Source: Clostridia bacterium (GTDB lineage Bacteria; Bacillota_A; Clostridia; Christensenellales; Aristaeellaceae). Taken from it: a stretch of DNA of 64,000 nucleotides. Below the pieces are notes generated by a model. The model did no database searches. It saw only the letters and a list, made by a program, of their open reading frames with translations, and was not told the origin of the DNA. The position numbers were made by a program, and so were the translations under genes. The stretch covers positions 1 to 64,000 of the forward strand of contig JAFZQK010000034.1 of the NCBI GenBank assembly GCA_017620455.1, in the 5' to 3' direction. Below, in pieces: positions 1 through 64,000 of this stretch. Position 1 is the first letter of the stretch; each line of letters opens with the position of its first letter.

Positions 1-262
1 CTTTTCCTCTCGTCCCTGCGGGACTCCCGGGCGGAAAAGGCGCAAGGAAAGCATTTTTGCTCTCGCAGGGCATGCTCTGCTTCGCAAAAATGCTCCTCGC
101 AGCGCACAGGTCGCTGCTGCGGATTACACTTGGAGGGGCTGTGGCCCCTCCAAACCACCCTGGGGTTTTCGTTTTTCCCGGTATTCATGTTGCTCATTCT
201 GAAAACCAATATCCTTGTAAACAAAGGGGCTGTTGCAGATTGACTTCTGCAACAGCCCCTTT
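1..262 (-). repeat. Dispersed multi-hairpin repeat, copy 1 (cut by window edge)
   Basis: Read on the minus strand, this stretch matches 33125-33391 along essentially its whole length with scattered substitutions and small indels. It begins inside the rqcH terminator hairpin. It then carries a GGAGGGGC/GCCCCTCC hairpin, a 10-bp GCATTTTTGC/GCAAAAATGC stem, and an outer CTTTTCC/GGAAAAG pair that reaches base 1, so it probably continues outside the window. No coding sequence is evident. The two copies lie in opposite orientation about 33 kb apart. Confidence 0.85.
223..262 (-). terminator. Terminator hairpin of rqcH
   Basis: A 17-bp perfect stem (223-239 with 246-262) has a six-base loop and lies ten bases past the rqcH stop. 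On the minus strand it is followed by TTTGTTTA, as expected for an intrinsic terminator. The bioY terminator at 33125-33166 has the same loop and stem bottom with compensating base changes. Confidence 0.8.
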
Positions 263-272
263 TCCGCAGGGA

Positions 273-2000
273 TCAGCCTTTTTTCAGCGCGGCGATTTCC
301 GCCTCGGAAACGGAAACCACCGCCGTTTTCTGGTCGGTATAGATCACGAAGCCCGCGGGGGCGCCCCCTGGCTTTTTTACGTGCTTGCGCAGCGTGTAAT
401 CCACCGGCACGGAAACGCCCTTGCCCCTGGAATACCAGGCGGCCAGCTTCAGGGCCGTTTCCATGGTCTCCCGGGAGGGCTGCATGCTGCGTACGATCAC
501 GTGGGAGCCGGGCATGTCCTTGGCGTGGAGCCAGGTGTCCGTCCCCCGGGCGGCGGAGGTGAGCCGGTCGTTCTGGGCGCTGTTCTTGCCCACCAGGATC
601 TCCGTGCCGTCCGGGGCCACGAAGCGCAGCGCCTCGCTTTCCCTTTGCTTCTGCTGCTTTTTCCCGCCGGGGGCCTTCACCAATCCGGCGTTTTCCAGGG
701 CCCGGCGCACGTCGGAGAGGTCCTGCTCCGTTTCGCTTTCCTCCAGATCGAAGGAAAGCTGCTCCAGCAGGCCGATCTCCGCCAGGGTCTTTTCCTTCTG
801 CTCCCGGGCCAGCTCCATGGCGATCTTCGCCTTGCGGTAGCGCTTGAAATACTTCTGGGCGTTCTGGGCCGGGGTCAGGGCCGGGTCCAGGGCGATCCCC
901 ACCGTGCCGCCCGCGGGGTCGTAGAAATTCTGCAGTTCCGCCTTTTCCGCCCCCCGGGGCACCAGATAGCCCTGGGCGGTGAGCAGTTCGCCGGCGATGC
1001 GGTATTCCTCCAGCCGGGCGGAGGCGGCGATCTCCTCTTCCTGCAGCGCCAGCTTCTTTTCGTCCCGCTCCATGACGGTTTTGATCAGGCGCTTGAGGGA
1101 CGCGCTTTTCTGGTTCATCCGGTCCCGCCGGTCCCGGCCGAAATAGTATTCGTCCAGCGCCAGGGAGAGGGAGGCGCGGGGCTGCTGCAAAGCGGGATCC
1201 AGGCTCAGGTACGGAAAGGGCAGCACGTCCGCGATCAGCCCGTCCGGGCCCATCTGCACCGTAGGCCGCGCCCGGCCTTCCATTCCCGCAAAAAAGGCGC
1301 ATACGGCCCGGCATGCGTCCCGCAGTTCCAGATCCTTCACGTCCGTCCGCGATCCGCCCGTCACCCGGCAGGCGATCTCCCGGGCGGAGACCGGGGACAG
1401 GCCACGGACGGCCCCGGACAGGGCCTTGTCGAAGGGCCCCGCGGCGGCGGACAGGCGGGAAAGCAGCGCGTCCTCCGTCATTTCCTCCGGGGAAAGCTTA
1501 TCCTGGGCCGGTGGCAGGGTGAAGGGCAGCCCGGGCAGGGCCTGGCGCACCCGGCTCATATCGCCGCTTACGTGGCGGATGGCGTCCACGATCCGCCCGT
1601 TCATCACCAGCGTCAGATTGCTGTGGCGGCCCATCAGCTCCAGATACAGTTCCTTCTGCGCTGTGTCCCCCATCTCGTCCCGGTTCTCCACCGTGATTTT
1701 CAGGATCCTGTCGCCCCCCAGCTGGCAGATCTTTGCGATCCTGCCGCCCTGGAGGTGCTTGCGCATCAGCATGCAGAACATGGGCGCGTCCTGGGGGTTC
1801 TGGTAAGCCGCCTCCGTCAGGTGCGCCCGGGCGAAGGAGGGCGCGGCGGACAGGAGCAGGCGGCGGTTCTTCCCGCCTGCGCGGACCAGCAGCACCAGCA
1901 TGTCCTTTTCCGGCTGGTTCACCCTTTCGATCCGCCCGTCCGTCAGCGTGTCTTTCAGCTCCCGGGCGATAAAGCCCAGCGTCAGGCCATCCATCGGCAT
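273..2000 (-). CDS. rqcH: Rqc2-homolog NFACT protein RqcH
   Basis: This 575-residue protein is of the NFACT family (older names FbpA/Rqc2), which binds peptidyl-tRNA-obstructed 50S subunits and recruits tRNA-Ala to add C-terminal alanine tails for degradation. The N-terminal start (MPMDGLTL) is the typical NFACT-N beginning. The NFACT-R region is near the C-terminus (LHAKDMPGSHVIVR). Length is as expected for the family. It is the last gene of a three-gene minus-strand operon: its ATG lies three bases beyond the stop of the FNT channel gene, and its AAAGGAG site lies inside that gene. The start is well supported. The function is known from the family and has not been tested here. Confidence 0.93.
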   Translation of the reverse strand: MPMDGLTLGFIARELKDTLTDGRIERVNQPEKDMLVLLVRAGGKNRRLLLSAAPSFARAHLTEAAYQNPQDAPMFCMLMRKHLQGGRIAKICQLGGDRILKITVENRDEMGDTAQKELYLELMGRHSNLTLVMNGRIVDAIRHVSGDMSRVRQALPGLPFTLPPAQDKLSPEEMTEDALLSRLSAAAGPFDKALSGAVRGLSPVSAREIACRVTGGSRTDVKDLELRDACRAVCAFFAGMEGRARPTVQMGPDGLIADVLPFPYLSLDPALQQPRASLSLALDEYYFGRDRRDRMNQKSASLKRLIKTVMERDEKKLALQEEEIAASARLEEYRIAGELLTAQGYLVPRGAEKAELQNFYDPAGGTVGIALDPALTPAQNAQKYFKRYRKAKIAMELAREQKEKTLAEIGLLEQLSFDLEESETEQDLSDVRRALENAGLVKAPGGKKQQKQRESEALRFVAPDGTEILVGKNSAQNDRLTSAARGTDTWLHAKDMPGSHVIVRSMQPSRETMETALKLAAWYSRGKGVSVPVDYTLRKHVKKPGGAPAGFVIYTDQKTAVVSVSEAEIAALKKG

Positions 2001-2003
2001 AAA

Positions 2004-2759
2004 TCAAGCGCTCCTTTGCTCGTGGTGGATCCCCATGTAAACCAGAGAAAACCCCGCGCCGCCCAGGATGTTCCCCAGCGTCACGGGAAGCAGATTTTTC
2101 AGCAGGAAATCCCCGGCGGTTTCTTCCGCCCCCGCCAGCATCCCCGCGGGGATATAGTACATATTGGCCACGGAATGCTCAAACCCGCACAGCACGAAGA
2201 GCATCACCGGGAAAAAGCAGCATGCGGCCTTGCCCCCGGCGCTTTCCGCCCCGGACGCCATCCACACCGCGCCGCACACCAGGATATTGCACGCCGCGCC
2301 CCGGACCAGGGCGGGGAAAAAGCCGAGAGCGCACTTGTTCCGGGCGATCTGCGCCGCCGCTTCCCCCAGCGTCCCCTGCAGGAAGCCCCCGGCATACATG
2401 ATCCCCGCCGCCAGCAGGGCCCCCGCGAAGTTGCCCAGGTACACGACGCCCCAATTCCGCAAAACGCCCCGCCACGGGGCTTTCCCCGCCGCGGCCGGGC
2501 CGGCCATGAGACAGTTGCCGGTAAACAATTCCGCCCCGGCCAGCACCACCAGGATCAGCCCCACCGGGAACACGCTGGCCCCCGCCAGCTTCCCGGCGCC
2601 GCCCGTCAGATTCGCCTGCGCCGCCGTGCAGCCGACGGCCCCCAGGGCGATGTACAGCCCCGCCAGCGCCGCAAGCAGAAAGCATTTCCCCGCGGGCAGC
2701 TTCGCCTTTCCCGCGGCGATGCCGCCCCATTTTTGCCAGATCTCCCCGGATGAAAGCAT
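2004..2759 (-). CDS. Formate/nitrite transporter (FNT) family channel
   Basis: A 251-residue integral membrane protein of the FNT family, which moves small monovalent anions such as formate, nitrite, lactate or hydrosulfide across the cytoplasmic membrane. About six hydrophobic helices are visible. The family-typical segment GAELFTGNC follows the third helix region, and a second NILGGAGF segment lies near the C-terminus. AAAGAGGAG precedes the ATG. It sits between a kinase-like gene (24-base gap) and rqcH (3-base gap), so the three are probably cotranscribed. The substrate cannot be told from sequence. In a fermentative anaerobe formate is the usual guess. Confidence 0.88.
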   Translation of the reverse strand: MLSSGEIWQKWGGIAAGKAKLPAGKCFLLAALAGLYIALGAVGCTAAQANLTGGAGKLAGASVFPVGLILVVLAGAELFTGNCLMAGPAAAGKAPWRGVLRNWGVVYLGNFAGALLAAGIMYAGGFLQGTLGEAAAQIARNKCALGFFPALVRGAACNILVCGAVWMASGAESAGGKAACCFFPVMLFVLCGFEHSVANMYYIPAGMLAGAEETAGDFLLKNLLPVTLGNILGGAGFSLVYMGIHHEQRSA

Positions 2760-2783
2760 GTGCGTTTTCTCCTCTTTCCCGTT

Positions 2784-3623
2784 TTATCGGAACAGCCGGC
2801 CCACGGCCTCCCGCCAGGCGTCCAGAAACGCCCGGACGGAGGGCGGGCGCTCGCCCCGCCTTTCCCGGCAGGCCCTTTCCGCCATGGGATAAAGGCTCCC
2901 GGGGCCGATCCAGCTTTCCCGGTCCCTTTTCCCTTCGTTCCCCAGCAGCGCGAAGACCAGCGCCCCCAGGTGATACACCGTGGTGCTCTCGGTCAGGGGC
3001 TGGTCCTTTTCGTATTCCTCGGGGGACAGGAAGCGGGAATCGCCGTACATCCGCCCCCGGTCGTTCACGGCGGGCTTGCGGCGGTACGCATCGATGTCCC
3101 ACGCCACGGCTTTGCCTTTTTCCGGGTCGATCAGCAGGTTTTCATCCGATACCCCCGCGGACACCATGCCGTTTTCCGACAGCCAGGCGTGCAGATCGAA
3201 GATCCCGTCCAGCATGCGCAGCTGCCTGTCCAGGGGCAGGCGCCGGGCCTGATCCCGGCATTGGGCAAGGGTGCGCAGCTCCGTCCAGGGGAACACCGCG
3301 GCGTACCCGGCCCCGGCGGCCCCGTGGGCCAGGAGGGGCAGCAGGGCGGGGTGCCCCGCTTCGTAATACGCCGCCGCGTCCCTGAGCCGCAGCACCGATT
3401 CGTAAGGCCGCGCGCCCCCCACGGCGGTCCAGGCCCCGGCGTATTTCACGATCAGGCGGCCGTAGGGCCCTTCCATAAAGAACCACAGCACGCCGGAGGG
3501 CCTGTCGTCCCGCAGGGCCAGCACCCGTCCGTATCCGGCCAGCCAGGAAAAATCCTCCTCCCGGATCAGGCGGCAGGGCACGCCGTCCACCCGTTGGGTC
3601 ACGATGCCTTCCCTTTCCTCCAT
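2784..3623 (-). CDS. Protein-kinase-fold protein, probable pseudokinase
   Basis: This 279-residue protein resembles Ser/Thr protein kinases. The order is a beta-rich N-lobe with a possible VAIK-type lysine (GRLIVKYAG), a catalytic-loop equivalent (VSAGVSDENLLI) and a DFG equivalent (AWDID). The catalytic aspartate of HRD is not at its expected place; the aligned position is glycine, though the metal-binding Asn and the DFG Asp are kept. It may therefore be a pseudokinase or a diverged small-molecule kinase. No transmembrane or PASTA region is present. I start it at 3623, not 3665, because AAAGGAGG lies eight bases upstream of that ATG. It is the first gene of the FNT-rqcH operon. Confidence 0.7.
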   Translation of the reverse strand: MEEREGIVTQRVDGVPCRLIREEDFSWLAGYGRVLALRDDRPSGVLWFFMEGPYGRLIVKYAGAWTAVGGARPYESVLRLRDAAAYYEAGHPALLPLLAHGAAGAGYAAVFPWTELRTLAQCRDQARRLPLDRQLRMLDGIFDLHAWLSENGMVSAGVSDENLLIDPEKGKAVAWDIDAYRRKPAVNDRGRMYGDSRFLSPEEYEKDQPLTESTTVYHLGALVFALLGNEGKRDRESWIGPGSLYPMAERACRERRGERPPSVRAFLDAWREAVGRLFR

Positions 3624-3696
3624 GCCGCCGCCTCCTTTCCGGGCTTTTTTGTCATTATACACCATTTTCCCTTTATCGGGAAGAACCTAATATTCC

Positions 3697-3769
3697 TGGG
3701 GGAAACCTCTCTTTGTGGCCAAAGAGAGGTTTCCCCCAGACCCCCTTCCGAGAAAGCCATTTGGGGGTC
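3697..3769. repeat. Tandem perfect hairpins in the intergenic region
   Basis: An 18-bp perfect inverted repeat (3697-3714 with 3721-3738, loop GTGGCC) is followed at once by a second stem, GACCCCC (3739-3745) with GGGGGTC (3763-3769). It lies between the divergent kinase-like and tautomerase genes. It lacks a terminal T-run, so it is more like a palindromic interspersed element than a terminator. I found no second copy in the window. Confidence 0.6.
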
Positions 3770-3824
3770 CTTTAGCATGTTTGGATTTTACTATTATGGG
3801 TATTGGCTGGATTATGATATGTTT

Positions 3825-3853
3825 TTGCATTTTCCCGGGAAATGTGATACGAT
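3825..3853 (+). promoter_or_regulatory. Sigma-A-type promoter for the tautomerase-SDR pair
   Basis: TTGCAT at 3825-3830, a 17-base spacer and TACGAT at 3848-3853, about 35 bases upstream of the GTG start. Inferred from consensus only. Confidence 0.45.
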
Positions 3854-3887
3854 AAAGGCGAGCAAACCAGAAAAGGAGGCGTTTTCC

Positions 3888-4229
3888 GTGCCCATGATCC
3901 ACACCCGGGTGAATATCTCCATCCCGAAGGAAACCGAAGAAAAGCTGGCCCGCCGCCTGGGCGAGGCCATCCGTCTGCTGGGCAAAAGCGAAGAATGGCT
4001 GATGCTGCACTTTGATGAAAAATGCCGCTTGTATTTCCGGGGGAAAAGCGACAGCCCCATGGCCTATGTGGAAGTCAAGCTCCTGGGCAGCGCCGGCACC
4101 GACGCCTACGCCTTCATGACCCAGGAAATCTGCCACATCCTGAAAGAAGAGCTTGCCATCCCGCCGGAATGCGTGTACGTGTATTACGACGAAACCGACG
4201 ATTGGGGCTGGAACGGCAGCAATTTCTGA
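3888..4229 (+). CDS. MIF/tautomerase superfamily protein
   Basis: This 113-residue protein belongs to the MIF-like tautomerase group, trimeric beta-alpha-beta enzymes whose catalytic base is the N-terminal proline exposed after Met removal. A GTG start at 3888, with AAAGGAGG at 3872-3879, puts proline at position 2 (M-P-M-I-H), exactly where the family needs it. This decides the start against the long upstream open frame. Length and the C-terminal segment (YYDETDDWGWNGSNF) fit bacterial MIF homologs. The physiological substrate is unknown; phenylpyruvate is the usual test substrate. An SDR gene follows after an 11-base gap, probably cotranscribed. Confidence 0.88.
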   Translation: MPMIHTRVNISIPKETEEKLARRLGEAIRLLGKSEEWLMLHFDEKCRLYFRGKSDSPMAYVEVKLLGSAGTDAYAFMTQEICHILKEELAIPPECVYVYYDETDDWGWNGSNF

Positions 4230-4240
4230 AAGGATCGCCC

Positions 4241-4957
4241 ATGCAGACAGTATTGATCACCGGCGGCAGCCGCGGCATCGGCGCACAGACGGTGCGCGCC
4301 TTTTCCCGGGCGGGCTGGCGCGCCGCCTTCACCTACCTCAGCAGCGAAGAAAAGGCCGCCGCCCTTTCCCGGGAAACCGGGGCCCTCGCCCTGCGCTGCG
4401 ACGCCCGCAGCGAAGAAGAAACGGAGGAAATGGCCCGGCGGGTGCTGCGCGATTTCGGGCATCTGGACGCCCTGATCTGCAGCGCCGGCACATCCTGGAC
4501 GGGCCTATTGCAGGATATGACCGTTCCCGAATGGGACGATCTGTTCGCCGTCCACGTCCGGGGCGCGTTCCTGGCCACGCGGGCGTTCCTGCCGGGCATG
4601 ATTTCCCGTCAATCTGGCAGCGTCCTGTATCTCTCCTCCATGTGGGGGCGGTCCGGCGGCTCCTGCGAGGCGGCCTATTCCGCCTGCAAGGCGGCGCTGA
4701 TCGGGCTGACGAAGGCCCTGGCCAAGGAAGCGGGGCCCTCCCGGGTGCGGGTGAACTGCCTGTGCCCCGGGGCGATCCGGACGGACATGCTTTCCGGCTA
4801 TTCGGAAAGCGATCTGGAAGCGCTGCGCCTGGAAACCCCCCTGCAGCGCCTGGGAAAGCCGGAGGATATCGCCGCCGCCGCCCTGTTCCTGTGCGGACCG
4901 GACGCCTCCTTCATCACCGGCCAGGCCCTGGGCGTCGACGGCGGATATATCATCTGA
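4241..4957 (+). CDS. FabG-like short-chain dehydrogenase/reductase
   Basis: A 238-residue classical SDR, probably an NADP(H)-dependent ketoacyl or alcohol reductase. It shows the Rossmann motif TGGSRGIG at residues 7-14, the NAG-equivalent CSAG, a catalytic Ser in LYLSS, the YSACK active-site Tyr and Lys, and the terminal VDGGYI of FabG-like enzymes. The ATG at 4241 lies 11 bases after the tautomerase stop, with GAAAGG ahead of it. The substrate cannot be assigned. There is no fatty-acid gene cluster around it, so it is probably not the housekeeping FabG. Confidence 0.9.
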   Translation: MQTVLITGGSRGIGAQTVRAFSRAGWRAAFTYLSSEEKAAALSRETGALALRCDARSEEETEEMARRVLRDFGHLDALICSAGTSWTGLLQDMTVPEWDDLFAVHVRGAFLATRAFLPGMISRQSGSVLYLSSMWGRSGGSCEAAYSACKAALIGLTKALAKEAGPSRVRVNCLCPGAIRTDMLSGYSESDLEALRLETPLQRLGKPEDIAAAALFLCGPDASFITGQALGVDGGYII

Positions 4958-4977
4958 CCGGAAACAGGCCGGTTTTT
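4957..4977 (+). terminator. Weak terminator after the SDR
   Basis: ACCGG (4957-4961) pairs with CCGGT (4969-4973) and is followed by TTTT. The stem is only five base pairs, so termination may be partial. Confidence 0.4.
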
Positions 4978-5072
4978 GCATCGCCGCGTTGTTCTTTCTT
5001 TGCTTTTTTTGCGCTTTTGACAAAATTTCAAAAAATGCGGAATCCTCTCTTCCCTCCGGATGAAAGATCATG

Positions 5073-5159
5073 TATAATGTAAGCGGTATCAAACTGTCTT
5101 CCCTGCCGTCGGCGCGAAGGCGCCGCAGCACCCAAGGTACGTCATTGCACGAAAGGGTG
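5073..5159 (+). promoter_or_regulatory. Promoter -10 and structured 5' leader of the PRPP synthetase
   Basis: TATAAT at 5073-5078 is a good -10, but the -35 (near 5050) is poor. The leader then has a perfect six-bp hairpin with a GAAG loop (5110-5125) and a second possible stem, CACCC (5129-5133) with GGGTG (5155-5159). The second stem covers the only ribosome-binding sequence (AAAGGGTG) of the downstream gene. It matches no riboswitch class I recognise. Confidence 0.4.
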
Positions 5160-5166
5160 ATCCGGT

Positions 5167-6381
5167 ATGAACAGCAGCTTTCTTACCGAATGGAACAAGG
5201 ATTTGAAAAGCATCCCCGTCGGCCCGCTCGGCATCATCGCCATGTCCGGCTGCGAGGAAATGGGAAACAAAGTCAACGCCTGGCTGCAGAAATGGAATTC
5301 CCTCCAGGAAAGCCAGGATGAAGAATTTTACACCCTCCCCGGCGTGAACCGGGATTCGTTCCTGATCAAAACGTACTGCCCCCGCTTCGGCACCGGGGAA
5401 AGCAAGGGCGTGATCAAGGAATCCGTCCGCGGCTACGATCTGTACATCATCGTGGACGTGTGCGCATACAACAAGACCTTCCGGATGTACGACATGGAAG
5501 TGCCCATGAGCCCGGACGACCACTTCCAGGATCTCAAGCGCATCATCGCCGCCGTGGGCGGCAAGGCCAAGCGGGTCAGCGTCATCATGCCCATGCTGTA
5601 TGAAAGCCGGCAGCACAAGCGCTCCTCCCGGGAAAGCCTGGACTGCGCGCTGGCCCTGCAGGAGCTGCAGGATTACGGCGTGAGCAACATCATCACCTTC
5701 GACGCCCACGATCCCCGGGTGGCCAACGCGGTGCCCCTGTGCGGCTTTGAAAACGTGATGCCCACCTACCAGATGATCAAGGCCCTGTGCCGCACGGAAA
5801 AAGACCTGGCCATCAATAAAGAAAACATGATGGTGGTTTCCCCCGACGAGGGCGCCATGCAGCGCAATATATTCTATTCCTCCGTGCTGGGGCTGGACCT
5901 GGGCATGTTCTATAAGCGGCGGGATTATACCACCGTCATCAACGGGCGTAACCCCATCGTGGCCCACGAATACCTGGGCGCTTCCGTGGAGGGCAAGGAC
6001 ATCATCGTGGTGGACGATATGATCTCCTCCGGCGACAGCATGCTGGATCTGTGCAGGGAGCTGAAAAAACGCAAAGCGAACCGCATTTACGCCGTGGCCA
6101 CCTTCGCCTTTTTCACCAGCGGCACCGCCGATTTCGACAAGGCCTACAACGAAGGATACCTCACCAAGGTGATCGCCACCAACCTCACCTACCGCCGCCC
6201 GGAGGTGGCCGCCGCCCCCTGGTTCGTGGAGGCGGACCTGAGCAAGTACATTTCCTACATCATCGCCACTTTGAATCACGACCGTTCCCTGGAAAAGCTG
6301 CTCAATCCCTACAACCGGATCAAGAAGCTGCTTTCCCGCTATCAGGCCGAGCAGGCGGAGGCCGGTATCCGCCTGGTGTGA
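5167..6381 (+). CDS. prs: Ribose-phosphate pyrophosphokinase, long form
   Basis: PRPP synthetase makes phosphoribosyl pyrophosphate from ribose 5-phosphate and ATP for purine, pyrimidine, His, Trp and NAD synthesis. The flexible catalytic loop (YESRQHKRSSRE) is near residues 145-156. The PRPP-binding loop VVDDMISSGDSM is near residues 280-290. A pre-loop segment, NGRNPIVAHEY, is also seen. At 404 residues it is about 85-90 longer than the usual 315-residue enzyme. The extra length is in an N-terminal region and in a C-terminal tail with a predicted helix (KKLLSRYQAEQAEAG). No other prs copy is in the window. A tail-anchored coiled-coil gene starts four bases after its stop. Confidence 0.88.
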   Translation: MNSSFLTEWNKDLKSIPVGPLGIIAMSGCEEMGNKVNAWLQKWNSLQESQDEEFYTLPGVNRDSFLIKTYCPRFGTGESKGVIKESVRGYDLYIIVDVCAYNKTFRMYDMEVPMSPDDHFQDLKRIIAAVGGKAKRVSVIMPMLYESRQHKRSSRESLDCALALQELQDYGVSNIITFDAHDPRVANAVPLCGFENVMPTYQMIKALCRTEKDLAINKENMMVVSPDEGAMQRNIFYSSVLGLDLGMFYKRRDYTTVINGRNPIVAHEYLGASVEGKDIIVVDDMISSGDSMLDLCRELKKRKANRIYAVATFAFFTSGTADFDKAYNEGYLTKVIATNLTYRRPEVAAAPWFVEADLSKYISYIIATLNHDRSLEKLLNPYNRIKKLLSRYQAEQAEAGIRLV

Positions 6382-6385
6382 GAAA

Positions 6386-6868
6386 ATGGACCGTCAGGAA
6401 GAAACCCGTCTGATCCCCCGGGAAGAAGCGCAGGAAGCGCTGCCCCAGGAAAATCCCCAGGGCGGAAAGGGCATCGTGCGCACCGCCAAGGATTTTATGA
6501 ACGGCGTCCTCTCCCCCCTGAAGGGCAAGGATATGGGCCAGATGGTGGAGGAGTTCACCGCCGAAATGACCCTGGTGATCGAAGGCTTGAGCGAGGACCA
6601 GGAAAAGCTGGCGCGGCAGACCGACCGCCTGGACGCCCAGCAGACCCAGCTGGAACAGCGGCTCATCGACGAAGCCCACGATCTGAACGTGGCCCTGGAC
6701 GAAAGCAAAAAGGAGCTGGCCGCCCTGAAGGGCAGGCTGGACAAACTGGAAAAGCAATCCGAAAAGGGCAAAAAGGGCGTCACCGCCGCCCTGCGCCAGG
6801 CCACCTGGCTGGTGGGCATCGCGGTGATCGGCTGGATCGTCGTCACGGTCATCAACCTGTTCAAGTAA
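6386..6868 (+). CDS. Tail-anchored coiled-coil protein
   Basis: I do not recognise a family for this 160-residue protein. Residues about 60-125 are charged heptad-like coiled coil (EKLARQTDRLDAQQTQLEQR and on). One C-terminal hydrophobic helix (about residues 138-156, ending VINLFK) would anchor it in the membrane with the coiled coil in the cytoplasm. It begins four bases after the PRPP synthetase stop, so the two are translated from one message. A structural or scaffolding role is inference. It is followed by a strong terminator. Confidence 0.7.
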   Translation: MDRQEETRLIPREEAQEALPQENPQGGKGIVRTAKDFMNGVLSPLKGKDMGQMVEEFTAEMTLVIEGLSEDQEKLARQTDRLDAQQTQLEQRLIDEAHDLNVALDESKKELAALKGRLDKLEKQSEKGKKGVTAALRQATWLVGIAVIGWIVVTVINLFK

Positions 6869-6878
6869 GCAATCCAAC

Positions 6879-6909
6879 CGCACGGCTTTTTTCCCGCCGT
6901 GCGTTTTTT
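6879..6909 (+). terminator. Intrinsic terminator
   Basis: CGCACGGC pairs with GCCGTGCG and is followed by six Ts. It closes the prs operon. Confidence 0.85.
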
Positions 6910-7056
6910 GTTGAAAAATAACGCTTTTTTCATAAAATGCAACCGCCGGTTGACAAATTACCAGCCCCGCTTGGTGGCCTGCAACCGGAAAAAAGCCTAT
7001 GATCAGGCCGTCGGCAGGCAGGAAACGCCGAACGAATCGAACGGAGGAAAAGCAAA

Positions 7057-8034
7057 ATGATCCTGGCAGACAAAATCATTCAGCTCAGAAAAAAGAACGG
7101 CTGGTCCCAGGAGGAGCTAGCGGCCCAGCTGAACGTATCCCGGCAGGCCGTTTCCAAATGGGAAAGCGCCCAGGCAGCCCCGGACCTGAACAAGATATTG
7201 GCCATGAGCCAGCTTTTCGGCGTGACCACCGATTATCTGCTCAAGGACGATCTGGAAGCGGAAGAATTCACCGGCGACGGCGGCTCGCCCGCCCTGCGCC
7301 GGGTGACCCTCGCCGAAGCGGGGGAATTCCTTTCCTGGCGGGACAAGGCGTCCGGGCTCATCGCCGGCGCCCTGCTGCTGTGCGTGCTGGGCGTGATCGC
7401 CCTGCTGGCCATCGGCGCCTCCGCCGGCGCCCTGGGGCTTTCCGAGGACGCGGCGGGCGGCCTGGGCGTGGGCGCGCTGCTGGTGTTCGTGGCGGCGGCG
7501 GTGCTGCTGTTCGTGTACTGCGGGCACAGGAACGAGCCTTACGAATTCCTGGAGAAGGAAGATTTCGATACCGAGTACGGCGTGGACGGCCTGGCCCAGA
7601 AAAAGCGGCAGGACGGGCAGAAGGCCCGGTCGCTGCAGACGGGCGCGGGGCTGGCCATGTGCGTGCTTTCCCCCATTCCCCTGGTGATGAGCGCTCTCCT
7701 GGCCCATACGGATACCGCCCGGATGCTGCTCACCTGCCTGACGCTGCTTCTGGCCGGCGGGGGCGCGGCGCTGATCGTGCTTTCCGGCGTCCGCCGGGCC
7801 GCCGTGGACAAGCTGCTGCGGCAGGGCGATTATTCGCCCGAGGCAAAGCGCGTCGGCAGCGTCACCGGCCCCGTCAGCGTGATTTACTGGCTGCTGGTCA
7901 CGGCGGCCTTCCTGGCCTGGAGCTTCCTGGGCAACGGCTGGAACGTCAGCTGGGTCATCTGGCCCATCGCCGGGGTGCTGTACGCCGCCGTGCGGGTGGT
8001 CTGCACCATGCTGGCGGACAAAAAGAACGCCTGA
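7057..8034 (+). CDS. XRE-family membrane-bound transcriptional regulator
   Basis: A 325-residue protein with an N-terminal HTH_XRE domain (residues about 5-60: QEELAAQLNVSRQAVSKWE is the helix-turn-helix). A linker leads to about six hydrophobic helices in residues 100-320. This architecture is common in Firmicutes, where the HTH binds DNA while the membrane part probably senses the envelope. GGAGG lies ahead of the ATG. It stands alone between terminator- and promoter-bounded units, so the target genes are unknown. Autoregulation is possible because TTGACA occurs at 6950-6955 upstream, but no well-placed -10 is seen. Confidence 0.85.
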   Translation: MILADKIIQLRKKNGWSQEELAAQLNVSRQAVSKWESAQAAPDLNKILAMSQLFGVTTDYLLKDDLEAEEFTGDGGSPALRRVTLAEAGEFLSWRDKASGLIAGALLLCVLGVIALLAIGASAGALGLSEDAAGGLGVGALLVFVAAAVLLFVYCGHRNEPYEFLEKEDFDTEYGVDGLAQKKRQDGQKARSLQTGAGLAMCVLSPIPLVMSALLAHTDTARMLLTCLTLLLAGGGAALIVLSGVRRAAVDKLLRQGDYSPEAKRVGSVTGPVSVIYWLLVTAAFLAWSFLGNGWNVSWVIWPIAGVLYAAVRVVCTMLADKKNA

Positions 8035-8035
8035 T

Positions 8036-8064
8036 TTGCGTTTTTCCGGCAGAAATGCTATAAT
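8036..8064 (+). promoter_or_regulatory. Extended -10 promoter
   Basis: TTGCGT at 8036-8041, a 17-base spacer and TGC-TATAAT (TATAAT at 8059-8064). It drives the gene at 8096. Confidence 0.6.
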
Positions 8065-8095
8065 ATTGTCAGAACAAAAACGGGGAGGTGACGGC

Positions 8096-8596
8096 ATGGC
8101 CGCTTATCAGGAACTGGTGGACAGGTATGCGAAGCGCAGGAAGGAAAACCTGGTGGATACCCTCACCGCCGGGCTGAGCTACGCCGACAACGTGGCGGTG
8201 GATCTGGGGCTTATGGAGGAAAGCGGCGTGCTGGACACGCTCACCGCCGCGGCGCCCTTCGCCGTCATCGCGGTGACGGAGCAGATGCGGGTGATCCTGG
8301 GCCGGAAAACGGGCCGCGCCGGGTTCAGCGACGCGGTGCAGCGCATGCTCAAAACCGGCGCCGCCATGGGCGTGGGCGCCCTGGCCGCCGCGGCTGCGGG
8401 GCCGGTGGCCGCCGTGCCCGCCGCCATGGGCACCCGGGCGCTGCTGTCGAAATACCGCAGCAAATCCCTTTTGAAGGCCCGGGTGCAGGAGCGCACCGCC
8501 CGGCTGCAGTCCCTGCGCCGCCGCCGGGAAAGCCGCGTCCCCTTCGAAGCCGGCCGTCCCGCGCTCCCGCCGGGGGTCAGCTATCTGGAGGACTGA
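8096..8596 (+). CDS. Hypothetical protein with glycine/alanine-rich hydrophobic core
   Basis: This 166-residue protein is of no family I recognise. The ATG at 8096 has GGGGAGGTG seven bases upstream. Residues about 55-65 and 100-125 are hydrophobic, the second being a Gly/Ala-rich stretch (MGVGALAAAAAGPVAAVPAA) that could insert in or pack against a membrane. The C-terminus is very basic (LQSLRRRRESR). It is a monocistronic unit with its own promoter and terminator. It lies directly upstream of the germination operon but is separated from it by the terminator. Confidence 0.65.
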   Translation: MAAYQELVDRYAKRRKENLVDTLTAGLSYADNVAVDLGLMEESGVLDTLTAAAPFAVIAVTEQMRVILGRKTGRAGFSDAVQRMLKTGAAMGVGALAAAAAGPVAAVPAAMGTRALLSKYRSKSLLKARVQERTARLQSLRRRRESRVPFEAGRPALPPGVSYLED

Positions 8597-8609
8597 TCGC
8601 AGAACCAAA

Positions 8610-8648
8610 AACGCCCAGGAGCTTCAGCGGCTCCTGGGCGTTGTATAT
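8610..8648 (+). terminator. Intrinsic terminator
   Basis: AACGCCCAGGAGC pairs with its complement across the loop TTCAGC, ending at 8642, followed by a T-rich tract. It ends the unit at 8096-8596. Its tail overlaps the putative SigG -35 of the gerA-type operon. Confidence 0.8.
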
Positions 8649-8672
8649 TTTTGGGCGATTTTCGGGATACTA
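8643..8672 (+). promoter_or_regulatory. SigG-like promoter of the gerA-type operon
   Basis: GTATA at 8643-8647, an 18-base spacer and GATACTA at 8666-8672. This is close to the Bacillus forespore sigma-G consensus (GHATR and CATNHTA). gerA operons are SigG-dependent in B. subtilis. Inferred by match, with no experimental support here. Confidence 0.5.
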
Positions 8673-8695
8673 CGCCCGGAAAGGACGGTGCGGAC

Positions 8696-10174
8696 ATGAC
8701 GGAAGCGATGGCCGGGGATTACTCCAAAAAGCTGCGGGCTCTCCGCGCGCTGTGCCGGGCGGGAGAAAGCGAGGACGTGACCGTCCGGGAGTTCCTGTCC
8801 ATGGGCCGGCGGGCCGCGCTTTTTTATGTGGACGGCATCGCCTCCTCCGCGGACATGGACCGCTTCCTCCTGCGCCCGTTGCTGGACGCCGCGGCGCCGG
8901 AAGCCGGGGCGGATCTTTCGTCCCATCTGCTTTCCCGCGTGCTGCCCGTGGCCGCCGTCAAACGGACGGACCGGTACGGGGACGCCGTCGCCCGCATCTT
9001 TTCCGGCGACGCGGCGCTGATCCTGGAGGGCATGGACGGGGCGCTGACGGCGGATGTGAAGGGCTTCGTCAAGCGCGCGGTGAGCCAGCCGGTGAACGAA
9101 ACCGTGGTGGCCGGTCCTCACGCGGCCTTCACCGAGTCCCTGCGGGACAATCTGGTGCTGCTGCGGCGGATGTACCCCTCCCCGGACCTGGTGAGCGAGG
9201 AAATGACCGTAGGCACGCGGGTGCCCACCCGGCTGTGCCTGCTCTACGTTCCCGGGATCGCCCGGGAGGAGGTGGTCCGGGAAGTGCGCCGCCGGCTCCT
9301 TGCCTGCCGGGCGGATTACGTATCCAGTCTGGGGATGCTGGAGCAATTGATCGAGGACGATCCCTTCGCGCTGATGCCCCAGGCGGTGTCCACCGAGCGG
9401 CCGGACCGGGCGGTGAGCTTCCTGTGCGAGGGCCAGGCGGTGATCGTGATGGAAAACGCGCCCATGGTGCTGGCCCTGCCCGCGGGCTTCCTGCATCTGT
9501 TCCACGCCCCGGACGATACCTCCCTGCGCTGGCAGTACGGCTCCTTCCTTCGGCTGCTGCGGCTGGGGGGCATGGCGCTGGCGCTGCTGCTGCCCGGCGC
9601 GTTCCTGGCGCTGACGGTGTTCCACCCAGAGGGCATGAGCCTGTCGCTGCTCACCTCGGTGGTGGAAAGCCAGGCCCGGGTGCCCATGACGCTGTTTGCA
9701 TCGGTGCTGCTGATGCTGCTGGTGTTCGCGCTGATCAACGAGGCCGCCTCCCGCATCCCGGGGGCCATGGGGGCCAGCCTGTCCATCGTCAGCGGGCTGA
9801 TCCTGGGCCAGGCGGCGGTGGAAGCGGATCTGATCAGCCCCCTGGTGCTGATCGTGGTGGCGCTCAGCGGGCTGGGCAGCTATACCGCCCCCGCCCACGC
9901 CCTGACGCTGGCGCTGCGCATCGCCCAGCTCCTTTTGGCCGTGGCGGCGGGGATCGGCGGATATCCGGGAATGATGCCGGTGCTGTTCTTCCTTTTGCTC
10001 CGCGCCGCGGCCCTCAAAAGCGTGGGCTTCCCCTGCTTTTTCCCCGCGTACCGGGGGGACGGGCTGCTGCGCCTGCCCTTTTCCCATCAGCGCGGCCGCG
10101 GGCCTTACGCTTCTCCCGCCGCGCCGCCCCGGGCTGCGGGCCCTCTGCGCGCCTGGCGCAGGGAGGGGCCATGA
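8696..10174 (+). CDS. gerAA: GerA-type spore germinant receptor subunit A
   Basis: A 492-residue protein of the GerA family, the A subunit of nutrient germinant receptors in the spore inner membrane. The N-terminal soluble half includes the family-typical segment FYVDGIASSADMDRFLLRPL (residues about 42-61). Residues about 285-460 contain four to five hydrophobic helices, including the conserved NEAASRIPGAMG-like region. I use the ATG at 8696, which has AAAGGACGG ahead of it, not the upstream ATG at 8651. The next gene starts with an ATGA overlap, so the three germination genes are translationally coupled. The germinant ligand cannot be predicted. Confidence 0.9.
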   Translation: MTEAMAGDYSKKLRALRALCRAGESEDVTVREFLSMGRRAALFYVDGIASSADMDRFLLRPLLDAAAPEAGADLSSHLLSRVLPVAAVKRTDRYGDAVARIFSGDAALILEGMDGALTADVKGFVKRAVSQPVNETVVAGPHAAFTESLRDNLVLLRRMYPSPDLVSEEMTVGTRVPTRLCLLYVPGIAREEVVREVRRRLLACRADYVSSLGMLEQLIEDDPFALMPQAVSTERPDRAVSFLCEGQAVIVMENAPMVLALPAGFLHLFHAPDDTSLRWQYGSFLRLLRLGGMALALLLPGAFLALTVFHPEGMSLSLLTSVVESQARVPMTLFASVLLMLLVFALINEAASRIPGAMGASLSIVSGLILGQAAVEADLISPLVLIVVALSGLGSYTAPAHALTLALRIAQLLLAVAAGIGGYPGMMPVLFFLLLRAAALKSVGFPCFFPAYRGDGLLRLPFSHQRGRGPYASPAAPPRAAGPLRAWRREGP

Positions 10175-11166
10175 CCGGGCCGGCCGCCGATCCCTGGGCG
10201 CTTTCCGCCCTGCATCTGTACGCCCAGGCGTCCGTGGGCCTGGCGCTGTACCTGTACGGCGCGGTGAGCACCCCCGCCTGGCTGTCCGCGCTGATCGCCG
10301 CCGGGCCGCTGACGCTGCTGGCGCTGCTCCTGCACCGGGGCGCCGCCCGGGGACCTGCGCCCCGCCGTCTTACCTGGCTGCCGGGGATCGCGTATCTGCT
10401 GGACGGGCTTTACGCCTTCTACGCGCTGTGTTCCCTGCTCCGGGACCTGGCGCCGGACTTGGACGTGCGCATCGCCGCCCCGGCCTATGGGCTGATCCTG
10501 GGGGCGGCCCTTCTTTCCGCGCCAGACCGGGACGCGCTGCCCCGGCTGGGCCGCCTGGCGCTGCCGGCGCTGGGAGGGCTTCTGCTGTTCTGCCTCCTGT
10601 GCGTCCCCGGCCGTGGACGATTCGAGCGCTTCTTTCCCCTGCTGGGCTTCGGCCCGCTGTCGGTGCTGCGGGGCGCCGTGTGGATCTTCGGCGCGTCGGC
10701 CACGGCCCTGACGCCGCTTCTCTCCCCCGACGAAACGCCGGAAAGAGCCCTTTCCCGGCTGCTCCCGGCGCTTCTTTTCGCTTCCGTCACAGCGGCCGCC
10801 GCCGCATGGCTGCTTCCCGCCCGGGCCCTCTGCGCGCCCCGGACGGCGGGCTGGCATCTGATGCTGATTTCCCACACGACCCCCTCCGTGCCCTGCTGGT
10901 CCGCCCAGGCAGCGGCGCTGCTCCTGCTGCTGATGCTCTCCCTGTGCACGGGCGTGAGGCGGGGCGTCGCCCTGCTGGCGGGAAACGCGGGAAAAACGGG
11001 AAAAGAAAACGCCGCGGCGGCGGTGCTGCTGCTGCTCGCGGCCCTTGCCGTGGCCTTCCGGGAAGAAGAAACCAAAGCCCTGCTCCTTTGCGCCGGGCCC
11101 TGGCGGGCCGCGCCGGTGACGGCGGCGGCAGTGTGCCTGTGCCTGCGCAGAAAGGAGAAGGAATGA
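10171..11166 (+). CDS. gerAB: GerAB-position membrane protein of the germinant receptor
   Basis: A 331-residue, almost entirely hydrophobic protein with about nine to ten transmembrane helices. It sits between the GerAA and GerAC genes and overlaps both by four bases (ATGA at each junction). GerAB subunits are APC-superfamily transporter-like proteins that bind the germinant. This sequence is strongly diverged and very Ala/Leu rich, so the call rests on size, topology and position, not on a clear motif. The alternative is an unrelated membrane protein, but the operon order A-B-C argues against it. Confidence 0.75.
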   Translation: MTGPAADPWALSALHLYAQASVGLALYLYGAVSTPAWLSALIAAGPLTLLALLLHRGAARGPAPRRLTWLPGIAYLLDGLYAFYALCSLLRDLAPDLDVRIAAPAYGLILGAALLSAPDRDALPRLGRLALPALGGLLLFCLLCVPGRGRFERFFPLLGFGPLSVLRGAVWIFGASATALTPLLSPDETPERALSRLLPALLFASVTAAAAAWLLPARALCAPRTAGWHLMLISHTTPSVPCWSAQAAALLLLLMLSLCTGVRRGVALLAGNAGKTGKENAAAAVLLLLAALAVAFREEETKALLLCAGPWRAAPVTAAAVCLCLRRKEKE

Positions 11167-12278
11167 AACGCCTGCTCATCCTTTTCGCCGCCTGCGCCGC
11201 GCTGCTGTGCGGCTGCGTCAGCCGCCAATTGGAGGACGAGCTGCTGGTGATCGTCCTGGGGGTGGACGCGGAGGGCGAAGAAACCGTCCTCACGGTGAAG
11301 GTGCCCTCCGCGGCCTCGGCGTCCCAAAAGGACGAAAGCGGCGGATACCTGCTGTATTCCGCCCGGGGCCGGGGCTTTGCCGGGGCGCTGTCCATGCTGC
11401 GGGCGGCCGCCCCCCGGAAGCTGAATTTCACCCAGGTGCGGGAAATCGTGCTGGGAAAGGAGGCGGCGTCCGGCCCGCTGCTGCCGCTGCTGGAGCAGAT
11501 CGACGCCGTGCCCAGGCTGCGCTGCTCAGCGGCGCTCATCGTGTGCACCGAAAGCGCAAAGGCCATGATCGACGCCCAGAAGCCGGATCTGGGGGTGCGG
11601 CTGAGCCGCTATACGGACAGCACCCTGGCCGATTCCGCCGGCAAGGGCTTCACCCCCGACGCCGACCTGTGCGGCGTGCTGCGGGATCTGCGGGGCGGCC
11701 AGACGGACCCGCTGCTGATCCTGGGCGCGGTGAGCGCGGAAAAGGCCCCGGACGCCCCGGAGGGGCCCAGCGCCCTGGACGCCCTGCCCGGCGATCTGCC
11801 CCGGCAGGGGGCCGGAAATATCGAGCTTTTCGGCGCCGTCGCCACCGACGGGGAGCGCGTCGCCGGGTATCTGACGGGGTACGATATGGCCCTGATCCAT
11901 CTGATCCAGGGCAACATCCGCTTTTTCCCCTTCACCGCCGCGTCCGGCGCGCTGCTGCGCATCACCGCCCGGGCCCCCGCCCGTCTCACGGCGGACCTGA
12001 CGCGCACGCCGGCCCGCTTCACCGTGGCCCTGGCCTGCGACGCCCACTGCCCGCCGGGCGCGCTTGAGGACCCGGACGCCCTGGCGGGCGCGCTGCAAGG
12101 GGAGATCCGGGACGTGCTTGTCCGTCTCCAGTCCCTGGGCTGCGACGCCCTGGGCTTCAGCGCCGCCGCCGCGGGGCAGTTCCTCACCCTGGAGGCGTGG
12201 GAAGGCCGCGGCCTTTCCTCCGCGTACGCCGACGCCGAGATCGAGGTGCGCCTCTCCGTCCGCTGTCTGGAGCAATGA
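11163..12278 (+). CDS. gerAC: GerAC-type germination lipoprotein
   Basis: A 371-residue lipoprotein, the C subunit of GerA-type receptors. The signal peptide ends in a lipobox (LLCGC, Cys at residue 18). The first mature segment, EDELLVIVLGVD, matches the GerAC beginning, in which domain 1 starts with a strand around LGVD. Length fits the family (360-410). The start overlaps the gerAB stop by four bases. Its stop is directly adjacent (no gap) to the stop of the convergent bofA-like gene. Confidence 0.88.
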   Translation: MKRLLILFAACAALLCGCVSRQLEDELLVIVLGVDAEGEETVLTVKVPSAASASQKDESGGYLLYSARGRGFAGALSMLRAAAPRKLNFTQVREIVLGKEAASGPLLPLLEQIDAVPRLRCSAALIVCTESAKAMIDAQKPDLGVRLSRYTDSTLADSAGKGFTPDADLCGVLRDLRGGQTDPLLILGAVSAEKAPDAPEGPSALDALPGDLPRQGAGNIELFGAVATDGERVAGYLTGYDMALIHLIQGNIRFFPFTAASGALLRITARAPARLTADLTRTPARFTVALACDAHCPPGALEDPDALAGALQGEIRDVLVRLQSLGCDALGFSAAAAGQFLTLEAWEGRGLSSAYADAEIEVRLSVRCLEQ

Positions 12279-12527
12279 TCAGGGCAGGGCCAGCGCCGCC
12301 GCCGCGGCGTATCCCGGCAGGCCCAGGCATGCGGTGAGCGCCCAGGAAAGCGCCGAGAGCGGAACGCCCCCCAGCATGCCGCCGCCCCACAGCAGCATCA
12401 GGCTCCAGAACGCCCGCCGCAGCGCCCGGCTGCCCCGGGAGGCGGGCCTTCCCCGCAGCGAAAAAGCCAGCATCGCAGTCAGCAGGATCCCCGTCCAGGC
12501 CAGCGCCGTCAGCTGCTCCCGTCCCAT
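12279..12527 (-). CDS. bofA: BofA-like pro-sigma-K processing inhibitor
   Basis: An 82-residue membrane protein with two hydrophobic segments and a C-terminal pattern typical of BofA (LSWALTACLGLPGYAAAAAL, compare the LG-PG ending of the family). BofA holds the SpoIVFB protease inactive in the mother-cell-derived forespore membrane. The start at 12527 has GGAGGGATG upstream; an earlier ATG at 12569 has no site. Upstream on the minus strand, GCATG and CATAGACT lie 16 bases apart, a weak SigE-like match. BofA is a SigE gene in B. subtilis. The family assignment is by pattern only. Confidence 0.65.
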   Translation of the reverse strand: MGREQLTALAWTGILLTAMLAFSLRGRPASRGSRALRRAFWSLMLLWGGGMLGGVPLSALSWALTACLGLPGYAAAAALALP

Positions 12528-12562
12528 CGCGCATCCCTCCCTGCCCAGTCTATGCCTTTGCG

Positions 12563-12591
12563 TTGACAAGCATGCCGCGCAGGTGTAAAAT
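12563..12591 (+). promoter_or_regulatory. Strong sigma-A promoter
   Basis: Consensus TTGACA at 12563-12568, a 17-base spacer and TAAAAT at 12586-12591. It is 36 bases upstream of the F420-ligase-like gene. Confidence 0.75.
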
Positions 12592-12626
12592 AGAGTGAAT
12601 TTTTACCACGGTTGGAGGTCATGATT

Positions 12627-13373
12627 ATGGGCATCATCCCGTCCCGGAACCTGGAGGCGCAGCGCCGCGAGGAAAACGGCGTCGTTTATTTCGACCGCGG
12701 CACGGTGGAGGGCAAAAACGGCAGGAAGTACGACCGCTTCGCCATCCAGACCCATTTCGTCCAGCGGGGCGAAAGCCAGAAGGAGCTGGTGGAAAAGTAC
12801 GTGCGGCCCCTGTACCGGGAGGGCGACGTGCTGTCCTTCGGCGCCAAGGTCATGTGCATGTGCGTGGAATCGGTCAAGACCCGGGACGAAGTGCATCCCG
12901 GCTTCTGGGCCAATTTCCTGTGGCGCTTCGCGGGGATCAACCATACGGGCGTAGGCATGCACGAGCCCTATAAGCTGCAGCTGGTCATCGACATCTGCGG
13001 TCTTCCCCGGGTGCTGTGGGCGGCGTTCCTGTCCGCCGTGACGAAGCCCTTCGGCAAGCACGGCGTGTTCTACAAGGTCTGCGGCAAGGGCGTGGGCGGC
13101 ATCGACGGATTCTATTTCCGCTCCAGCTTCGACGTATACAAGGAAATGGCCCTCATCAACCCGGACAATCCCGTGGAGCTGTGCAATGCGCTGTACAAGG
13201 AAACGGGCATCCCCGTGGTGCTCATGGACGCCAACGACCTGCAGCGGGATCAGCTGGGCAAATCCGACGGCTTCCCGCTGACGGACGAGGAGATCCAGGA
13301 CGCCATGCAGGACAACCCCTCCGGCCAGGGGGACGAACTGACCCCGCTGATCCTGATCCGTCCGCTGAAATGA
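12627..13373 (+). CDS. Coenzyme F420:L-glutamate ligase-like protein
   Basis: This 248-residue protein resembles the CofE/F420-0 gamma-glutamyl ligase fold found widely in Firmicutes that lack F420. Seen here are the N-terminal KTH-like motif (IQTHFV), VSFG-type strand DVLSFGAKV, the conserved SAVTKPFG..GVFYKV segment, VLMDANDL, and a KSDG...DNPSGQ ending. These companions are usually annotated as F420-0--gamma-glutamyl ligase. No other F420 gene is in the window, so an amide-bond ligase acting on another substrate is more likely. TTGGAGGT at 12612-12619 fits the ATG at 12627 (seven-base spacing) better than the ATG at 12621. Confidence 0.8.
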   Translation: MGIIPSRNLEAQRREENGVVYFDRGTVEGKNGRKYDRFAIQTHFVQRGESQKELVEKYVRPLYREGDVLSFGAKVMCMCVESVKTRDEVHPGFWANFLWRFAGINHTGVGMHEPYKLQLVIDICGLPRVLWAAFLSAVTKPFGKHGVFYKVCGKGVGGIDGFYFRSSFDVYKEMALINPDNPVELCNALYKETGIPVVLMDANDLQRDQLGKSDGFPLTDEEIQDAMQDNPSGQGDELTPLILIRPLK

Positions 13374-13384
13374 GGAGCCGCGCC

Positions 13385-14155
13385 GTGAAACGCGTTATCT
13401 GCCTGGCGCTGTGCCTGCTCCTTGCGCTGCCCGCCGCCCTGGCGGAAAAGGCGCCGGAAAGCAACGGCATGGACTGGCAGGAAAACGATCCCTGGCCCTT
13501 CGTCGTCCACCACGGCGACCGGTCCGTCCCCAAAGTGGCGGTCACCATGGACGACTGCTACGAATTCCAGTGGGTGGAGGCGGCGTGGAAGCTGATCGGC
13601 CGGTACGGCGGGGCCATGACGTTCTATCCCGTGGGCGATCTGCTCAAGGAAGAAAAGCTGCAGCCCGGGGACAGGGAATTATGGCAGGCCATCGCCGATT
13701 CCTCCAGCGAGATCGGCACCCACACCCACCATCACCTGAAAATGACAAAGCTGTCCGATTTCAATATGGCGCTTTACAGCAAATACCCCCAGCAGGTGAC
13801 GGATCAGCTGCTGGGGCGGCATTACCCGCTGCGCACCCTCCGCCCGCCGTTTGGCAGCAACAACGAGGCCCTGCGCCGGGTGCTGAAAATCGTGGGCTAC
13901 AGCCATGTGATCCACTGGGAGATCGCTTCCACCGATCCGGAGGAGGTGCTTTCCCAGGTGCAGAACGGCAGCATCCTGCTCTTTCACGCCCGGAAAAAGG
14001 ATTACGTGTGCCTGGAAACGGTGATCCCCGTCCTGGTGCAGCGGGGGTATGTGCTGGTCACCGTCAGTGACCTGCTGCATCTTCCGCCCCTGGAGGAAGA
14101 GGAAACCCTCTTCCTGTGGAACGAGCGCAAAGCCGAATACCTGAAAGATCTATAA
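13385..14155 (+). CDS. Secreted polysaccharide deacetylase (NodB homology)
   Basis: A 256-residue CE4-type deacetylase exported by an N-terminal signal peptide (cleavage likely after LPAALA). NodB motifs are visible: the metal and catalytic aspartates in TMDDCY, the metal-binding histidines in GTHTHHH, and RPPFG. CE4 enzymes remove N-acetyl groups from peptidoglycan or other amino-sugar polymers. Two starts are possible: GTG at 13385 with GAGGAG eight bases upstream, which I prefer, or ATG at 13370 overlapping the previous stop. Either way it is coupled to the F420-ligase-like gene. Substrate unknown. Confidence 0.85.
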   Translation: MKRVICLALCLLLALPAALAEKAPESNGMDWQENDPWPFVVHHGDRSVPKVAVTMDDCYEFQWVEAAWKLIGRYGGAMTFYPVGDLLKEEKLQPGDRELWQAIADSSSEIGTHTHHHLKMTKLSDFNMALYSKYPQQVTDQLLGRHYPLRTLRPPFGSNNEALRRVLKIVGYSHVIHWEIASTDPEEVLSQVQNGSILLFHARKKDYVCLETVIPVLVQRGYVLVTVSDLLHLPPLEEEETLFLWNERKAEYLKDL

Positions 14156-14180
14156 TCGTTCCCTGAAAGGAGCGTTCTTC

Positions 14181-15173
14181 ATGAAACGGGCTTTCGCTTT
14201 GATCCTGGCTGCCGCCGTCCTGTGCGGCTTCGCAAGCTTCCGCCCCGCGCTGTCGGAAGAGACTGGAAAACGCCTGGAAATGGCCTTCGGGCTTTTCTCC
14301 GTGGAGATCCCCGCCGATGCGGAGGCGGGGCCCAACACGGGCAACGCGCTTTCCGATCTGCGGTACGAGGTGAGCGGTTTTCCCCATCTGGTGTATGCCA
14401 ACTTCGCGCCCATCGGCGAATACGATCAGGGCGCGGCCCGAAAGCTGAACAGCTATATTTCCCTCATGTATGCGCTGTGCGGCGGCGACTACACTGAAAC
14501 CGAAGTCGCGGAAGAAACCCTGCCGGGCGGCGTTTCCCTGCGCTGGCAGCTGATGCGCGGCAGCGTACAGCATGCCCTGTGGTTTGAGGCGTTCACCGAT
14601 GATTTCGGCTATAATCTGTGCCTGTACGGCGCCCCGACAGAAGAGCAGGACCAGGCCATGCTTTCGCTGATGCGCTCCTTCCGGGCAGACGCCCAGCGGG
14701 AAAAGGACCTCATGGAGATCCGTCAGACCAGGGAAGCGGACGGCAGCTTCGTCAGCGCCGAGCACGGCCTGAAAATCAAGCTGGACGACGCCTGGAACCC
14801 CGTCATGCTCTCCGACATGCTGCTGCCGCAAACCGCCTTTGCCTTGGAGAAGGGCGGCGGCCGGTGGCTGATCCAGCTGATGTACACCATGCCCGTGTCG
14901 CCGGAAAACACAAAAGACCTGCTGACCTGGTTCCTTCAGTCCTATCGGGGCAATTCGGGGGAACCGTATCCCGTGACGCTGGAAGGCCTGGGCGGCGTGG
15001 AAGCCTGGGTGTCCGATCAGGAGGCGGATGTTTTCATCAGGAACGTGGCTTTTGTGTACCAGGGGTACGGCTATTACGGTTCCTTCATGTGGATTAAGCC
15101 CGACGACGAAACCGCCCGGCCCTATATGGATGCGGCCTTGAAGTCCCTCTCCGCCGGTAATGAAACCGAATGA
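14181..15173 (+). CDS. Secreted protein of unknown function
   Basis: A 330-residue protein with a signal peptide (hydrophobic residues 4-20, cleavage near RPALS). No recognised domain. The mature part may be two similar halves, each starting with a strand of the type LEMAFGLFSVEIP or EHGLKIKLDDAW followed by mixed alpha/beta sequence with a Trp-rich centre. The repeat is suggestive, not proven. It follows the deacetylase gene by 25 bases with GAAAGGAG before the ATG, so it is likely in the same operon and acts at the cell surface. It is closed by a terminator. Confidence 0.65.
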   Translation: MKRAFALILAAAVLCGFASFRPALSEETGKRLEMAFGLFSVEIPADAEAGPNTGNALSDLRYEVSGFPHLVYANFAPIGEYDQGAARKLNSYISLMYALCGGDYTETEVAEETLPGGVSLRWQLMRGSVQHALWFEAFTDDFGYNLCLYGAPTEEQDQAMLSLMRSFRADAQREKDLMEIRQTREADGSFVSAEHGLKIKLDDAWNPVMLSDMLLPQTAFALEKGGGRWLIQLMYTMPVSPENTKDLLTWFLQSYRGNSGEPYPVTLEGLGGVEAWVSDQEADVFIRNVAFVYQGYGYYGSFMWIKPDDETARPYMDAALKSLSAGNETE

Positions 15174-15191
15174 AAACCGGCTGTGTTTTCT

Positions 15192-15224
15192 CCCTCCCCG
15201 CATCTTGCGCCGGGGAGGGTTTTC
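15192..15224 (+). terminator. Terminator overlapping the purB promoter
   Basis: CCCTCCCCG (15192-15200) pairs with CGGGGAGGG (15211-15219), followed by TTTT. The loop and descending arm contain the -35 and spacer of the purB promoter. Confidence 0.7.
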
Positions 15225-15233
15225 CTGTATAAT
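15205..15233 (+). promoter_or_regulatory. purB promoter
   Basis: TTGCGC at 15205-15210, a 17-base spacer and TATAAT at 15228-15233. The whole element is nearly identical to the surE promoter at 46614-46642. Confidence 0.65.
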
Positions 15234-15270
15234 ACACAGATGTGATTTCAACGCAACGGAGGTCGTTTCC

Positions 15271-16710
15271 ATGGGCCAGGACAACGCCGGCTATCTCTCC
15301 CCCTTCTCCACCCGGTATGCCAGCAAAGAAATGCAGTACCTGTTTTCCGCGCAGAACAAGTTCTCCCTGTGGCGGAAGCTGTGGATCATCCTGGCGGAAG
15401 CGGAAAAGGAGCTGGGGCTTCCCATCACGGACGGGCAGATCGCCGAAATGCGTGCCCACGTGGACGATATCGACTTCGACCGGGCCGCGGAATACGAAAA
15501 AAAGCTGCGCCACGACGTCATGGCCCACATTCACGCCTGGGGCGAACAGTGCCCCACGGCCCGGCCCATCATCCATCTGGGGGCCACCAGCTGCTACGTG
15601 GGCGACAACGCGGACGTAATGATCCTGCGCGACGCGCTGACGCTGATCCGCGGGCGGATCCTGCAGGTGATCCGGGCGCTGGCGGATTTTTCCGACGCTC
15701 ACGCCGCTCAGCCCTGTCTGGCCTTCACCCATTTCCAGTCCGCCCAGCCCACCACCGTGGGCAAGCGCGCTACGCTGTGGCTCAACGACCTTGCCCTGGA
15801 CCTGGAGGAGATCGACTTTTGCCTGAACACCCTCAAGCCCCTGGGCTGCAAGGGCACCACGGGCACCCAGGCCAGCTTCCTGGAACTGTTCGGGGGGGAT
15901 TATGAAAAGGTGAAGCGCCTGGATGGGCTGATTTCCGAAAAAATGGGCTTTGCCCAGGCCGTGCCCGTTTCGGGCCAGACCTATTCCCGCAAAACCGACA
16001 GCCGCATCCTCGGCGCCCTGTCCCAGATCGGCCAGAGCGCCCACAAATTCGCCAACGACATCCGCCTGCTGGCCCATAAAAAGGAGATCGAGGAGCCCTT
16101 TGAAAAGAACCAGATCGGCTCCTCCGCCATGGCCTACAAGCGCAATCCCATGCGGTCCGAGCGCATGACCGCCCTGAGCCGCTTTCTCATCGCCAACGCC
16201 CAGAACGGGGCCATGACCGCCGCGGAGCAGTGGTTCGAGCGCACGCTGGACGACAGCGCCAACCGCCGGCTGTCCCTGGCGGAGGGCTTCCTGTGCGCCG
16301 ACGCGGTGCTGTCCCTGTATCTGAACATCGCCTCCGGCCTGGTGGTGTACGACAAGGTGATCGAAAAGCACCTGCGGGAGGAGCTGCCCTTCATGGCCAC
16401 GGAAAACATCCTCATGGACGCGGTGCAGCGGGGCGGCGACCGGCAGGAATTGCACGAGCATATCCGCGTGCATTCCATGGCCGCGGCCAATGCGGTGAAG
16501 ATGGAAGGCAGGGAATGCGATCTGATCTCCCGCATCGCCGCCGACCCGGCCTTCCAGGCGGACGAAGCCGCCCTGGAAGCGGCGCTGCAGCCCGAAAACT
16601 ATATCGGCTGCGCCGAAAAGCAGACCCGGGAATACCTGGAGGCCGTGATCCGGCCCCTGCTGGACGCCAATCCGGACGGCGGCGTAAAGCCCGGGGAAAT
16701 CAACGTGTAA
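15271..16710 (+). CDS. purB: Adenylosuccinate lyase
   Basis: A 479-residue fumarase/aspartase-superfamily enzyme that catalyses two steps of purine synthesis: SAICAR to AICAR, and adenylosuccinate to AMP. The signature loop SSAMAYKRNPMRSE (near residues 288-301) is intact. The second active-site region GATSCYVGDNAD and the HIHAWGEQCPTARP segment are seen. Length is that of the longer, eukaryote-like PurB group rather than the 430-residue B. subtilis form. ACGGAGG precedes the ATG. It has its own promoter and no other pur gene beside it. Confidence 0.95.
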   Translation: MGQDNAGYLSPFSTRYASKEMQYLFSAQNKFSLWRKLWIILAEAEKELGLPITDGQIAEMRAHVDDIDFDRAAEYEKKLRHDVMAHIHAWGEQCPTARPIIHLGATSCYVGDNADVMILRDALTLIRGRILQVIRALADFSDAHAAQPCLAFTHFQSAQPTTVGKRATLWLNDLALDLEEIDFCLNTLKPLGCKGTTGTQASFLELFGGDYEKVKRLDGLISEKMGFAQAVPVSGQTYSRKTDSRILGALSQIGQSAHKFANDIRLLAHKKEIEEPFEKNQIGSSAMAYKRNPMRSERMTALSRFLIANAQNGAMTAAEQWFERTLDDSANRRLSLAEGFLCADAVLSLYLNIASGLVVYDKVIEKHLREELPFMATENILMDAVQRGGDRQELHEHIRVHSMAAANAVKMEGRECDLISRIAADPAFQADEAALEAALQPENYIGCAEKQTREYLEAVIRPLLDANPDGGVKPGEINV

Positions 16711-16747
16711 GCCCTTCTGCGCCGGCGCCGGCGCGCTTTCCGAAAGG

Positions 16748-18802
16748 ATGGATCGTTTGCAGCAGCACCTGAAAAAGCCGCGGACGGGATGGCTCCTTAT
16801 GGGGGTGTACTGCGCCTGCGTGCTGGTCCGCTTCCTCCTGGCGCTTTTCACCAGCGCCTACCCCACGGTGCGGATCGACGAATACCTTTACGCCAGCCTG
16901 GGCCGTTCCATCGCCACGGAAGGAAGGCTGCTGTACCTGGGGCAGCCGGCGCTGTACAATTATCTGGTGTATCCCCTGCTCCTGGCCCCGATCTACCGCC
17001 TTTTTCCCGCCGGGACGGATTATTACCGCCTGATCCAGCTGTGGAACATCCTGATCATGTCCCTGTCCGTGTTCCCGGTGTACGGGCTGTGCCGCGGCCT
17101 GTACGGCGAAAACAAAAAGGCATTGTGGACCGCGGCGCTGTGCATGCTGCTGCCGGATTATATCCTGGGCCAGGGGATCTTCAGCGAAGCGGCGATCTAT
17201 CCGCTGTTTTACGCGCTGATGTACTGCGTATACAAAAATCTGCGCTTTCCCCGTCCGGGGCGTGCGCTGTGGATCGGCGCGCTGGGCGGGCTTTTGTACT
17301 GCGCCAAGCCCGGGGCCGTGGTCCCGGCGGCGCTGGCGCTGCTTCTGCACGCGGGCGGGGCCGTCCGGAAACGGTCGAAGCGGGACGGGCTTTCCGCCGC
17401 GGCGGGCTTTTTCTGCCTGGCGGCGGTGATCCTTTTTTTCAAAGCGCTGGCGAAACATGCGTTCGGCTATGAAGGCGCCGCCTTCTCCGTATACGGCAGT
17501 CAGCTGCAATACGACGCGGGCAAGGGCGCCGGCGCCTTCGCCAGCACAGCGGTCCTGTATCCCTATTATTTTCTGCTGGGCTGCGGGGTGCTGCCGCTTA
17601 TGTACGCCCTGCAGCGGCTGCGGCGGTATCGGGAAAGCGACCGCCGTTTCCTGCTCCTGGCGCTGCTGAGCGCCCTGCTGATCATGACCGGCACGGCCTG
17701 GACGGTGAACCGCCCGGAAAACACCGGCATCCTTTTCATGCGCTACGCGGACATGTATCTGCCCCTGGTGCTGGCCTGCAGCCTCCTGCCCGCCGGGGAG
17801 CCGCCCGTCCTACTGCCCCCCGGAAAGCGGGAGCCCGTCAGCGGACTGTGTCTGTTTATCGCGGCCCACGCCGCGGTCTGCACCATGTTCGCCGGAGCGG
17901 CCACGGGCATCGGCGGGCCCCTGGACGTGCATTTTCTCTTCAGCCTATCGGTGCTCTTCATCAAGGACGCGAATATCGTTTTGAGCGCTGCGGTGCTGCT
18001 CCTGTGCACCGCTTCGCTGTATCTATTGTGGAAAAACGCGGCGTTCCCCCGCATGGCCCGGGCATGCTGCTTCCTGTTCCTGGCCGTGGCGGTGCTGAGC
18101 AATTTTGTGGGCTACGCGGTGACCGCGTCCAACACCTTTAAGGACCTGGCCGCCGAAGCCAGGGAAACCCTGCAGGCCCTGGAATACCGGGATTATCTGT
18201 ACGTTTTCGCCGCCTCCCGCTGCGATTACGGGCTGGATGTGAACAGCCGCGAGAACGTATCCCACGTGCCCCTTTCGGAATTCGCGGAAAACCTGCGGGA
18301 AAACCGGGGCGCGTATGCGCCCTTCGTGCCCGCCTCCTCCCGGGGGATGACGGCCGGGAAACTCACCCACGACGCCGACGCCGCCGTTTTCAACTGGAAA
18401 ACCTATCCGCTGATCCAGTTTTCCCCCTCCGTTTCCGCCTCCTTCTCCGCAGACCGCACCTACATGGCCGTCCGCTTTGAAAGGGGCGGGCGCATGGCGG
18501 ACTGCGTGCTGACGGGCACCGAGGAAACGGCCCTGAAAGCGGGCAAACCGGCGGAGCTGCTCCTCCTCAACGACGCCTGGCTGGGCTGCCCCGTCAGGAT
18601 CACGGTGGAGATGGACAGCGATGCCCCCCAGGAATTCACCCTGTCCGGCGCGGCCGCTATCACAAAGCGCCTGGACGCGGGCCGGAACACCTGCGAATTC
18701 CTCCTGGATGCGGCGGAAGAAAGCTATCGCCTGGAGGTTTTGGAAAACGACGTGAAGCTGCTTTCCTTCCGCGTCCTCCCCGCGTACTCCCCGGCGGAAT
18801 AA
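16748..18802 (+). CDS. GT-C-type membrane glycosyltransferase-like protein
   Basis: A 684-residue protein with about eleven to twelve hydrophobic helices in residues 15-465, then a soluble beta-rich C-terminal part of roughly 200 residues. An acidic pair after the first helix (VRIDEYLYASLG) matches the position of the catalytic acidic motif in PMT/ArnT-type GT-C enzymes, which use polyprenyl-phosphate sugars. It precedes an O-antigen-ligase-like gene by 19 bases, consistent with a surface-glycan unit. The ATG at 16748 directly abuts its AAGG. A TTG at 16757, six bases after AAAGGATG, is an equally good or better start. Confidence 0.7.
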   Translation: MDRLQQHLKKPRTGWLLMGVYCACVLVRFLLALFTSAYPTVRIDEYLYASLGRSIATEGRLLYLGQPALYNYLVYPLLLAPIYRLFPAGTDYYRLIQLWNILIMSLSVFPVYGLCRGLYGENKKALWTAALCMLLPDYILGQGIFSEAAIYPLFYALMYCVYKNLRFPRPGRALWIGALGGLLYCAKPGAVVPAALALLLHAGGAVRKRSKRDGLSAAAGFFCLAAVILFFKALAKHAFGYEGAAFSVYGSQLQYDAGKGAGAFASTAVLYPYYFLLGCGVLPLMYALQRLRRYRESDRRFLLLALLSALLIMTGTAWTVNRPENTGILFMRYADMYLPLVLACSLLPAGEPPVLLPPGKREPVSGLCLFIAAHAAVCTMFAGAATGIGGPLDVHFLFSLSVLFIKDANIVLSAAVLLLCTASLYLLWKNAAFPRMARACCFLFLAVAVLSNFVGYAVTASNTFKDLAAEARETLQALEYRDYLYVFAASRCDYGLDVNSRENVSHVPLSEFAENLRENRGAYAPFVPASSRGMTAGKLTHDADAAVFNWKTYPLIQFSPSVSASFSADRTYMAVRFERGGRMADCVLTGTEETALKAGKPAELLLLNDAWLGCPVRITVEMDSDAPQEFTLSGAAAITKRLDAGRNTCEFLLDAAEESYRLEVLENDVKLLSFRVLPAYSPAE

Positions 18803-18821
18803 GCAATACGGAGACAGAGCC

Positions 18822-20153
18822 ATGACCGACCGGATCCTGACGAAAAAAAACCTGCTGACCCTGGGCATGCTGGCGGCGGTGATGCACGCCGCCCTGGGCA
18901 TGCTGCGGTATTTTTTCCCGGCAAGCACCCTTCTTGAGCGCCTGATGGACGTCCCGCTGATGCTGACGGCCGTTTTTTCCGTGCTGTACATGCTCAGGCG
19001 GGACGCTTTCCCGCGCCCCCGCCCGGCCCAGACGCTGCTGCTGCTGTTCCTGGGGTGGCTGGCGCTCTCCTGCCTGTCCGTTTCCTTCCGGCAGGACCCC
19101 GCCCTGGGGGGCGACAACACCCGGCCCTTCGTCAACGCCGCGGTCTCCTGCCTGCTGCTGTTTCCCCTGGGCTGCGCCGCCGGAGAGGGAAAAGCGCCGT
19201 CCCCAGGCAAAGCGCTGCTGCACGCCTGCATGCTGATCTGGACGGCCTTCATTCTCTGGGCCCTCGCGGTCGTTTTTCAGGGGAAAATCTATCGCCTGCC
19301 CGGCGGCGGCTATATCGCCATGGTCAACGATTCCCTGCAGCTCAACTGCAACCGGAACACCACCGGCGCCTGGGAGATGCTCTTTTTCCTCGTCAGCTTC
19401 CTGATGATCCTCCGGTGCAGGCGCCCCGCCGTGAAGGCCGTTTACGGCGCCGCCCTGGCCATTCACTACGCCGCGCTGATCCTGTCCAATTCCCGGACCT
19501 CCATCTATGCCGCCCTCCCGGGCTTGGCGGCGCTCACGTTCATCGGGGCCTTCCGGCTGCTGAAAAACCAGCCCTTCCCCCGGCGCGCGCTGCTTTCCCT
19601 GGCGCTTGCAGCGGCTGCGGCCGCGGCTTTCTATCTGCTGCGGGAACCGGTTTTCCGTCTGTACACCGCCTGCGCCAAAACCACCGCCACCGACGGCGCC
19701 CGGGAGCTGACCCAAACCACCGGCCGCGAAATGACCGGCGAACGGCTGCCGGTCTGGAAATATACCCTCCAGGGGATTTTCTCCTCCGTTCCCCGGGCTT
19801 TGCTGGGGGTCGGGCCCAGGGGGGTACCCCGGCTGATCACCCTGATCAGCGGACAGTACAAAAACCTGTATTATTCCCACAATCAGGTGCTGGAAATCGC
19901 CGCCGCCGCGGGCATCCCGGGCGTCGTGCTGATGCTGGCCTGGTTCGCGCTGATCCTGCGGGATATGTTCCGTATCCTGTTCCGGCGCGGCGGGCGGGCG
20001 CTGCCGCTGTGCCTGTGCGCACTGATCCTCGTCCTGGCGCTGGCCAACATGATGGAAGCCTATCTGATCTTCTACGATTACCTCGGCGGCTACGTGTTCT
20101 TTTTCCTCTGCGGGGCGGTCCACGGCGCCGCGGACCGCGAAAAAGCCCGCTGA
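18822..20153 (+). CDS. O-antigen ligase-like (Wzy/WaaL) membrane protein
   Basis: A 443-residue protein with about ten to eleven transmembrane helices and one large extracytoplasmic loop (roughly residues 285-355), the layout of the Wzy_C/O-antigen ligase family. The loop carries TGRE, an Arg-rich part and SHNQVLEIAAAAGIPG, which matches the conserved H-N-x-x-L segment at its end. Such proteins join or polymerise undecaprenyl-linked glycans outside the membrane. Together with the upstream GT-C gene it forms an isolated two-gene cassette. It converges on sigE with a seven-base gap and no clear terminator. Confidence 0.85.
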   Translation: MTDRILTKKNLLTLGMLAAVMHAALGMLRYFFPASTLLERLMDVPLMLTAVFSVLYMLRRDAFPRPRPAQTLLLLFLGWLALSCLSVSFRQDPALGGDNTRPFVNAAVSCLLLFPLGCAAGEGKAPSPGKALLHACMLIWTAFILWALAVVFQGKIYRLPGGGYIAMVNDSLQLNCNRNTTGAWEMLFFLVSFLMILRCRRPAVKAVYGAALAIHYAALILSNSRTSIYAALPGLAALTFIGAFRLLKNQPFPRRALLSLALAAAAAAAFYLLREPVFRLYTACAKTTATDGARELTQTTGREMTGERLPVWKYTLQGIFSSVPRALLGVGPRGVPRLITLISGQYKNLYYSHNQVLEIAAAAGIPGVVLMLAWFALILRDMFRILFRRGGRALPLCLCALILVLALANMMEAYLIFYDYLGGYVFFFLCGAVHGAADREKAR

Positions 20154-20160
20154 ACGCCCT

Positions 20161-20865
20161 TCAGGACGACGATTGCAGCATTTCCGTCTGCAGCCGGGAC
20201 AGGATGCGCTTTTCCAGCCGGGAAATATAGGACTGGCTGATGCCCAGCCGGTCCGCCACCTCCTTCTGGGTCATTTCCCTGCCCCCGCCCAGGCCGAATC
20301 GCATCCGCATGATCTTCTGCTCCCGGGGCGCCAGGCGGGAAAGGGCCGTGCCCAGCATCTGCTTTTCCGTGTCCTCCTCCAGGCCTCGGGACACCAGATC
20401 GCTTTCCGTGCCCAGCACGTCGGAGAGCAGCAGCTCGTTCCCGTCCCAGTCCGTGCGCAGCGGCTCGTCCAGGGACACCTCGTATTTCAACCGGCTGGTG
20501 TGCCTCAGATACATCAGTACCTCGTTTTCGATGCAGCGGCTGGCATAGGTTGCCAGCTTGATTTTTTTGTCGGGATCGAAGGTGTTCACCGCTTTGATGA
20601 GGCCGATGGTGCCGATGGAGATCAGGTCCTCCAGTCCCACGCCGGTATTCTCGAATTTCCGCGCGATGAACGCCACCAGCCGCAGGTTCCTTTCGATCAG
20701 GACGGAACGCACCGTGCCGTCGTCCCTGGGCAGCTTTTTTACCAGGCGCATTTCCTCCTCGTAGGTCAGCGGCTGGGGCAGAGGGTCCGCCCCGCCGATA
20801 TAATACAATTCTCCCGTCCGCATTCTTGCCAGGAACATGAGCATCCACGCTTTACAGGCCTGCAT
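20161..20865 (-). CDS. sigE: RNA polymerase sporulation sigma factor SigE
   Basis: A 234-residue sigma-70-family factor for early mother-cell transcription, made as an inactive pro-protein. The N-terminal pro-region ends in [14 protein letters not shown], the typical pro-sigma-E cleavage neighbourhood. Region 2 ([26 protein letters not shown]) and region 4 HTH ([21 protein letters not shown]) are complete. The start at 20865 has AAAAGGAGGG ahead of it. It overlaps the end of spoIIGA by 14 bases, the same gene pair as in B. subtilis, where the SpoIIGA protease removes the pro-sequence. Confidence 0.95.
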
Positions 20866-21643
20866 GGGATCCCTCCTTTTCTTCCGCCGGGCGAAACAGG
20901 CTGTCCGGCGCAAGGGCATATTTCCCGGGCATATCCATCACCGCTGCCGCGGCGCGCACCGGGAATGATTTTCCGCCGCGCCGGAGCACCGCCGCATCCG
21001 GCACGAAGGCCATGGCGGTCTTCTCCCCCGCCGCCGTCCGCACCCGGATCAGCCGCCACCCCCGGGGCAGGGTGGCCAGGTCCCTCACGTCGGTGCCCGG
21101 GGGCAGCAGCGGGCGGAGCAGCTTTTCCGGCGCGGCGATCACCGGCAGCCCGCCCCCGCCGAAGCGCAGCAGGTTCCCGCTGTCCCGGAGCACCGGCATG
21201 CGCGCCGTTCTGCCCCCCGCGCTGAGGATCAGCTCGATCCGGCCCCGCCCCCGCACGGCGCGCCGCCGGGTCAGGGCGCATACCGCCGCCGCAGCGGCGC
21301 CGCACAGGAGCGTCACCCCCGCCGCGCCCATCCCCTGCCCGGAGAGCCACGCCGCCGCGCCGGAGAGCATCAGCCCGCCGGTGAGCGTCAATGCCGCAAG
21401 GCCCCCCGCGTCCCGGCCGAAGGCGATCCCCGCCATGCCCAGCCCCGCGGCGGCCAGGGCCGGGATCCCCCGCCAGGCGCCGCCCAGGGTCCAGGCGGCC
21501 AGGGCGTACCCCGCGCCCAGCACGGACGCCGCCGCCGCCCGCAGCGGGCGGAACCGCCGCCGTCCCACGCAGGCGGCCATCCAGAGCGCCAGGAAATCCA
21601 TCCAGGCGTTGATCAGAAGAAACGCTTCACCCCGTACCCGCAT
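20852..21643 (-). CDS. spoIIGA: Sigma-E processing peptidase SpoIIGA
   Basis: A 263-residue membrane-bound aspartic protease that matures pro-SigE on receipt of the SpoIIR signal. Residues 1-135 form about five helices. The C-terminal half holds the catalytic segment RDSGNLL (DSG motif, compare DTGN/DSGN in the family) and a PVI strand after it. AGGAGGAAGG lies before the ATG at 21643. Sequence is strongly enriched in Ala, Gly and Arg compared with Bacillus, a composition effect of high GC. It is divergent from the SNF2 helicase gene. Confidence 0.88.
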
Positions 21644-21832
21644 CTGCCCTTCCTCCTGGAAAAGCATACCGCCCGGCCCGGAGATAGCGCGTCGATATGC
21701 CGCGCGAAAAACCGCGTAACGGACACCCGCCCCGCTTCCGGAAATTTCCAGAAACGCGGCAGGAATCCGGCCCTCCGCGGCGAATGATAAAAAGATGCGC
21801 GTGTTTTTCCGCGCTGTGAGGAGGATGTTTGC

Positions 21833-24800
21833 ATGCTGACGGAAGAGCGGCTGCGGGAGATGGCGGGCGAGGAGATCTTCGCCCGGGGCCGGGCGCTGTT
21901 TTACCGTGCGCCGGTGCGGGAAAGCCGCCGGAGCAAGGAGGAAACCGTGTATCTCGTTTCCGGGGAGGAAAAGCATCTCTGCTCCGTCACCGCCCGGGGC
22001 GTCCGGTGCGACTGCGGGCGTTTTCCCTGCCCCCACGGCATCGCCGCGGCCCTGGCGGCACTGGACAGCGGGGCCATGCGGGAAATGGAAGGCCGCCTGG
22101 CCCAGCAGGCCGCCCCGGCGCTGCTGGAGGCGGTGGGCGGCGTGCTGCCCGAATCGGACGGCATCCGCCTGGCCCCCACCCTGTTCCTGACCCGGGAAGG
22201 CATGCGCGTCGGCCTGCGCATCGGGGAGGACCGGCTGTACGTGGTGCGCCACATCCCGCATTTTCTCTCCTGCCGGGAAAAGGGCGAAAGCCTGGCCTTC
22301 GGCAAGGGCTTTGAATACCGCCCGCAATGGATGCGGTTCGACGAGAAGCAGGACAGGCTTCTGGATATTCTGGCCGAATGCTGCGAATACCCCGCGGAAA
22401 AAGCCCTGACGGGGATGGACGCCCGGGTGATGCGCCTGCCGCCCCGGGCCGCGGCGCGGGTGCTGGAAGCGCTCAAGGACCTGCCCTTTACCCTGCATGC
22501 CGATAACGCCGTATACGCCCTGCCGGGGGTGGCCGCCCGGGGGCTGGACGTGGATTTCAGCATCAGCGGCACGCCCCAAAGCGTCACGGTGTCCGCGGAT
22601 CTGCCCGCGCCCCTGCTGCCGCTGACGGCGGATTGCCGCTTCGTGCTGCTGGGCGGGGAGTGCCTGGATCTGCCCCGGGAGCAGCGGCCGCTGGCCCGGG
22701 CGCTGCATCGGTACGCCGCGGGGCGGGAATTCCGGGCCGTATTCGGCCCCCAGGACGGCCCCCGGGTGGCCCGGGACCTGCTTCCCTTCCTGCTGCGTTT
22801 TTCCCGGGCGGCCATCGATCCGGGCTTGGAGCGCCATTTCGTGCGGCTGTCCCTGAAAGCCCAGGTGTATCTGGATAAGGCGGGGGGCGACGTCACCGCC
22901 CGGGTGGCCTTCCGCTACGGGGAAATTTCCATCGACCCCTTTATCCCGGAGGCCGCCGCCCCGGATACGCTGCTGCTAAGGGACGCCGCGGGGGAAAAGG
23001 CGGTGCTGGACGAGCTGGCCGCCTCCGGCTTCCACGTGCGCCGGGGCACGGTATACCTGCACGCCCCCGATCAGATTTACGCCTTCGTCACGGAAGGCGC
23101 GTCCCGCCTCGCCGCCCACGCCGAGGTGTTTTTCAGCAAGGATTTCCGCCGCCTGACCCCCCGGAAGCCCCGGCTTTCCGGCGCGCTGAGGCTGAAAAAC
23201 GGCCGGCTGGCCCTGGAGCTCACCGACGGGGGCACCCCCGTGGAGGAATTGCTTCCCCTCCTGGAGGCCCTGCGCTGCCGCAGGCGGTATTTCCGGTTCA
23301 AGGACGGGGTATTCCTGGATCTGAGCGAGGATGACGCATGGCGGCCCCTGGCGGAAGCCGTTCACGAGGCCCGGGAGAACACCGGCGGCCCCATCGGCGC
23401 CTGCTGGGCGGCGTATCTGGCGGCGCTGATCCGGGAAAACGGCCTGGACGTGGCCCTGGACGCCCCCGCCGCCCGGGCGGCGGACATGGCCTACGACGCC
23501 CCGGACGCCCCCGTAAACTGCCTGCGGCCTTATCAGGACCGGGGCTACCGGTGGCTCATGGCCCTGCGCGCCCTGGGCATGGGCGGCATCCTGGCGGACG
23601 ACATGGGCCTGGGCAAAACCGTGCAGACCCTGGCCGCCCTGCTGGCCTGCATGCAGACGGAGAAAGAAAAAAAGCCCTCCGTCATCGTGGCGCCCACGTC
23701 GCTTACCTACAACTGGCTCAGCGAATGCGCCCGGTTCACGCCCCAGATGCGGGTGCTGCTGCTCTCCGGCGGCCAGGCGGCCCGGGCGGAGCAGATCCGC
23801 ACCCTCCTGTCCCCCGACGCGCCGGACCTGGTGATCACCAGCTATCCCCTGATCCGCCGGGACGCGGCGCTGCTCCGGGACGTGTCCTTCCGCTTCGCCG
23901 TGCTGGACGAGGCCCAGCAGATCAAAAACGTGCAGAGCGTGGGGGCCCACGCGGTGAAGCAGCTGAGCGCCGAGTGCCGCATCGCCCTCACCGGCACGCC
24001 CATGGAAAACCACGCGGGCGAACTGTGGAGCCTGTTTGATTTCGTGCTGCCCGGCTACCTGCCGAAATATCCGGATTTCCTGCGCCGCTGGGGCGACGGC
24101 CAGAACGCCGAGGGCCTGCGCAGGCGCATCCGGCCCTTCCTGATGCGCAGGCTGAAAAGCGACGTGCTGTCCGAGCTGCCGGAAAAAATGGAATCCGTGC
24201 TCATGGCCGATATGCTGCCGGAGCAGCGGCGCATATACGACGCGGCGCTTCTGCAGAAGCGCGAACGGGTGCACCAGATCCTCCGGGACCGGGGGCTTTC
24301 CCGGGGCCGGGCGGAGGTGCTTTCCGCCATCACGGAGCTGCGGCAGATCTGCTGCCATCCCGCCCTGTGCCTGCCGGATTACGACGGGCAGTCGGGCAAA
24401 ATGGAAATGCTCATGGATATCCTGCCCGGGGCCCTGGCCGCCGGCAGGCGGGCGCTGATCTTTTCCCAGTTCACCTCCATGCTGCGCCTGATGGAAAAGC
24501 GCCTCGCCAAAGAAGGCGTTTCCAGCCTGTACCTGGACGGCGAGACCCCCGCGGAGGAAAGGCTGCTTTTGTGCCGGCGCTTCAACGCCGGGGAGGGCAG
24601 CGTGTTCCTGGTGTCCCTGAAGGCCGGCGGCACCGGGCTGAACCTGACGGGGGCCGATCTGGTGATCCATTACGATCCCTGGTGGAACCCCACCGCCGAG
24701 GAGCAGGCCACCGGGCGCGCCCACCGCATCGGGCAGAAAAAGAAGGTGGAGGTGCTGCGCCTGGCGGTGCACAGGTCCATTGAGGAACAGGTATTGCAGA

Positions 24801-24913
24801 TGAGCCAGCGCAAGCGCCGCCTGTTCGACCGGCTCATCACCCCCGGGGAGGAAATGCCCACCCGCCTGTCCGAAAAGGATATCCTTTCCCTGTTTGACGG
24901 GAACGGGAAATGA
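21833..24913 (+). CDS. SWI2/SNF2 helicase with N-terminal SWIM zinc finger
   Basis: A 1026-residue protein. The SWIM finger CDCGRFPCPH lies near residues 60-70. A roughly 450-residue middle part (bacterial SNF2-associated region) follows. The helicase motor runs from about residue 560 to the end: motif I DDMGLGKT (about 588), motif II DEAQ (about 690), motif III LTGTPMEN, FSQFTSM, and motif VI-type GRAHRIGQKKKVEV. These are ATP-dependent DNA translocases. In bacteria they are linked to RNA polymerase recycling or DNA repair, but the role here is open. GAGGAGG precedes the ATG. All motor motifs look intact. Confidence 0.93.
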   Translation: MLTEERLREMAGEEIFARGRALFYRAPVRESRRSKEETVYLVSGEEKHLCSVTARGVRCDCGRFPCPHGIAAALAALDSGAMREMEGRLAQQAAPALLEAVGGVLPESDGIRLAPTLFLTREGMRVGLRIGEDRLYVVRHIPHFLSCREKGESLAFGKGFEYRPQWMRFDEKQDRLLDILAECCEYPAEKALTGMDARVMRLPPRAAARVLEALKDLPFTLHADNAVYALPGVAARGLDVDFSISGTPQSVTVSADLPAPLLPLTADCRFVLLGGECLDLPREQRPLARALHRYAAGREFRAVFGPQDGPRVARDLLPFLLRFSRAAIDPGLERHFVRLSLKAQVYLDKAGGDVTARVAFRYGEISIDPFIPEAAAPDTLLLRDAAGEKAVLDELAASGFHVRRGTVYLHAPDQIYAFVTEGASRLAAHAEVFFSKDFRRLTPRKPRLSGALRLKNGRLALELTDGGTPVEELLPLLEALRCRRRYFRFKDGVFLDLSEDDAWRPLAEAVHEARENTGGPIGACWAAYLAALIRENGLDVALDAPAARAADMAYDAPDAPVNCLRPYQDRGYRWLMALRALGMGGILADDMGLGKTVQTLAALLACMQTEKEKKPSVIVAPTSLTYNWLSECARFTPQMRVLLLSGGQAARAEQIRTLLSPDAPDLVITSYPLIRRDAALLRDVSFRFAVLDEAQQIKNVQSVGAHAVKQLSAECRIALTGTPMENHAGELWSLFDFVLPGYLPKYPDFLRRWGDGQNAEGLRRRIRPFLMRRLKSDVLSELPEKMESVLMADMLPEQRRIYDAALLQKRERVHQILRDRGLSRGRAEVLSAITELRQICCHPALCLPDYDGQSGKMEMLMDILPGALAAGRRALIFSQFTSMLRLMEKRLAKEGVSSLYLDGETPAEERLLLCRRFNAGEGSVFLVSLKAGGTGLNLTGADLVIHYDPWWNPTAEEQATGRAHRIGQKKKVEVLRLAVHRSIEEQVLQMSQRKRRLFDRLITPGEEMPTRLSEKDILSLFDGNGK

Positions 24914-24922
24914 GTGTATAAT
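24894..24922 (+). promoter_or_regulatory. Sigma-A promoter overlapping the helicase stop codon
   Basis: TTGACG at 24894-24899, a 17-base spacer and TATAAT at 24917-24922. It drives the DUF5711-hemW pair. Confidence 0.7.
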
Positions 24923-24963
24923 GAATCGTTGATCCTGAATTCCGTGATTCCCGGAGGTGCTTT

Positions 24964-26079
24964 ATGCAGCGTGCTTCCGTTTCCCAGCCCGGCAGCCGTC
25001 GCCGCCTGATCCTGATCGTGGCGGCGGTGGCCGTATTTCTGCTGGTGCTGGCCCGGCTGGGCGTGTTCGGCGGCGGCAGCAAGCCCCTTTCCGCCTCCCA
25101 TCTGCGCTGCGTGGCCTCCCAGAACGTGACGCCCTTCGGCAATTCCGTGCTGTACTACGACAATATGACGCTGTACTGCCTGTCCGCCAACGGGGGCGAG
25201 AGATGGAGCTACGCCCTGGGCAGCAACGCCAGCTTTTCCTGCTCCGACAGCATGATCGCCGCCTGGACGGGAACGCAATTGCATCTGATCGACCGCAACG
25301 GCCATTCCACCTACAACGAAAACCTCTCCGACGTGATCCAGTTCGCCCGGGTGGGCAGCAAATACGTGGCGGTGGTGCTGGGGGGCGACATCAGCCCCTC
25401 CCTGGTGATCAAGGACATGCAGGGCACCAGCGTGGACAATGAAACCAACGCCTACCGGGATATGATCCTCCTGGATCTGGGCTTTTTCAGCGACGGCGAT
25501 TACCTGTGGACCACCGCCCTGGACGTGTACGGCAGCGTGCCGGATATCAGCCTCAATACCTTCCGGGTGAACCTGAGCGGCGCCTACGGCATTTCCCTGG
25601 GGCAGAACCTGGTGTACGCCGTGGTGTACGCCGGGCAGAAGCTGAACGTGATCAGCACCCGGCAGCTGCGGCAGTACAACAGCCAGGGCAAGCTGGAGCC
25701 CACCGGCTCGGTGCTGGTGTACGGCTGGCAGCTGATCGACAGCCGGGCGGCTGGGAACGACGCCATGCTGCTCTTCACCCCCTCCCGGCAGACCGACGAA
25801 TACGGCCGCATCAATCAGCTGCGGCTCCTGTGCGGGAAAACGGACAAACGCTATTCCCTGCCCTCCCCCTGCGTGGGCGCGGCGCTGTACGGGAACCGCA
25901 TTTACGCCTTCTCCCAGGACATGATCTACCGGGCGAACGTGTCCGACCGGCGCTTCACCCCCATCAGCCTGCCCGGGGAGCTGAACAGCGCCCCTGTGAC
26001 GGGATATCTGGGCATGCTCAGCAACGGCACCGCCCTGCTGGCCTGCGAAAACGACGTGTACGCCGTCGCCCTGCCATGA
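24964..26079 (+). CDS. DUF5711-type membrane-anchored beta-propeller protein
   Basis: A 371-residue protein with one N-terminal transmembrane helix (about residues 14-33) and a large outer domain made of short repeated strands (SVLYYDNMTLYCLSANGGER and similar), which looks like a beta-propeller. It fits the DUF5711 group seen in Clostridia, function unknown. GGAGGTG lies before the ATG. The hemW gene starts inside its stop codon (ATGA), so the two are translationally coupled. A link between them is not obvious. Confidence 0.75.
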   Translation: MQRASVSQPGSRRRLILIVAAVAVFLLVLARLGVFGGGSKPLSASHLRCVASQNVTPFGNSVLYYDNMTLYCLSANGGERWSYALGSNASFSCSDSMIAAWTGTQLHLIDRNGHSTYNENLSDVIQFARVGSKYVAVVLGGDISPSLVIKDMQGTSVDNETNAYRDMILLDLGFFSDGDYLWTTALDVYGSVPDISLNTFRVNLSGAYGISLGQNLVYAVVYAGQKLNVISTRQLRQYNSQGKLEPTGSVLVYGWQLIDSRAAGNDAMLLFTPSRQTDEYGRINQLRLLCGKTDKRYSLPSPCVGAALYGNRIYAFSQDMIYRANVSDRRFTPISLPGELNSAPVTGYLGMLSNGTALLACENDVYAVALP

Positions 26080-27188
26080 CGCGGGACGTCGGCTTATATC
26101 TTCATATCCCCTTTTGCGCGCGCAAGTGCGCGTACTGCGATTTCGTTTCTTACCCCGGCATGGAAGACGCCATGCCCGCCTATGTGGACGCCCTGATCGC
26201 GGAAATGGACCGCCGCGCCGCGCCGGATCTTCGGATCTCGTCGGCCTATATCGGCGGGGGCACGCCGTCGCTAATGCCCCCTGCGCTTATGGACCGGCTG
26301 CTGGACGCGGTGAAGCGGCGCTTTGCCTTCCTCCCGGATGCGGAATGGAGCTGCGAATGCAACCCCGGCACGGTGACGGAGGCTTTTTTGGCTGTGCTGC
26401 GCGCCCACGGGGTGAACCGCCTGTCCCTGGGCGCTCAGGCGCGGCAGGATAGGCTGCTCCGGCTGCTGGGCCGGATCCATGCCTGGGAGCAGGTGGAGCA
26501 GAGCGTCCGCCTGGCCCGGGAAGCGGGCTTTGAGAACCTGAACCTGGATCTGATGCTGGGCTTGCCCACCCAGACGGTTTCGGACGTCCGGGAGACCCTG
26601 GACGCCGCCCTGGCGCTTCATCCCACCCATCTGTCCTGCTACGGGCTGATCGTGGAGGAGGGCACGCCCCTGGACGCCCATGTGCGGTCGGGGGAATGGA
26701 CGCTGCCCGCCGACGAAGAAGAAAGAGACATGTACGAAGCCTGCCTCTCCGTCCTTGCGGAGAACGGCTTCGTCCAGTATGAAATCAGCAATTTTGCCCG
26801 TCCCGGCTTTGCCTGCCGCCACAATACGGACTGCTGGAAGCGGCGGGAATATCTGGGCCTGGGCTGCGCCGCCTGCGGGTTCATGGGGAATATCCGCTAC
26901 CGGAACGCGCCGTCCCTGTCCGATTACCTGGCGGGCGCGCCCGCGGAGGAGGAAACCGTTTCCCCGGAGGAGGCGCGGTTTGAAAGCGTGATGCTGGGGC
27001 TGCGCATGACGGAGGGGCTGCGGGAGGAGGATTTCCTCCGCATGCACGGCATGACGCTGCGCGAGGCCTTCGGAAGCAAAATGGACGCGCCCATCCGGGA
27101 CGGATTGCTGACGTATGAAAACGGCGTCCTGCGCCTTACCCGCCGGGGCATGGACCTGCAGAACCGGGTGCTCACGGAATTCCTGTAA
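26076..27188 (+). CDS. hemW: Radical SAM heme chaperone HemW
   Basis: A 370-residue radical-SAM protein of the HemW (formerly oxygen-independent coproporphyrinogen oxidase-like) family. The cluster motif CARKCAYC is at about residues 16-23. Further family features are IGGGTPS, ECNPGT, LSLGAQ, the NLDLMLGLP segment and the HemW C-terminal domain with LGLGCAACG. HemW carries heme to target proteins and does not replace HemN, because the extra CxxxCxxCxC cysteine of HemN is absent. The ATG overlaps the DUF5711 stop by four bases. No ribosome site is needed beyond coupling. Confidence 0.92.
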   Translation: MTRDVGLYLHIPFCARKCAYCDFVSYPGMEDAMPAYVDALIAEMDRRAAPDLRISSAYIGGGTPSLMPPALMDRLLDAVKRRFAFLPDAEWSCECNPGTVTEAFLAVLRAHGVNRLSLGAQARQDRLLRLLGRIHAWEQVEQSVRLAREAGFENLNLDLMLGLPTQTVSDVRETLDAALALHPTHLSCYGLIVEEGTPLDAHVRSGEWTLPADEEERDMYEACLSVLAENGFVQYEISNFARPGFACRHNTDCWKRREYLGLGCAACGFMGNIRYRNAPSLSDYLAGAPAEEETVSPEEARFESVMLGLRMTEGLREEDFLRMHGMTLREAFGSKMDAPIRDGLLTYENGVLRLTRRGMDLQNRVLTEFL

Positions 27189-27259
27189 AATCCCTGGAAG
27201 AAAACAGCGCTCCCCCTCGTTTTTATTGGTGAAAGCAAATCCATTGGGAGGAAATCGCC

Positions 27260-28468
27260 ATGAAAAGCAGATTTGCAAGGACGCTTCCCGCGCTGCTGTG
27301 CGCGCTGTGCCTGATCCTCGCCGCGGCGCCCGCCCGGGCGGAGGTGCCCGGGGTGTACACCTACGCCACGGTCACCGGCACCCCGGATCTGAACGTCCGC
27401 TCCGGCCCCGGCACGGAATACGCCGTCATCGGCAACGTGCCCCAGGGCGCCGTCGTGGGCGTGCTGAGCGAATACGGGAACTGGTATCAGGTCTATGTGC
27501 CCAGCTTATCCATGAACGGATACATGAGCAAGACCTACCTGACGCTGACCTCCTCCCCCACGCCCGCAACGCCCACGGTGCCCGCCGCCGGCACCGGCGT
27601 GGTCAGCAACCCCAATCCTTCCGGGTATCTGAACCTGCGCCAGTACCCCAGCATGTCCGCCCCGGTCCTGGGCATTTATTACAACGGCGCGGTGTTTACC
27701 CTGCTGGCCGCCACCTCCGACGGCTGGTATCAGGTGCAGATCAACGGGAACACAGGCTATTTCCGGCACGAATACGTCACCGTGAACGGCGCAAACCCGG
27801 GCGGCGGCGGCGCCGTGCCCCCCTCCGGGCAGACGGGCTACGTTTACGCCGCCAACGGCAAAAAGGTGAACCTGCGCTCCCTGCCCTCCTATACCGGCTC
27901 CACCATCATCGGCCAGTATCCCTCCGGCACGCCGCTGACGGTGCTCAGCGCTTCCGGCGCTTTCTGGACCGTCCAGGTCCAGGGCGCCGTAGGCTATATG
28001 GACTCCGCCTTCATTTCCGTGTCCGGCGGCGGCGTCTCCCCCAATCCCCGGCCCCAGACCCGCGGCACCGCCACGGTGAACAATCCCAAAGCCACCCAGT
28101 TCCTGAACCTGCGCGCCCAGCCCTCCACCACCGCCAAGGTGATCGCCCAGTATAAGAACGGCACCCGGTTCGAGGTCATCGCCCCGGGCGAAACCTGGAC
28201 CAAGGTGTACGGCAGCGCCACCGGCAACGTGGGGTACTTTATGACCAAGTACCTGCGCCTCAGCGGCGTGTCCGCCTCCCCCACCAAGACGGTGAAGAAC
28301 AACGGCAATTACGTGAACCTGCGCACCGCGCCCCGGAAGGTCAGCGGCAACGTCAGCGTGCAGGTGCCCCACGGGGCCACCGTCACCGTGCTCACCCCCG
28401 GCGACGAATGGACCCAGGTGCGCTACGGCAGCAGGGTCGGCTATATGATGACGGCGTTCCTGAAATAA
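27260..28468 (+). CDS. Secreted SH3b five-repeat protein
   Basis: A 402-residue exported protein with a signal peptide (cleavage after PARA, about residue 28). Five bacterial SH3 (SH3_3) repeats follow. Each starts with a variant of LNVRSGPG (LNLRQYPS, VNLRSLPS, LNLRAQPS, VNLRTAPR) and ends about 30 residues later in W-x-x-V, joined by Pro/Gly/Thr-rich linkers. SH3b domains usually bind peptidoglycan. No catalytic domain is present, so it is probably a cell-wall binding or adaptor protein. It has its own ribosome site (GGGAGG) and a strong terminator. Confidence 0.88.
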   Translation: MKSRFARTLPALLCALCLILAAAPARAEVPGVYTYATVTGTPDLNVRSGPGTEYAVIGNVPQGAVVGVLSEYGNWYQVYVPSLSMNGYMSKTYLTLTSSPTPATPTVPAAGTGVVSNPNPSGYLNLRQYPSMSAPVLGIYYNGAVFTLLAATSDGWYQVQINGNTGYFRHEYVTVNGANPGGGGAVPPSGQTGYVYAANGKKVNLRSLPSYTGSTIIGQYPSGTPLTVLSASGAFWTVQVQGAVGYMDSAFISVSGGGVSPNPRPQTRGTATVNNPKATQFLNLRAQPSTTAKVIAQYKNGTRFEVIAPGETWTKVYGSATGNVGYFMTKYLRLSGVSASPTKTVKNNGNYVNLRTAPRKVSGNVSVQVPHGATVTVLTPGDEWTQVRYGSRVGYMMTAFLK

Positions 28469-28490
28469 GCAAATATACAACCAATCAAAA

Positions 28491-28532
28491 ACCCGCCGGG
28501 CTGCAGCATCGCTTCCCGGCGGGTGTGTTTTT
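28491..28532 (+). terminator. Terminator of the SH3b gene
   Basis: ACCCGCCGGG (28491-28500) pairs with CCCGGCGGGT (28514-28523), followed by a T-run. With the A-rich left flank it may also serve the converging kinase gene, which ends at 28536. Confidence 0.8.
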
Positions 28533-28535
28533 GTG

Positions 28536-29174
28536 TCAGGCCAGGCCGAAAATCTTTTCCGCCAGGCGCATGGTCTCCTCCGGGGTCCTGCTTTCGTCCC
28601 GCAGGATCACCGGGAAGCCGGAATGCAGGAATTCGTCGTAAACCTCCTGGCTGTTGATCCTCGTCAGCATTTCCCGGTAATTATCCAGCGCCTTCTGCGG
28701 GTCCGGTTCCTCCAGAAGCAGGCTGTAAATGAACTGCTTTTCCGGGTCCGGACGGTCAAAAAAGCGGCTGATGGATACGGCCGGGTCCGCCAGCATGATG
28801 AGCACGTGGCCCTCGGGGGCGATTTTCCGCAGGGTTTCCAGGCTGATATTGGTGTCCACAAAAATCTTTTTGCCCTGCCCGATCAGCTTCGGCAGGATGC
28901 GAAGCTCCACGATCTCGCATTCCTTTTTCGCGCCATTGAGCCACCGGACGTACTCTTCCGGGGTGCGGCGGACAAATTCATGCCAATCCTTCAGGTCCCG
29001 GGTGTAGGTAAGGCATGGAAACTCGTTTTTGTCCAGTTCCGGCAGCACCTCGTCCTGATAGTTTTCCCCGCAGCAAATGCCACCGTGCTTCTCGGCCAAC
29101 AGTTTCACCATGGTGGATTTCCCGCCGTAGGACGACCCGCTGATGAAATACACGTCCTTGAATTGGTCCTTCAT
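28536..29174 (-). CDS. P-loop nucleoside/shikimate-kinase-like protein
   Basis: A 212-residue P-loop NTPase with a near-N-terminal Walker A (SGSSYGGKST, residues about 12-21). It is all alpha/beta with FVDTN in the place of a Walker-B or substrate-binding strand. No family-specific motif lets me name a substrate. AAA/zeta-toxin-like or nucleoside kinases are the nearest pattern. The start at 29174 has GGAGGATAAGG upstream; an ATG-less extension to 29210 is unlikely. It is the last gene of the gin-HAD/TMK-mnmA cluster, 16 bases after mnmA. Confidence 0.6.
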   Translation of the reverse strand: MKDQFKDVYFISGSSYGGKSTMVKLLAEKHGGICCGENYQDEVLPELDKNEFPCLTYTRDLKDWHEFVRRTPEEYVRWLNGAKKECEIVELRILPKLIGQGKKIFVDTNISLETLRKIAPEGHVLIMLADPAVSISRFFDRPDPEKQFIYSLLLEEPDPQKALDNYREMLTRINSQEVYDEFLHSGFPVILRDESRTPEETMRLAEKIFGLA

Positions 29175-29190
29175 CGTCCTTATCCTCCAT

Positions 29191-31538
<2,348 letters not shown>

Positions 31539-31578
31539 AAAAAAACATCCTTCCATCATTCGGTCGGATGTTATTGTA

Positions 31579-31761
31579 TCACACCTGCCCCCCGCCGCGC
31601 AAGGCCGCGGGCGGGTACAGCCGGCACAGCCGCCGCCTCTTTTCCGGCGGCGCGGCCAGGCGCACCAATCGCTTTTCACAGGGAAAGCAGATCAGACAGC
31701 CCAGGATATGCAGCCCCGCGGGGTACTTTTCCCCGCAGATCAGGCACCTGTCTTCCGGCAC
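31579..31761 (-). CDS. csfB: Sigma-G inhibitor Gin (CsfB)
   Basis: A 60-residue protein with the Gin zinc-binding pattern: CLICGEK at residues 6-12, GLHILG, then CLICFPCEKR (C-x-x-C). Gin prevents early SigG activity in the forespore and can act on SigE in the mother cell. A GTG start at 31761 has GGGGGGAGG directly upstream. Position just upstream of tmk is also known from B. subtilis (csfB region near tmk). A SigF-like promoter is at 31786-31815. Short but well supported by the cysteine spacing and context. Confidence 0.8.
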   Translation of the reverse strand: MPEDRCLICGEKYPAGLHILGCLICFPCEKRLVRLAAPPEKRRRLCRLYPPAALRGGGQV

Positions 31762-31785
31762 GGTTCCTCCCCCCTTTCCGCATTT

Positions 31786-31815
31786 CAGCGTGCCCCGGAC
31801 CAGGAAAAATTATGC
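31786..31815 (-). promoter_or_regulatory. SigF-like promoter of gin
   Basis: On the minus strand, GCATA (31815-31811), a 15-base gap and GGGCACGCTG (31795-31786). This fits the forespore sigma-F pattern GYATA-15-GGNNANANTR with one mismatch. csfB is SigF-dependent in B. subtilis. Confidence 0.4.
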
Positions 31816-31852
31816 GTTCCTTGAAAATTTTTCTGTGCGGGTGTTCCGTCCG

Positions 31853-31887
31853 CAAAAAAATACCCTCCGCAGCCGAAGCCGGGAGGG
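31853..31887 (-). terminator. Terminator of the DUF308 gene
   Basis: On the minus strand CCCTCC and GGAGGG enclose a GC-rich loop, followed by TATTTTTTT. It separates the DUF308 unit from gin. Confidence 0.75.
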
Positions 31888-31907
31888 GATCTGCGCGAAA
31901 ACCGCCG

Positions 31908-32459
31908 TTATTTCCCGCCGTGCCTGTCCGAAAAGAACACCAGCGCAATGTCCGTCACGCCTTCGTAGATCAGCGCGGCGCCGATGACGATCACGGCGGT
32001 CCTCATGACCGCGAAGGGATTGGACAGGATCACCGCCCCCAGCAGGGCGCTGAGCGCCGCCATGCCCATCAGCACGCCCCAGCGCGGGTTCCCGGCCTTT
32101 TTCGCGTCCAGGGCGCGCAGGATATTGCCGATGCCGAAGCCCACCAGAAGGATGCCGAAAATCGTGGGAATTGCGCTTTCCACCGCCCGGGGATTGCCCA
32201 CCATGAACAGGCCAAGCCCCAGGGAAAACACGCCCACGATCAGATCGCTCTGGAACAGCACCGGGCAGGAATGATCCTGCTCGAAATACCTGACGATGCG
32301 GATCACCCCCGCCGCGATGGCGAAGCCGCCCAGGATGTAGCACAGGGAATTCAGCGCCGCTTCGGGAAACAGCACCAGCAGCAGCCCGCCCAGCGCGCAC
32401 AGCGCCGCGGAGAAAAACCAGTTCTTCTTCATTTTTTCCCACAGTTCGTTCAATTGCAT
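31908..32459 (-). CDS. DUF308/HdeD-like membrane protein
   Basis: A 183-residue protein with six hydrophobic helices in three pairs, as in the DUF308 (HdeD) family. The repeated pattern LGGLLLVLFPEAAL, LGLGLFMVGNPRA and LLGAVILSNPFA (small-residue helix, then a Pro turn) marks the internal repeats. The family is linked to acid stress in enterobacteria; no role is known in Firmicutes. AGAGGGA precedes the ATG at 32459. It is divergent from bioY. Confidence 0.85.
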   Translation of the reverse strand: MQLNELWEKMKKNWFFSAALCALGGLLLVLFPEAALNSLCYILGGFAIAAGVIRIVRYFEQDHSCPVLFQSDLIVGVFSLGLGLFMVGNPRAVESAIPTIFGILLVGFGIGNILRALDAKKAGNPRWGVLMGMAALSALLGAVILSNPFAVMRTAVIVIGAALIYEGVTDIALVFFSDRHGGK

Positions 32460-32510
32460 TCTGCGTCCCTCTTTTCCCGTTTTCCCGATAAAACCGCCCG
32501 TTTTACGCCC

Positions 32511-32539
32511 TTGACTTCCGGGACGGCCCCCAGTATAAT
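32511..32539 (+). promoter_or_regulatory. bioY promoter
   Basis: TTGACT at 32511-32516, a 17-base spacer and TATAAT at 32534-32539. I see no BirA-type TTGTTAAC operator over or near it. Confidence 0.7.
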
Positions 32540-32589
32540 ACCCCGGGCGGAGAAAGTCAACCGCCCCCCTGCGAAAGGAGACCGCCCGT

Positions 32590-33111
32590 ATGAAAAACAT
32601 CCGCGTTCTGGTATTCTGCGCCCTGTTCGCCGCCCTGACCGCCGTGTGCGCCCAGCTGGCCGTGCCCCTGGACCCCGTGCCCATCAGCCTGTGCACCTTC
32701 GCGGTGATGCTGTGCGGGCTGCTGCTGGGCTGGAAATACGGCGGGATTGCCATACTGGTGTACATCCTGCTGGGCGCGGTGGGCGCGCCGGTGTTCGCCG
32801 GGTTCAAAAACGGCGCGGCGGCCCTGGCCGGCCCCACGGCGGGCTATATTTTCGGCTATCTGCCCTATGCCATGCTCTGCGGCCTGCCCTTCCGGCGCGC
32901 CCAGGATACCTTCCCGGGGCGGTGCCTCATGTGCGCCGTCGGCACGGCGGTATGCTATGCCCTGGGCACGGCGTGGTTCATGCGCTCTACGGGCCGCGCC
33001 CTGGCGGAAAGCCTGTCTTTGTGCGTGCTGCCCTTCCTGCCCGGGGACGCGGCGAAGATCCTGCTCGCATCCCTGCTGACGCCCCGGCTGCGCAGCGCCA
33101 TGAAAACCTGA
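32590..33111 (+). CDS. bioY: Biotin transporter substrate-binding subunit BioY
   Basis: A 173-residue S component of an ECF-type biotin transporter with about five to six helices. The family pattern is clear: VPLDPVPISLCTFAVMLCGLLLG near the N-terminus, then LLGAVGAPVFAGFKNGAAAL-type loop, GPTAGYIFGY, and PGDAAKILLA at the end. AAAGGAG precedes the ATG. No ECF ATPase or EcfT gene is nearby, so it either uses a shared module or works alone, as some BioY proteins do. It implies biotin scavenging. Confidence 0.95.
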   Translation: MKNIRVLVFCALFAALTAVCAQLAVPLDPVPISLCTFAVMLCGLLLGWKYGGIAILVYILLGAVGAPVFAGFKNGAAALAGPTAGYIFGYLPYAMLCGLPFRRAQDTFPGRCLMCAVGTAVCYALGTAWFMRSTGRALAESLSLCVLPFLPGDAAKILLASLLTPRLRSAMKT

Positions 33112-33124
33112 GCACAGAAAACAC

Positions 33125-33166
33125 AAGAGGATGTTGCAGAAGCCAATCTGCAATATCCTCTTTGTT
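33125..33166 (+). terminator. Terminator hairpin of bioY
   Basis: A 16-bp stem (33125-33140 with 33147-33162) has loop AGCCAA and one G-T wobble, followed by TGTTT. It is also the left end of repeat copy 2. The stem differs from the rqcH terminator by paired changes that keep base pairing. Confidence 0.75.
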
Positions 33167-33391
33167 TACAGGGATATTGGTTCTCATAGAAGAATGAGCA
33201 ACATTGAATACCAGGGAATCGAAGAACCCCGGGGCGGTTTGGAGGGGCCGCAGCCCCTCCAACTGTAATCCGCAGCAGCGACCTGTGCGCTGCGAGGAGC
33301 ATTTTTGCGAAGCAGAGCATGCCCTGCGGGAGCAAAAATGCTTTCCTTGCGCCTTTTCCGCCCGGGAGTCCCGCAGGGACGAGAGGAAAAG
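33125..33391 (+). repeat. Dispersed multi-hairpin repeat, copy 2
   Basis: Matches the reverse complement of 1-262 with scattered substitutions. In order it carries the terminator hairpin, TTGGTTCTCAT then GAATGAGCAACAT, a GGAGGGGC hairpin near 33240-33262, the GCATTTTTGC/GCAAAAATGC stem, and the CCTTTTCC/GGAAAAGG outer pair around 33353-33391. No gene is seen. A palindrome, TCAAATGGA/TCCATTTGA (33405-33425), follows. This fills the 327-base gap between bioY and the ABC gene. Confidence 0.85.
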
Positions 33392-33438
33392 GCGTTTTAA
33401 GTCGTTCAAATGGAGGATCCATTTGATCGAAGGATTTT

Positions 33439-36102
33439 TTATTCCGTCCGCAGGGCCACCACGGGGTCCTTCTTCGCCGCCAGGCGGGAAGGGATCAGCC
33501 CGGCGATGAGGGTGAGCAGCATGGAAATGCCCACCAGGATCGCCCCCGCCCGGGCGGGCAGCCCGGCGATATTGGCGATGCCGGTGTAGCGGTGGATCAC
33601 CAGGTTCATCGCCACCACCAGCGCCAGCGTCATCAGGATGCCCAGCGCCCCGGCAATGAAGCCGATGATGAGGGTCTCGGCGTTGAACACCCGGGAAATA
33701 TCCCGTTTGGATGCGCCGATGGCCCGCAGGATGCCGATCTCCTTAGTGCGCTCCAGGACGCTGATGTAGGTGATGATCCCGATCATGATGGAGGACACCA
33801 CCAGCGAAATGGCCACGAAGGCGATGAGCACATAGCTGACGGCGTTGATGATAGTGGTGACGGAGGACATGAGCAGCCCCACATAATCGGTGTAGCGGAT
33901 CCGGTCCTCCTCCGGGACGGATTCGTTGTAGGCGCTGATGATCTCGCTGATTTTTTCCTTGGCTTCAAAGCTCTTGGGATAGATGAAGATGGAAGCGGGG
34001 GAATCGATATCGCTGACCCCCAGATCCGACAGGTTTTTCTTCAGGGTACCGCCCCGGGCGTCCGGCAGCGCGGCCTTGAGCAGCTGGCGCAGATCATCCT
34101 TGCTCATCATGTTCAGCAGGAATTCCGGCACCTGGGCGATGCTGCTCTGCACTTCCTTGCTCATTCCCATGGCGCCGGCGTAGTTCCGGAAAAACTCGCT
34201 GACGGTCATATCGTCCAGGGCGGAAAACAGGTCCACATTGGCGGCCTCGAACACCTGGCCGGTGAATACGTCGATGGTGGGATCGCTCAGCTGCTCCTGA
34301 ACGATCTGGCTGTTCCACACCGTATCCAGCAGGTACTCCATCAGCTCCCGGCGGTAGCCCACCGCCCCGGTCATGGAGGTGGCCACCGCGCCCTCGGCGG
34401 GCCGCAGGATGCCCACCACTTTGATTTCCATGGCTTCCTTCAGCTTTTCGTCCAGGAAGCCGTCGTCCTTCCTCCGGTCCACCCAGGCGACGCCCTGCTT
34501 TTCATAGTACGCCGTGTTCACCAGCAGTTTGAAGCGCAGGGAAAGCAGCTCGTCGTAGGTGAATTCCATATCCACGCTTTCGATGGGGTGGCCCTGCTGC
34601 AGCTCCTCGAACTGGGGCTTCAATTCGCTCTGGTCCTTGAGCCCCAGGGAATAGAGGGTATAATCGCTCAGCTCGTTCCGGGAATTGACGATGATCACTA
34701 CTTCGTCCATTTTTTCGGGCATCCGCCCCGCCAGCACCGTGTACTGGGAGGCCAGCAGATCCGGATTGTCCAAAAGCGCCTCGAACACGTTCATCTGCCG
34801 CATGGAGGAATTCATCATGGCCTGGGACATCCCCGTGGTGGACGAGGCGGCGGCCAGCATCATCCCCATGCCGCTGGCCTCCAGCACGGTGGAGGGGTTC
34901 ACCTGCACCGCCGAGCCGTCGTCCAGCACGCGGTAAACGGTCAGGGGCGTATCGTATTCGTACTGGATGCCGGTGACGTACTGCTGGATGCCGGCGCCCT
35001 CGTTTTCCAGGTATTTTTTGAAAGCGGTCAGGTTGTTTTCCGTGATGCCGCTCATCCAGGCGCTCATCACCCGGGTCATGCGGTCGCCGGAATAGATTTT
35101 TCCTTCCTCGTGCTCCTTTTCCTCCAGGGACAGGCCCATCACGCTGGAGAGCATGTCCGTCATGTCGATGGTCATGGCGTCGATCTCCAGGGGGTAGGAG
35201 GACAGGGTGTCCCGTTGCACCCGCTCGATATAATTGTTCACCCCCGCGGACAGGGACAGGATCAGCGCGATGCCGATGATGCCGATGGAGCCGGCAAAGG
35301 CGGTGAGCACCGTGCGGCCCTTCTTGGTGAGCAGGTTATTGAGGCTCAGGCTCAGGGCGGTGAGGAAGCTCATGGACGGCCTCTTCTGCTTCCGGGGCGT
35401 TTCCCGGGCCTGTTCTTCCTCCTCCGGGCAGGGGTTGCTGTCGCTGACCACCTTCCCGTCCAGCAGCCGGATGACCCGGTTGGCGTAATTGTCCGCCAGA
35501 TCCGGGTTATGGGTCACCACGATCACCAGCTTTTCCCGGGCGATCTCCTTGAGGATCTCCATCACCTGCACGCTGGTTTCGCTGTCCAGGGCGCCGGTGG
35601 GCTCGTCCGCCAGGAGGATATCCGGGTCGTTCACCAGCGCCCGGGCGATGGCCACCCGCTGCATCTGCCCGCCGCTCATCTGATTGGGCTTCTTTTTGAT
35701 CTGGTCCCGCAAGCCCACCTTGTCCAGCGCCTCCAGCGCCCGGCGGCGGCGCTCCTCCCGGCCCACGCCGGACAGCGTCAGCGCCAATTCCACATTGGAC
35801 AGCACCGTCTGGTGGGGGATCAGGTTATAGCTCTGGAATACGAACCCCACCGAATGGTTGCGGTAGGCGTCCCAGTCCGCGTCGGTATAGCGGCGGGTGG
35901 AAACGCCGTTGATGATCAGATCCCCCCGGGTGTACTGGTCCAGGCCGCCGATCAGGTTCAGCAGCGTGGTTTTCCCGCAGCCGGAGGGCCCCAGGATGGC
36001 GGCAAATTCACATTTCCGGAAGGTCAGGTCGATCCCCCGCAGGGCCTCCACCTTGGTATCCCCGGTGAGATAATCCTTGGCGATATCCTTTAAAACCAGC
36101 AT
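33439..36102 (-). CDS. MacB-like ABC exporter, fused ATPase and permease
   Basis: An 887-residue fusion. Residues 1-235 are an ABC ATPase of the LolD/MacB type: Walker [10 protein letters not shown], signature [15 protein letters not shown], Walker [14 protein letters not shown]. One helix (about 270-295) then begins the permease, followed by a large extracytoplasmic domain of about 400 residues and three C-terminal FtsX helices ([24 protein letters not shown]). The MacB/FtsX class drives mechanical transport or peptide export without moving substrate through the membrane helices. The start at 36102 has AAAGGAG. No adaptor or outer-membrane partner is present, as expected for a monoderm. Confidence 0.93.
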
Positions 36103-36167
36103 AAATCCGCTCCTTTTTATCACGAGCCGTCCCCACGGAGAACGGCAGGGCATACAGCCTCATTTTT

Positions 36168-36196
36168 ATTATAGCAAAAAGATATAACGAAATTAT
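36168..36196 (-). promoter_or_regulatory. Extended -10 promoter of the ABC exporter
   Basis: On the minus strand TGC-TATAAT (TATAAT at 36173-36168) lies in an AT-rich stretch. The -35 at about 36191-36196 is poor. It is about 65 bases before the start codon. Confidence 0.45.
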
Positions 36197-36331
36197 GAAA
36201 AAATCAAGGCAAGCCGGGAACATTCTGCCTGTTTTCCCGCTTTTCTCCCCGCCCCGGCCCGTTTTTTCCGCCCGTTTTCCCGCTTCCGGCCTTCCGGCTC
36301 AAAAAAAATCGTCTTTTTCGCATTTTCCCTC

Positions 36332-36360
36332 TTGATTTTTTTCCCGGGATCGTGTATCAT
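36332..36360 (+). promoter_or_regulatory. tRNA-Thr promoter
   Basis: TTGATT at 36332-36337, a 17-base spacer and TATCAT at 36355-36360, 25 bases before the tRNA. Confidence 0.55.
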
Positions 36361-36385
36361 AACCCTGCTGCCCAAAAAGCGGCGC

Positions 36386-36460
<75 letters not shown>

Positions 36461-36461
<1 letters not shown>

Positions 36462-36507
36462 AACCCCGAAAGCCTTGAGTTATAAGGGCTGGAGGGGTTT
36501 TCGTTTG
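36461..36507 (+). terminator. tRNA-Thr terminator
   Basis: AACCCC and AGCC pair with AGGGCT and GGGGTT, with small internal bulges, followed by TTTTCGTTT. About 120 bases of AT-rich sequence (36508-36630) without a gene follow. Confidence 0.65.
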
Positions 36508-36632
36508 CCATTTTTTAGGCTTTTTTCTGTCCTCCAAATTTCCAGAAACCCACACAAAACCCCACACGGGGCATAAAAAACGGACCGAAACCGCTGTTTC
36601 AAGTCCATGTTTTTTTCTGTCATGACCCACGT

Positions 36633-36887
36633 TCAATTCACCGGAACGCTTTTCAGATACAGGGTGTCGGGGCTGATATCCAGATTCCCCGGCCAGACCG
36701 CCGTGCCGTACGCCGCCTGAACCTGAAAAAACACGTTTTTCAGATTTCTGTAAGCGGGCAGGGAAAAAAGAGGCTGCGCGTCGTAACGCCGCTTTTCCCC
36801 GTTTTTGAAAGTCAAAAGCAGCTGATAATCCGGGCAGGCTTCCACCGCGGCGACCCGGGGCAGCAATTCTTCTTTTCCGATCATCAT
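36633..36887 (-). CDS. DUF2442 domain protein
   Basis: An 84-residue protein of the DUF2442 type: VAAVEACPDYQLLLTFKNGEKRRYD (beta hairpin of the family), then a LKNVFFQV segment and VWPGNLDISPDTLY near the end. Family members often accompany DUF4160 toxin-antitoxin-like genes. No DUF4160 partner is here, so it appears solitary. Two adjacent ATG codons are possible starts, with GGGAGGG about nine to twelve bases upstream. It sits beside the tRNA-Thr, a common site for acquired genes. Confidence 0.75.
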   Translation of the reverse strand: MMIGKEELLPRVAAVEACPDYQLLLTFKNGEKRRYDAQPLFSLPAYRNLKNVFFQVQAAYGTAVWPGNLDISPDTLYLKSVPVN

Positions 36888-37023
36888 GATGCAATCCCTC
36901 CCGTCAGCGAAGCGGATCGATTTTGTACGTCTGTATTTATTATACCAGCGATTGTCTCATTGTTCAATTACAATCATCATATCTTGAAGAAGCGCAAGCC
37001 CCGCTTTGGCCCGCAGAAAGGCA

Positions 37024-37052
37024 TTGCAATCATCGCCCTCAAGCCGTATAAT
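37024..37052 (+). promoter_or_regulatory. Sigma-A promoter
   Basis: TTGCAA at 37024-37029, a 17-base spacer and TATAAT at 37047-37052. It is 38 bases before the DUF6273 gene. Confidence 0.65.
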
Positions 37053-37089
37053 TTTATAAGAGAATCACCGTCAGGACAGGAGGAACATC

Positions 37090-39368
<2,279 letters not shown>

Positions 39369-39373
39369 CCGCA

Positions 39374-39417
39374 AAAAAAACGCCCGTTCCAACCGATCGG
39401 AACGGGCGTCTTTTTTA
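39374..39417. terminator. Bidirectional terminator between esterase and tcdA
   Basis: CGCCCGTTCC (39381-39390) pairs with GGAACGGGCG (39399-39408), with an A-run on the left and a T-run on the right. It serves both converging genes and overlaps the tcdA stop codon (39415). Confidence 0.85.
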
Positions 39418-40131
39418 TCGGACGTTTGTCAGGTCTTTGATGACCTCCCCGGCCATGATCAGCCCCATCACCGTAGGCACGAAGGCCACGGACCCGGGCA
39501 GGGCGCGCTTGCCCGGCGGCAGGGCTTCCCCGGCGCATCCGGGCTGCAGGGGCGTCTCCCGGGAATAGACCACCTTCAGGCGGCGGATGCCCCGGCGGCG
39601 GCATTCCGTGCGCACGGCCCGGGCCAGGGGGCATACGGAGGTATCGTAAATATCCGCCACCCGGAAAGCCGTCGGGTCCAGCTTGTTCCCCGCGCCCATG
39701 GCGCTGATAACGGGCACCCCCGCCCGCTGCGCCTCCTCCGCCAGGGAGAGCTTCCCCTGCACGGTGTCGATGGCGTCCACGATGTAATTATACAGGGAAA
39801 AATCAAACTGACCCTTCGTTTCGGGCAGGTAAAACGTCCGCCAGACCGTCACCTGGCAATCGGGATTGATGTCCAGGATACGCGCCTTCGCCGCGTCCGT
39901 TTTGTACTGCCCCAGGGTGCTGTGCAGGGCGATGAGCTGGCGGTTCAGATTGCTTTCCGCCACCCGGTCGGGATCGATCAGATCCAGCGCGCCCACGCCG
40001 CTGCGGGCCAGGGCCTCCACGGCGCAGCTGCCCACGCCGCCCACGCCGAACACGGCGACCCGGCTGCGGCGCAGGATCTCCAGGGCCTGTTCCCCCAGCA
40101 GCATCCCGGTCCTGACAAATCTTTCGTCCAT
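39415..40131 (-). CDS. tcdA: tRNA threonylcarbamoyladenosine dehydratase TcdA
   Basis: A 238-residue ThiF/E1-like enzyme that cyclises t6A37 to ct6A in ANN-decoding tRNAs, at the expense of ATP. The nucleotide-binding loop GVGGVGSCAVEAL is near residues 28-40. Further family features are DLIDPDRVAESNLNRQ, DAIDTVQGK and a conserved SAMGAGNKLDPT. The C-terminal half has PTVMGLIMAGEV. The start at 40131 has AAAGGAA upstream, which excludes an earlier ATG at 40182. It stands alone between a terminator and a divergent promoter. Confidence 0.93.
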   Translation of the reverse strand: MDERFVRTGMLLGEQALEILRRSRVAVFGVGGVGSCAVEALARSGVGALDLIDPDRVAESNLNRQLIALHSTLGQYKTDAAKARILDINPDCQVTVWRTFYLPETKGQFDFSLYNYIVDAIDTVQGKLSLAEEAQRAGVPVISAMGAGNKLDPTAFRVADIYDTSVCPLARAVRTECRRRGIRRLKVVYSRETPLQPGCAGEALPPGKRALPGSVAFVPTVMGLIMAGEVIKDLTNVR

Positions 40132-40247
40132 GGCGTACGTTTCCTTTCCCGAGCGGTGCTTTTTTCCCCAGTATAAGCGCATTTTTCCCGCCGGTCAATT
40201 CCGGGAGGAAAAAATGTCCTTTTTTTCTTTCCGCTTCCATCATTTTC

Positions 40248-40276
40248 TTGACTTTTTGCCCCGTATGCGATAGAAT
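40248..40276 (+). promoter_or_regulatory. Sigma-A promoter with 115-base structured leader
   Basis: TTGACT at 40248-40253, a 17-base spacer and TAGAAT at 40271-40276. The leader to 40390 can fold through GCCGCC and GGCGGC with a CCTGCG hairpin inside. I recognise no riboswitch. Confidence 0.6.
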
Positions 40277-40390
40277 GCGAATGGTATCAAGCCCAATCGT
40301 TGACCGCCCTTCTCCCCGGCTGCCGCCCTGCGCCGCAGGCCGTGGTGAAATGGCGGCTTTCTCCGAATCATCTGAAAGGAGTTTTTCAAC

Positions 40391-41878
40391 ATGACGGACG
40401 AAATCTACAATACCCCGCAGGATCCCGGCATGCAGGAAGCGGCGGAAAACGCCGTGCCGCAGCAGCCGGAAATCCCCCAGGCCTATCAGGAGCCTGCCTA
40501 CGGCTATCCGCCGCAGCCCGCGCCCGCGCCCCAGGAGGGCTATCAGCAGCCCACCTACGCGGCCCAGCCTGCGCCCCGGGCCCGCAAAGCCCGCAGCGGC
40601 GGCAATTCCGATATCCCCCGCTTCATCAGCAAGGAAAAGCTGCCCGTGATCGTGGGCGTCCTCTTCGCCATCTTTACCGGCGCGGCGCTGGTGAACCTGA
40701 TCGGCAACATCCTGGGCATGGCCAGTTATGACACCAACGGCGTTTGGAACAGGCATTTCGGCCTGGAACTGGCCTTCAGCATCCTGATGCTGGCCGGCGC
40801 GGTGCTGATGCTGCTGGGGGCGCTGCTGAAAAAGCCCCTGATCGTCACCATCGGCGTTTTCGTCGCTGCCCCTTCCGTGCTCCGCGGGTTTAACCTCTAC
40901 GGCTTCATCTGGCCTTGGATCACCTACGGCTTCGAAGTGGTCGCCGTCATCGTGATCGGCCTGTACTATGTGCTCCGCGGCCACGGCATCAACGCGCTCT
41001 TTAAGAAGATCGCCGTGTTTTCCGGCTGCGGCCTGGCCGTCGGCACCATCCTGGCCTGCGCCATCGTGGGCTTTGCGAAGAGATCCGACCTTGCCGCGGG
41101 CACGCTGATTTACCTGCTGATCGGCCTGATCTCCGCGCTGGCGATGTACGCCGGGCTGTATCTCTACCGTCCCGGCATGCGGGTGTTCCAGGAGCAGCCC
41201 GCCATCATCCAGTCCGGCGAGCCCTATCCCCCGGTGAAGATGGTAAAGAGCCTGTGCATCGTGCTGGCCTCGCTGGCGGCGGCATGCCTCATCCTGGGCA
41301 TCGTAAGCTCCGCAGTGCTGAAAACTTCCTGGCTCACCTGGCAGATCCTGTATGCGATCTTCGCCGTGGCGGGCGGCGTGCTGATGCTGATCGGCGCCAT
41401 GCTGAACCGGCCCAACAAGCTCTTCTCCATCGGTATCCTGACCGTGGCCCTGGGCGTGATCTTCCGGATGTACGTCACCGGCAGCATCGCAAATTTCTTC
41501 AGCGAAAAGAGTTTTGCGTTCGGCGAAGTGATCGCGGCGTTCTTGTTCTTCCTGGAGCTCGTGTGCCTGGCCTGCATCGGCGTGCATTATTTCTTCCATG
41601 GCAACGGCGTCAGCACCAAATGGAAGACCATCCTGACTTTCGTCGGGCTGGGGACCGGCGTTGCCGCCGTCATTCTGTGCGACGTGATGCTGATCGTCCA
41701 CTTCTGCCCGCGGGGCGCGGATGCGGCGAGGATCGTCCTTTCCATCCTGTTCTCCGTGGTGGATCTGGCGGCCGTGGGCACGCTGTTCCTGCCCATCCTG
41801 TTCTACAAGCGCGGCATGATGCAGCGCGTGCAGCAGCCCCGGGCACCCCGGCCTCAGGAGCCGCAGCAGCCCTGGTAA
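40391..41878 (+). CDS. Polytopic membrane protein with proline-rich N-terminus
   Basis: A 495-residue protein. Residues 1-75 are a hydrophilic Pro/Gln/Tyr-rich tail (PQQPEIPQAYQEPAYGYP). About twelve hydrophobic helices follow in residues 85-475, and the end is again Pro/Gln rich. The membrane part looks internally duplicated: both halves hold a pattern of the type GLYYVLRGHGINALFKK (residues about 190-206) and GVHYFFHGNGVSTKWKT (about 397-413). It matches no transporter family I can name. CTGAAAGGAG precedes the ATG. It is a monocistronic unit. Confidence 0.75.
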   Translation: MTDEIYNTPQDPGMQEAAENAVPQQPEIPQAYQEPAYGYPPQPAPAPQEGYQQPTYAAQPAPRARKARSGGNSDIPRFISKEKLPVIVGVLFAIFTGAALVNLIGNILGMASYDTNGVWNRHFGLELAFSILMLAGAVLMLLGALLKKPLIVTIGVFVAAPSVLRGFNLYGFIWPWITYGFEVVAVIVIGLYYVLRGHGINALFKKIAVFSGCGLAVGTILACAIVGFAKRSDLAAGTLIYLLIGLISALAMYAGLYLYRPGMRVFQEQPAIIQSGEPYPPVKMVKSLCIVLASLAAACLILGIVSSAVLKTSWLTWQILYAIFAVAGGVLMLIGAMLNRPNKLFSIGILTVALGVIFRMYVTGSIANFFSEKSFAFGEVIAAFLFFLELVCLACIGVHYFFHGNGVSTKWKTILTFVGLGTGVAAVILCDVMLIVHFCPRGADAARIVLSILFSVVDLAAVGTLFLPILFYKRGMMQRVQQPRAPRPQEPQQPW

Positions 41879-41892
41879 ATCCAATCCATAAG

Positions 41893-41928
41893 AAACGCCC
41901 GCCGGCATACCGCCGGCGGGCGTTTTAG
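41893..41928 (+). terminator. Intrinsic terminator
   Basis: AACGCCCGCCGG pairs with CCGGCGGGCGTT, followed by TTA. It marks the left edge of an AT-rich patch. Confidence 0.8.
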
Positions 41929-42223
41929 TCTGTCAAATAATCCGGGGGATGCATCGAAGGGGCTGCGTTCAGAAAGCGATAAACTGGAATTTGTCAGATT
42001 AACTTCCGGTTTTCTGAATCATCGAGGTCCCGACAAACTGGAATTTCACGCTCTACTGATTCGATAATACTTGAAGTCATGGTCTTCTTCAATGGCTATT
42101 CTCATTGCTTCTTTGATCAAATTCCTTATTCTCGGATCGGTAATTATCAGCATGCTGTCCATTTTTCTTTTCCTTCCATGTAATCATCAATATAATGATG
42201 GCAAGCAGCTGCCAATTATCCTC
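41929..42223. other. AT-rich intergenic patch with short direct repeats
   Basis: About 295 bases of much lower GC than the neighbours. AAACTGGAATTT occurs twice (near 41982 and 42035), about 53 bases apart and followed by GTCAG or CACGC. The only candidate gene is the 38-codon frame at 42046-42162. I see no transposase. It may be the scar of a lost mobile element. Confidence 0.45.
42046..42162 (-). CDS. Small ORF, possible gene remnant
   Basis: A 38-codon minus-strand frame starting at 42162 (GAAGGAAAAG upstream). It encodes MDSMLIITDPRIRNLIKE and a further helical, Glu-rich end. It looks like the N-terminal helix of a larger protein or an antitoxin-like peptide, cut short by a stop. Not recognised. 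It shares the low-GC character of the downstream gene at 42224-43072, so both may have been acquired together. Confidence 0.25.
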   Translation of the reverse strand: MDSMLIITDPRIRNLIKEAMRIAIEEDHDFKYYRISRA

Positions 42224-43072
42224 TCATGGAATCAACTTCGTAAGGGCCTTTCTGTATAATTCGGCAGCGGACGGTTTCCCTTTTTCTGAACACTGAGAAT
42301 ACAGTTCGATCCATTTTTTCACTCCGCCAAAGAGCGTATTCCCGGTTAGTTTCTTCAGATAGTATTCCGCTAATGCTTCTGTCGGTTCCCAAGTCTCAAA
42401 ACGCCGAAAAGCATCTTCTTCCCGTAACGCCTGTTTCAGCAGGTAGATAATAAACTCATGTCCGATAAAAAGGAAACTGTCTTCCGGACTCCGGCAAATT
42501 CCGAAAATGTCATGTGTTTCAGAAATATCTATGGCTTCAGCACCATGTTGAATCGATGTGACCATAGATGGATGAAATGCTTCCACAGATAATGTACAGC
42601 CCACAACTGTCTCCGCCCGATCGGTAAAGTCACTCTGCTCAAAAAGAGGCATCACTTGGGCAATGTAATCTTCCAGTGATTTCTTGTCCTCCGGCCATAT
42701 ATCGTTGATATAGTGATCGTAATTTCTGACCATGACATCTGCTATTTCCCGCGCAGCTGGGACAAGAGCATGAAAATGCTCTGGAACGTCTCCGCTGTCA
42801 GCCTGGCGGATAATCTCCTGATAATACGATTTTGCGTCTCCAGCCCATTGCGCAGCAGGATAGCAAAGCATAAGGGTATACAGTTCTCCCCAGTGTGATC
42901 CCCCTGCGCACGTAATCAGGCGCTCATGCTTCTTTATCGTAGCAAGATCTTCCTCCGGATAATCACCGCGATATTTTGCACCATAGTCGTTGTCATAACC
43001 GCACCTGGCTACTGATAGCATATGATATATATAATTCGTTTCGCGGTCAGCAATCATTCTGATCTTATTCAC
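42224..43072 (-). CDS. Hypothetical protein in AT-rich patch
   Basis: A 282-residue cytoplasmic protein with no family I recognise. It is helical with a clear N-terminal block, ETNYIYHMLSVARCGYDNDYG, and a GHEFIIYLLKQAL segment. That segment recalls a metalloprotease HExx helix but lacks the second histidine of HExxH. I use the GTG at 43072, because GTGGAGG lies seven bases before it and no site precedes the ATG-less extension. GC content is clearly lower than in flanking genes, suggesting transfer. It has no neighbour that gives a function. Confidence 0.6.
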   Translation of the reverse strand: MNKIRMIADRETNYIYHMLSVARCGYDNDYGAKYRGDYPEEDLATIKKHERLITCAGGSHWGELYTLMLCYPAAQWAGDAKSYYQEIIRQADSGDVPEHFHALVPAAREIADVMVRNYDHYINDIWPEDKKSLEDYIAQVMPLFEQSDFTDRAETVVGCTLSVEAFHPSMVTSIQHGAEAIDISETHDIFGICRSPEDSFLFIGHEFIIYLLKQALREEDAFRRFETWEPTEALAEYYLKKLTGNTLFGGVKKWIELYSQCSEKGKPSAAELYRKALTKLIP

Positions 43073-43199
43073 TTGCAACCTCCACAAATCCCGATTAGTC
43101 GCTATCATCATATCATGGGGAAGAATAGAAAACAAGGGCGCAATGATACACCATACCGGTGAAATTGCGTCCTTTTGTATTTTATCGCTCAATGAATGT

Positions 43200-43345
43200 A
43201 ACCGGGGCCGCAGCCCCTTCGATTGTCATCCGCAGGCGGCGGCATGTACGTCGCAGAGGAGCAAATGAAATTTGCTTCCGCTATCAATTTCTGGCCGCAA
43301 AAGGAGCGTTTTCGCTGGCGAAAATGCCGTTTTGCAAGAAATTGA
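43200..43345 (+). repeat. Diverged copy 3 of the multi-hairpin repeat
   Basis: Shares with copy 2 the block GGGGCCGCAGCCCC, then TGTNATCCGCAG, a C/G-rich stem and GAGGAGCA at the expected distances. The right part is replaced by other stems (for example TTGATAGC/GCTATCAA-type bases and CATTTTCGC/GCGAAAATG). It fills most of the 322-base gap between 43072 and 43395. Confidence 0.5.
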
Positions 43346-43352
43346 TGGATCG

Positions 43353-43383
43353 AAAAAAAGCGGAATCACAATTCCGCTTTTTT
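43353..43383. terminator. Bidirectional terminator
   Basis: AAAAAAGCGGAAT pairs with ATTCCGCTTTTTT across the loop CACA. It ends the SDR gene (stop at 43395) on the minus strand. Confidence 0.8.
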
Positions 43384-43394
43384 CCGGTCTGCGG

Positions 43395-44141
43395 TCAATA
43401 CGGGCTGTCGAATTCCGCTTCGGCTTTCTTCACCGCGTCCTCCAGGGCCATGCCCGCAAAATTCTGCGCGCCCAGATACCTTCCGGATTTCCCGTCGTTC
43501 ACGAACGCGCCCACGGCGATGCCGGGAATGGCGCTCTCCGGGGCGTTGGGAGCGTGCTGCCCGCCCAGGTCCGTACGGCACCAGCCGGGATCGGTAAGAT
43601 TGATCAGCACGTCGGTGCCCTGGACGGTGGAGCCCAGGTCAATGGTGATCTTGTCCAGGGCCGCCTTGCTGGCGGAGTAGCCCGCCTGCTGCGGCTCCAG
43701 GCGGATGCCGCTGGTGGTGTTCACGATCCGCCCCGTGCCCCGGGCGATCATTTTCGGCAGGAAATGATAGCAGATCATGGCCGGGGAAATGGTGTTCACC
43801 CGGAAGCTGATCTCGTAATCGGAGACGGGGGTATCGAAGTATTCCGTCCGGTAGGCGATCTGCAATCCCGCATTGTTCAAGACGATGTCCACGTCCACGC
43901 CCATGGCGTCGATTTCCCCGAGCATCCGCTTTACCTGGTCCGGATCGTTCAGGTCCGCCGCCACGGCCCGGGCCTGTACGCCCAGGGCGCGCACTTCCGC
44001 AAGCGCCTTTTCCGTATGGGAAAGATCCCGGCTGTGGAGGATCAGATTGCAGCCCTGCTCCGCCATGAATTTTGCCGTCAGATAGCCGATGCCCCGGGCC
44101 GCGCCGGTAATCAGCGCCCATCTGCCCTTTGCCTGATACAT
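43395..44141 (-). CDS. Short-chain dehydrogenase/reductase
   Basis: A 248-residue classical SDR with TGAARGIGYLTA at residues 12-23, NNAG, catalytic NTTSG Ser, YSASK and a PGWCRTD region that replaces the usual PG-x-V-x-T segment. The end lacks the FabG-type VDGG motif. Only about a third identical by eye to the SDR at 4241-4957, so they are not recent copies. GGGAGGGG lies before the ATG. A single-gene unit; substrate unknown. Confidence 0.88.
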   Translation of the reverse strand: MYQAKGRWALITGAARGIGYLTAKFMAEQGCNLILHSRDLSHTEKALAEVRALGVQARAVAADLNDPDQVKRMLGEIDAMGVDVDIVLNNAGLQIAYRTEYFDTPVSDYEISFRVNTISPAMICYHFLPKMIARGTGRIVNTTSGIRLEPQQAGYSASKAALDKITIDLGSTVQGTDVLINLTDPGWCRTDLGGQHAPNAPESAIPGIAVGAFVNDGKSGRYLGAQNFAGMALEDAVKKAEAEFDSPY

Positions 44142-44281
44142 GGTATGCCCCTCCCGTCCTGTGCGTTATACAGGCATACTGTATCCCTCCCGGGCGTTTT
44201 TTTCAAGGGCCTTCCTCCGGGGATTTTCCCCGGATTACGGATTTTTCAATACTCCCGGGCCGGAAAAGGCGGCGTTTCCCC

Positions 44282-44310
44282 TTGCCGGGGAGGGTGATTT
44301 GCGGTAAACT
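44282..44310 (+). promoter_or_regulatory. Promoter of the beta-lactamase-fold gene
   Basis: TTGCCG at 44282-44287, a 17-base spacer and TAAACT at 44305-44310. Confidence 0.5.
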
Positions 44311-44349
44311 GTTTTCAGAAAAAAAATACAGCTTTGGGGAGGTGCCCAT

Positions 44350-45783
44350 ATGCCCGGTTCCTTTCAGTTTCCCGCCTGGTCCTCGCCGGAGGAGGCGCGC
44401 GTTTCCTCCGCGGGCCTGATCCGGTTCCTGGACGCATGGGAAAAGATCCGCGACCAGGTGCAGTTTCACAGCCTGATCCTGCTGCGCCACGGAAAAACCG
44501 TGTGCAGAATGAACTTTTCCCCCTATGACGACGTAACGCCCCACGCCCTGTTTTCCCTGAGCAAATCCTTCACCAGCGCGGCGGCGGGCTTCGCCGTCAG
44601 CGAAGGAAAGCTGCGCTGGGACAGCAGCGTGACCGAGGTGCTGCCCGAGGAGATCCCGGAAGGGCGGGAGGAGGAGCTGCGCTGCGTCACGGTGGAAACG
44701 CTGCTTTCGATGGGCTCCGGCCTGGAGGAGGCCTCCGATTCCCCTTCCTATGATCCCGGCGTCACCTGGGCCCGGCACGTGCTCAGCCACAAGCTGGTCC
44801 ATCCCCCCATGACCCGCTTTCATTACAACACCTTCGGCACTTACCTGGTCTCCTGCATGGTGCAGAAGGCCGTGGGCGAAACCGTGCGGGATTACCTGAT
44901 CCCCCGGCTGTTCTCTCCCCTGGGCATCGAAACCCCGGAATGGGACAAGAGCCCCCAGGGGGTGTGCTGCGGCGGGTTCGGGCTGCATCTGTCCGCGGAC
45001 AGCATCGCCCGTTTCGGCCAGTGCCTGCTGCAGAAAGGCGTATGGCAGGGAAAGCAGGTACTGCCCGAAGGCTGGGTGGACCTGGCTACCCGGGAGCACA
45101 TCGCCAACTATGAAGGCCAGCCCCAGGAAGGCAACGAATGGGCCCAGGGCTACGGCTTCCAGTTCTGGCGCTGCATGGACGGCCGCTACCGGGGCGACGG
45201 GGCCATGGGCCAGGCCTGCATCGTGGATGAGAAGCGGGACGCCGTGCTGGCCGTCACCTGCGCCGCCGGCGATATGGGCGCGGAATTCCGGCTGATCCGG
45301 GAGCACATTTTCCCCGCCTTCGACGCCCCGGCGGGCACGGAGCGGGAACAGGCCGATCTGCGAAAGCGCATCGCGGCCCTTCGCTATGATTTCCCCGCCG
45401 ACGACGGGAGCGGCCTGCCCCTGCCGAACGGCGTCTTTGAAATGGTGCAGCAGGGGGAACGCATCCGCCTTTCCATGCGCCGGGCGCTGCTGGACCAGAT
45501 CGAGCTCCGGCTGGAACTCCCCGGCCGGCCGCTGATCCGCCTGTACCTGCCCCGGGGCAAGGCCGGCCTTTCCGCCATGCTGCCCATGGACGAAAATACG
45601 ACGGTGCGCCTGTTCGGCGCTTACGGCTGTCAGGAGGGCAAGCTGCGCGTGGCGCTTCGCTCCCCTGATTCCCCCCTCACCCTGGACGGCGCCTTCACCT
45701 GGCAGGCGGACGCCCTCGCTTTCGACGGCGTGGGCATCGGCGTGCCCGGCGGGCACCTGGAGTACCGGCGGGTGGAAGCGTAG
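44350..45783 (+). CDS. Serine beta-lactamase/class C PBP-fold hydrolase
   Basis: A 477-residue protein with the beta-lactamase (PF00144-type) domain in residues about 20-330. Catalytic SLSKS (SxxK) is near residue 73, and FHYNTFGTYL gives the YxN motif. The KTG-like position is GDGAMGQ, as in esterase-like members. No signal peptide is visible, so it is cytoplasmic or non-classically exported. A 140-residue C-terminal beta-rich domain is present, similar to that found in EstB-like serine hydrolases. An esterase or peptidase is more likely than antibiotic resistance. GGGGAGGTG precedes the ATG. Confidence 0.85.
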   Translation: MPGSFQFPAWSSPEEARVSSAGLIRFLDAWEKIRDQVQFHSLILLRHGKTVCRMNFSPYDDVTPHALFSLSKSFTSAAAGFAVSEGKLRWDSSVTEVLPEEIPEGREEELRCVTVETLLSMGSGLEEASDSPSYDPGVTWARHVLSHKLVHPPMTRFHYNTFGTYLVSCMVQKAVGETVRDYLIPRLFSPLGIETPEWDKSPQGVCCGGFGLHLSADSIARFGQCLLQKGVWQGKQVLPEGWVDLATREHIANYEGQPQEGNEWAQGYGFQFWRCMDGRYRGDGAMGQACIVDEKRDAVLAVTCAAGDMGAEFRLIREHIFPAFDAPAGTEREQADLRKRIAALRYDFPADDGSGLPLPNGVFEMVQQGERIRLSMRRALLDQIELRLELPGRPLIRLYLPRGKAGLSAMLPMDENTTVRLFGAYGCQEGKLRVALRSPDSPLTLDGAFTWQADALAFDGVGIGVPGGHLEYRRVEA

Positions 45784-45796
45784 CGGCCGGGCCTTC

Positions 45797-46561
45797 TCAC
45801 GTCGCCTCCTTTTCCAGCACCCAATAGCCCAGATGATACCGGTACCCCGGCAGCTCCGCCGGGGGCCGGTAGGGGGTGCCGGGCAGGGCGTAAGCGATCC
45901 GTCGCACCCGTCCGTCCCGGACGTACCGCCCCAGGGCGCAGTAAGCCGTGCCCGGCAGGGGCGAAGGCGCGCGCACGAAGCGCCATCCCGGGGCGTAAAA
46001 CGGCGAAAAGGGCGGCAGCAGCTCGAAAAACGGCCGCAGTTCCTCCGTTCCCCGGGGCCAGGAAAGAACGGGCAGGGCGTCCACCGGCGGCGTATCCGCC
46101 GACGCGCGCCGGGCCGGTTCCGGGACGGCGGGGCGTTCCGGCGCTGCCGACGTTTCCCGGGGCGCGGGCGGGCCCTCCACGGGCCTTTTTTCTTCCGGAA
46201 CCGGGTTTTCCGGGGGCGCCGGCGGCGTCCCTTTTTTCTGCGGCTTTTCCGCCGCTTTTTTCAGCGCGCCGCAGCACCGGAAATAGCTTTCCTCCGCCGA
46301 AGTCCCCTCCTCCCACATGATCACGCGCCCCGCCGCCGTCACGAACAGCGGGCCCGCCCCGTGGGTCTCCCCGGCCCAGTTTCCTTCCCGGTCCGCCTTT
46401 CCGCCCGCGCAGCGGCAGGCCTTTTCCCCTTCGATCCGCCACAGCGCCGCTTCCGCCCCCGGCGGAAGCCCCCGGGCGAAAACGCGCCTGTTTTCCCCCG
46501 CGGCCCGCACGTATCCCGCCGCTCCCTGCCGGCCCCGCAGCATTCCGTATCCCTTTTCCAT
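45797..46561 (-). CDS. Hypothetical protein with two domains and Pro-rich linker
   Basis: A 254-residue protein. Residues 1-105 form a beta-rich domain with a cluster of Cys and Arg (CRCAGGKA, YFRCCGAL). A Pro/Ala/Glu-rich linker (about 105-160) leads to a C-terminal domain with FELLPPFSPFYAPGWRFVR and PGYRYHLGYWVLE. The C-terminal style is like uncharacterised Clostridia proteins (DUF6128-like), but I cannot be sure. It converges on the upstream hydrolase gene with a short gap and diverges from surE. Confidence 0.55.
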   Translation of the reverse strand: MEKGYGMLRGRQGAAGYVRAAGENRRVFARGLPPGAEAALWRIEGEKACRCAGGKADREGNWAGETHGAGPLFVTAAGRVIMWEEGTSAEESYFRCCGALKKAAEKPQKKGTPPAPPENPVPEEKRPVEGPPAPRETSAAPERPAVPEPARRASADTPPVDALPVLSWPRGTEELRPFFELLPPFSPFYAPGWRFVRAPSPLPGTAYCALGRYVRDGRVRRIAYALPGTPYRPPAELPGYRYHLGYWVLEKEAT

Positions 46562-46613
46562 GGCTCATTCCTCCCCTCGGGGCAGGATATGCGCCCGGGA
46601 TCGCGCCGCATGC

Positions 46614-46642
46614 TTGCGCCGGACGGGTTTTTCCTGTATAAT
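46614..46642 (+). promoter_or_regulatory. surE operon promoter
   Basis: TTGCGC at 46614-46619, a 17-base spacer and TATAAT at 46637-46642. The spacer and flanks share most bases with the purB promoter (both have CTTGCGCCGG and TTTTCCTGTATAAT). Confidence 0.65.
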
Positions 46643-46676
46643 GGCAGGGAAGCTGATTTTGAGGAAGGAGCGCAAA

Positions 46677-47444
46677 ATGCACATCCTGCTTACCAACGAC
46701 GACGGCATCCACGCCGAGGGCCTCCGCGCCCTGGCGGACGCCGCCCTGCGCCGGGGCCACCGGGTCACCGTCAGCGCCCCCATGGGCCAGTGCAGCGCCA
46801 ACAGCCAGCACATCACCCTGCGCACCCCCCTGCTGGTGCACAATATCCCCTGGGAGGGCGTGCGGGCCTACGCCGTGGAAGGCACGCCCACGGACTGCGT
46901 GCGCGTGGTGCCGGATCTGACGGGGGATTCCGTGGATTTCTGCATTTCCGGCATCAACCGGGGCGAAAACGCCGGCAGCGCCACCTATTACAGCGGCACC
47001 GTGGCCGCCGCCCGGGAAGCCGCCATGCTGTATATGCCCGCCATGGCCGTATCCATCATGGTGGGGGCGGACGCCCGGATGCTGGAGCGGCTGGCGGACC
47101 TGGCCATCCGCATGGCGGAACGGTTCCGGGATACGAAGCTGCCCCGCTTCACCCTCATCAACATCAACGCCCCCGCCATTCCCCCGGAGGAATGGAAGCC
47201 CCTGCGGGTCTGCCCTCTGAGCCAGGCCTACTACCAGGACGGCTACGAAAAGCGCGTCAGCCCCCTGGGACAGACCTATCTGTGGATTGCCGCCAACGAC
47301 ACCTCCGGCGTGCCCATGGAAGAGCCGGAGGAGGGCAGCGACTACGCCCTCATGCGCGCCGGGCACGTGACCTGCACGTTCCTGGGCGCCTTTGCCGACC
47401 ATAACGCGGCCTTCGGGCCCGCCCTGCAGGATTTTGAGCTATGA
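46677..47444 (+). CDS. surE: 5'/3'-nucleotidase SurE
   Basis: A 255-residue metal-dependent phosphatase acting on nucleoside monophosphates and short polyphosphates. The metal-binding N-terminus LLTNDDGI (residues 4-11) is intact, and so is the segment SGINRGENAG with TYYSGTVAAAREA (active-site loop with conserved Asn and Ser). Length fits. The start at 46677 has AAGGAG upstream. It leads an operon: the YhiN-like flavoprotein gene starts within its stop codon (ATGA). Confidence 0.95.
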   Translation: MHILLTNDDGIHAEGLRALADAALRRGHRVTVSAPMGQCSANSQHITLRTPLLVHNIPWEGVRAYAVEGTPTDCVRVVPDLTGDSVDFCISGINRGENAGSATYYSGTVAAAREAAMLYMPAMAVSIMVGADARMLERLADLAIRMAERFRDTKLPRFTLININAPAIPPEEWKPLRVCPLSQAYYQDGYEKRVSPLGQTYLWIAANDTSGVPMEEPEEGSDYALMRAGHVTCTFLGAFADHNAAFGPALQDFEL

Positions 47445-48703
47445 TGACAGACCCATCCGACGTACTGGTGATCGGCGGCGGCGCGGCCGGGATGATGGCC
47501 GCGCTGTTTGCTGCGCGCGCCGGCGCCCGGGTGACGCTGGCGGAAAAGAATGAAAAGCTGGGCAAAAAAGTGTACATCACCGGCAAGGGCCGCTGCAACG
47601 TCACCAACGCCTGCCAGGATCAGGAGGAATTCCTCCGGGAAGTGCCCCGGAACCCACGGTTTTTATACAGCGCCCTGGGGCTCCTGATGCCGCAGGACCT
47701 GCTTTCCCTGCTCCGGGAGCTGGGATGCGAAACGAAAATCGAGCGCGGCCGCCGGGCCTTCCCGGTATCCGACCACGCCAGCGACGTAACGAAAGCGCTG
47801 GAAAAGGGCCTGCGCGCCGCCGGGGTGCGCATCCTGCTGCATACGGAGATCCGGCGCGTGGCCGCGGAAAACGGCGCGGCCATCCGCGCGGAGGCGGCAG
47901 ACGGGCGGTTCCTGGCCGCCAGGCGGGTCATCGTCTGCACCGGCGGGCTTTCCTATCCCGCCACCGGCTCCACCGGGGACGGCTTCCGCTGGGCCGGGGA
48001 AACGGGCCACCGGATCGCTGCGCCGCGGCCCTCCCTGTCCGGGCTGGTCACGGAGGAAAAGTGGCCCGCCGAGCTGCAGGGGCTGACCCTCAAAAATGTT
48101 TGCCTTCACGCCCGGTCCTGTGGTAAAATGATATATTCCGAAGTGGGCGAGATGCTCTTCACCCATTTCGGCGTATCCGGCCCCCTGGCCATCGAATGCT
48201 CCGCCCACCTGCCGGAAAGCGGCCGGGCGGAAATCACGGTGGACCTGAAGCCGGGGCTGACGAAGGAACAGGTGGACGCGCGGCTGGTGCGGGAGCTCGC
48301 CGCCGGGGGGAAGAAGCAGCTTTCCTCCGTGCTGCAATCCATGCTGCCCCAGCGCTTCGCCGCCCTGTTCCCGGCCTTGTGCGGCCTGTGTGGGCAAACG
48401 GCATGCAGCCAGGTGACCGCCCCCATGCGCGCCGCCCTGGCCGGCGCCTTCAAGGCGCTGCCCCTCACGGTATGCGGCCTGAGGCCCATCGAAGAGGCCA
48501 TCGTCACCCGGGGCGGCGTGGACGTGCGGGACGTGCGCCCCGGCACCATGGAAAGCAAGCGCCTGCCCGGGCTGTACTTCGCCGGGGAGGTGCTGGACGT
48601 GGACGCCCACACCGGCGGCTACAACCTGCACATTGCCTGGTGCACCGGCGCGCTGGCGGGGAAATCCGCCGCGGAAAGCGCGCTGGGGGGAGAAACGGCA
48701 TGA
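47441..48703 (+). CDS. HI0933/YhiN-family flavoprotein
   Basis: A 420-residue FAD-dependent protein of the HI0933-like family. It has an N-terminal dinucleotide-binding GGGAAGMMAA (residues 12-21), then EKNEKLGKKVYITGKGRCNVTN, the marker block of the family, and a C-terminal GEVLDVDAHTGGYNLHIAWCTG. The cellular role of these proteins is still unclear. Start by ATGA overlap with surE (a second ATG is three bases later); the DUF3784 gene follows by another ATGA overlap. Confidence 0.93.
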   Translation: MMTDPSDVLVIGGGAAGMMAALFAARAGARVTLAEKNEKLGKKVYITGKGRCNVTNACQDQEEFLREVPRNPRFLYSALGLLMPQDLLSLLRELGCETKIERGRRAFPVSDHASDVTKALEKGLRAAGVRILLHTEIRRVAAENGAAIRAEAADGRFLAARRVIVCTGGLSYPATGSTGDGFRWAGETGHRIAAPRPSLSGLVTEEKWPAELQGLTLKNVCLHARSCGKMIYSEVGEMLFTHFGVSGPLAIECSAHLPESGRAEITVDLKPGLTKEQVDARLVRELAAGGKKQLSSVLQSMLPQRFAALFPALCGLCGQTACSQVTAPMRAALAGAFKALPLTVCGLRPIEEAIVTRGGVDVRDVRPGTMESKRLPGLYFAGEVLDVDAHTGGYNLHIAWCTGALAGKSAAESALGGETA

Positions 48704-49050
48704 ACGAGACGAATGTGATCCTGGCAATCACGCTGGCCGCCACGGGCGCGGTGTTCCTGGTTATTGCCGCGCTGTTTTTCCGGCGGAAGGAGAAAGCCTG
48801 CAATCTCATCGCGGGCTTCAACGCCATGACGGAAAAGGAGCAGGCCCGGTACGACCGGGCGGCCATCGCCCGGGATTACGGGCGGCTGTTCGCCGCGTGG
48901 ACGGCGGGGGCGTTCGTTTTTGCGGGGCTGGCGCTTTGGTGGGGCTGGGTCCCGTTCGGCATCGCCATCGCGCTGCTGATTCTCTCCGTGATCCCCCGGA
49001 TGCACCTGTGGGCGGAAAACGCGTTCCGGCAATATAAAATCGATCAGTAA
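48700..49050 (+). CDS. DUF3784-like membrane protein
   Basis: A 116-residue protein with an N-terminal helix (about 7-27) and two more helices near 66-105. Between them lies the DUF3784 mark, LIAGFNAMTEKEQARYD. Such small proteins are common in Firmicutes, function unknown. It is third in the surE operon, coupled by ATGA. The KapD-like gene starts 18 bases after it with its own site, so it may be cotranscribed. Confidence 0.85.
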   Translation: MNETNVILAITLAATGAVFLVIAALFFRRKEKACNLIAGFNAMTEKEQARYDRAAIARDYGRLFAAWTAGAFVFAGLALWWGWVPFGIAIALLILSVIPRMHLWAENAFRQYKIDQ

Positions 49051-49068
49051 CTGGAAGGATGATCCCCG

Positions 49069-50016
49069 ATGCAATACATTGTTTTGGATTTGGAATGGAA
49101 CCAGCCCATTTCCTATCATTCCCCCGCCTACAAAAGCGTGGGCGGCAAATTATTGTTTGAAATGATCCAGATCGGCGCGGTGCGGATCGACGAAAACCTG
49201 CGGGTGACGGATTCCTTTTCCCAGCTGATCCAGCCCCAGCACTACCTGCGGCTGCACCCCCGCATCGCCCGGATCACCCACATCAGCCAGGAGGAATTGT
49301 CCTCCGCCCCCGCCTTCAACGAGGCCGTGGAGGCCTTCGCCAAGTGGTGCGGCGACGATTACGTGCTGCTCACCTGGGGCTGCGACGATATTTCCGTTCT
49401 GAACCAGAACATGACGTTTTTCGGCTGCGAAACCCGGCTGGCCCCCATTTACGACGCCCAGAAGTACTTCGGCGACGCCATCGGCTCCCCCAAGGACCGC
49501 AAGGGCCTCAAGGCCGCCATGGAACAAATGGAGATCGTGCCCGACGAGGAGACGATGCCCTTCCATAACGCCGTCAACGACGCGTACTATACCGCCCTGG
49601 TGTTCCTGAAGCTGCCCGATCCGGGAAAGGTGCTCAATTATCCCCTGACCCCCCGGAAGCTGGTGCACATGGAGCGGAAAAAGAAGGAAAGCACGGCGAT
49701 CCTGCGGGTGCGGAGCATGAAGGACGCCCTGAAAAGTACCGCGGCCATGCAGCCCCCCTGCCCCATATGCGGCAAGCGCATGGCGGTGCCGGAGGGATAC
49801 GTGCTGCAGCGGAACGACCAGTACATGGCCCTGGCGGACTGCCCGGACCACGGGCTGGCCTTCGTGAAGCTGGCCTTCGGCAAGAACGACGAGGGCAAGC
49901 GGATCATGACCCGCTCCTCCGCCCTGTCCGAGGAGCAGAGCAAGCCCTATGTGCACACCAAGCACCTGCAGTGGGCCCAGAAGATTTCCGCCCAGCAGGC
50001 CGCCGCAAACCCGTAA
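49069..50016 (+). CDS. DEDDh 3'-5' exonuclease, KapD-like, with C-terminal zinc ribbon
   Basis: A 315-residue protein whose first 190 residues form a DnaQ-like exonuclease. Exo I is LDLEWN (D7, E9), Exo II lies near CDDISVLNQN, and Exo III is HNAVNDAYYT (His and Asp), so all catalytic residues are there. A basic linker leads to a zinc-ribbon-like region, CPICGKRM..CPDH (residues about 237-265). KapD-type nucleases are implicated in sporulation or RNA trimming. AAGGATG lies before the ATG. Confidence 0.85.
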   Translation: MQYIVLDLEWNQPISYHSPAYKSVGGKLLFEMIQIGAVRIDENLRVTDSFSQLIQPQHYLRLHPRIARITHISQEELSSAPAFNEAVEAFAKWCGDDYVLLTWGCDDISVLNQNMTFFGCETRLAPIYDAQKYFGDAIGSPKDRKGLKAAMEQMEIVPDEETMPFHNAVNDAYYTALVFLKLPDPGKVLNYPLTPRKLVHMERKKKESTAILRVRSMKDALKSTAAMQPPCPICGKRMAVPEGYVLQRNDQYMALADCPDHGLAFVKLAFGKNDEGKRIMTRSSALSEEQSKPYVHTKHLQWAQKISAQQAAANP

Positions 50017-50028
50017 AAGGAGACAGCC

Positions 50029-51681
50029 ATGATCATCCGCATGATGGATCGCCAGCGCGAATTTTCTTCCCCCGTCACCGTGCGGGAGGCCATTTCCGCC
50101 CTGGCCCCGGAATCCCTTCCCGGCGCCCTGGGGTGCTTCTGCGGCGGCGGGGTGATGGAGCTCAGCCAGCCGGTGGAGAAGGACTGCACGCTGCACCCCA
50201 TTACCTATCAGAACGAAGAGGGCCGCAGGATCTACGAGCGCTCGCTGCGCTTCATCCTGCTGCTGGCCATGCACCGGGTGCTGCCCGGGGAGCACCTGCG
50301 CATCGAGCATTCCATCGGCTACGGGCTGTACATGCGCGTGCTGGAAAGGGAAATGGACGCCGGCACCCTGGCGGCATTGGAAAAGGAAATGCGCCGCATC
50401 GTCCGGGAAGATCTGCCCTTTGAGAAGGAGACCTGGACCCGGGACGAGGCCATCCGCTATTTCGCCCGCACCGGGCATGAGGACAAGACCCGGCTGCTGG
50501 CCTACCGGCCTTACGATTTTTTCCACGTATACCGCTGCGGCGGCATTGCGGAATACTTTTACGGGGCCATGCTGCCCTCCACGGGCTGCTGCCGGGCGTT
50601 CAAGCTGCGGCTCTACAAGCCCGGCATGGTGCTGCAGCTGCCCTCCCCCGCCGATCCCACGCGCCCCGCGCCCTTCGCCTCCCGGACCAGGATCCTCTCG
50701 GTCTTCGCCCAGAGCAACCGCTGGTGCGATATCCTGGGGGTGCAGAACGCCGCGGACCTGAACGATATGACCGTCCGGGGCGAGCTGCCGTCCTTCATCC
50801 GGGTGAATGAAGCGCTGCACGATCAGTCCATCGGCGAGATCGCCCAGGGCATCCGCCGCCGGGGCGCCCGGGCGGTATTCGTGGCCGGGCCTTCCTCCAG
50901 CGGGAAAACCACCTTCTCCAACCGCCTGTGCATCCACATGCGGGTGCTGGGGCTGCGGCCGGTCCTGATCTCTTTGGACGATTTTTACCGGGACCGGGAA
51001 ACGCTGCCCCTGGAAAAGGACGGGCTGCCGGACCTGGAGGCCCTCTCCGCCCTGGACGTGCCGCTGCTGCGCAGGTGCCTCACGGGCCTGCTGGGCGGCG
51101 AAAAAGTGACCATGCCCCGCTTCGATTTCACCACCCAGAAGCGGGCCCCCGAAGGCTATCCCCTGAAGCTGGAGGATAACCAGGTGCTGGTGATGGAGGG
51201 CATCCACGGGCTGAACCCCGCCCTGCACGAGGGCTTCGATCCCACTCTGGTGGCCAAGGTGTACATCAGCGAATTGACCTGCCTGAACCTGGACCACCAC
51301 AACCGCATCCGCACCACGGACGCGCGGCTGCTGCGCCGCATCGTGCGGGATCATCAGTTCCGCTCCACCCCGCCGGAGGATACCCTGGCCATGTGGAACA
51401 GCGTGCGCCGGGGCGAGGAAACCTGGATTTTCCCCTATCAGGAGCAGGCGGATTTCATGTTCAATTCCGCCCTGCATTACGAGCTGCCCGTCCTCAAGCG
51501 CTACGCCTACGATCTGCTCATGGCCATTCCCGACGGCAGCCCGTATTATCTGGCGGCCCGGCGGCTGATCAAGATCCTGCATTATATCCTGCCCGCCACG
51601 GACGAGGCCATGCGGGATATCCCGCCCCTTTCGCTGCTGCGGGAATTCATCGGCGGCTGCACGCTGTACGGCGAAAAATAA
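50029..51681 (+). CDS. TGS/threonyl-tRNA-synthetase-like domain-uridine kinase fusion
   Basis: A 550-residue protein of the udk-like group seen in Firmicutes and Thermotogae. Residues 1-65 resemble a TGS domain, and about 65-210 resemble the second additional (editing-like) domain of ThrRS, including an EHSIGYGLY segment that recalls the H-x-x-x-H editing motif in degenerate form. Residues 275-550 are a P-loop uridine-kinase-like domain with GPSSSGKTT (about 290) and LISLDDFYRD. Reaction likely phosphorylation of a nucleoside; the ThrRS-like part may bind tRNA or nucleotide. 12 bases after the KapD-like gene, so the same operon. Confidence 0.88.
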   Translation: MIIRMMDRQREFSSPVTVREAISALAPESLPGALGCFCGGGVMELSQPVEKDCTLHPITYQNEEGRRIYERSLRFILLLAMHRVLPGEHLRIEHSIGYGLYMRVLEREMDAGTLAALEKEMRRIVREDLPFEKETWTRDEAIRYFARTGHEDKTRLLAYRPYDFFHVYRCGGIAEYFYGAMLPSTGCCRAFKLRLYKPGMVLQLPSPADPTRPAPFASRTRILSVFAQSNRWCDILGVQNAADLNDMTVRGELPSFIRVNEALHDQSIGEIAQGIRRRGARAVFVAGPSSSGKTTFSNRLCIHMRVLGLRPVLISLDDFYRDRETLPLEKDGLPDLEALSALDVPLLRRCLTGLLGGEKVTMPRFDFTTQKRAPEGYPLKLEDNQVLVMEGIHGLNPALHEGFDPTLVAKVYISELTCLNLDHHNRIRTTDARLLRRIVRDHQFRSTPPEDTLAMWNSVRRGEETWIFPYQEQADFMFNSALHYELPVLKRYAYDLLMAIPDGSPYYLAARRLIKILHYILPATDEAMRDIPPLSLLREFIGGCTLYGEK

Positions 51682-51758
51682 AATCCCGCATCAGAAAAAT
51701 TTGCATAAAATAATTGATCGCCTCCCTGCGCACAATAGCCGCGAGGAGGCGATTTGCA

Positions 51759-52286
51759 ATGAAAAAGATCTGGCTGTTCCTGGTTCTTATCGTGCTTGCG
51801 GCCGCGGTGCTCACCGGCTGCGCCGGCAGCGCGGATACCCTTCCCACGCCCACGCCCGGCACGTCCGCCAATCCCGGCATGATGTCCCCCGCCCGGCCCA
51901 CCGCCGCGCCGGAAGCGTCCGAGGCGCCCAGCGCCATCCGCACCGTGGAAGACGCGCGGAAAGCCGCCGAGGAAATGGAGGACGCCATCGAGAAACTCAG
52001 CGAGGTGGAGGAGGCGGACGTGGCCCTGGCCGGGGACACCGCCCTGGTGGGGCTGAAGCTCACCGCCCAGTACCAGGGCCAAGTGGACGACAGGCTGAAG
52101 AAAATGGTGCTGACGCGGGTGCAGACGGTGGAAAAGAGCGTCACGAAGGCGGCCGTCACCGACAATACGGCGCTGACCGCGGCCATCCGCGCCCTTTCCG
52201 ACGCCACGGACGGCGCGTCCACCCTGGAGGATATGAGCCGCAAGGCGGAGGAGATCCTCCGGCAGCTGACGGTCTATCCCGAATGA
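51759..52286 (+). CDS. YhcN/YlaJ-type sporulation lipoprotein
   Basis: A 175-residue lipoprotein (lipobox VLTGC). A Pro/Thr/Ala-rich linker (about residues 25-65) precedes a domain of about 110 residues. The domain has the pattern of YhcN/YlaJ spore lipoproteins: EDAIEKLSEVEEADVALAGDTALVGL, then a second KAAVTDNTAL half. These sit at the spore inner membrane and help germination. ATG at 51759 has GAGGAGG. The next gene starts in its stop codon (ATGA). Confidence 0.78.
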   Translation: MKKIWLFLVLIVLAAAVLTGCAGSADTLPTPTPGTSANPGMMSPARPTAAPEASEAPSAIRTVEDARKAAEEMEDAIEKLSEVEEADVALAGDTALVGLKLTAQYQGQVDDRLKKMVLTRVQTVEKSVTKAAVTDNTALTAAIRALSDATDGASTLEDMSRKAEEILRQLTVYPE

Positions 52287-52687
52287 CCCTTTCCCGTTTC
52301 CTGCTCCTGTCCGCCCCGGCGCTGCTGCCGGCCGGGCTGCTGGGCGGCGCGGGCCCGTTCGCGCTGACGCTGGGGCTGTGGACGGCCCTGCTCTGCCGCC
52401 GGGAGCAGTTAAGGCCGGCCCTGTACCCCCGCCAGCGGCGGCGCAGGCCCGGACGGTTCGCCCTGGGCTGGTCCGCGGGGTGCCTGTTTCCGGCGGCTGC
52501 GGAGAGACTGCTCCGCGCAGCGCAAAGCGCCGCTCCCTTCCGGGCCGGCTTTCCGGCCTGGGCGGGGGCGGCGTTTTTTGCGGCGGTCTGCTGCCGCCGG
52601 TTCGTTATGCTGCCCGTGGGCAGACGAGCGGCCTTTTTCCTCACGGCGGCGTTCTGCGCCCTTTCCTTGGCGCTTTACCGCCTGTAA
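52283..52687 (+). CDS. Small hydrophobic protein
   Basis: A 134-residue, Ala/Leu/Arg-rich protein with three to four hydrophobic stretches and a very basic centre (PRQRRRRPGR). No family recognised. It is coupled to the YhcN-type gene by an ATGA overlap, so a membrane role in the spore is plausible but inferred. Its last 13 bases overlap the end of the converging SPOCS-LysM gene. High-GC frames can look coding, so existence is likely but not certain. Confidence 0.5.
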   Translation: MTLSRFLLLSAPALLPAGLLGGAGPFALTLGLWTALLCRREQLRPALYPRQRRRRPGRFALGWSAGCLFPAAAERLLRAAQSAAPFRAGFPAWAGAAFFAAVCCRRFVMLPVGRRAAFFLTAAFCALSLALYRL

Positions 52688-54204
52688 ACGAGCACCGGCG
52701 CTCCCCCGGGCTTCTGATCCGCCAGGCGGGGGTTCAGGGCCAGGATGGCGTCCTGGGGCATGCGGTAGCGCTTGGCGATCTCCCACACGCCTTCCCCCGC
52801 CTGGGGATAATACAGGCAGATCCCCTTCGCGCTTTCTCCCTCCGGCACGCTTTCCGCCCCGGTGAGCACCCGGACCGCCGTCTGGCGCACGCCCTCGGCG
52901 GACAGATGCAGCGCGCACCGGAATTCCACCCGGTCGCCGGTGAGGGCGTTGAGCTCCACCTCCCCCGCCGTCAGCGTCAGGTGGTCCTCCGGCAGGCCCG
53001 CGGTGGCGAAAACGGCCCGGAAGGGCGTTTCCTGGCTGGCGGATACCGGGGCGGCGCTGCCGTCGGAAAGGTAAACCAGGGTCAGGTTCATCACGCCCTC
53101 CACCGTCAGCTCGCCGTGGTCCGCCCGGGCCTGGCCGATCACCGGCAGCGCGAAGCCCGCCAGGGGCGTTTTCACCCGGGCGTCGCCCGCGTCCAGCTGC
53201 ATCACCAGGCGGCAGGGGGCGTCCGTCTGCTCCGTCACCGTGCCGCTGCGCACGGACACCTCTTCCGCCGCCGCGGCGATCCCGTCCCCGGACAGGGTGA
53301 ACACGTCCCGCAGCAGCGGCGTTTCCTTTTCCGCTACGGCGCTGATCTCGCTGAACAGTTGCACCTCCGCCCGCATCACCCGGCTCCCGTCCTCGTTCTC
53401 CTGGCTGAGCACCGCCGTATCCCGCACCTCGCTTCGGGCGGCCAGGGCGTCCCCCAGGGCGCCGCTCAGGGCCACCACGTGCTCGAAGGGCATGGTGTGC
53501 CGGGTGTTCACCAAAGGCCGTCCGGGCATGTCGGAAGCGTGCCAGGCCTCCAGATAGACCGTGCCGGTCACGGTGGCGCGCCCGTCCGCCCCGCCCAGGA
53601 TGTCCTCCACCCGGGCCCGGGCGGATGCGTACAGCGTCTCGGTGATCTGCAGCACGTCCGACAGGTCGAATTCCTCCCGCAGCAGCGTCTGTCCCTGGCC
53701 TTCCCCCACGGTGTTTTCCAGGGAAACGGTCTGGGAAAGCTGCTGCACCTGCGGCGCGTCCCCGACGCCCTTCAGGCAGGACACCGTGCGCACCCCCGCC
53801 GCGTCCCCGGACAGCTGCAGCGCCGCCCGCAGCAGCACCCGGCCGTTGAAGGCTTTCGCCGTTACGCCGATCACCTCCGCCCGGGGGTGCACCGCGGCCT
53901 GGGCGGGCAAAGCGCCCTCCGCGGTCAGGGACTGGGAAAAATCCGCCGTTGCTTCCAAAGATCGCACCCGGTCCATGTCGCCCTGGGTATAGAGCACATG
54001 GAAGGTCACCTTCCCGTCCACCGCCGCCCGGCCCCCGGCCCATTCCCCGCCGCTGACCGCGGAGAGCGCGTCGGCATGGAGCACCCGGGCCTCCTCCCGA
54101 AGGCCCCCGGGCAGCGCCGCCTCCGTTTCCACCGCGATCTGCGCCGTCTGCAGGGGAACAACCTGTTCGGTTTCCATATTTTCACGGATCCATTCGATTT
54201 CCAT
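52675..54204 (-). CDS. SPOCS (DUF3794)-LysM spore-coat-type protein
   Basis: A 509-residue protein with three SPOCS/DUF3794-like beta-rich units (residues about 30-160, 180-310 and 330-440; typical strand YASARARVEDILGG). A C-terminal LysM domain (about 460-509: GEGVWEIAKRYRMPQDAILALNP) follows. SPOCS-LysM proteins are related to SpoVID and SafA-type morphogenetic coat proteins and to the clostridial SipL, which joins coat to spore surface. The start at 54204 has GGGAGGGAG upstream. A SigE-like promoter at 54231-54260 fits mother-cell expression. A SipL-type role is inference. Confidence 0.88.
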   Translation of the reverse strand: MEIEWIRENMETEQVVPLQTAQIAVETEAALPGGLREEARVLHADALSAVSGGEWAGGRAAVDGKVTFHVLYTQGDMDRVRSLEATADFSQSLTAEGALPAQAAVHPRAEVIGVTAKAFNGRVLLRAALQLSGDAAGVRTVSCLKGVGDAPQVQQLSQTVSLENTVGEGQGQTLLREEFDLSDVLQITETLYASARARVEDILGGADGRATVTGTVYLEAWHASDMPGRPLVNTRHTMPFEHVVALSGALGDALAARSEVRDTAVLSQENEDGSRVMRAEVQLFSEISAVAEKETPLLRDVFTLSGDGIAAAAEEVSVRSGTVTEQTDAPCRLVMQLDAGDARVKTPLAGFALPVIGQARADHGELTVEGVMNLTLVYLSDGSAAPVSASQETPFRAVFATAGLPEDHLTLTAGEVELNALTGDRVEFRCALHLSAEGVRQTAVRVLTGAESVPEGESAKGICLYYPQAGEGVWEIAKRYRMPQDAILALNPRLADQKPGGAPVLVYRR

Positions 54205-54230
54205 TCTGCTCCCTCCCATCGCTTCTCTGG

Positions 54231-54260
54231 ATTTGTATGAGAAAGCGGGGGCGTTTATGC
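54231..54260 (-). promoter_or_regulatory. SigE-like promoter of the SPOCS-LysM gene
   Basis: On the minus strand GCATAAA (54260-54254), then CATACAAA (54239-54232), with 16 bases between ATA and CAT. This is close to the mother-cell sigma-E consensus (ATA and CATACANT). Confidence 0.5.
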
Positions 54261-54353
54261 GTGAAGCGGCAGAAGCGGCGGGCAAGCAAGGCCCTGTACG
54301 CCGACGCAGCGGAGGCCGGACGGGAAAATTTCAGTCCGCCGGCAAATTGGGGC

Positions 54354-54382
54354 TTGCGTTTTTCCCCGCGTCATGCTATAAT
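54354..54382 (+). promoter_or_regulatory. tRNA-Val promoter
   Basis: TTGCGT at 54354-54359, a 17-base spacer and TGC-TATAAT (TATAAT at 54377-54382), 16 bases before the tRNA. Confidence 0.65.
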
Positions 54383-54397
54383 CCCATTGTTGCCCGT

Positions 54398-54471
54398 GGG
54401 ATTATAGCTCAGTTGGTTAGAGCGCCACGTTGACATCGTGGAGGTCATAGGTTCGAGCCCTACTAATCCCA
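54398..54471 (+). tRNA. tRNA-Val (GAC)
   Basis: A 74-base cloverleaf with acceptor GGGATTA/TAATCCC, anticodon loop TTGACAT (anticodon GAC), T arm GGTTCGAGCCC. Discriminator A and no encoded CCA, unlike the tRNA-Thr. Its 3' part is repeated at 54514, 54697 and 55672. Confidence 0.93.
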
Positions 54472-54507
54472 TAGGAAAAGGCACCCCTCGCGGGTGCCTT
54501 TTCCTAT
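54472..54507 (+). terminator. tRNA-Val terminator
   Basis: TAGGAAAAGGCACCC pairs with GGGTGCCTTTTCCTA across a CTCGC loop. Confidence 0.75.
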
Positions 54508-54849
54508 AGGATTGGCTCGAACCTATGACCGACACGATCGTGGAGGCGCAGAGCTGAGCGGTGCCCCTGTGGGGCATTCGCCTTTAGGCGAAAGCAAAGC
54601 GGAAGCGTGGTGAGCAGGAGGAATTTTCGAGCAATGCTTGCATTGCGAAGAAAAGCTCCCCTGCGAACCTGACCGAGCGAACGTAGTGAGCGAGACCATA
54701 GGTTCGAGCCCGTCCAATTTGCTACCCGGTTTGATAGTCTTTGGCATCTCGGTTCCTCGCTTTCGTTCATCTTGGTTGTATTCGTATCCAACTCGCATGA
54801 TTATGCGGTCTCGTAGGATCATTTTTAGAAACACACTCTAATCAATTTC
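54508..54849. repeat. Palindrome-rich tRNA-derived repeat region
   Basis: This gene-free stretch holds an inverted copy of the tRNA-Val sequence GGTTCGAGCC (54514-54523 on the minus strand), then a run of hairpins: GCCCCTGTGGGGC, TTCGCCTTTAGGCGAA and GCAATGCTTGCATTGC. A direct 15-base copy of the tRNA sequence (54697-54711) follows, and then AT-rich sequence to the next gene. The hairpin order recalls the repeat at 33125-33391, but direct sequence identity is low. Confidence 0.55.
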
Positions 54850-55497
54850 TCACATATCAATATGCACTTCACAGTTTGTTATCCCATTCTTTTGTAAATA
54901 TATATTAACAAATTCTTCTGTAGAAGCTGAATAATCATTGTCTTCCATAATCATTATCATTTCGTCCGTAATTCCATTATTTCCTTCTGTCCCACAACCA
55001 TATCCAGGAATAAATTCTTCATCCTTCTGGGGCTGCCATATGCTATCAACCAATTCCTGGTCATCTCTTATTGTATATATTATCTTGTAACAAGAAAATG
55101 AAGTTTTCCCTAATGAAATATGCCTCACTAATTTTTTGTCTTGATACATTCCATATTCGTCAATCCTTGCTACACAGTACACTATCTTTTTATTGTCTGT
55201 TTGATCAACTCGAAACACAAACGGATTGCACATTAGGATAACATCGCCTGATGAAATATAGTCTCCCCGTCCTGTTTGAATAATATAATAATTCTCAAGA
55301 GTGCCCATTAGCTCCAACAATTCAGGATCATGAGTATACCAAATATCTTTGCTAGTTTCACAATGTAGTATTATGCAATCATCCGGCAAATAAAACCCAA
55401 AGTCATATTTCTCTTCCGAATAAGAAGATGTTGTTCCTGTAAAAGTATATATGATACAGATAGTAATAATACTCATAATACTAATAGTTTTTTTCAT
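54850..55497 (-). CDS. Hypothetical secreted protein in tRNA-Val islet
   Basis: A 215-residue protein with a signal peptide (hydrophobic residues 5-22), of no family I recognise. Strongly AT-rich with codon use unlike the neighbours (many ATA, AAT, TAT). The mature part has mixed strands, with DFGFYLPDDCIILHC near its start and four or more cysteines. It is the only full-length gene between tRNA-Val and the displaced tRNA fragment at 55672, so it is the probable cargo of the islet. AGAGGC lies upstream of the ATG. Confidence 0.55.
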   Translation of the reverse strand: MKKTISIMSIITICIIYTFTGTTSSYSEEKYDFGFYLPDDCIILHCETSKDIWYTHDPELLELMGTLENYYIIQTGRGDYISSGDVILMCNPFVFRVDQTDNKKIVYCVARIDEYGMYQDKKLVRHISLGKTSFSCYKIIYTIRDDQELVDSIWQPQKDEEFIPGYGCGTEGNNGITDEMIMIMEDNDYSASTEEFVNIYLQKNGITNCEVHIDM

Positions 55498-55538
55498 TTT
55501 CTCTGCCTCTTTTCCATGATGATTCTTATAGATCTTAT

Positions 55539-55671
55539 CTATTGGTATAAGTTTAACATCTCTTCTATCATATCTTTATCCCAGTTAATTACAACAATAT
55601 CAATGCCATCATAATTATCAATAGCATCTATCAAACTTTGTCTCACATGCGGCCCTATTGCGAATTTCGGA
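55539..55671 (-). pseudogene. Truncated gene fragment at the islet edge
   Basis: A 44-codon minus-strand frame without a plausible start ends at 55539. It encodes a C-terminal piece, RQSLIDAIDNYDGIDIVVINWDKD, that is well ordered and AT-rich like the islet gene. Its upstream end is exactly where the tRNA-Val-like sequence (55672-55686) begins. It looks like the 3' remnant of a gene cut by integration or deletion. Its family is not recognised. Confidence 0.4.
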
Positions 55672-55686
55672 CATAGGTTCCAGCCC
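55672..55686 (+). other. Attachment-like copy of the tRNA-Val sequence
   Basis: CATAGGTTCCAGCCC matches 14 of 15 bases of 54446-54460 inside tRNA-Val. It marks the far edge of the AT-rich islet, two bases before the stop codon of the MATE gene. Reads as a displaced att site. Confidence 0.5.
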
Positions 55687-55687
55687 C

Positions 55688-57052
55688 CTACGCCCCCCGT
55701 CCTTCCTTCATGTGCCGCCAGATCAGGCGGTACATGGTGAAGAAGCACAGGGACGCGCCGGTCAGCTGGCTGATGAACTCCGCCCAGAAAACCCCGTGAA
55801 CCCCCAGGCCCAGCCCGGGCAGCAGCAGCGTCAGCGGCGCCACCAGAAGCACCTTGCGCAGCAGGGAGAAGAACAGGGCGTAGCGGGGATAATTCAGCGC
55901 CACGAAGGTGGACTGCCCCGCCAACTGCAGCGCCATGAAGGGGAAGGCCCCGAAATAGATCCGGGCGCATTCCGCCGCGGTGCGGATCAGGGCCTGATCG
56001 TTGGAGAAAATGCGGATCAGGGGCTCCGGGACGAGCATGACCAGCGCCCACATGCACACGTTGGTGACCAGTCCGCACAGGAACATGAACCAGATGCAGT
56101 CCGACACCCGGCGGTATTCCTTCGCCCCGTAATTGTAGCTCATCACGCTCTGGCCCGCGGCGGTAATGCCGTTGGTGGGCAGGCTCATGATCTCCCGCAG
56201 GGAGTTGATCAGGCTCATGCCCCCCACGTACAGGGTGCTCAGCGCCCCGCCCCAGGCCTTGAGCATGATGTTCACGATGGCCTGGGTCAGGCTGTTGGTG
56301 ACCTTGAAGGTAAAGCCCGTGACGCCCAGCTTCAGGATTGACCGCATTTCTTTCCCGTCGATGCTCAGCTTCTGCAGGCGCAGCGGCGGCTTTTTGCCGC
56401 ACAGGAACAGAAGCACCCACGCCGCGCTGGCGGTCTGGGAAATCACGGTGGCCAGCGCCGCGCCCCGCGCCTTCATATCCAGGACGTAAATGAACAGCGG
56501 GTCCAGCGCGATATTCAGCGCCGCCCCCAGCAGCACCGTCACCATCCCCACCCGGGGAAAGCCCTGGGCGTTGATGTAGGCGTTCATCCCCAGGCTGATC
56601 AGCACCGGCACCGTGCCCAGCACGTACACCTGGAAATAGGAGAGCGCGGCGGGCAGCGTATCCGCGTCCCCGCCCAGCAGGCGCAGCGTCACGGGCGCGG
56701 TGAAATAAAGGACCGCCGTCAGGAACACGCCGATCCCCAGCAGCCCCGTGAACGCCGTTTCCATGATGCGCCGCGCCCGGGCGTCGTCGCCCTCCCCCCG
56801 GGCGATGGTGGCCAGGGTGGCCCCGCCGGTGCTGCACAGATTGGCGAACGCGCCGATGAGCGTGATCAGCGGGAAGGATACTCCGATGCCCGTCAGCGCC
56901 AGGGTGCCGCCGTCGCGCATGCGGCCGATGTACATGCGGTCCACCACGTTATACAGCACGTGCACCAGCTCGGCCAGCATGATGGGCGTTCCCAGCCGCA
57001 TGATCAGGGCCGGCACCGTGCCTTTGGAAAAATCGCCTCTTGCGGCGGACAT
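55688..57052 (-). CDS. MATE-family multidrug/cation exporter
   Basis: A 454-residue MATE transporter with twelve helices in two similar halves. It has the N-half block GTPIMLAELVHVLYNVVDRMYIG and the C-half block NGITAAGQSVMSYNYGAKEYRRV (typical of DinF/NorM-like proteins). Na+ or H+ antiport of cationic drugs or metabolites is known for the family. Start at 57052 with AAGGAAGCGGAG upstream; an earlier ATG at 57094 overlaps the flavodoxin gene and lacks a site. The flavodoxin gene precedes it by 28 bases. Its stop lies next to the islet edge, so its last codons could have changed there. Confidence 0.9.
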   Translation of the reverse strand: MSAARGDFSKGTVPALIMRLGTPIMLAELVHVLYNVVDRMYIGRMRDGGTLALTGIGVSFPLITLIGAFANLCSTGGATLATIARGEGDDARARRIMETAFTGLLGIGVFLTAVLYFTAPVTLRLLGGDADTLPAALSYFQVYVLGTVPVLISLGMNAYINAQGFPRVGMVTVLLGAALNIALDPLFIYVLDMKARGAALATVISQTASAAWVLLFLCGKKPPLRLQKLSIDGKEMRSILKLGVTGFTFKVTNSLTQAIVNIMLKAWGGALSTLYVGGMSLINSLREIMSLPTNGITAAGQSVMSYNYGAKEYRRVSDCIWFMFLCGLVTNVCMWALVMLVPEPLIRIFSNDQALIRTAAECARIYFGAFPFMALQLAGQSTFVALNYPRYALFFSLLRKVLLVAPLTLLLPGLGLGVHGVFWAEFISQLTGASLCFFTMYRLIWRHMKEGRGA

Positions 57053-57080
57053 TGCTCCGCTTCCTTTCTGCGCCGGCCCG

Positions 57081-57512
57081 TCAGCCGAGGGCATCGTAAA
57101 ACGCCCGGAAGGCGTCGGTCTCCTCTTTCGTGGGATGGCCCTTGGAGGTGCCGCCCACCAGCTTGAAGGGCCCGAAGGTGTTGTAGCCCTGGCAGAGGTA
57201 TTCCCCCAGCACGCGGCAGTTTTTGCCCTCGCACACCCGGCGGATGGCCTTGAAATGCCCCTTCAGCTTCATGGCCGCCGTGGCGGCGAAGAATACGTCC
57301 TTCCCCTCCGGCAGATATTTTTTCGCAAATTCCAATACCTGCGGGGCAAAGGACCCGCCGTAAATGCCCGAGGCGAAACCGATCCGGCCGTAGGCGGACA
57401 GATCCGTATCCTTCCCCTCCGCTTCCAGCAGCGTCACGTCCTCCGGCAGGGTGTCCAGCAGCTTTTTGGTGTTCCCGTGATGATAGGAATAATAGACCAC
57501 GGCGGTTTTCAT
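57081..57512 (-). CDS. Flavodoxin-family protein
   Basis: A 143-residue flavodoxin-like protein. The FMN phosphate loop lies in YYSYHHGNTKKLL (residues 7-19), followed by the GFASGIYGG and FFAATAAMK strands. It is closest to the flavodoxin_5-like redox proteins rather than canonical flavodoxins, with G-K-N near the end. Start at 57512 with AGGAGGG; the earlier ATG at 57536 has none. Ahead of the MATE gene in an operon; divergent from the deaminase fusion. Confidence 0.85.
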   Translation of the reverse strand: MKTAVVYYSYHHGNTKKLLDTLPEDVTLLEAEGKDTDLSAYGRIGFASGIYGGSFAPQVLEFAKKYLPEGKDVFFAATAAMKLKGHFKAIRRVCEGKNCRVLGEYLCQGYNTFGPFKLVGGTSKGHPTKEETDAFRAFYDALG

Positions 57513-57612
57513 GCCCGATCCCTCCTGTCGTTGCATCCGATTCCGCTTCCATTATAGCAAACCCCGGCGGGAAATGAAAGCGCAGGCGGAAAAAACCGCC
57601 GGCTTTTTTCAG

Positions 57613-57641
57613 TTGAGCGCGCCGTGATTCTATGCTATAAT
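57613..57641 (+). promoter_or_regulatory. Promoter of the deaminase fusion
   Basis: TTGAGC at 57613-57618, a 17-base spacer and TGC-TATAAT (TATAAT at 57636-57641). Confidence 0.65.
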
Positions 57642-57683
57642 GCAGAAAAACAAACGTCCGGCAGGCCGGAAAGGATGGGCGGC

Positions 57684-60146
57684 ATGATCTTTTTTCAGCG
57701 ATTCTACCTGGACCGGGAAAAGGACATCGTGGTGGAGCTGTTCCTGGAAGGCGACAGGATGCACTATCTGATCCGCACCCCCAACCACCATACCGGCAAC
57801 CTGATCTGCAATCTGGCCCGGCTCTGCGGCCTGGAAACGGCGGAGGACGAACAGGGGCTCAAGGTGATCCGGGACGAGATCCCCTGCTATTACGACGGGA
57901 ACAACCGGAAAATGTACATCCTGCGCCTGGGGAACACGAAGATCGCCAACATCTACCCCGACGGCAAGGTGGAGCTGAAAGCCTCCATCCCCGCCATTTC
58001 AAAAACCCTCATGAGCCAGACGAAGGATTACCGCCTGGGCGTGGAAAAGACCATCGTGAAAACCTATATCCGCAGCGACTGCAAATTCCGCGCCGATCTG
58101 CACACCCACATGAACGGGAACCTGCCCCCGGACGCGCTGATCGCCCTGGGGATCGTGCACCAGATCCGCTATCCGTACTATTACGTCAAAAAGCTGAACC
58201 TTCGCTGCACCCTGGACCAGACCGCCCAGCTGGAGGCCGACCGGGCGGAAACGGAAAGCCGGCTGAAGGACGTTTCCCCCACGGACCGGCACCGGGACCG
58301 GCAGATCGACGACCGGACGTTCATCAATTTTGCCGATCTGATTCTGGGCAATCCCGGGGACGCCCCGGGCAACATCGAAAAGATCCGCAATTCCCTCACC
58401 ATCCCCAAGGACGGCCAGGCGGTGTTCGCGGATCTGGAAAAGGTGTACCTTTACCGCTACGTGTTCACGAAGGCCGCGCCGGACGCCCGCCCCTTCAGCG
58501 GCGTCAACACGGACGGCATCCCGGACCGGGAGGTGCGCGCCTACGCGGAGCAGATGCTCCGGGACCGGGAGGACCCCCGCTACCGCCAGAATACCCTGTA
58601 CCAGGATCTGCTTTTGTGGATCGCCCGGGAATACCGCCGGCACGGCATCGTATACGCCGAGATTTCCGATACCGCCCTGCTCAAGCCAGAGGTATTCCCC
58701 GATCAGCTTCGCCAGATCCACGAAATCATGCCCGCCGTCACCCGGGAGACCGGGGTGACGCTACGCTTCCTGGCGGGCATCCGGCGCATCCCGCTGACCC
58801 TGGGGCGCAGCCGGGTCACCCCCAACGATTACCTGGATGAAAACCTGCGCTGCCTGCGGGTCATCGCCGGGGATCCGTATGTGGCGGGCAGCGACATCGT
58901 GGGCGAGGAGATCAACGATATCCTGGAATTGCGCAGCGTGATCCGGGAGCTCACCGCCATCGCCGGGGAGCATCCGGGCTTCGTGATCCGCATCCACGCC
59001 GGGGAAAACGACAGCCTGCGGGGCAACGTGGCCAACAGCATCCGCTGCGTGGCCGACGCCCTGCGCCCGGGGCAGCCCACGCCGGCCCTTCGCATCGGCC
59101 ACGGCCTGTATACCAGCGATCTGGGCGGCGCGAAAGGCAAAAAGCTGCTGGAGGAAATGCGCCGCATGAACGTGACGCTGGAATTCCAGATCACTTCCAA
59201 CGTGCGCCTCAACAACCTGAGCCGCCTGGAGCGCCATCCCCTGCGGCAATACCTGCGCGCCGGCATCCGGTGCGTCCAGGGCACGGACGGCGGGGCGCTC
59301 TACGGCACCAATTCCATCGACGAGGAGCTGAGCCTGGAAAAGCTGCTGAACCTTTCCCATCAGGAGCTGTGCGCCATGCGCCGGGCGGAGGACGGCCTGC
59401 TGGCGGACAGCATGCGGGTGTTCGCGGAGCGCGCCGGGCAGTTCCTTGCCCGCTGCCCCGGCGGGGATATCGCGCGCTTCTACGCCCAGGCCCTGGGAGA
59501 AGGGGCCCATACGCCCCGGGATCTGTGGCGGCAGCCGGGGGGCAAGGTCAGCGCCGAGGAAGCGCTGGCGGACCGCTTTTCCCCGCTGCCGGAGGGCATG
59601 CTGCCCGTGGTGGTGGCCGGCGGCAGCTTCAATTCTTCCGGCCGGCGCACCCAGGTGCAGCCCCGGGACCGGGAGCTGATCGATTCCCTGCTTTCCGTTT
59701 CCGATCCCCGACGGGTGTTCTTCGTGGTGGGCCACACCCTCGCGGGCCAGGAGGGCTATCTGGCGCGTCAGGCGGCGGGGCGTTTTATGGTGTTCGCCGT
59801 GGTGCCGGGCCGCCTCACCCGGCAGGAGCTTGCCCGGCTGCGCGATTCTCAGGTCCGGGCGGTGCTTTCCGACGAAAGCTCCGGCATGGGGCTGTACAAG
59901 TGCTTCGCCAACGAGATCTTCAACCGCATGCCCGCGATGCTTCTGGTGTTCGACGGCAATTCCGCCGCCATGAACCTGATCCAGGAAGCCCGCAACGCCC
60001 AGGGCAAATGCCAGATCTGCCTGAGCTCCCGATCCCGGGGCCTGGCGGCAAAGGCCCGGATGCTGGAGGGATACACCCGGCCTTTGCAGGACGCGGCGGA
60101 GATCCTGGGGCAAATGGCCGGAAAAACAGCGTCTCCCTATGGCTGA
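57684..60146 (+). CDS. Adenosine deaminase-like enzyme fused to a DprA/SLOG-like domain
   Basis: An 820-residue protein in three parts. Residues 1-130 are an unassigned alpha/beta domain. Residues about 135-600 are an adenosine/AMP deaminase-type TIM barrel: metal ligands in ADLHTHMNG (137-145), HAGE (438-441) and a TDGG near 534-537, then SNVRLNN and HPLRQYLRAG. Residues about 632-790 resemble the Rossmann-like SLOG fold of DprA/LOG: VVVAGGSFNSSG, GHTLAGQEGYLARQA, ANEIFNRMPAMLLVF. SLOG domains bind nucleotide-like ligands. Start at 57684 is preceded by GGAAAGG at nine bases. Single-gene unit. Long insertion near residues 165-320 sets it apart from ordinary deaminases. Substrate unknown. Confidence 0.8.
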   Translation: MIFFQRFYLDREKDIVVELFLEGDRMHYLIRTPNHHTGNLICNLARLCGLETAEDEQGLKVIRDEIPCYYDGNNRKMYILRLGNTKIANIYPDGKVELKASIPAISKTLMSQTKDYRLGVEKTIVKTYIRSDCKFRADLHTHMNGNLPPDALIALGIVHQIRYPYYYVKKLNLRCTLDQTAQLEADRAETESRLKDVSPTDRHRDRQIDDRTFINFADLILGNPGDAPGNIEKIRNSLTIPKDGQAVFADLEKVYLYRYVFTKAAPDARPFSGVNTDGIPDREVRAYAEQMLRDREDPRYRQNTLYQDLLLWIAREYRRHGIVYAEISDTALLKPEVFPDQLRQIHEIMPAVTRETGVTLRFLAGIRRIPLTLGRSRVTPNDYLDENLRCLRVIAGDPYVAGSDIVGEEINDILELRSVIRELTAIAGEHPGFVIRIHAGENDSLRGNVANSIRCVADALRPGQPTPALRIGHGLYTSDLGGAKGKKLLEEMRRMNVTLEFQITSNVRLNNLSRLERHPLRQYLRAGIRCVQGTDGGALYGTNSIDEELSLEKLLNLSHQELCAMRRAEDGLLADSMRVFAERAGQFLARCPGGDIARFYAQALGEGAHTPRDLWRQPGGKVSAEEALADRFSPLPEGMLPVVVAGGSFNSSGRRTQVQPRDRELIDSLLSVSDPRRVFFVVGHTLAGQEGYLARQAAGRFMVFAVVPGRLTRQELARLRDSQVRAVLSDESSGMGLYKCFANEIFNRMPAMLLVFDGNSAAMNLIQEARNAQGKCQICLSSRSRGLAAKARMLEGYTRPLQDAAEILGQMAGKTASPYG

Positions 60147-60258
60147 AACGTATGCTTTTCCCTTTCCCGCCCGGAAAAAACATGCTATAATGAACGCAGA
60201 TATATGCCGGCGATGCCGAGCAAAACCAAAAAAATACTTGCGAAAGGAAGATGCCTCC

Positions 60259-61866
60259 ATGAAAAGATTTCTCACACTGCTCCTGGCCGCGATGCTGCTG
60301 ACCGGCTGCACGGCGCTGGGCGAGGGGCTGCCCCCCATCCGCCAGGCGGAACCCGCCGTCGCCGTGCCCGATCCGGCCCTGGTGCTGAGCGGCCCGGGCG
60401 AACTGTATCAGATGTCCATGCCCTACGGCGACGTGCTGTTCGACGCGTATTATTATCCCCAGCCGACCGACCGCGCCGAGTTCGAGGCCGCATATTCCGA
60501 GCTGCTCTCCTTCTCCGGCATCACTCCCGTAAACCGCGTCACCGCCGCCGGGTCCCCCGACAGGATCGGCGCTTTCGATCAGATGATGTTCACCTGGACC
60601 GTCCAGGGCAGGAAGCTGACCGGGTATATCCTGCTGGATTACGGCAGGGACATCCTGTTCCTGGTGCCTTCGGAAGCGGGCTTCACGCCGGGCGGCGGCG
60701 CCTCCCGGCCCTCCCCTGTTCCGAAATCCGATACCGCGGATGCCGAACCTGCCGCGGCCGCCGGGACGGAAGCCTCCGCCGCTGCCGCGTATTCCTTTGA
60801 TCCGCGTCCCGTCATGTCCAAGCTGGATGCGGTCGCCCAGTCTTTGGATCAGCGCATCTGCTACTGGGAAGATCTGAACGCGTCCACGCCCTACTCCGGC
60901 CATCAGGAATCGCAGCAGAAGCGGACGGAAGCCATGCGGACGATCCTTTCGCTCATGAGCACCCTGGAGCAAGGCCCGGACGAAGGCGCCGATCCGTACG
61001 GCTGGGTATTCGGCGCCCGCTGCCTGGCGCTGGAGGTTTACGACCGCCTGACGGACGTTTGGGAATACCGTACCCAGCAGCTGGCCTATGAGGCTTACGC
61101 CCTGCTGGACGACGCCTGCATCGCCATGAACGGCGCTCCCAAGGACGGCCAGTGGCTGACCGATCTTACGCCTTATGTGGTCGATTTCAACGGCGCAAAC
61201 ATCGTTCGGCTGACCTGGAATGATTTCGCCGCCTCCCATCCCGGCGGATACTATGCCGTCTACTGGCAGTTCCCCGGCAACCCGGACCGGCATCTGGAGA
61301 TTCTCAGCAGCGGCGAAAAGAGCGCTTTGATCCCCGCTCCGGCGGAAACCGCCTTCCCCGTGGCCGTTTACTATAACCCCGCCGAGCAGGTGTTTCCCGC
61401 CGTGATCAACAGTCAGTACGCCGTCACGGCCCGGTCGGAAGGATGGAATGAATCCCCCGTGAAGATCATTCCCAACGGCAACGAGCGTCAGGCCAACGGC
61501 GTGCACCTGGTGAAACAGGTGGGGCTCGGCGAGCAGGTGGAGTCCTCGTCCGTCCCCATCGGCACCGCCCACCTGAAAAATGACAGCGGCGCGTACTATT
61601 TCTGCAAGATCGCCCAGATCGGGGAAGAATATGCCGGGGAATATGACTTCACCTTCGTGCTGACCACCCCGGAGGGATGGTCGTTCGTCCGGAACATTCC
61701 CTTCCAGGTGAACAACACCAAAAACGATACCGTGCGGAGAATATACATTTCTCCCCTGCTTCTGGAATACTGGCGCTGCGCCGGCGCTCGTGCGGGCCAG
61801 TTGACGCTCCGGCTGTATATCGACGGCTGCCTGGCGGACACCCAGAAAATCATGATCGCGGATTAA
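60259..61866 (+). CDS. Large lipoprotein of unknown function
   Basis: A 535-residue lipoprotein (lipobox LLTGC, Cys at about 17). Residues about 25-150 form a small alpha/beta domain. A Pro/Ser/Ala-rich linker (about 155-185) leads to a larger region with a helical bundle (VAQSLDQRICYWEDLN..EQSQQKRTEAM area). At the C-terminus are fibronectin-like beta segments, for example NIVRLTWNDFAASHPGGYY. No family recognised. AAAGGAAG precedes the ATG; TGC-TATAAT at 60186-60191 could be its own -10. Confidence 0.65.
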   Translation: MKRFLTLLLAAMLLTGCTALGEGLPPIRQAEPAVAVPDPALVLSGPGELYQMSMPYGDVLFDAYYYPQPTDRAEFEAAYSELLSFSGITPVNRVTAAGSPDRIGAFDQMMFTWTVQGRKLTGYILLDYGRDILFLVPSEAGFTPGGGASRPSPVPKSDTADAEPAAAAGTEASAAAAYSFDPRPVMSKLDAVAQSLDQRICYWEDLNASTPYSGHQESQQKRTEAMRTILSLMSTLEQGPDEGADPYGWVFGARCLALEVYDRLTDVWEYRTQQLAYEAYALLDDACIAMNGAPKDGQWLTDLTPYVVDFNGANIVRLTWNDFAASHPGGYYAVYWQFPGNPDRHLEILSSGEKSALIPAPAETAFPVAVYYNPAEQVFPAVINSQYAVTARSEGWNESPVKIIPNGNERQANGVHLVKQVGLGEQVESSSVPIGTAHLKNDSGAYYFCKIAQIGEEYAGEYDFTFVLTTPEGWSFVRNIPFQVNNTKNDTVRRIYISPLLLEYWRCAGARAGQLTLRLYIDGCLADTQKIMIAD

Positions 61867-61907
61867 CGGGCCGCGCCCGGATTTTATCGCCGGGCGGCCG
61901 CAGACAA

Positions 61908-61946
61908 AAAGCCGGGGCCGGAGGATGATCCTCCGGCCCCGGCTTT
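61908..61946. terminator. Bidirectional terminator
   Basis: GCCGGGGCCGGAGGAT (61911-61926) pairs with its complement (61928-61943), flanked by A-run and T-run. It separates the lipoprotein gene from the converging PrsA-like gene (stop at 61961). Confidence 0.88.
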
Positions 61947-61960
61947 ATATTGTGCGATCC

Positions 61961-63244
61961 TTACTTTACCTTATCCAGATACAGCTTCACATTCGCGGCG
62001 TCCACCCAGGATTTCACCGTTTCGGTGCTCTTTTCATTCTTCCTGGTGGTCAGCAGCCCGTCGCGGATCGAGGTCCGGACGGCTTCCGTATCCTGCACGC
62101 CTTCCTCCACGTCGGCTACGTAGCGGATGATATGGTAGCCGTAATCGGTTTCCACCGGTTCGCTCACGTCCCCGACGGTCTTCAGCCCCATGGCCGCGTT
62201 GGTGAATTCTTCAAGGAACGGGGCGAAGCCTTCCCGCACGGCATAGCCGTTTTCGGGCATGCCCTTATCCGTATTGTATTCGGCGATCAGGGCGTCGAAA
62301 TCCGCGCCCTCGGCGGTGGCCAGGCCGTACACCTCGTCGGCCTTTTCTTTCACGGCGGCCAGGGCGGGGGTCTTCACCGCGTCCAGCTTTTCCTTGGCCT
62401 CGGTCACGGCGGCGTTAAGCGCGTCCATATCCGCGTCCTCGGCGGCATTGGCGACGGCGTTTTCCGCCGCGGTCAGGGCGGCGCGGGCCTCCTTGATGGC
62501 CTGGCTCTCTTCCTCGGAAACGCCCACCAGGATCTGCTTGACCATCCGGTAGCCCGCCGGCGCGTAATACACGGTGCCTTGGTTGTTGACGGTCTTGCCG
62601 TAGGCGTCCGGGTTCTCTTCGTACTGGGTTTTCGCAGCGTCGGCCTTTTCCGTCAGGGCGGCGGTCACTTCCTCGTCGGTCACCGTCACGTCCGCCGTGA
62701 TGCTCTCTTCCAGCTTCTCAATGGCCACGTCATTTTCCGCGTCCTTCACGAAATCCTCCATGGAGCTCAGCCCATGCTCTTTCATGTAGGCTTCGGCGGC
62801 GGCCGTCAGCTCGTCCCCTTCCAGGGTGCTGTCGCTCAGGAAGGTGCTGATCACCTGCTGCACATAGCTGTCATACTCTTCCTTGGCGTGCTCCTGCACG
62901 TGGGCCTGCTCTTCCTCGGTGAATTCGTACATGCCCATTTCATGGGCCTTCTGACGGACCACCAGGGTGGATACGTACGTGTCCGCGGTATTCTTGATCA
63001 CCGTGTCCGCATCCGTGGGATATTCGCCTTCCATGCCCAGCTGGGCGTAATACTGATTATAGGTCTGATACTGGTTCCAGAGGTTGTTGACGGCGGTGAC
63101 GAAGGTCCGCTTATCCACGGTTTCCCCGTTCACATCGATAATGGTGCGGGCCAGGTCTTTTTCTTCGTTCACCCGGGTCAGGGCGCAGCCGCTGAGGATC
63201 AACGTCAGCGCCAGCAGCAGCACCAGCAAGGATTTTTTCTGCAT
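61961..63244 (-). CDS. PrsA-like peptidyl-prolyl isomerase lipoprotein
   Basis: A 427-residue lipoprotein (lipobox ILSGC, Cys at 20) with an N-terminal SurA/PrsA-like helical chaperone region (AVNNLWNQYQTYN..). A parvulin-type rotamase domain is in two pieces: KQILVGVSEEE (about residues 244-254) and ADFDALIAEYNTDKGMPENGYAVREGFAPFLEE..DYGYHIIRY (about 320-390). Between them lies a 60-residue Ala/Glu/Asp-rich helix. PrsA folds exported proteins at the cell surface. Start at 63244 with GGAGATG upstream; earlier frame extension is unlikely. A DUF896 gene precedes it by 85 bases. Confidence 0.85.
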   Translation of the reverse strand: MQKKSLLVLLLALTLILSGCALTRVNEEKDLARTIIDVNGETVDKRTFVTAVNNLWNQYQTYNQYYAQLGMEGEYPTDADTVIKNTADTYVSTLVVRQKAHEMGMYEFTEEEQAHVQEHAKEEYDSYVQQVISTFLSDSTLEGDELTAAAEAYMKEHGLSSMEDFVKDAENDVAIEKLEESITADVTVTDEEVTAALTEKADAAKTQYEENPDAYGKTVNNQGTVYYAPAGYRMVKQILVGVSEEESQAIKEARAALTAAENAVANAAEDADMDALNAAVTEAKEKLDAVKTPALAAVKEKADEVYGLATAEGADFDALIAEYNTDKGMPENGYAVREGFAPFLEEFTNAAMGLKTVGDVSEPVETDYGYHIIRYVADVEEGVQDTEAVRTSIRDGLLTTRKNEKSTETVKSWVDAANVKLYLDKVK

Positions 63245-63329
63245 CGTCGGGACATCTCCAATCTGTTTTTTATCCAACTTTGATATTATACAGGAAAAAC
63301 GCCAAAACAGCAAGCACAAATTACTGCCG

Positions 63330-63542
63330 TCAGTTGAGCGGCGGCTTTTTCTGCAGTTTTTCGTAGGTGCCGTCCTCCCGCTCGATATACACCTGGTCCA
63401 GCGTGGCCCTGAGGTTCGCCTTGAATTCGTCGATGTACTGCCGGCGCAGCCTCGTCTGCTCCTCCAGTTCGTCCCAGGTGAGCCCCACGGTCTTTTTCTT
63501 CCTGGCCAGCTCGTTGATGCGGTCGATATCACGCTTGTCCAC
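63330..63542 (-). CDS. DUF896 (YnzC-like) protein
   Basis: A 70-residue protein with the DUF896 helical pair, IDRINELARKKKTVGLTWDE and TRLRRQYIDEFKANLRATLD, a three-helix family found across Firmicutes (YnzC in B. subtilis). Function unknown. GTG start at 63542 with GAAAGGAAG about ten bases upstream. It overlaps the upstream membrane-protein gene by 14 bases. 85 bases before the PrsA-like gene, so they may share a transcript. Confidence 0.88.
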   Translation of the reverse strand: MDKRDIDRINELARKKKTVGLTWDELEEQTRLRRQYIDEFKANLRATLDQVYIEREDGTYEKLQKKPPLN

Positions 63543-64000
63543 TTCGTTCGTCTTCCTTTCTCAGCCGCAGGGCCAGCCCTGCCGGCACCGCCAGCACCGC
63601 GATGAACGCGGCGTAAAGCAGATAATGGCTGATCTGGGACCGGTCGATCCTGAACTCGATGAAGACCCCCGCGCCCACCGCCGCGAACACCGCGGCCAGG
63701 GCCGCCCAGGAGAGCGCGGGCCTGCGCTTCACGTTGCGGATGAACAGCACGATGACGCCGCAGCCCAGCAGCAGCATGGACAGGATCATTTCCAGCCGCA
63801 CGAAGGCGTTCACCGTCATGTGCCCGTCCTTGCGCAGGCTTTCCATGAGCACCTGCACCGCCCCGAACAGGATCATGAATTTCAGAAACGTGTTTCCCGC
63901 GCGGCGCTTCGCGCTCAGATCCCGCAGCATGATAATGGCCAGCATCACTGCGGAGAAGGATTCCAGCAGGTAGGTGTTCAGCCGGCCGTCGGACACCAGG
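63529..64000 (-). CDS. Partial membrane protein, Lgt-like C-terminus
   Basis: At least 155 residues of a gene that runs off the window. Five hydrophobic helices are visible. The block LNTYLLES, then a helix, then ESLRKDGHMTVNAFVRLEMILS matches the end of prolipoprotein diacylglyceryl transferases (Tyr-Glu-Ser and a G/E-x-x-R-x-D near the next helix). The extra helices after this are unusual for Lgt. The GTG at 63996 has no ribosome site, so the real start lies outside. Lgt-like identity is tentative. Confidence 0.5.
   Translation of the reverse strand, partial: LVSDGRLNTYLLESFSAVMLAIIMLRDLSAKRRAGNTFLKFMILFGAVQVLMESLRKDGHMTVNAFVRLEMILSMLLLGCGVIVLFIRNVKRRPALSWAALAAVFAAVGAGVFIEFRIDRSQISHYLLYAAFIAVLAVPAGLALRLRKEDERSGQA

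Follow-up and report, generated by a model that had tools for sequence, protein, structure and literature searches.

SLOG-ADA, the product of a gene in the window (the whole 64,000-nucleotide stretch of DNA analyzed here), combines an adenosine deaminase (ADA)-type barrel with a C-terminal domain that appears to be of the SLOG type. The explanation that best accounts for our results, to which we give a probability of about 0.45, is that SLOG-ADA deaminates a phosphorylated adenine nucleotide under the control of a ligand and would work as a one-gene unit. ATP deamination has recently become a theme in bacterial immunity; the architectures worked out for it are two, RADAR and Cad1, and each needs other genes. 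In the open-access literature that we searched, the SLOG-ADA fusion is undescribed; subscription papers fall mostly outside that search, so this is not proof that the fusion is unpublished. The host is probably a bacterium from an animal gut.

Gene and domain architecture

The open reading frame (ORF) is real; it encodes 820 residues, starts at ATG 57684, and ends in TGA. It has the following features, all on the + strand.

57585..57600, +, weak terminator-like hairpin, directly upstream of the promoter-like site
57613..57641, +, promoter-like TTGAGC-17-TATAAT with TG before the -10 (extended -10)
57684..60146, +, SLOG-ADA gene, 820 aa
57684..58085, +, N-terminal domain, residues 1-134; residues 85-127 are the most conserved, e.g., KTLMSQTK
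58086..59483, +, ADA-type barrel, residues 135-600
58101..58109, +, first metal motif, H140-T-H142; N144, two residues on, is at the position of mouse ADA Asp19
58995..59006, +, HAGE, residues 438-441, metal His and catalytic Glu, from the alignment of relatives
59091..59111, +, RIGHGLY, residues 470-476, catalytic His473, from the alignment of relatives
59283..59291, +, T-D535-G536; the Asp295 equivalent is retained and the Asp296 equivalent is Gly
59589..60107, +, putative SLOG-type C-terminal domain, about residues 636-808 (GGSFN, GHTLAGQE, FDGNSAAMNLIQEA), from profile homology to the sister C terminus

A Met aligns with 57684 in all eight relatives compared (the reading of one of them, L012, includes extra sequence upstream), and among the matches listed, homologs are about as long as the window protein. 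For these reasons the alternative GTG at 57624 is probably not the start. The promoter-like site agrees with the consensus at 10 of 12 positions and is a consensus match only; it was the one such site in the 3 kb scanned, versus 0.6 expected by chance. Terminator-like sites in the region numbered 4, versus 2.9 expected. The downstream gene, which is lipoprotein-like and likely starts at ATG 60259, is preceded by its own TATAAT (read by eye). Given this and the promoter-like site of its own, the SLOG-ADA gene is probably monocistronic in the window. At 52 of the 73 loci of relatives, SLOG-ADA and the gene nearest to it upstream share a strand; the gap between the two is shorter than 50 bases at 20 of these 52, so cotranscription is possible at some of them. 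A -10-like match was present in the scanned upstream stretch of 22 of 77 loci, versus 10 in one shuffle, which lends weak support to SLOG-ADA genes generally having their own promoter.

A sister subfamily, reached via locus L122 (24% identity overall to P0001), has the barrel in common with the window's subfamily; 457 proteins matched it. The N-terminal domains of the two subfamilies are homologous (E = 6.1e-9), and no solved structure gave a convincing match to this domain (best E = 0.056). Between HxH and HAGE, members of the window subfamily have about 80 residues more than those of the sister. It is very probable that the protein has three parts: an N-terminal domain, an ADA barrel, and a SLOG-type C terminus. 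One sister-type protein from Ignavibacteriales, P0192 (1,016 aa), has an extra domain, listed as PF15891 in precomputed annotation; this could possibly be a third nucleotide-handling domain in one chain.

The evidence that the C terminus of the window protein is a SLOG-type domain is good but indirect: the window subfamily has no match to a SLOG model, and it is the collinear sister subfamily that matches TRPM-type models. Specifically, Pfam SLOG models matched 0 of 52 members of the window's own subfamily, and no PDB chain was a convincing match to the window-type C terminus. In the sister subfamily, LSDAT_prok ("SLOG in TRPM") was matched by 38 of 57 members (E up to 0.1, best 8.4e-5) and LSDAT_euk by 32 of 57 (E up to 0.1); matches of the sister C terminus to solved TRPM2/TRPM8-type chains were weak (E = 0.17 to 1.3) and fell at one place. 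The window-type and sister C-terminal profiles aligned over 172 columns with a score of 43.0, versus a maximum of 22.1 in 40 column shuffles, and the window-type C terminus matched the full-length sister profile at E = 6.6e-5; the aligned length was 172 to 174 columns over the two comparisons. Compared with ordinary SLOG proteins, the window-type C-terminal profile scored 17.1, versus a maximum of 20.1 in 40 shuffles, and the sister C terminus, with the same references, scored slightly above its shuffles (26.0 versus 22.0). The sequence-only reading of this DNA had proposed a fusion of an ADA-type barrel to a nucleotide-binding-type C terminus, and our results confirm the fusion, with the SLOG part supported indirectly by way of the sister subfamily. 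Its more specific likeness to DprA/LOG folds was not supported: the nearest named models are of the TRPM-type SLOG, and the LOG Glu is absent from 34 of 34 window-type rows.

LOG-type SLOGs are nucleotide hydrolases, and their catalytic motif is PGGxGTxxE. In the window type this motif is replaced by FDGNSAAxNL. The LOG Glu aligns to the residue after N764, or to N764 itself if the alignment is shifted by one; N764 is invariant, as are many other C-terminal residues in the 34 window-type rows. Neither of the two places holds a Glu in any of these rows, which favors ligand binding over hydrolysis in the window protein. The main rival to our explanation is that SLOG-ADA is a bifunctional purine salvage enzyme, in which the barrel would deaminate AMP or N6-modified AMP and a LOG/PpnN-like SLOG domain would free the base and ribose-5-phosphate. 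The hydrolytic activity of LOG-type SLOGs argues for such an enzyme, as does a conserved Asp of the sister subfamily (D689, at least 90%) that lies one residue before the LOG Glu position. It is weakened by the missing Glu and by best-matching models that are TRPM type, not LOG, and we consider it unlikely.

On balance, we think that the SLOG domain is a regulator of the predicted deaminase. In the Thoeris protein ThsA, a SLOG domain is a switch that binds an ADP-ribose (ADPR)-type ligand (PMC12948488). ThsA can also be read in favor of a different arrangement, in which the SLOG domain of SLOG-ADA would capture an adenine-containing signal (of the ADP-ribose type, cyclic, or N6 modified) and the ADA barrel would inactivate or recode it. 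The PF15891-listed domain that P0192 adds fits this arrangement as well.

Active site of the deaminase barrel

The sole Pfam match in the window protein is A_deaminase (residues 313 to 564, E = 1.3e-15), and the barrel also has matches to solved ADAs. An 80-row family alignment shows no variation at H142, H438, E441, H473, or D535, and at least 90% of its rows retain H140. The metal motifs had been described from the sequence as intact, which is correct for HTH, HAGE, and D535; the "TDGG," however, is noncanonical, the second Asp of TDD being Gly.

SLOG-ADAs differ from single-domain ADAs at the position of mouse Asp19. Of the rows readable there, 169 of 171 window-type rows have Asn and 171 of 175 sister-type rows have Ala, whereas all 40 single-domain ADAs have an acidic residue, Asp in 24 and Glu in 16; the rows for this and the next position came from two sources that may overlap, and the 40 ADAs were chosen by motif and length. 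At the mouse Asp296 position, Gly occupies 171 of 172 window-type and 174 of 174 sister-type readable rows, and in the 25 of 40 single-domain ADAs that were readable there, it is Asp (8), Asn (13), or Val (4). Because Asp296 varies among single-domain ADAs too, Asp19 is the better of the two for separating SLOG-ADA from ADA. The nearly constant Gly suggests an unusual base pocket, which would suit deamination of a captured signal.

The deaminase TaqCad1, which has Gly and Asn at the mouse Asp19 and Asp296 positions, deaminates ATP and, weakly, adenosine; restoring both Asp residues increased its activity and did not rescue adenosine deamination (both from PMC12669630). Thus, Asp19 and Asp296 alone do not set the substrate. 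Judging from the barrel residues, we moderately favor a phosphorylated substrate for SLOG-ADA.

A simpler alternative is that SLOG-ADA is an ordinary adenosine/AMP deaminase whose extra domains serve for assembly only. The Pfam A_deaminase match agrees with this, but Asp19 is absent in nearly all rows, and the invariant residues of the C terminus exceed the needs of a spacer. The score of the window protein with the TIGR01430 equivalog model was 44.6 bits, versus a cut-off of 216.55. In a tree of 77 rows (18 window type, 19 sister type, and 40 ADA, with no Cad1 or RdrB sequence among them), a branch with 100/100 support parted the SLOG-ADAs from the 40 single-domain ADAs; that the SLOG-ADAs stand apart, and on a long branch, also argues against an ordinary deaminase. 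Within that side the window type was one group (100/100) and the sister type was not. We regard an ordinary deaminase as improbable; its bearing on the distribution of the gene is taken up below.

Distribution and genomic neighborhood

Of the 7,995 candidates scored in a protein search with the window protein, 5,461 matched; the list of matches comprises the best 120. A scan of species genomes gave at least 546 relatives among at least 595 stretches, a count in which one gene can appear twice because two patterns were used; 80 distinct loci were retained from it, with titles mostly of rumen or gut Clostridia. SLOG-ADA was carried by 7 of 29 genomes of the same genus and by 9 of 60 relatives. 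Of 396 genomes from the order, 11 had a full-length gene of the window type and 1 more had the sister type; of 398 from the phylum, 2 had full-length SLOG-ADA. Among 147 genomes of the family that hosts it, the sister type was found in 4. The distribution of SLOG-ADA is patchy, unlike that of a housekeeping gene. The window protein is 71 to 73% identical to those of three same-genus carriers, and the ortholog of its MATE neighbor is 73 to 74% identical. Old vertical inheritance followed by losses would be expected to give such similar divergence, rather than recent transfer.

Within the genus, SLOG-ADA was the sole ADA-family match in 7 of 29 genomes, a single-domain-size ADA was present in 2, and 20 had no ADA-family match (several of the genomes are incomplete). 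In the seven carriers SLOG-ADA could therefore fill the role of an ordinary deaminase. Against that role, most members of the genus manage with no ADA-family match at all, subject to the same incompleteness, and four of the nine carriers outside the genus also have a single-domain-size ADA.

The neighbors of the gene in the window are a MATE transporter (Pfam), a small flavodoxin-like ORF (by eye), and the lipoprotein-like ORF. No neighbor family was conserved across 89 loci; the largest cluster of neighbors, an ABC-type ATPase, was found at 20 loci in scattered positions. We sampled 138 of 231 eligible neighbors (100 to 560 aa, no more than two genes from the SLOG-ADA gene), leaving out the window and loci L110 and L114-L119. 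With PADLOC at 1e-10, 16 models matched, 12 of them with a single member, and the most frequent, mad3, had 5; with Pfam there were 153 families, the commonest of which, among the 25 listed, was ABC transporter, with 6 members. These sampled neighbors are ordinary metabolic and transport genes, which is a point for a salvage enzyme. No defense island was obvious among the 138 by Pfam or PADLOC, from raw counts without a random-gene control.

The window's adjacent genes are kept in a near-identical genome (G001) and in none of the five other same-genus carriers examined, three of which were on short contigs. In another genus, G683 retains three window genes upstream of its copy of SLOG-ADA. Flanks within 2.5 kb matched on both sides in 57 of 4,465 locus pairs, a number that includes identical loci fetched twice. 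The synteny common to some close relatives would also fit salvage. A universally syntenic housekeeping gene, the case that the sequence-only reading had named as counting against it, is ruled out by the patchiness and the differing locations. No clean empty site was found: the MATE orthologs in G004, G007, and G012 are on contigs other than those of their SLOG-ADA genes, and no other tested window gene adjoins them. Carriage on known mobile elements was likewise unsupported, as our searches did not find SLOG-ADA on phage, plasmid, or IMG/VR viral contigs.

No linked ligand synthase was found near SLOG-ADA. Within the genus, TIR_2 matches were present in 1 of 7 carriers versus 12 of 22 noncarriers; outside it, 6 of 9 carriers had such matches. 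Three same-genus genomes without SLOG-ADA (G009, G017, and G026) had 9 to 13 TIR_2 matches each, in what is a small sample. A signal-making enzyme that is neither linked nor consistently present argues against the barrel having a captured signal as its substrate, and we hold that arrangement to be improbable too.

Two other parts of the window drew our attention. In 54397-55690, a tRNA-Val gene (54397-54472) is followed by a low-GC stretch; near 54700 and 55670, tRNA-like fragments (GGTTCGAGCC type) recur, as judged by eye, and the stretch may have arisen as a small insertion targeted to the tRNA. An ORF at 54850-55497 (- strand) had no Pfam match. Another, at 61925-63283 (+ strand, 452 aa), also had no Pfam match, and opposite it lies a minus-strand ORF, 61961-64000, that a codon-based call gives as coding; the plus-strand ORF is probably antisense to it.

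Proposed function and comparison with known systems

In the ligand-regulated deaminase that we favor, the SLOG domain would bind a nucleotide-type ligand, our leading guess being an ADP-ribose-like, NAD-derived, or phage-altered nucleotide. Ligand on the SLOG domain would alter the activity of the ADA barrel, which would turn adenine nucleotides, most likely ATP or dATP, into inosine nucleotides. Growth or phage replication would then stop, as in Cad1 and RADAR. A role in the response to stress or phage is a tentative proposal to which the genomic context gave no support. More tentative still is a complete one-gene immune or stress system, in which SLOG would sense an infection-linked nucleotide and ADA would make ITP/dITP from ATP/dATP. 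If true, such a system would be a third architecture of nucleotide-deamination immunity, found across many gut and rumen species, and one protein would do the job of type III CRISPR plus Cad1, or of RdrA plus RdrB. With a large family of one-chain SLOG-ADAs, the identity of the ligand and ligand-gated deamination beyond CRISPR and RADAR can be addressed with a single protein.

With canonical ADA (PF00962 and TIGR01430), SLOG-ADA has in common the barrel, HxH, HAGE, GHG, and the metal-binding Asp; it differs in the loss of Asp19, in its two extra domains, and in forming a separate group in the tree.

RdrB, the large ATP deaminase of RADAR, has an N-terminal extension and an insertion in its catalytic core (PMC9994260). 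SLOG-ADA is also large and N-terminally extended, with an insertion in the core, a likeness of layout that does not imply homology of the parts. Unlike RdrB, it has a C-terminal SLOG domain and no adjoining RdrA: there is no RdrA AAA+ ATPase in the window, as had been said of it before, and no conserved ATPase partner at the 89 loci. No RdrB-named model matched in PADLOC or in the other profile libraries, whose RdrB content is unconfirmed. With no partner gene, membership in RADAR is unsupported, and the comparison is one of analogy only.

Cad1/CAAD (CARF-ADA), a type III CRISPR effector, resembles SLOG-ADA in that a single chain carries both an ADA barrel and a putative ligand-binding domain of the Rossmann type. 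The catalytic His, His, Glu, His, and Asp of the ADA fold are present in SLOG-ADA, which is also altered, like Cad1, at the mouse Asp19 and Asp296 positions. The PADLOC model CARF5--CARF_ADA matched the window protein (1.9e-5) in the deaminase part only, with the alignment starting at model position 414 (199 to 339 in four relatives), and all 57 sister members matched it at E up to 0.01. This match is what would place SLOG-ADA in Cad1 or RADAR proper. However, no CARF model was among the Pfam matches of the window protein and 52 window-type members, there is no conserved ATPase partner, and none of 38 genomes, which do not include the window's own assembly, exceeded the cut-off of the type III Cas10 (Cmr2) model TIGR02577, the one model tried; a carrier (G025) gave the single subthreshold match. 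We therefore rejected the identification of SLOG-ADA with Cad1, and true membership in either family is very improbable. The two also differ in domain order, SLOG being at the C terminus of SLOG-ADA and CARF at the N terminus of Cad1, and in the Asp296 position, which is Gly in SLOG-ADA and Asn in Cad1.

TRPM-channel SLOG (LSDAT) domains and ThsA are comparable to SLOG-ADA at the other end of the protein, where the sister C terminus has its LSDAT matches. The domain that SLOG is partnered with in SLOG-ADA is a deaminase, not the channel or NADase of those proteins.
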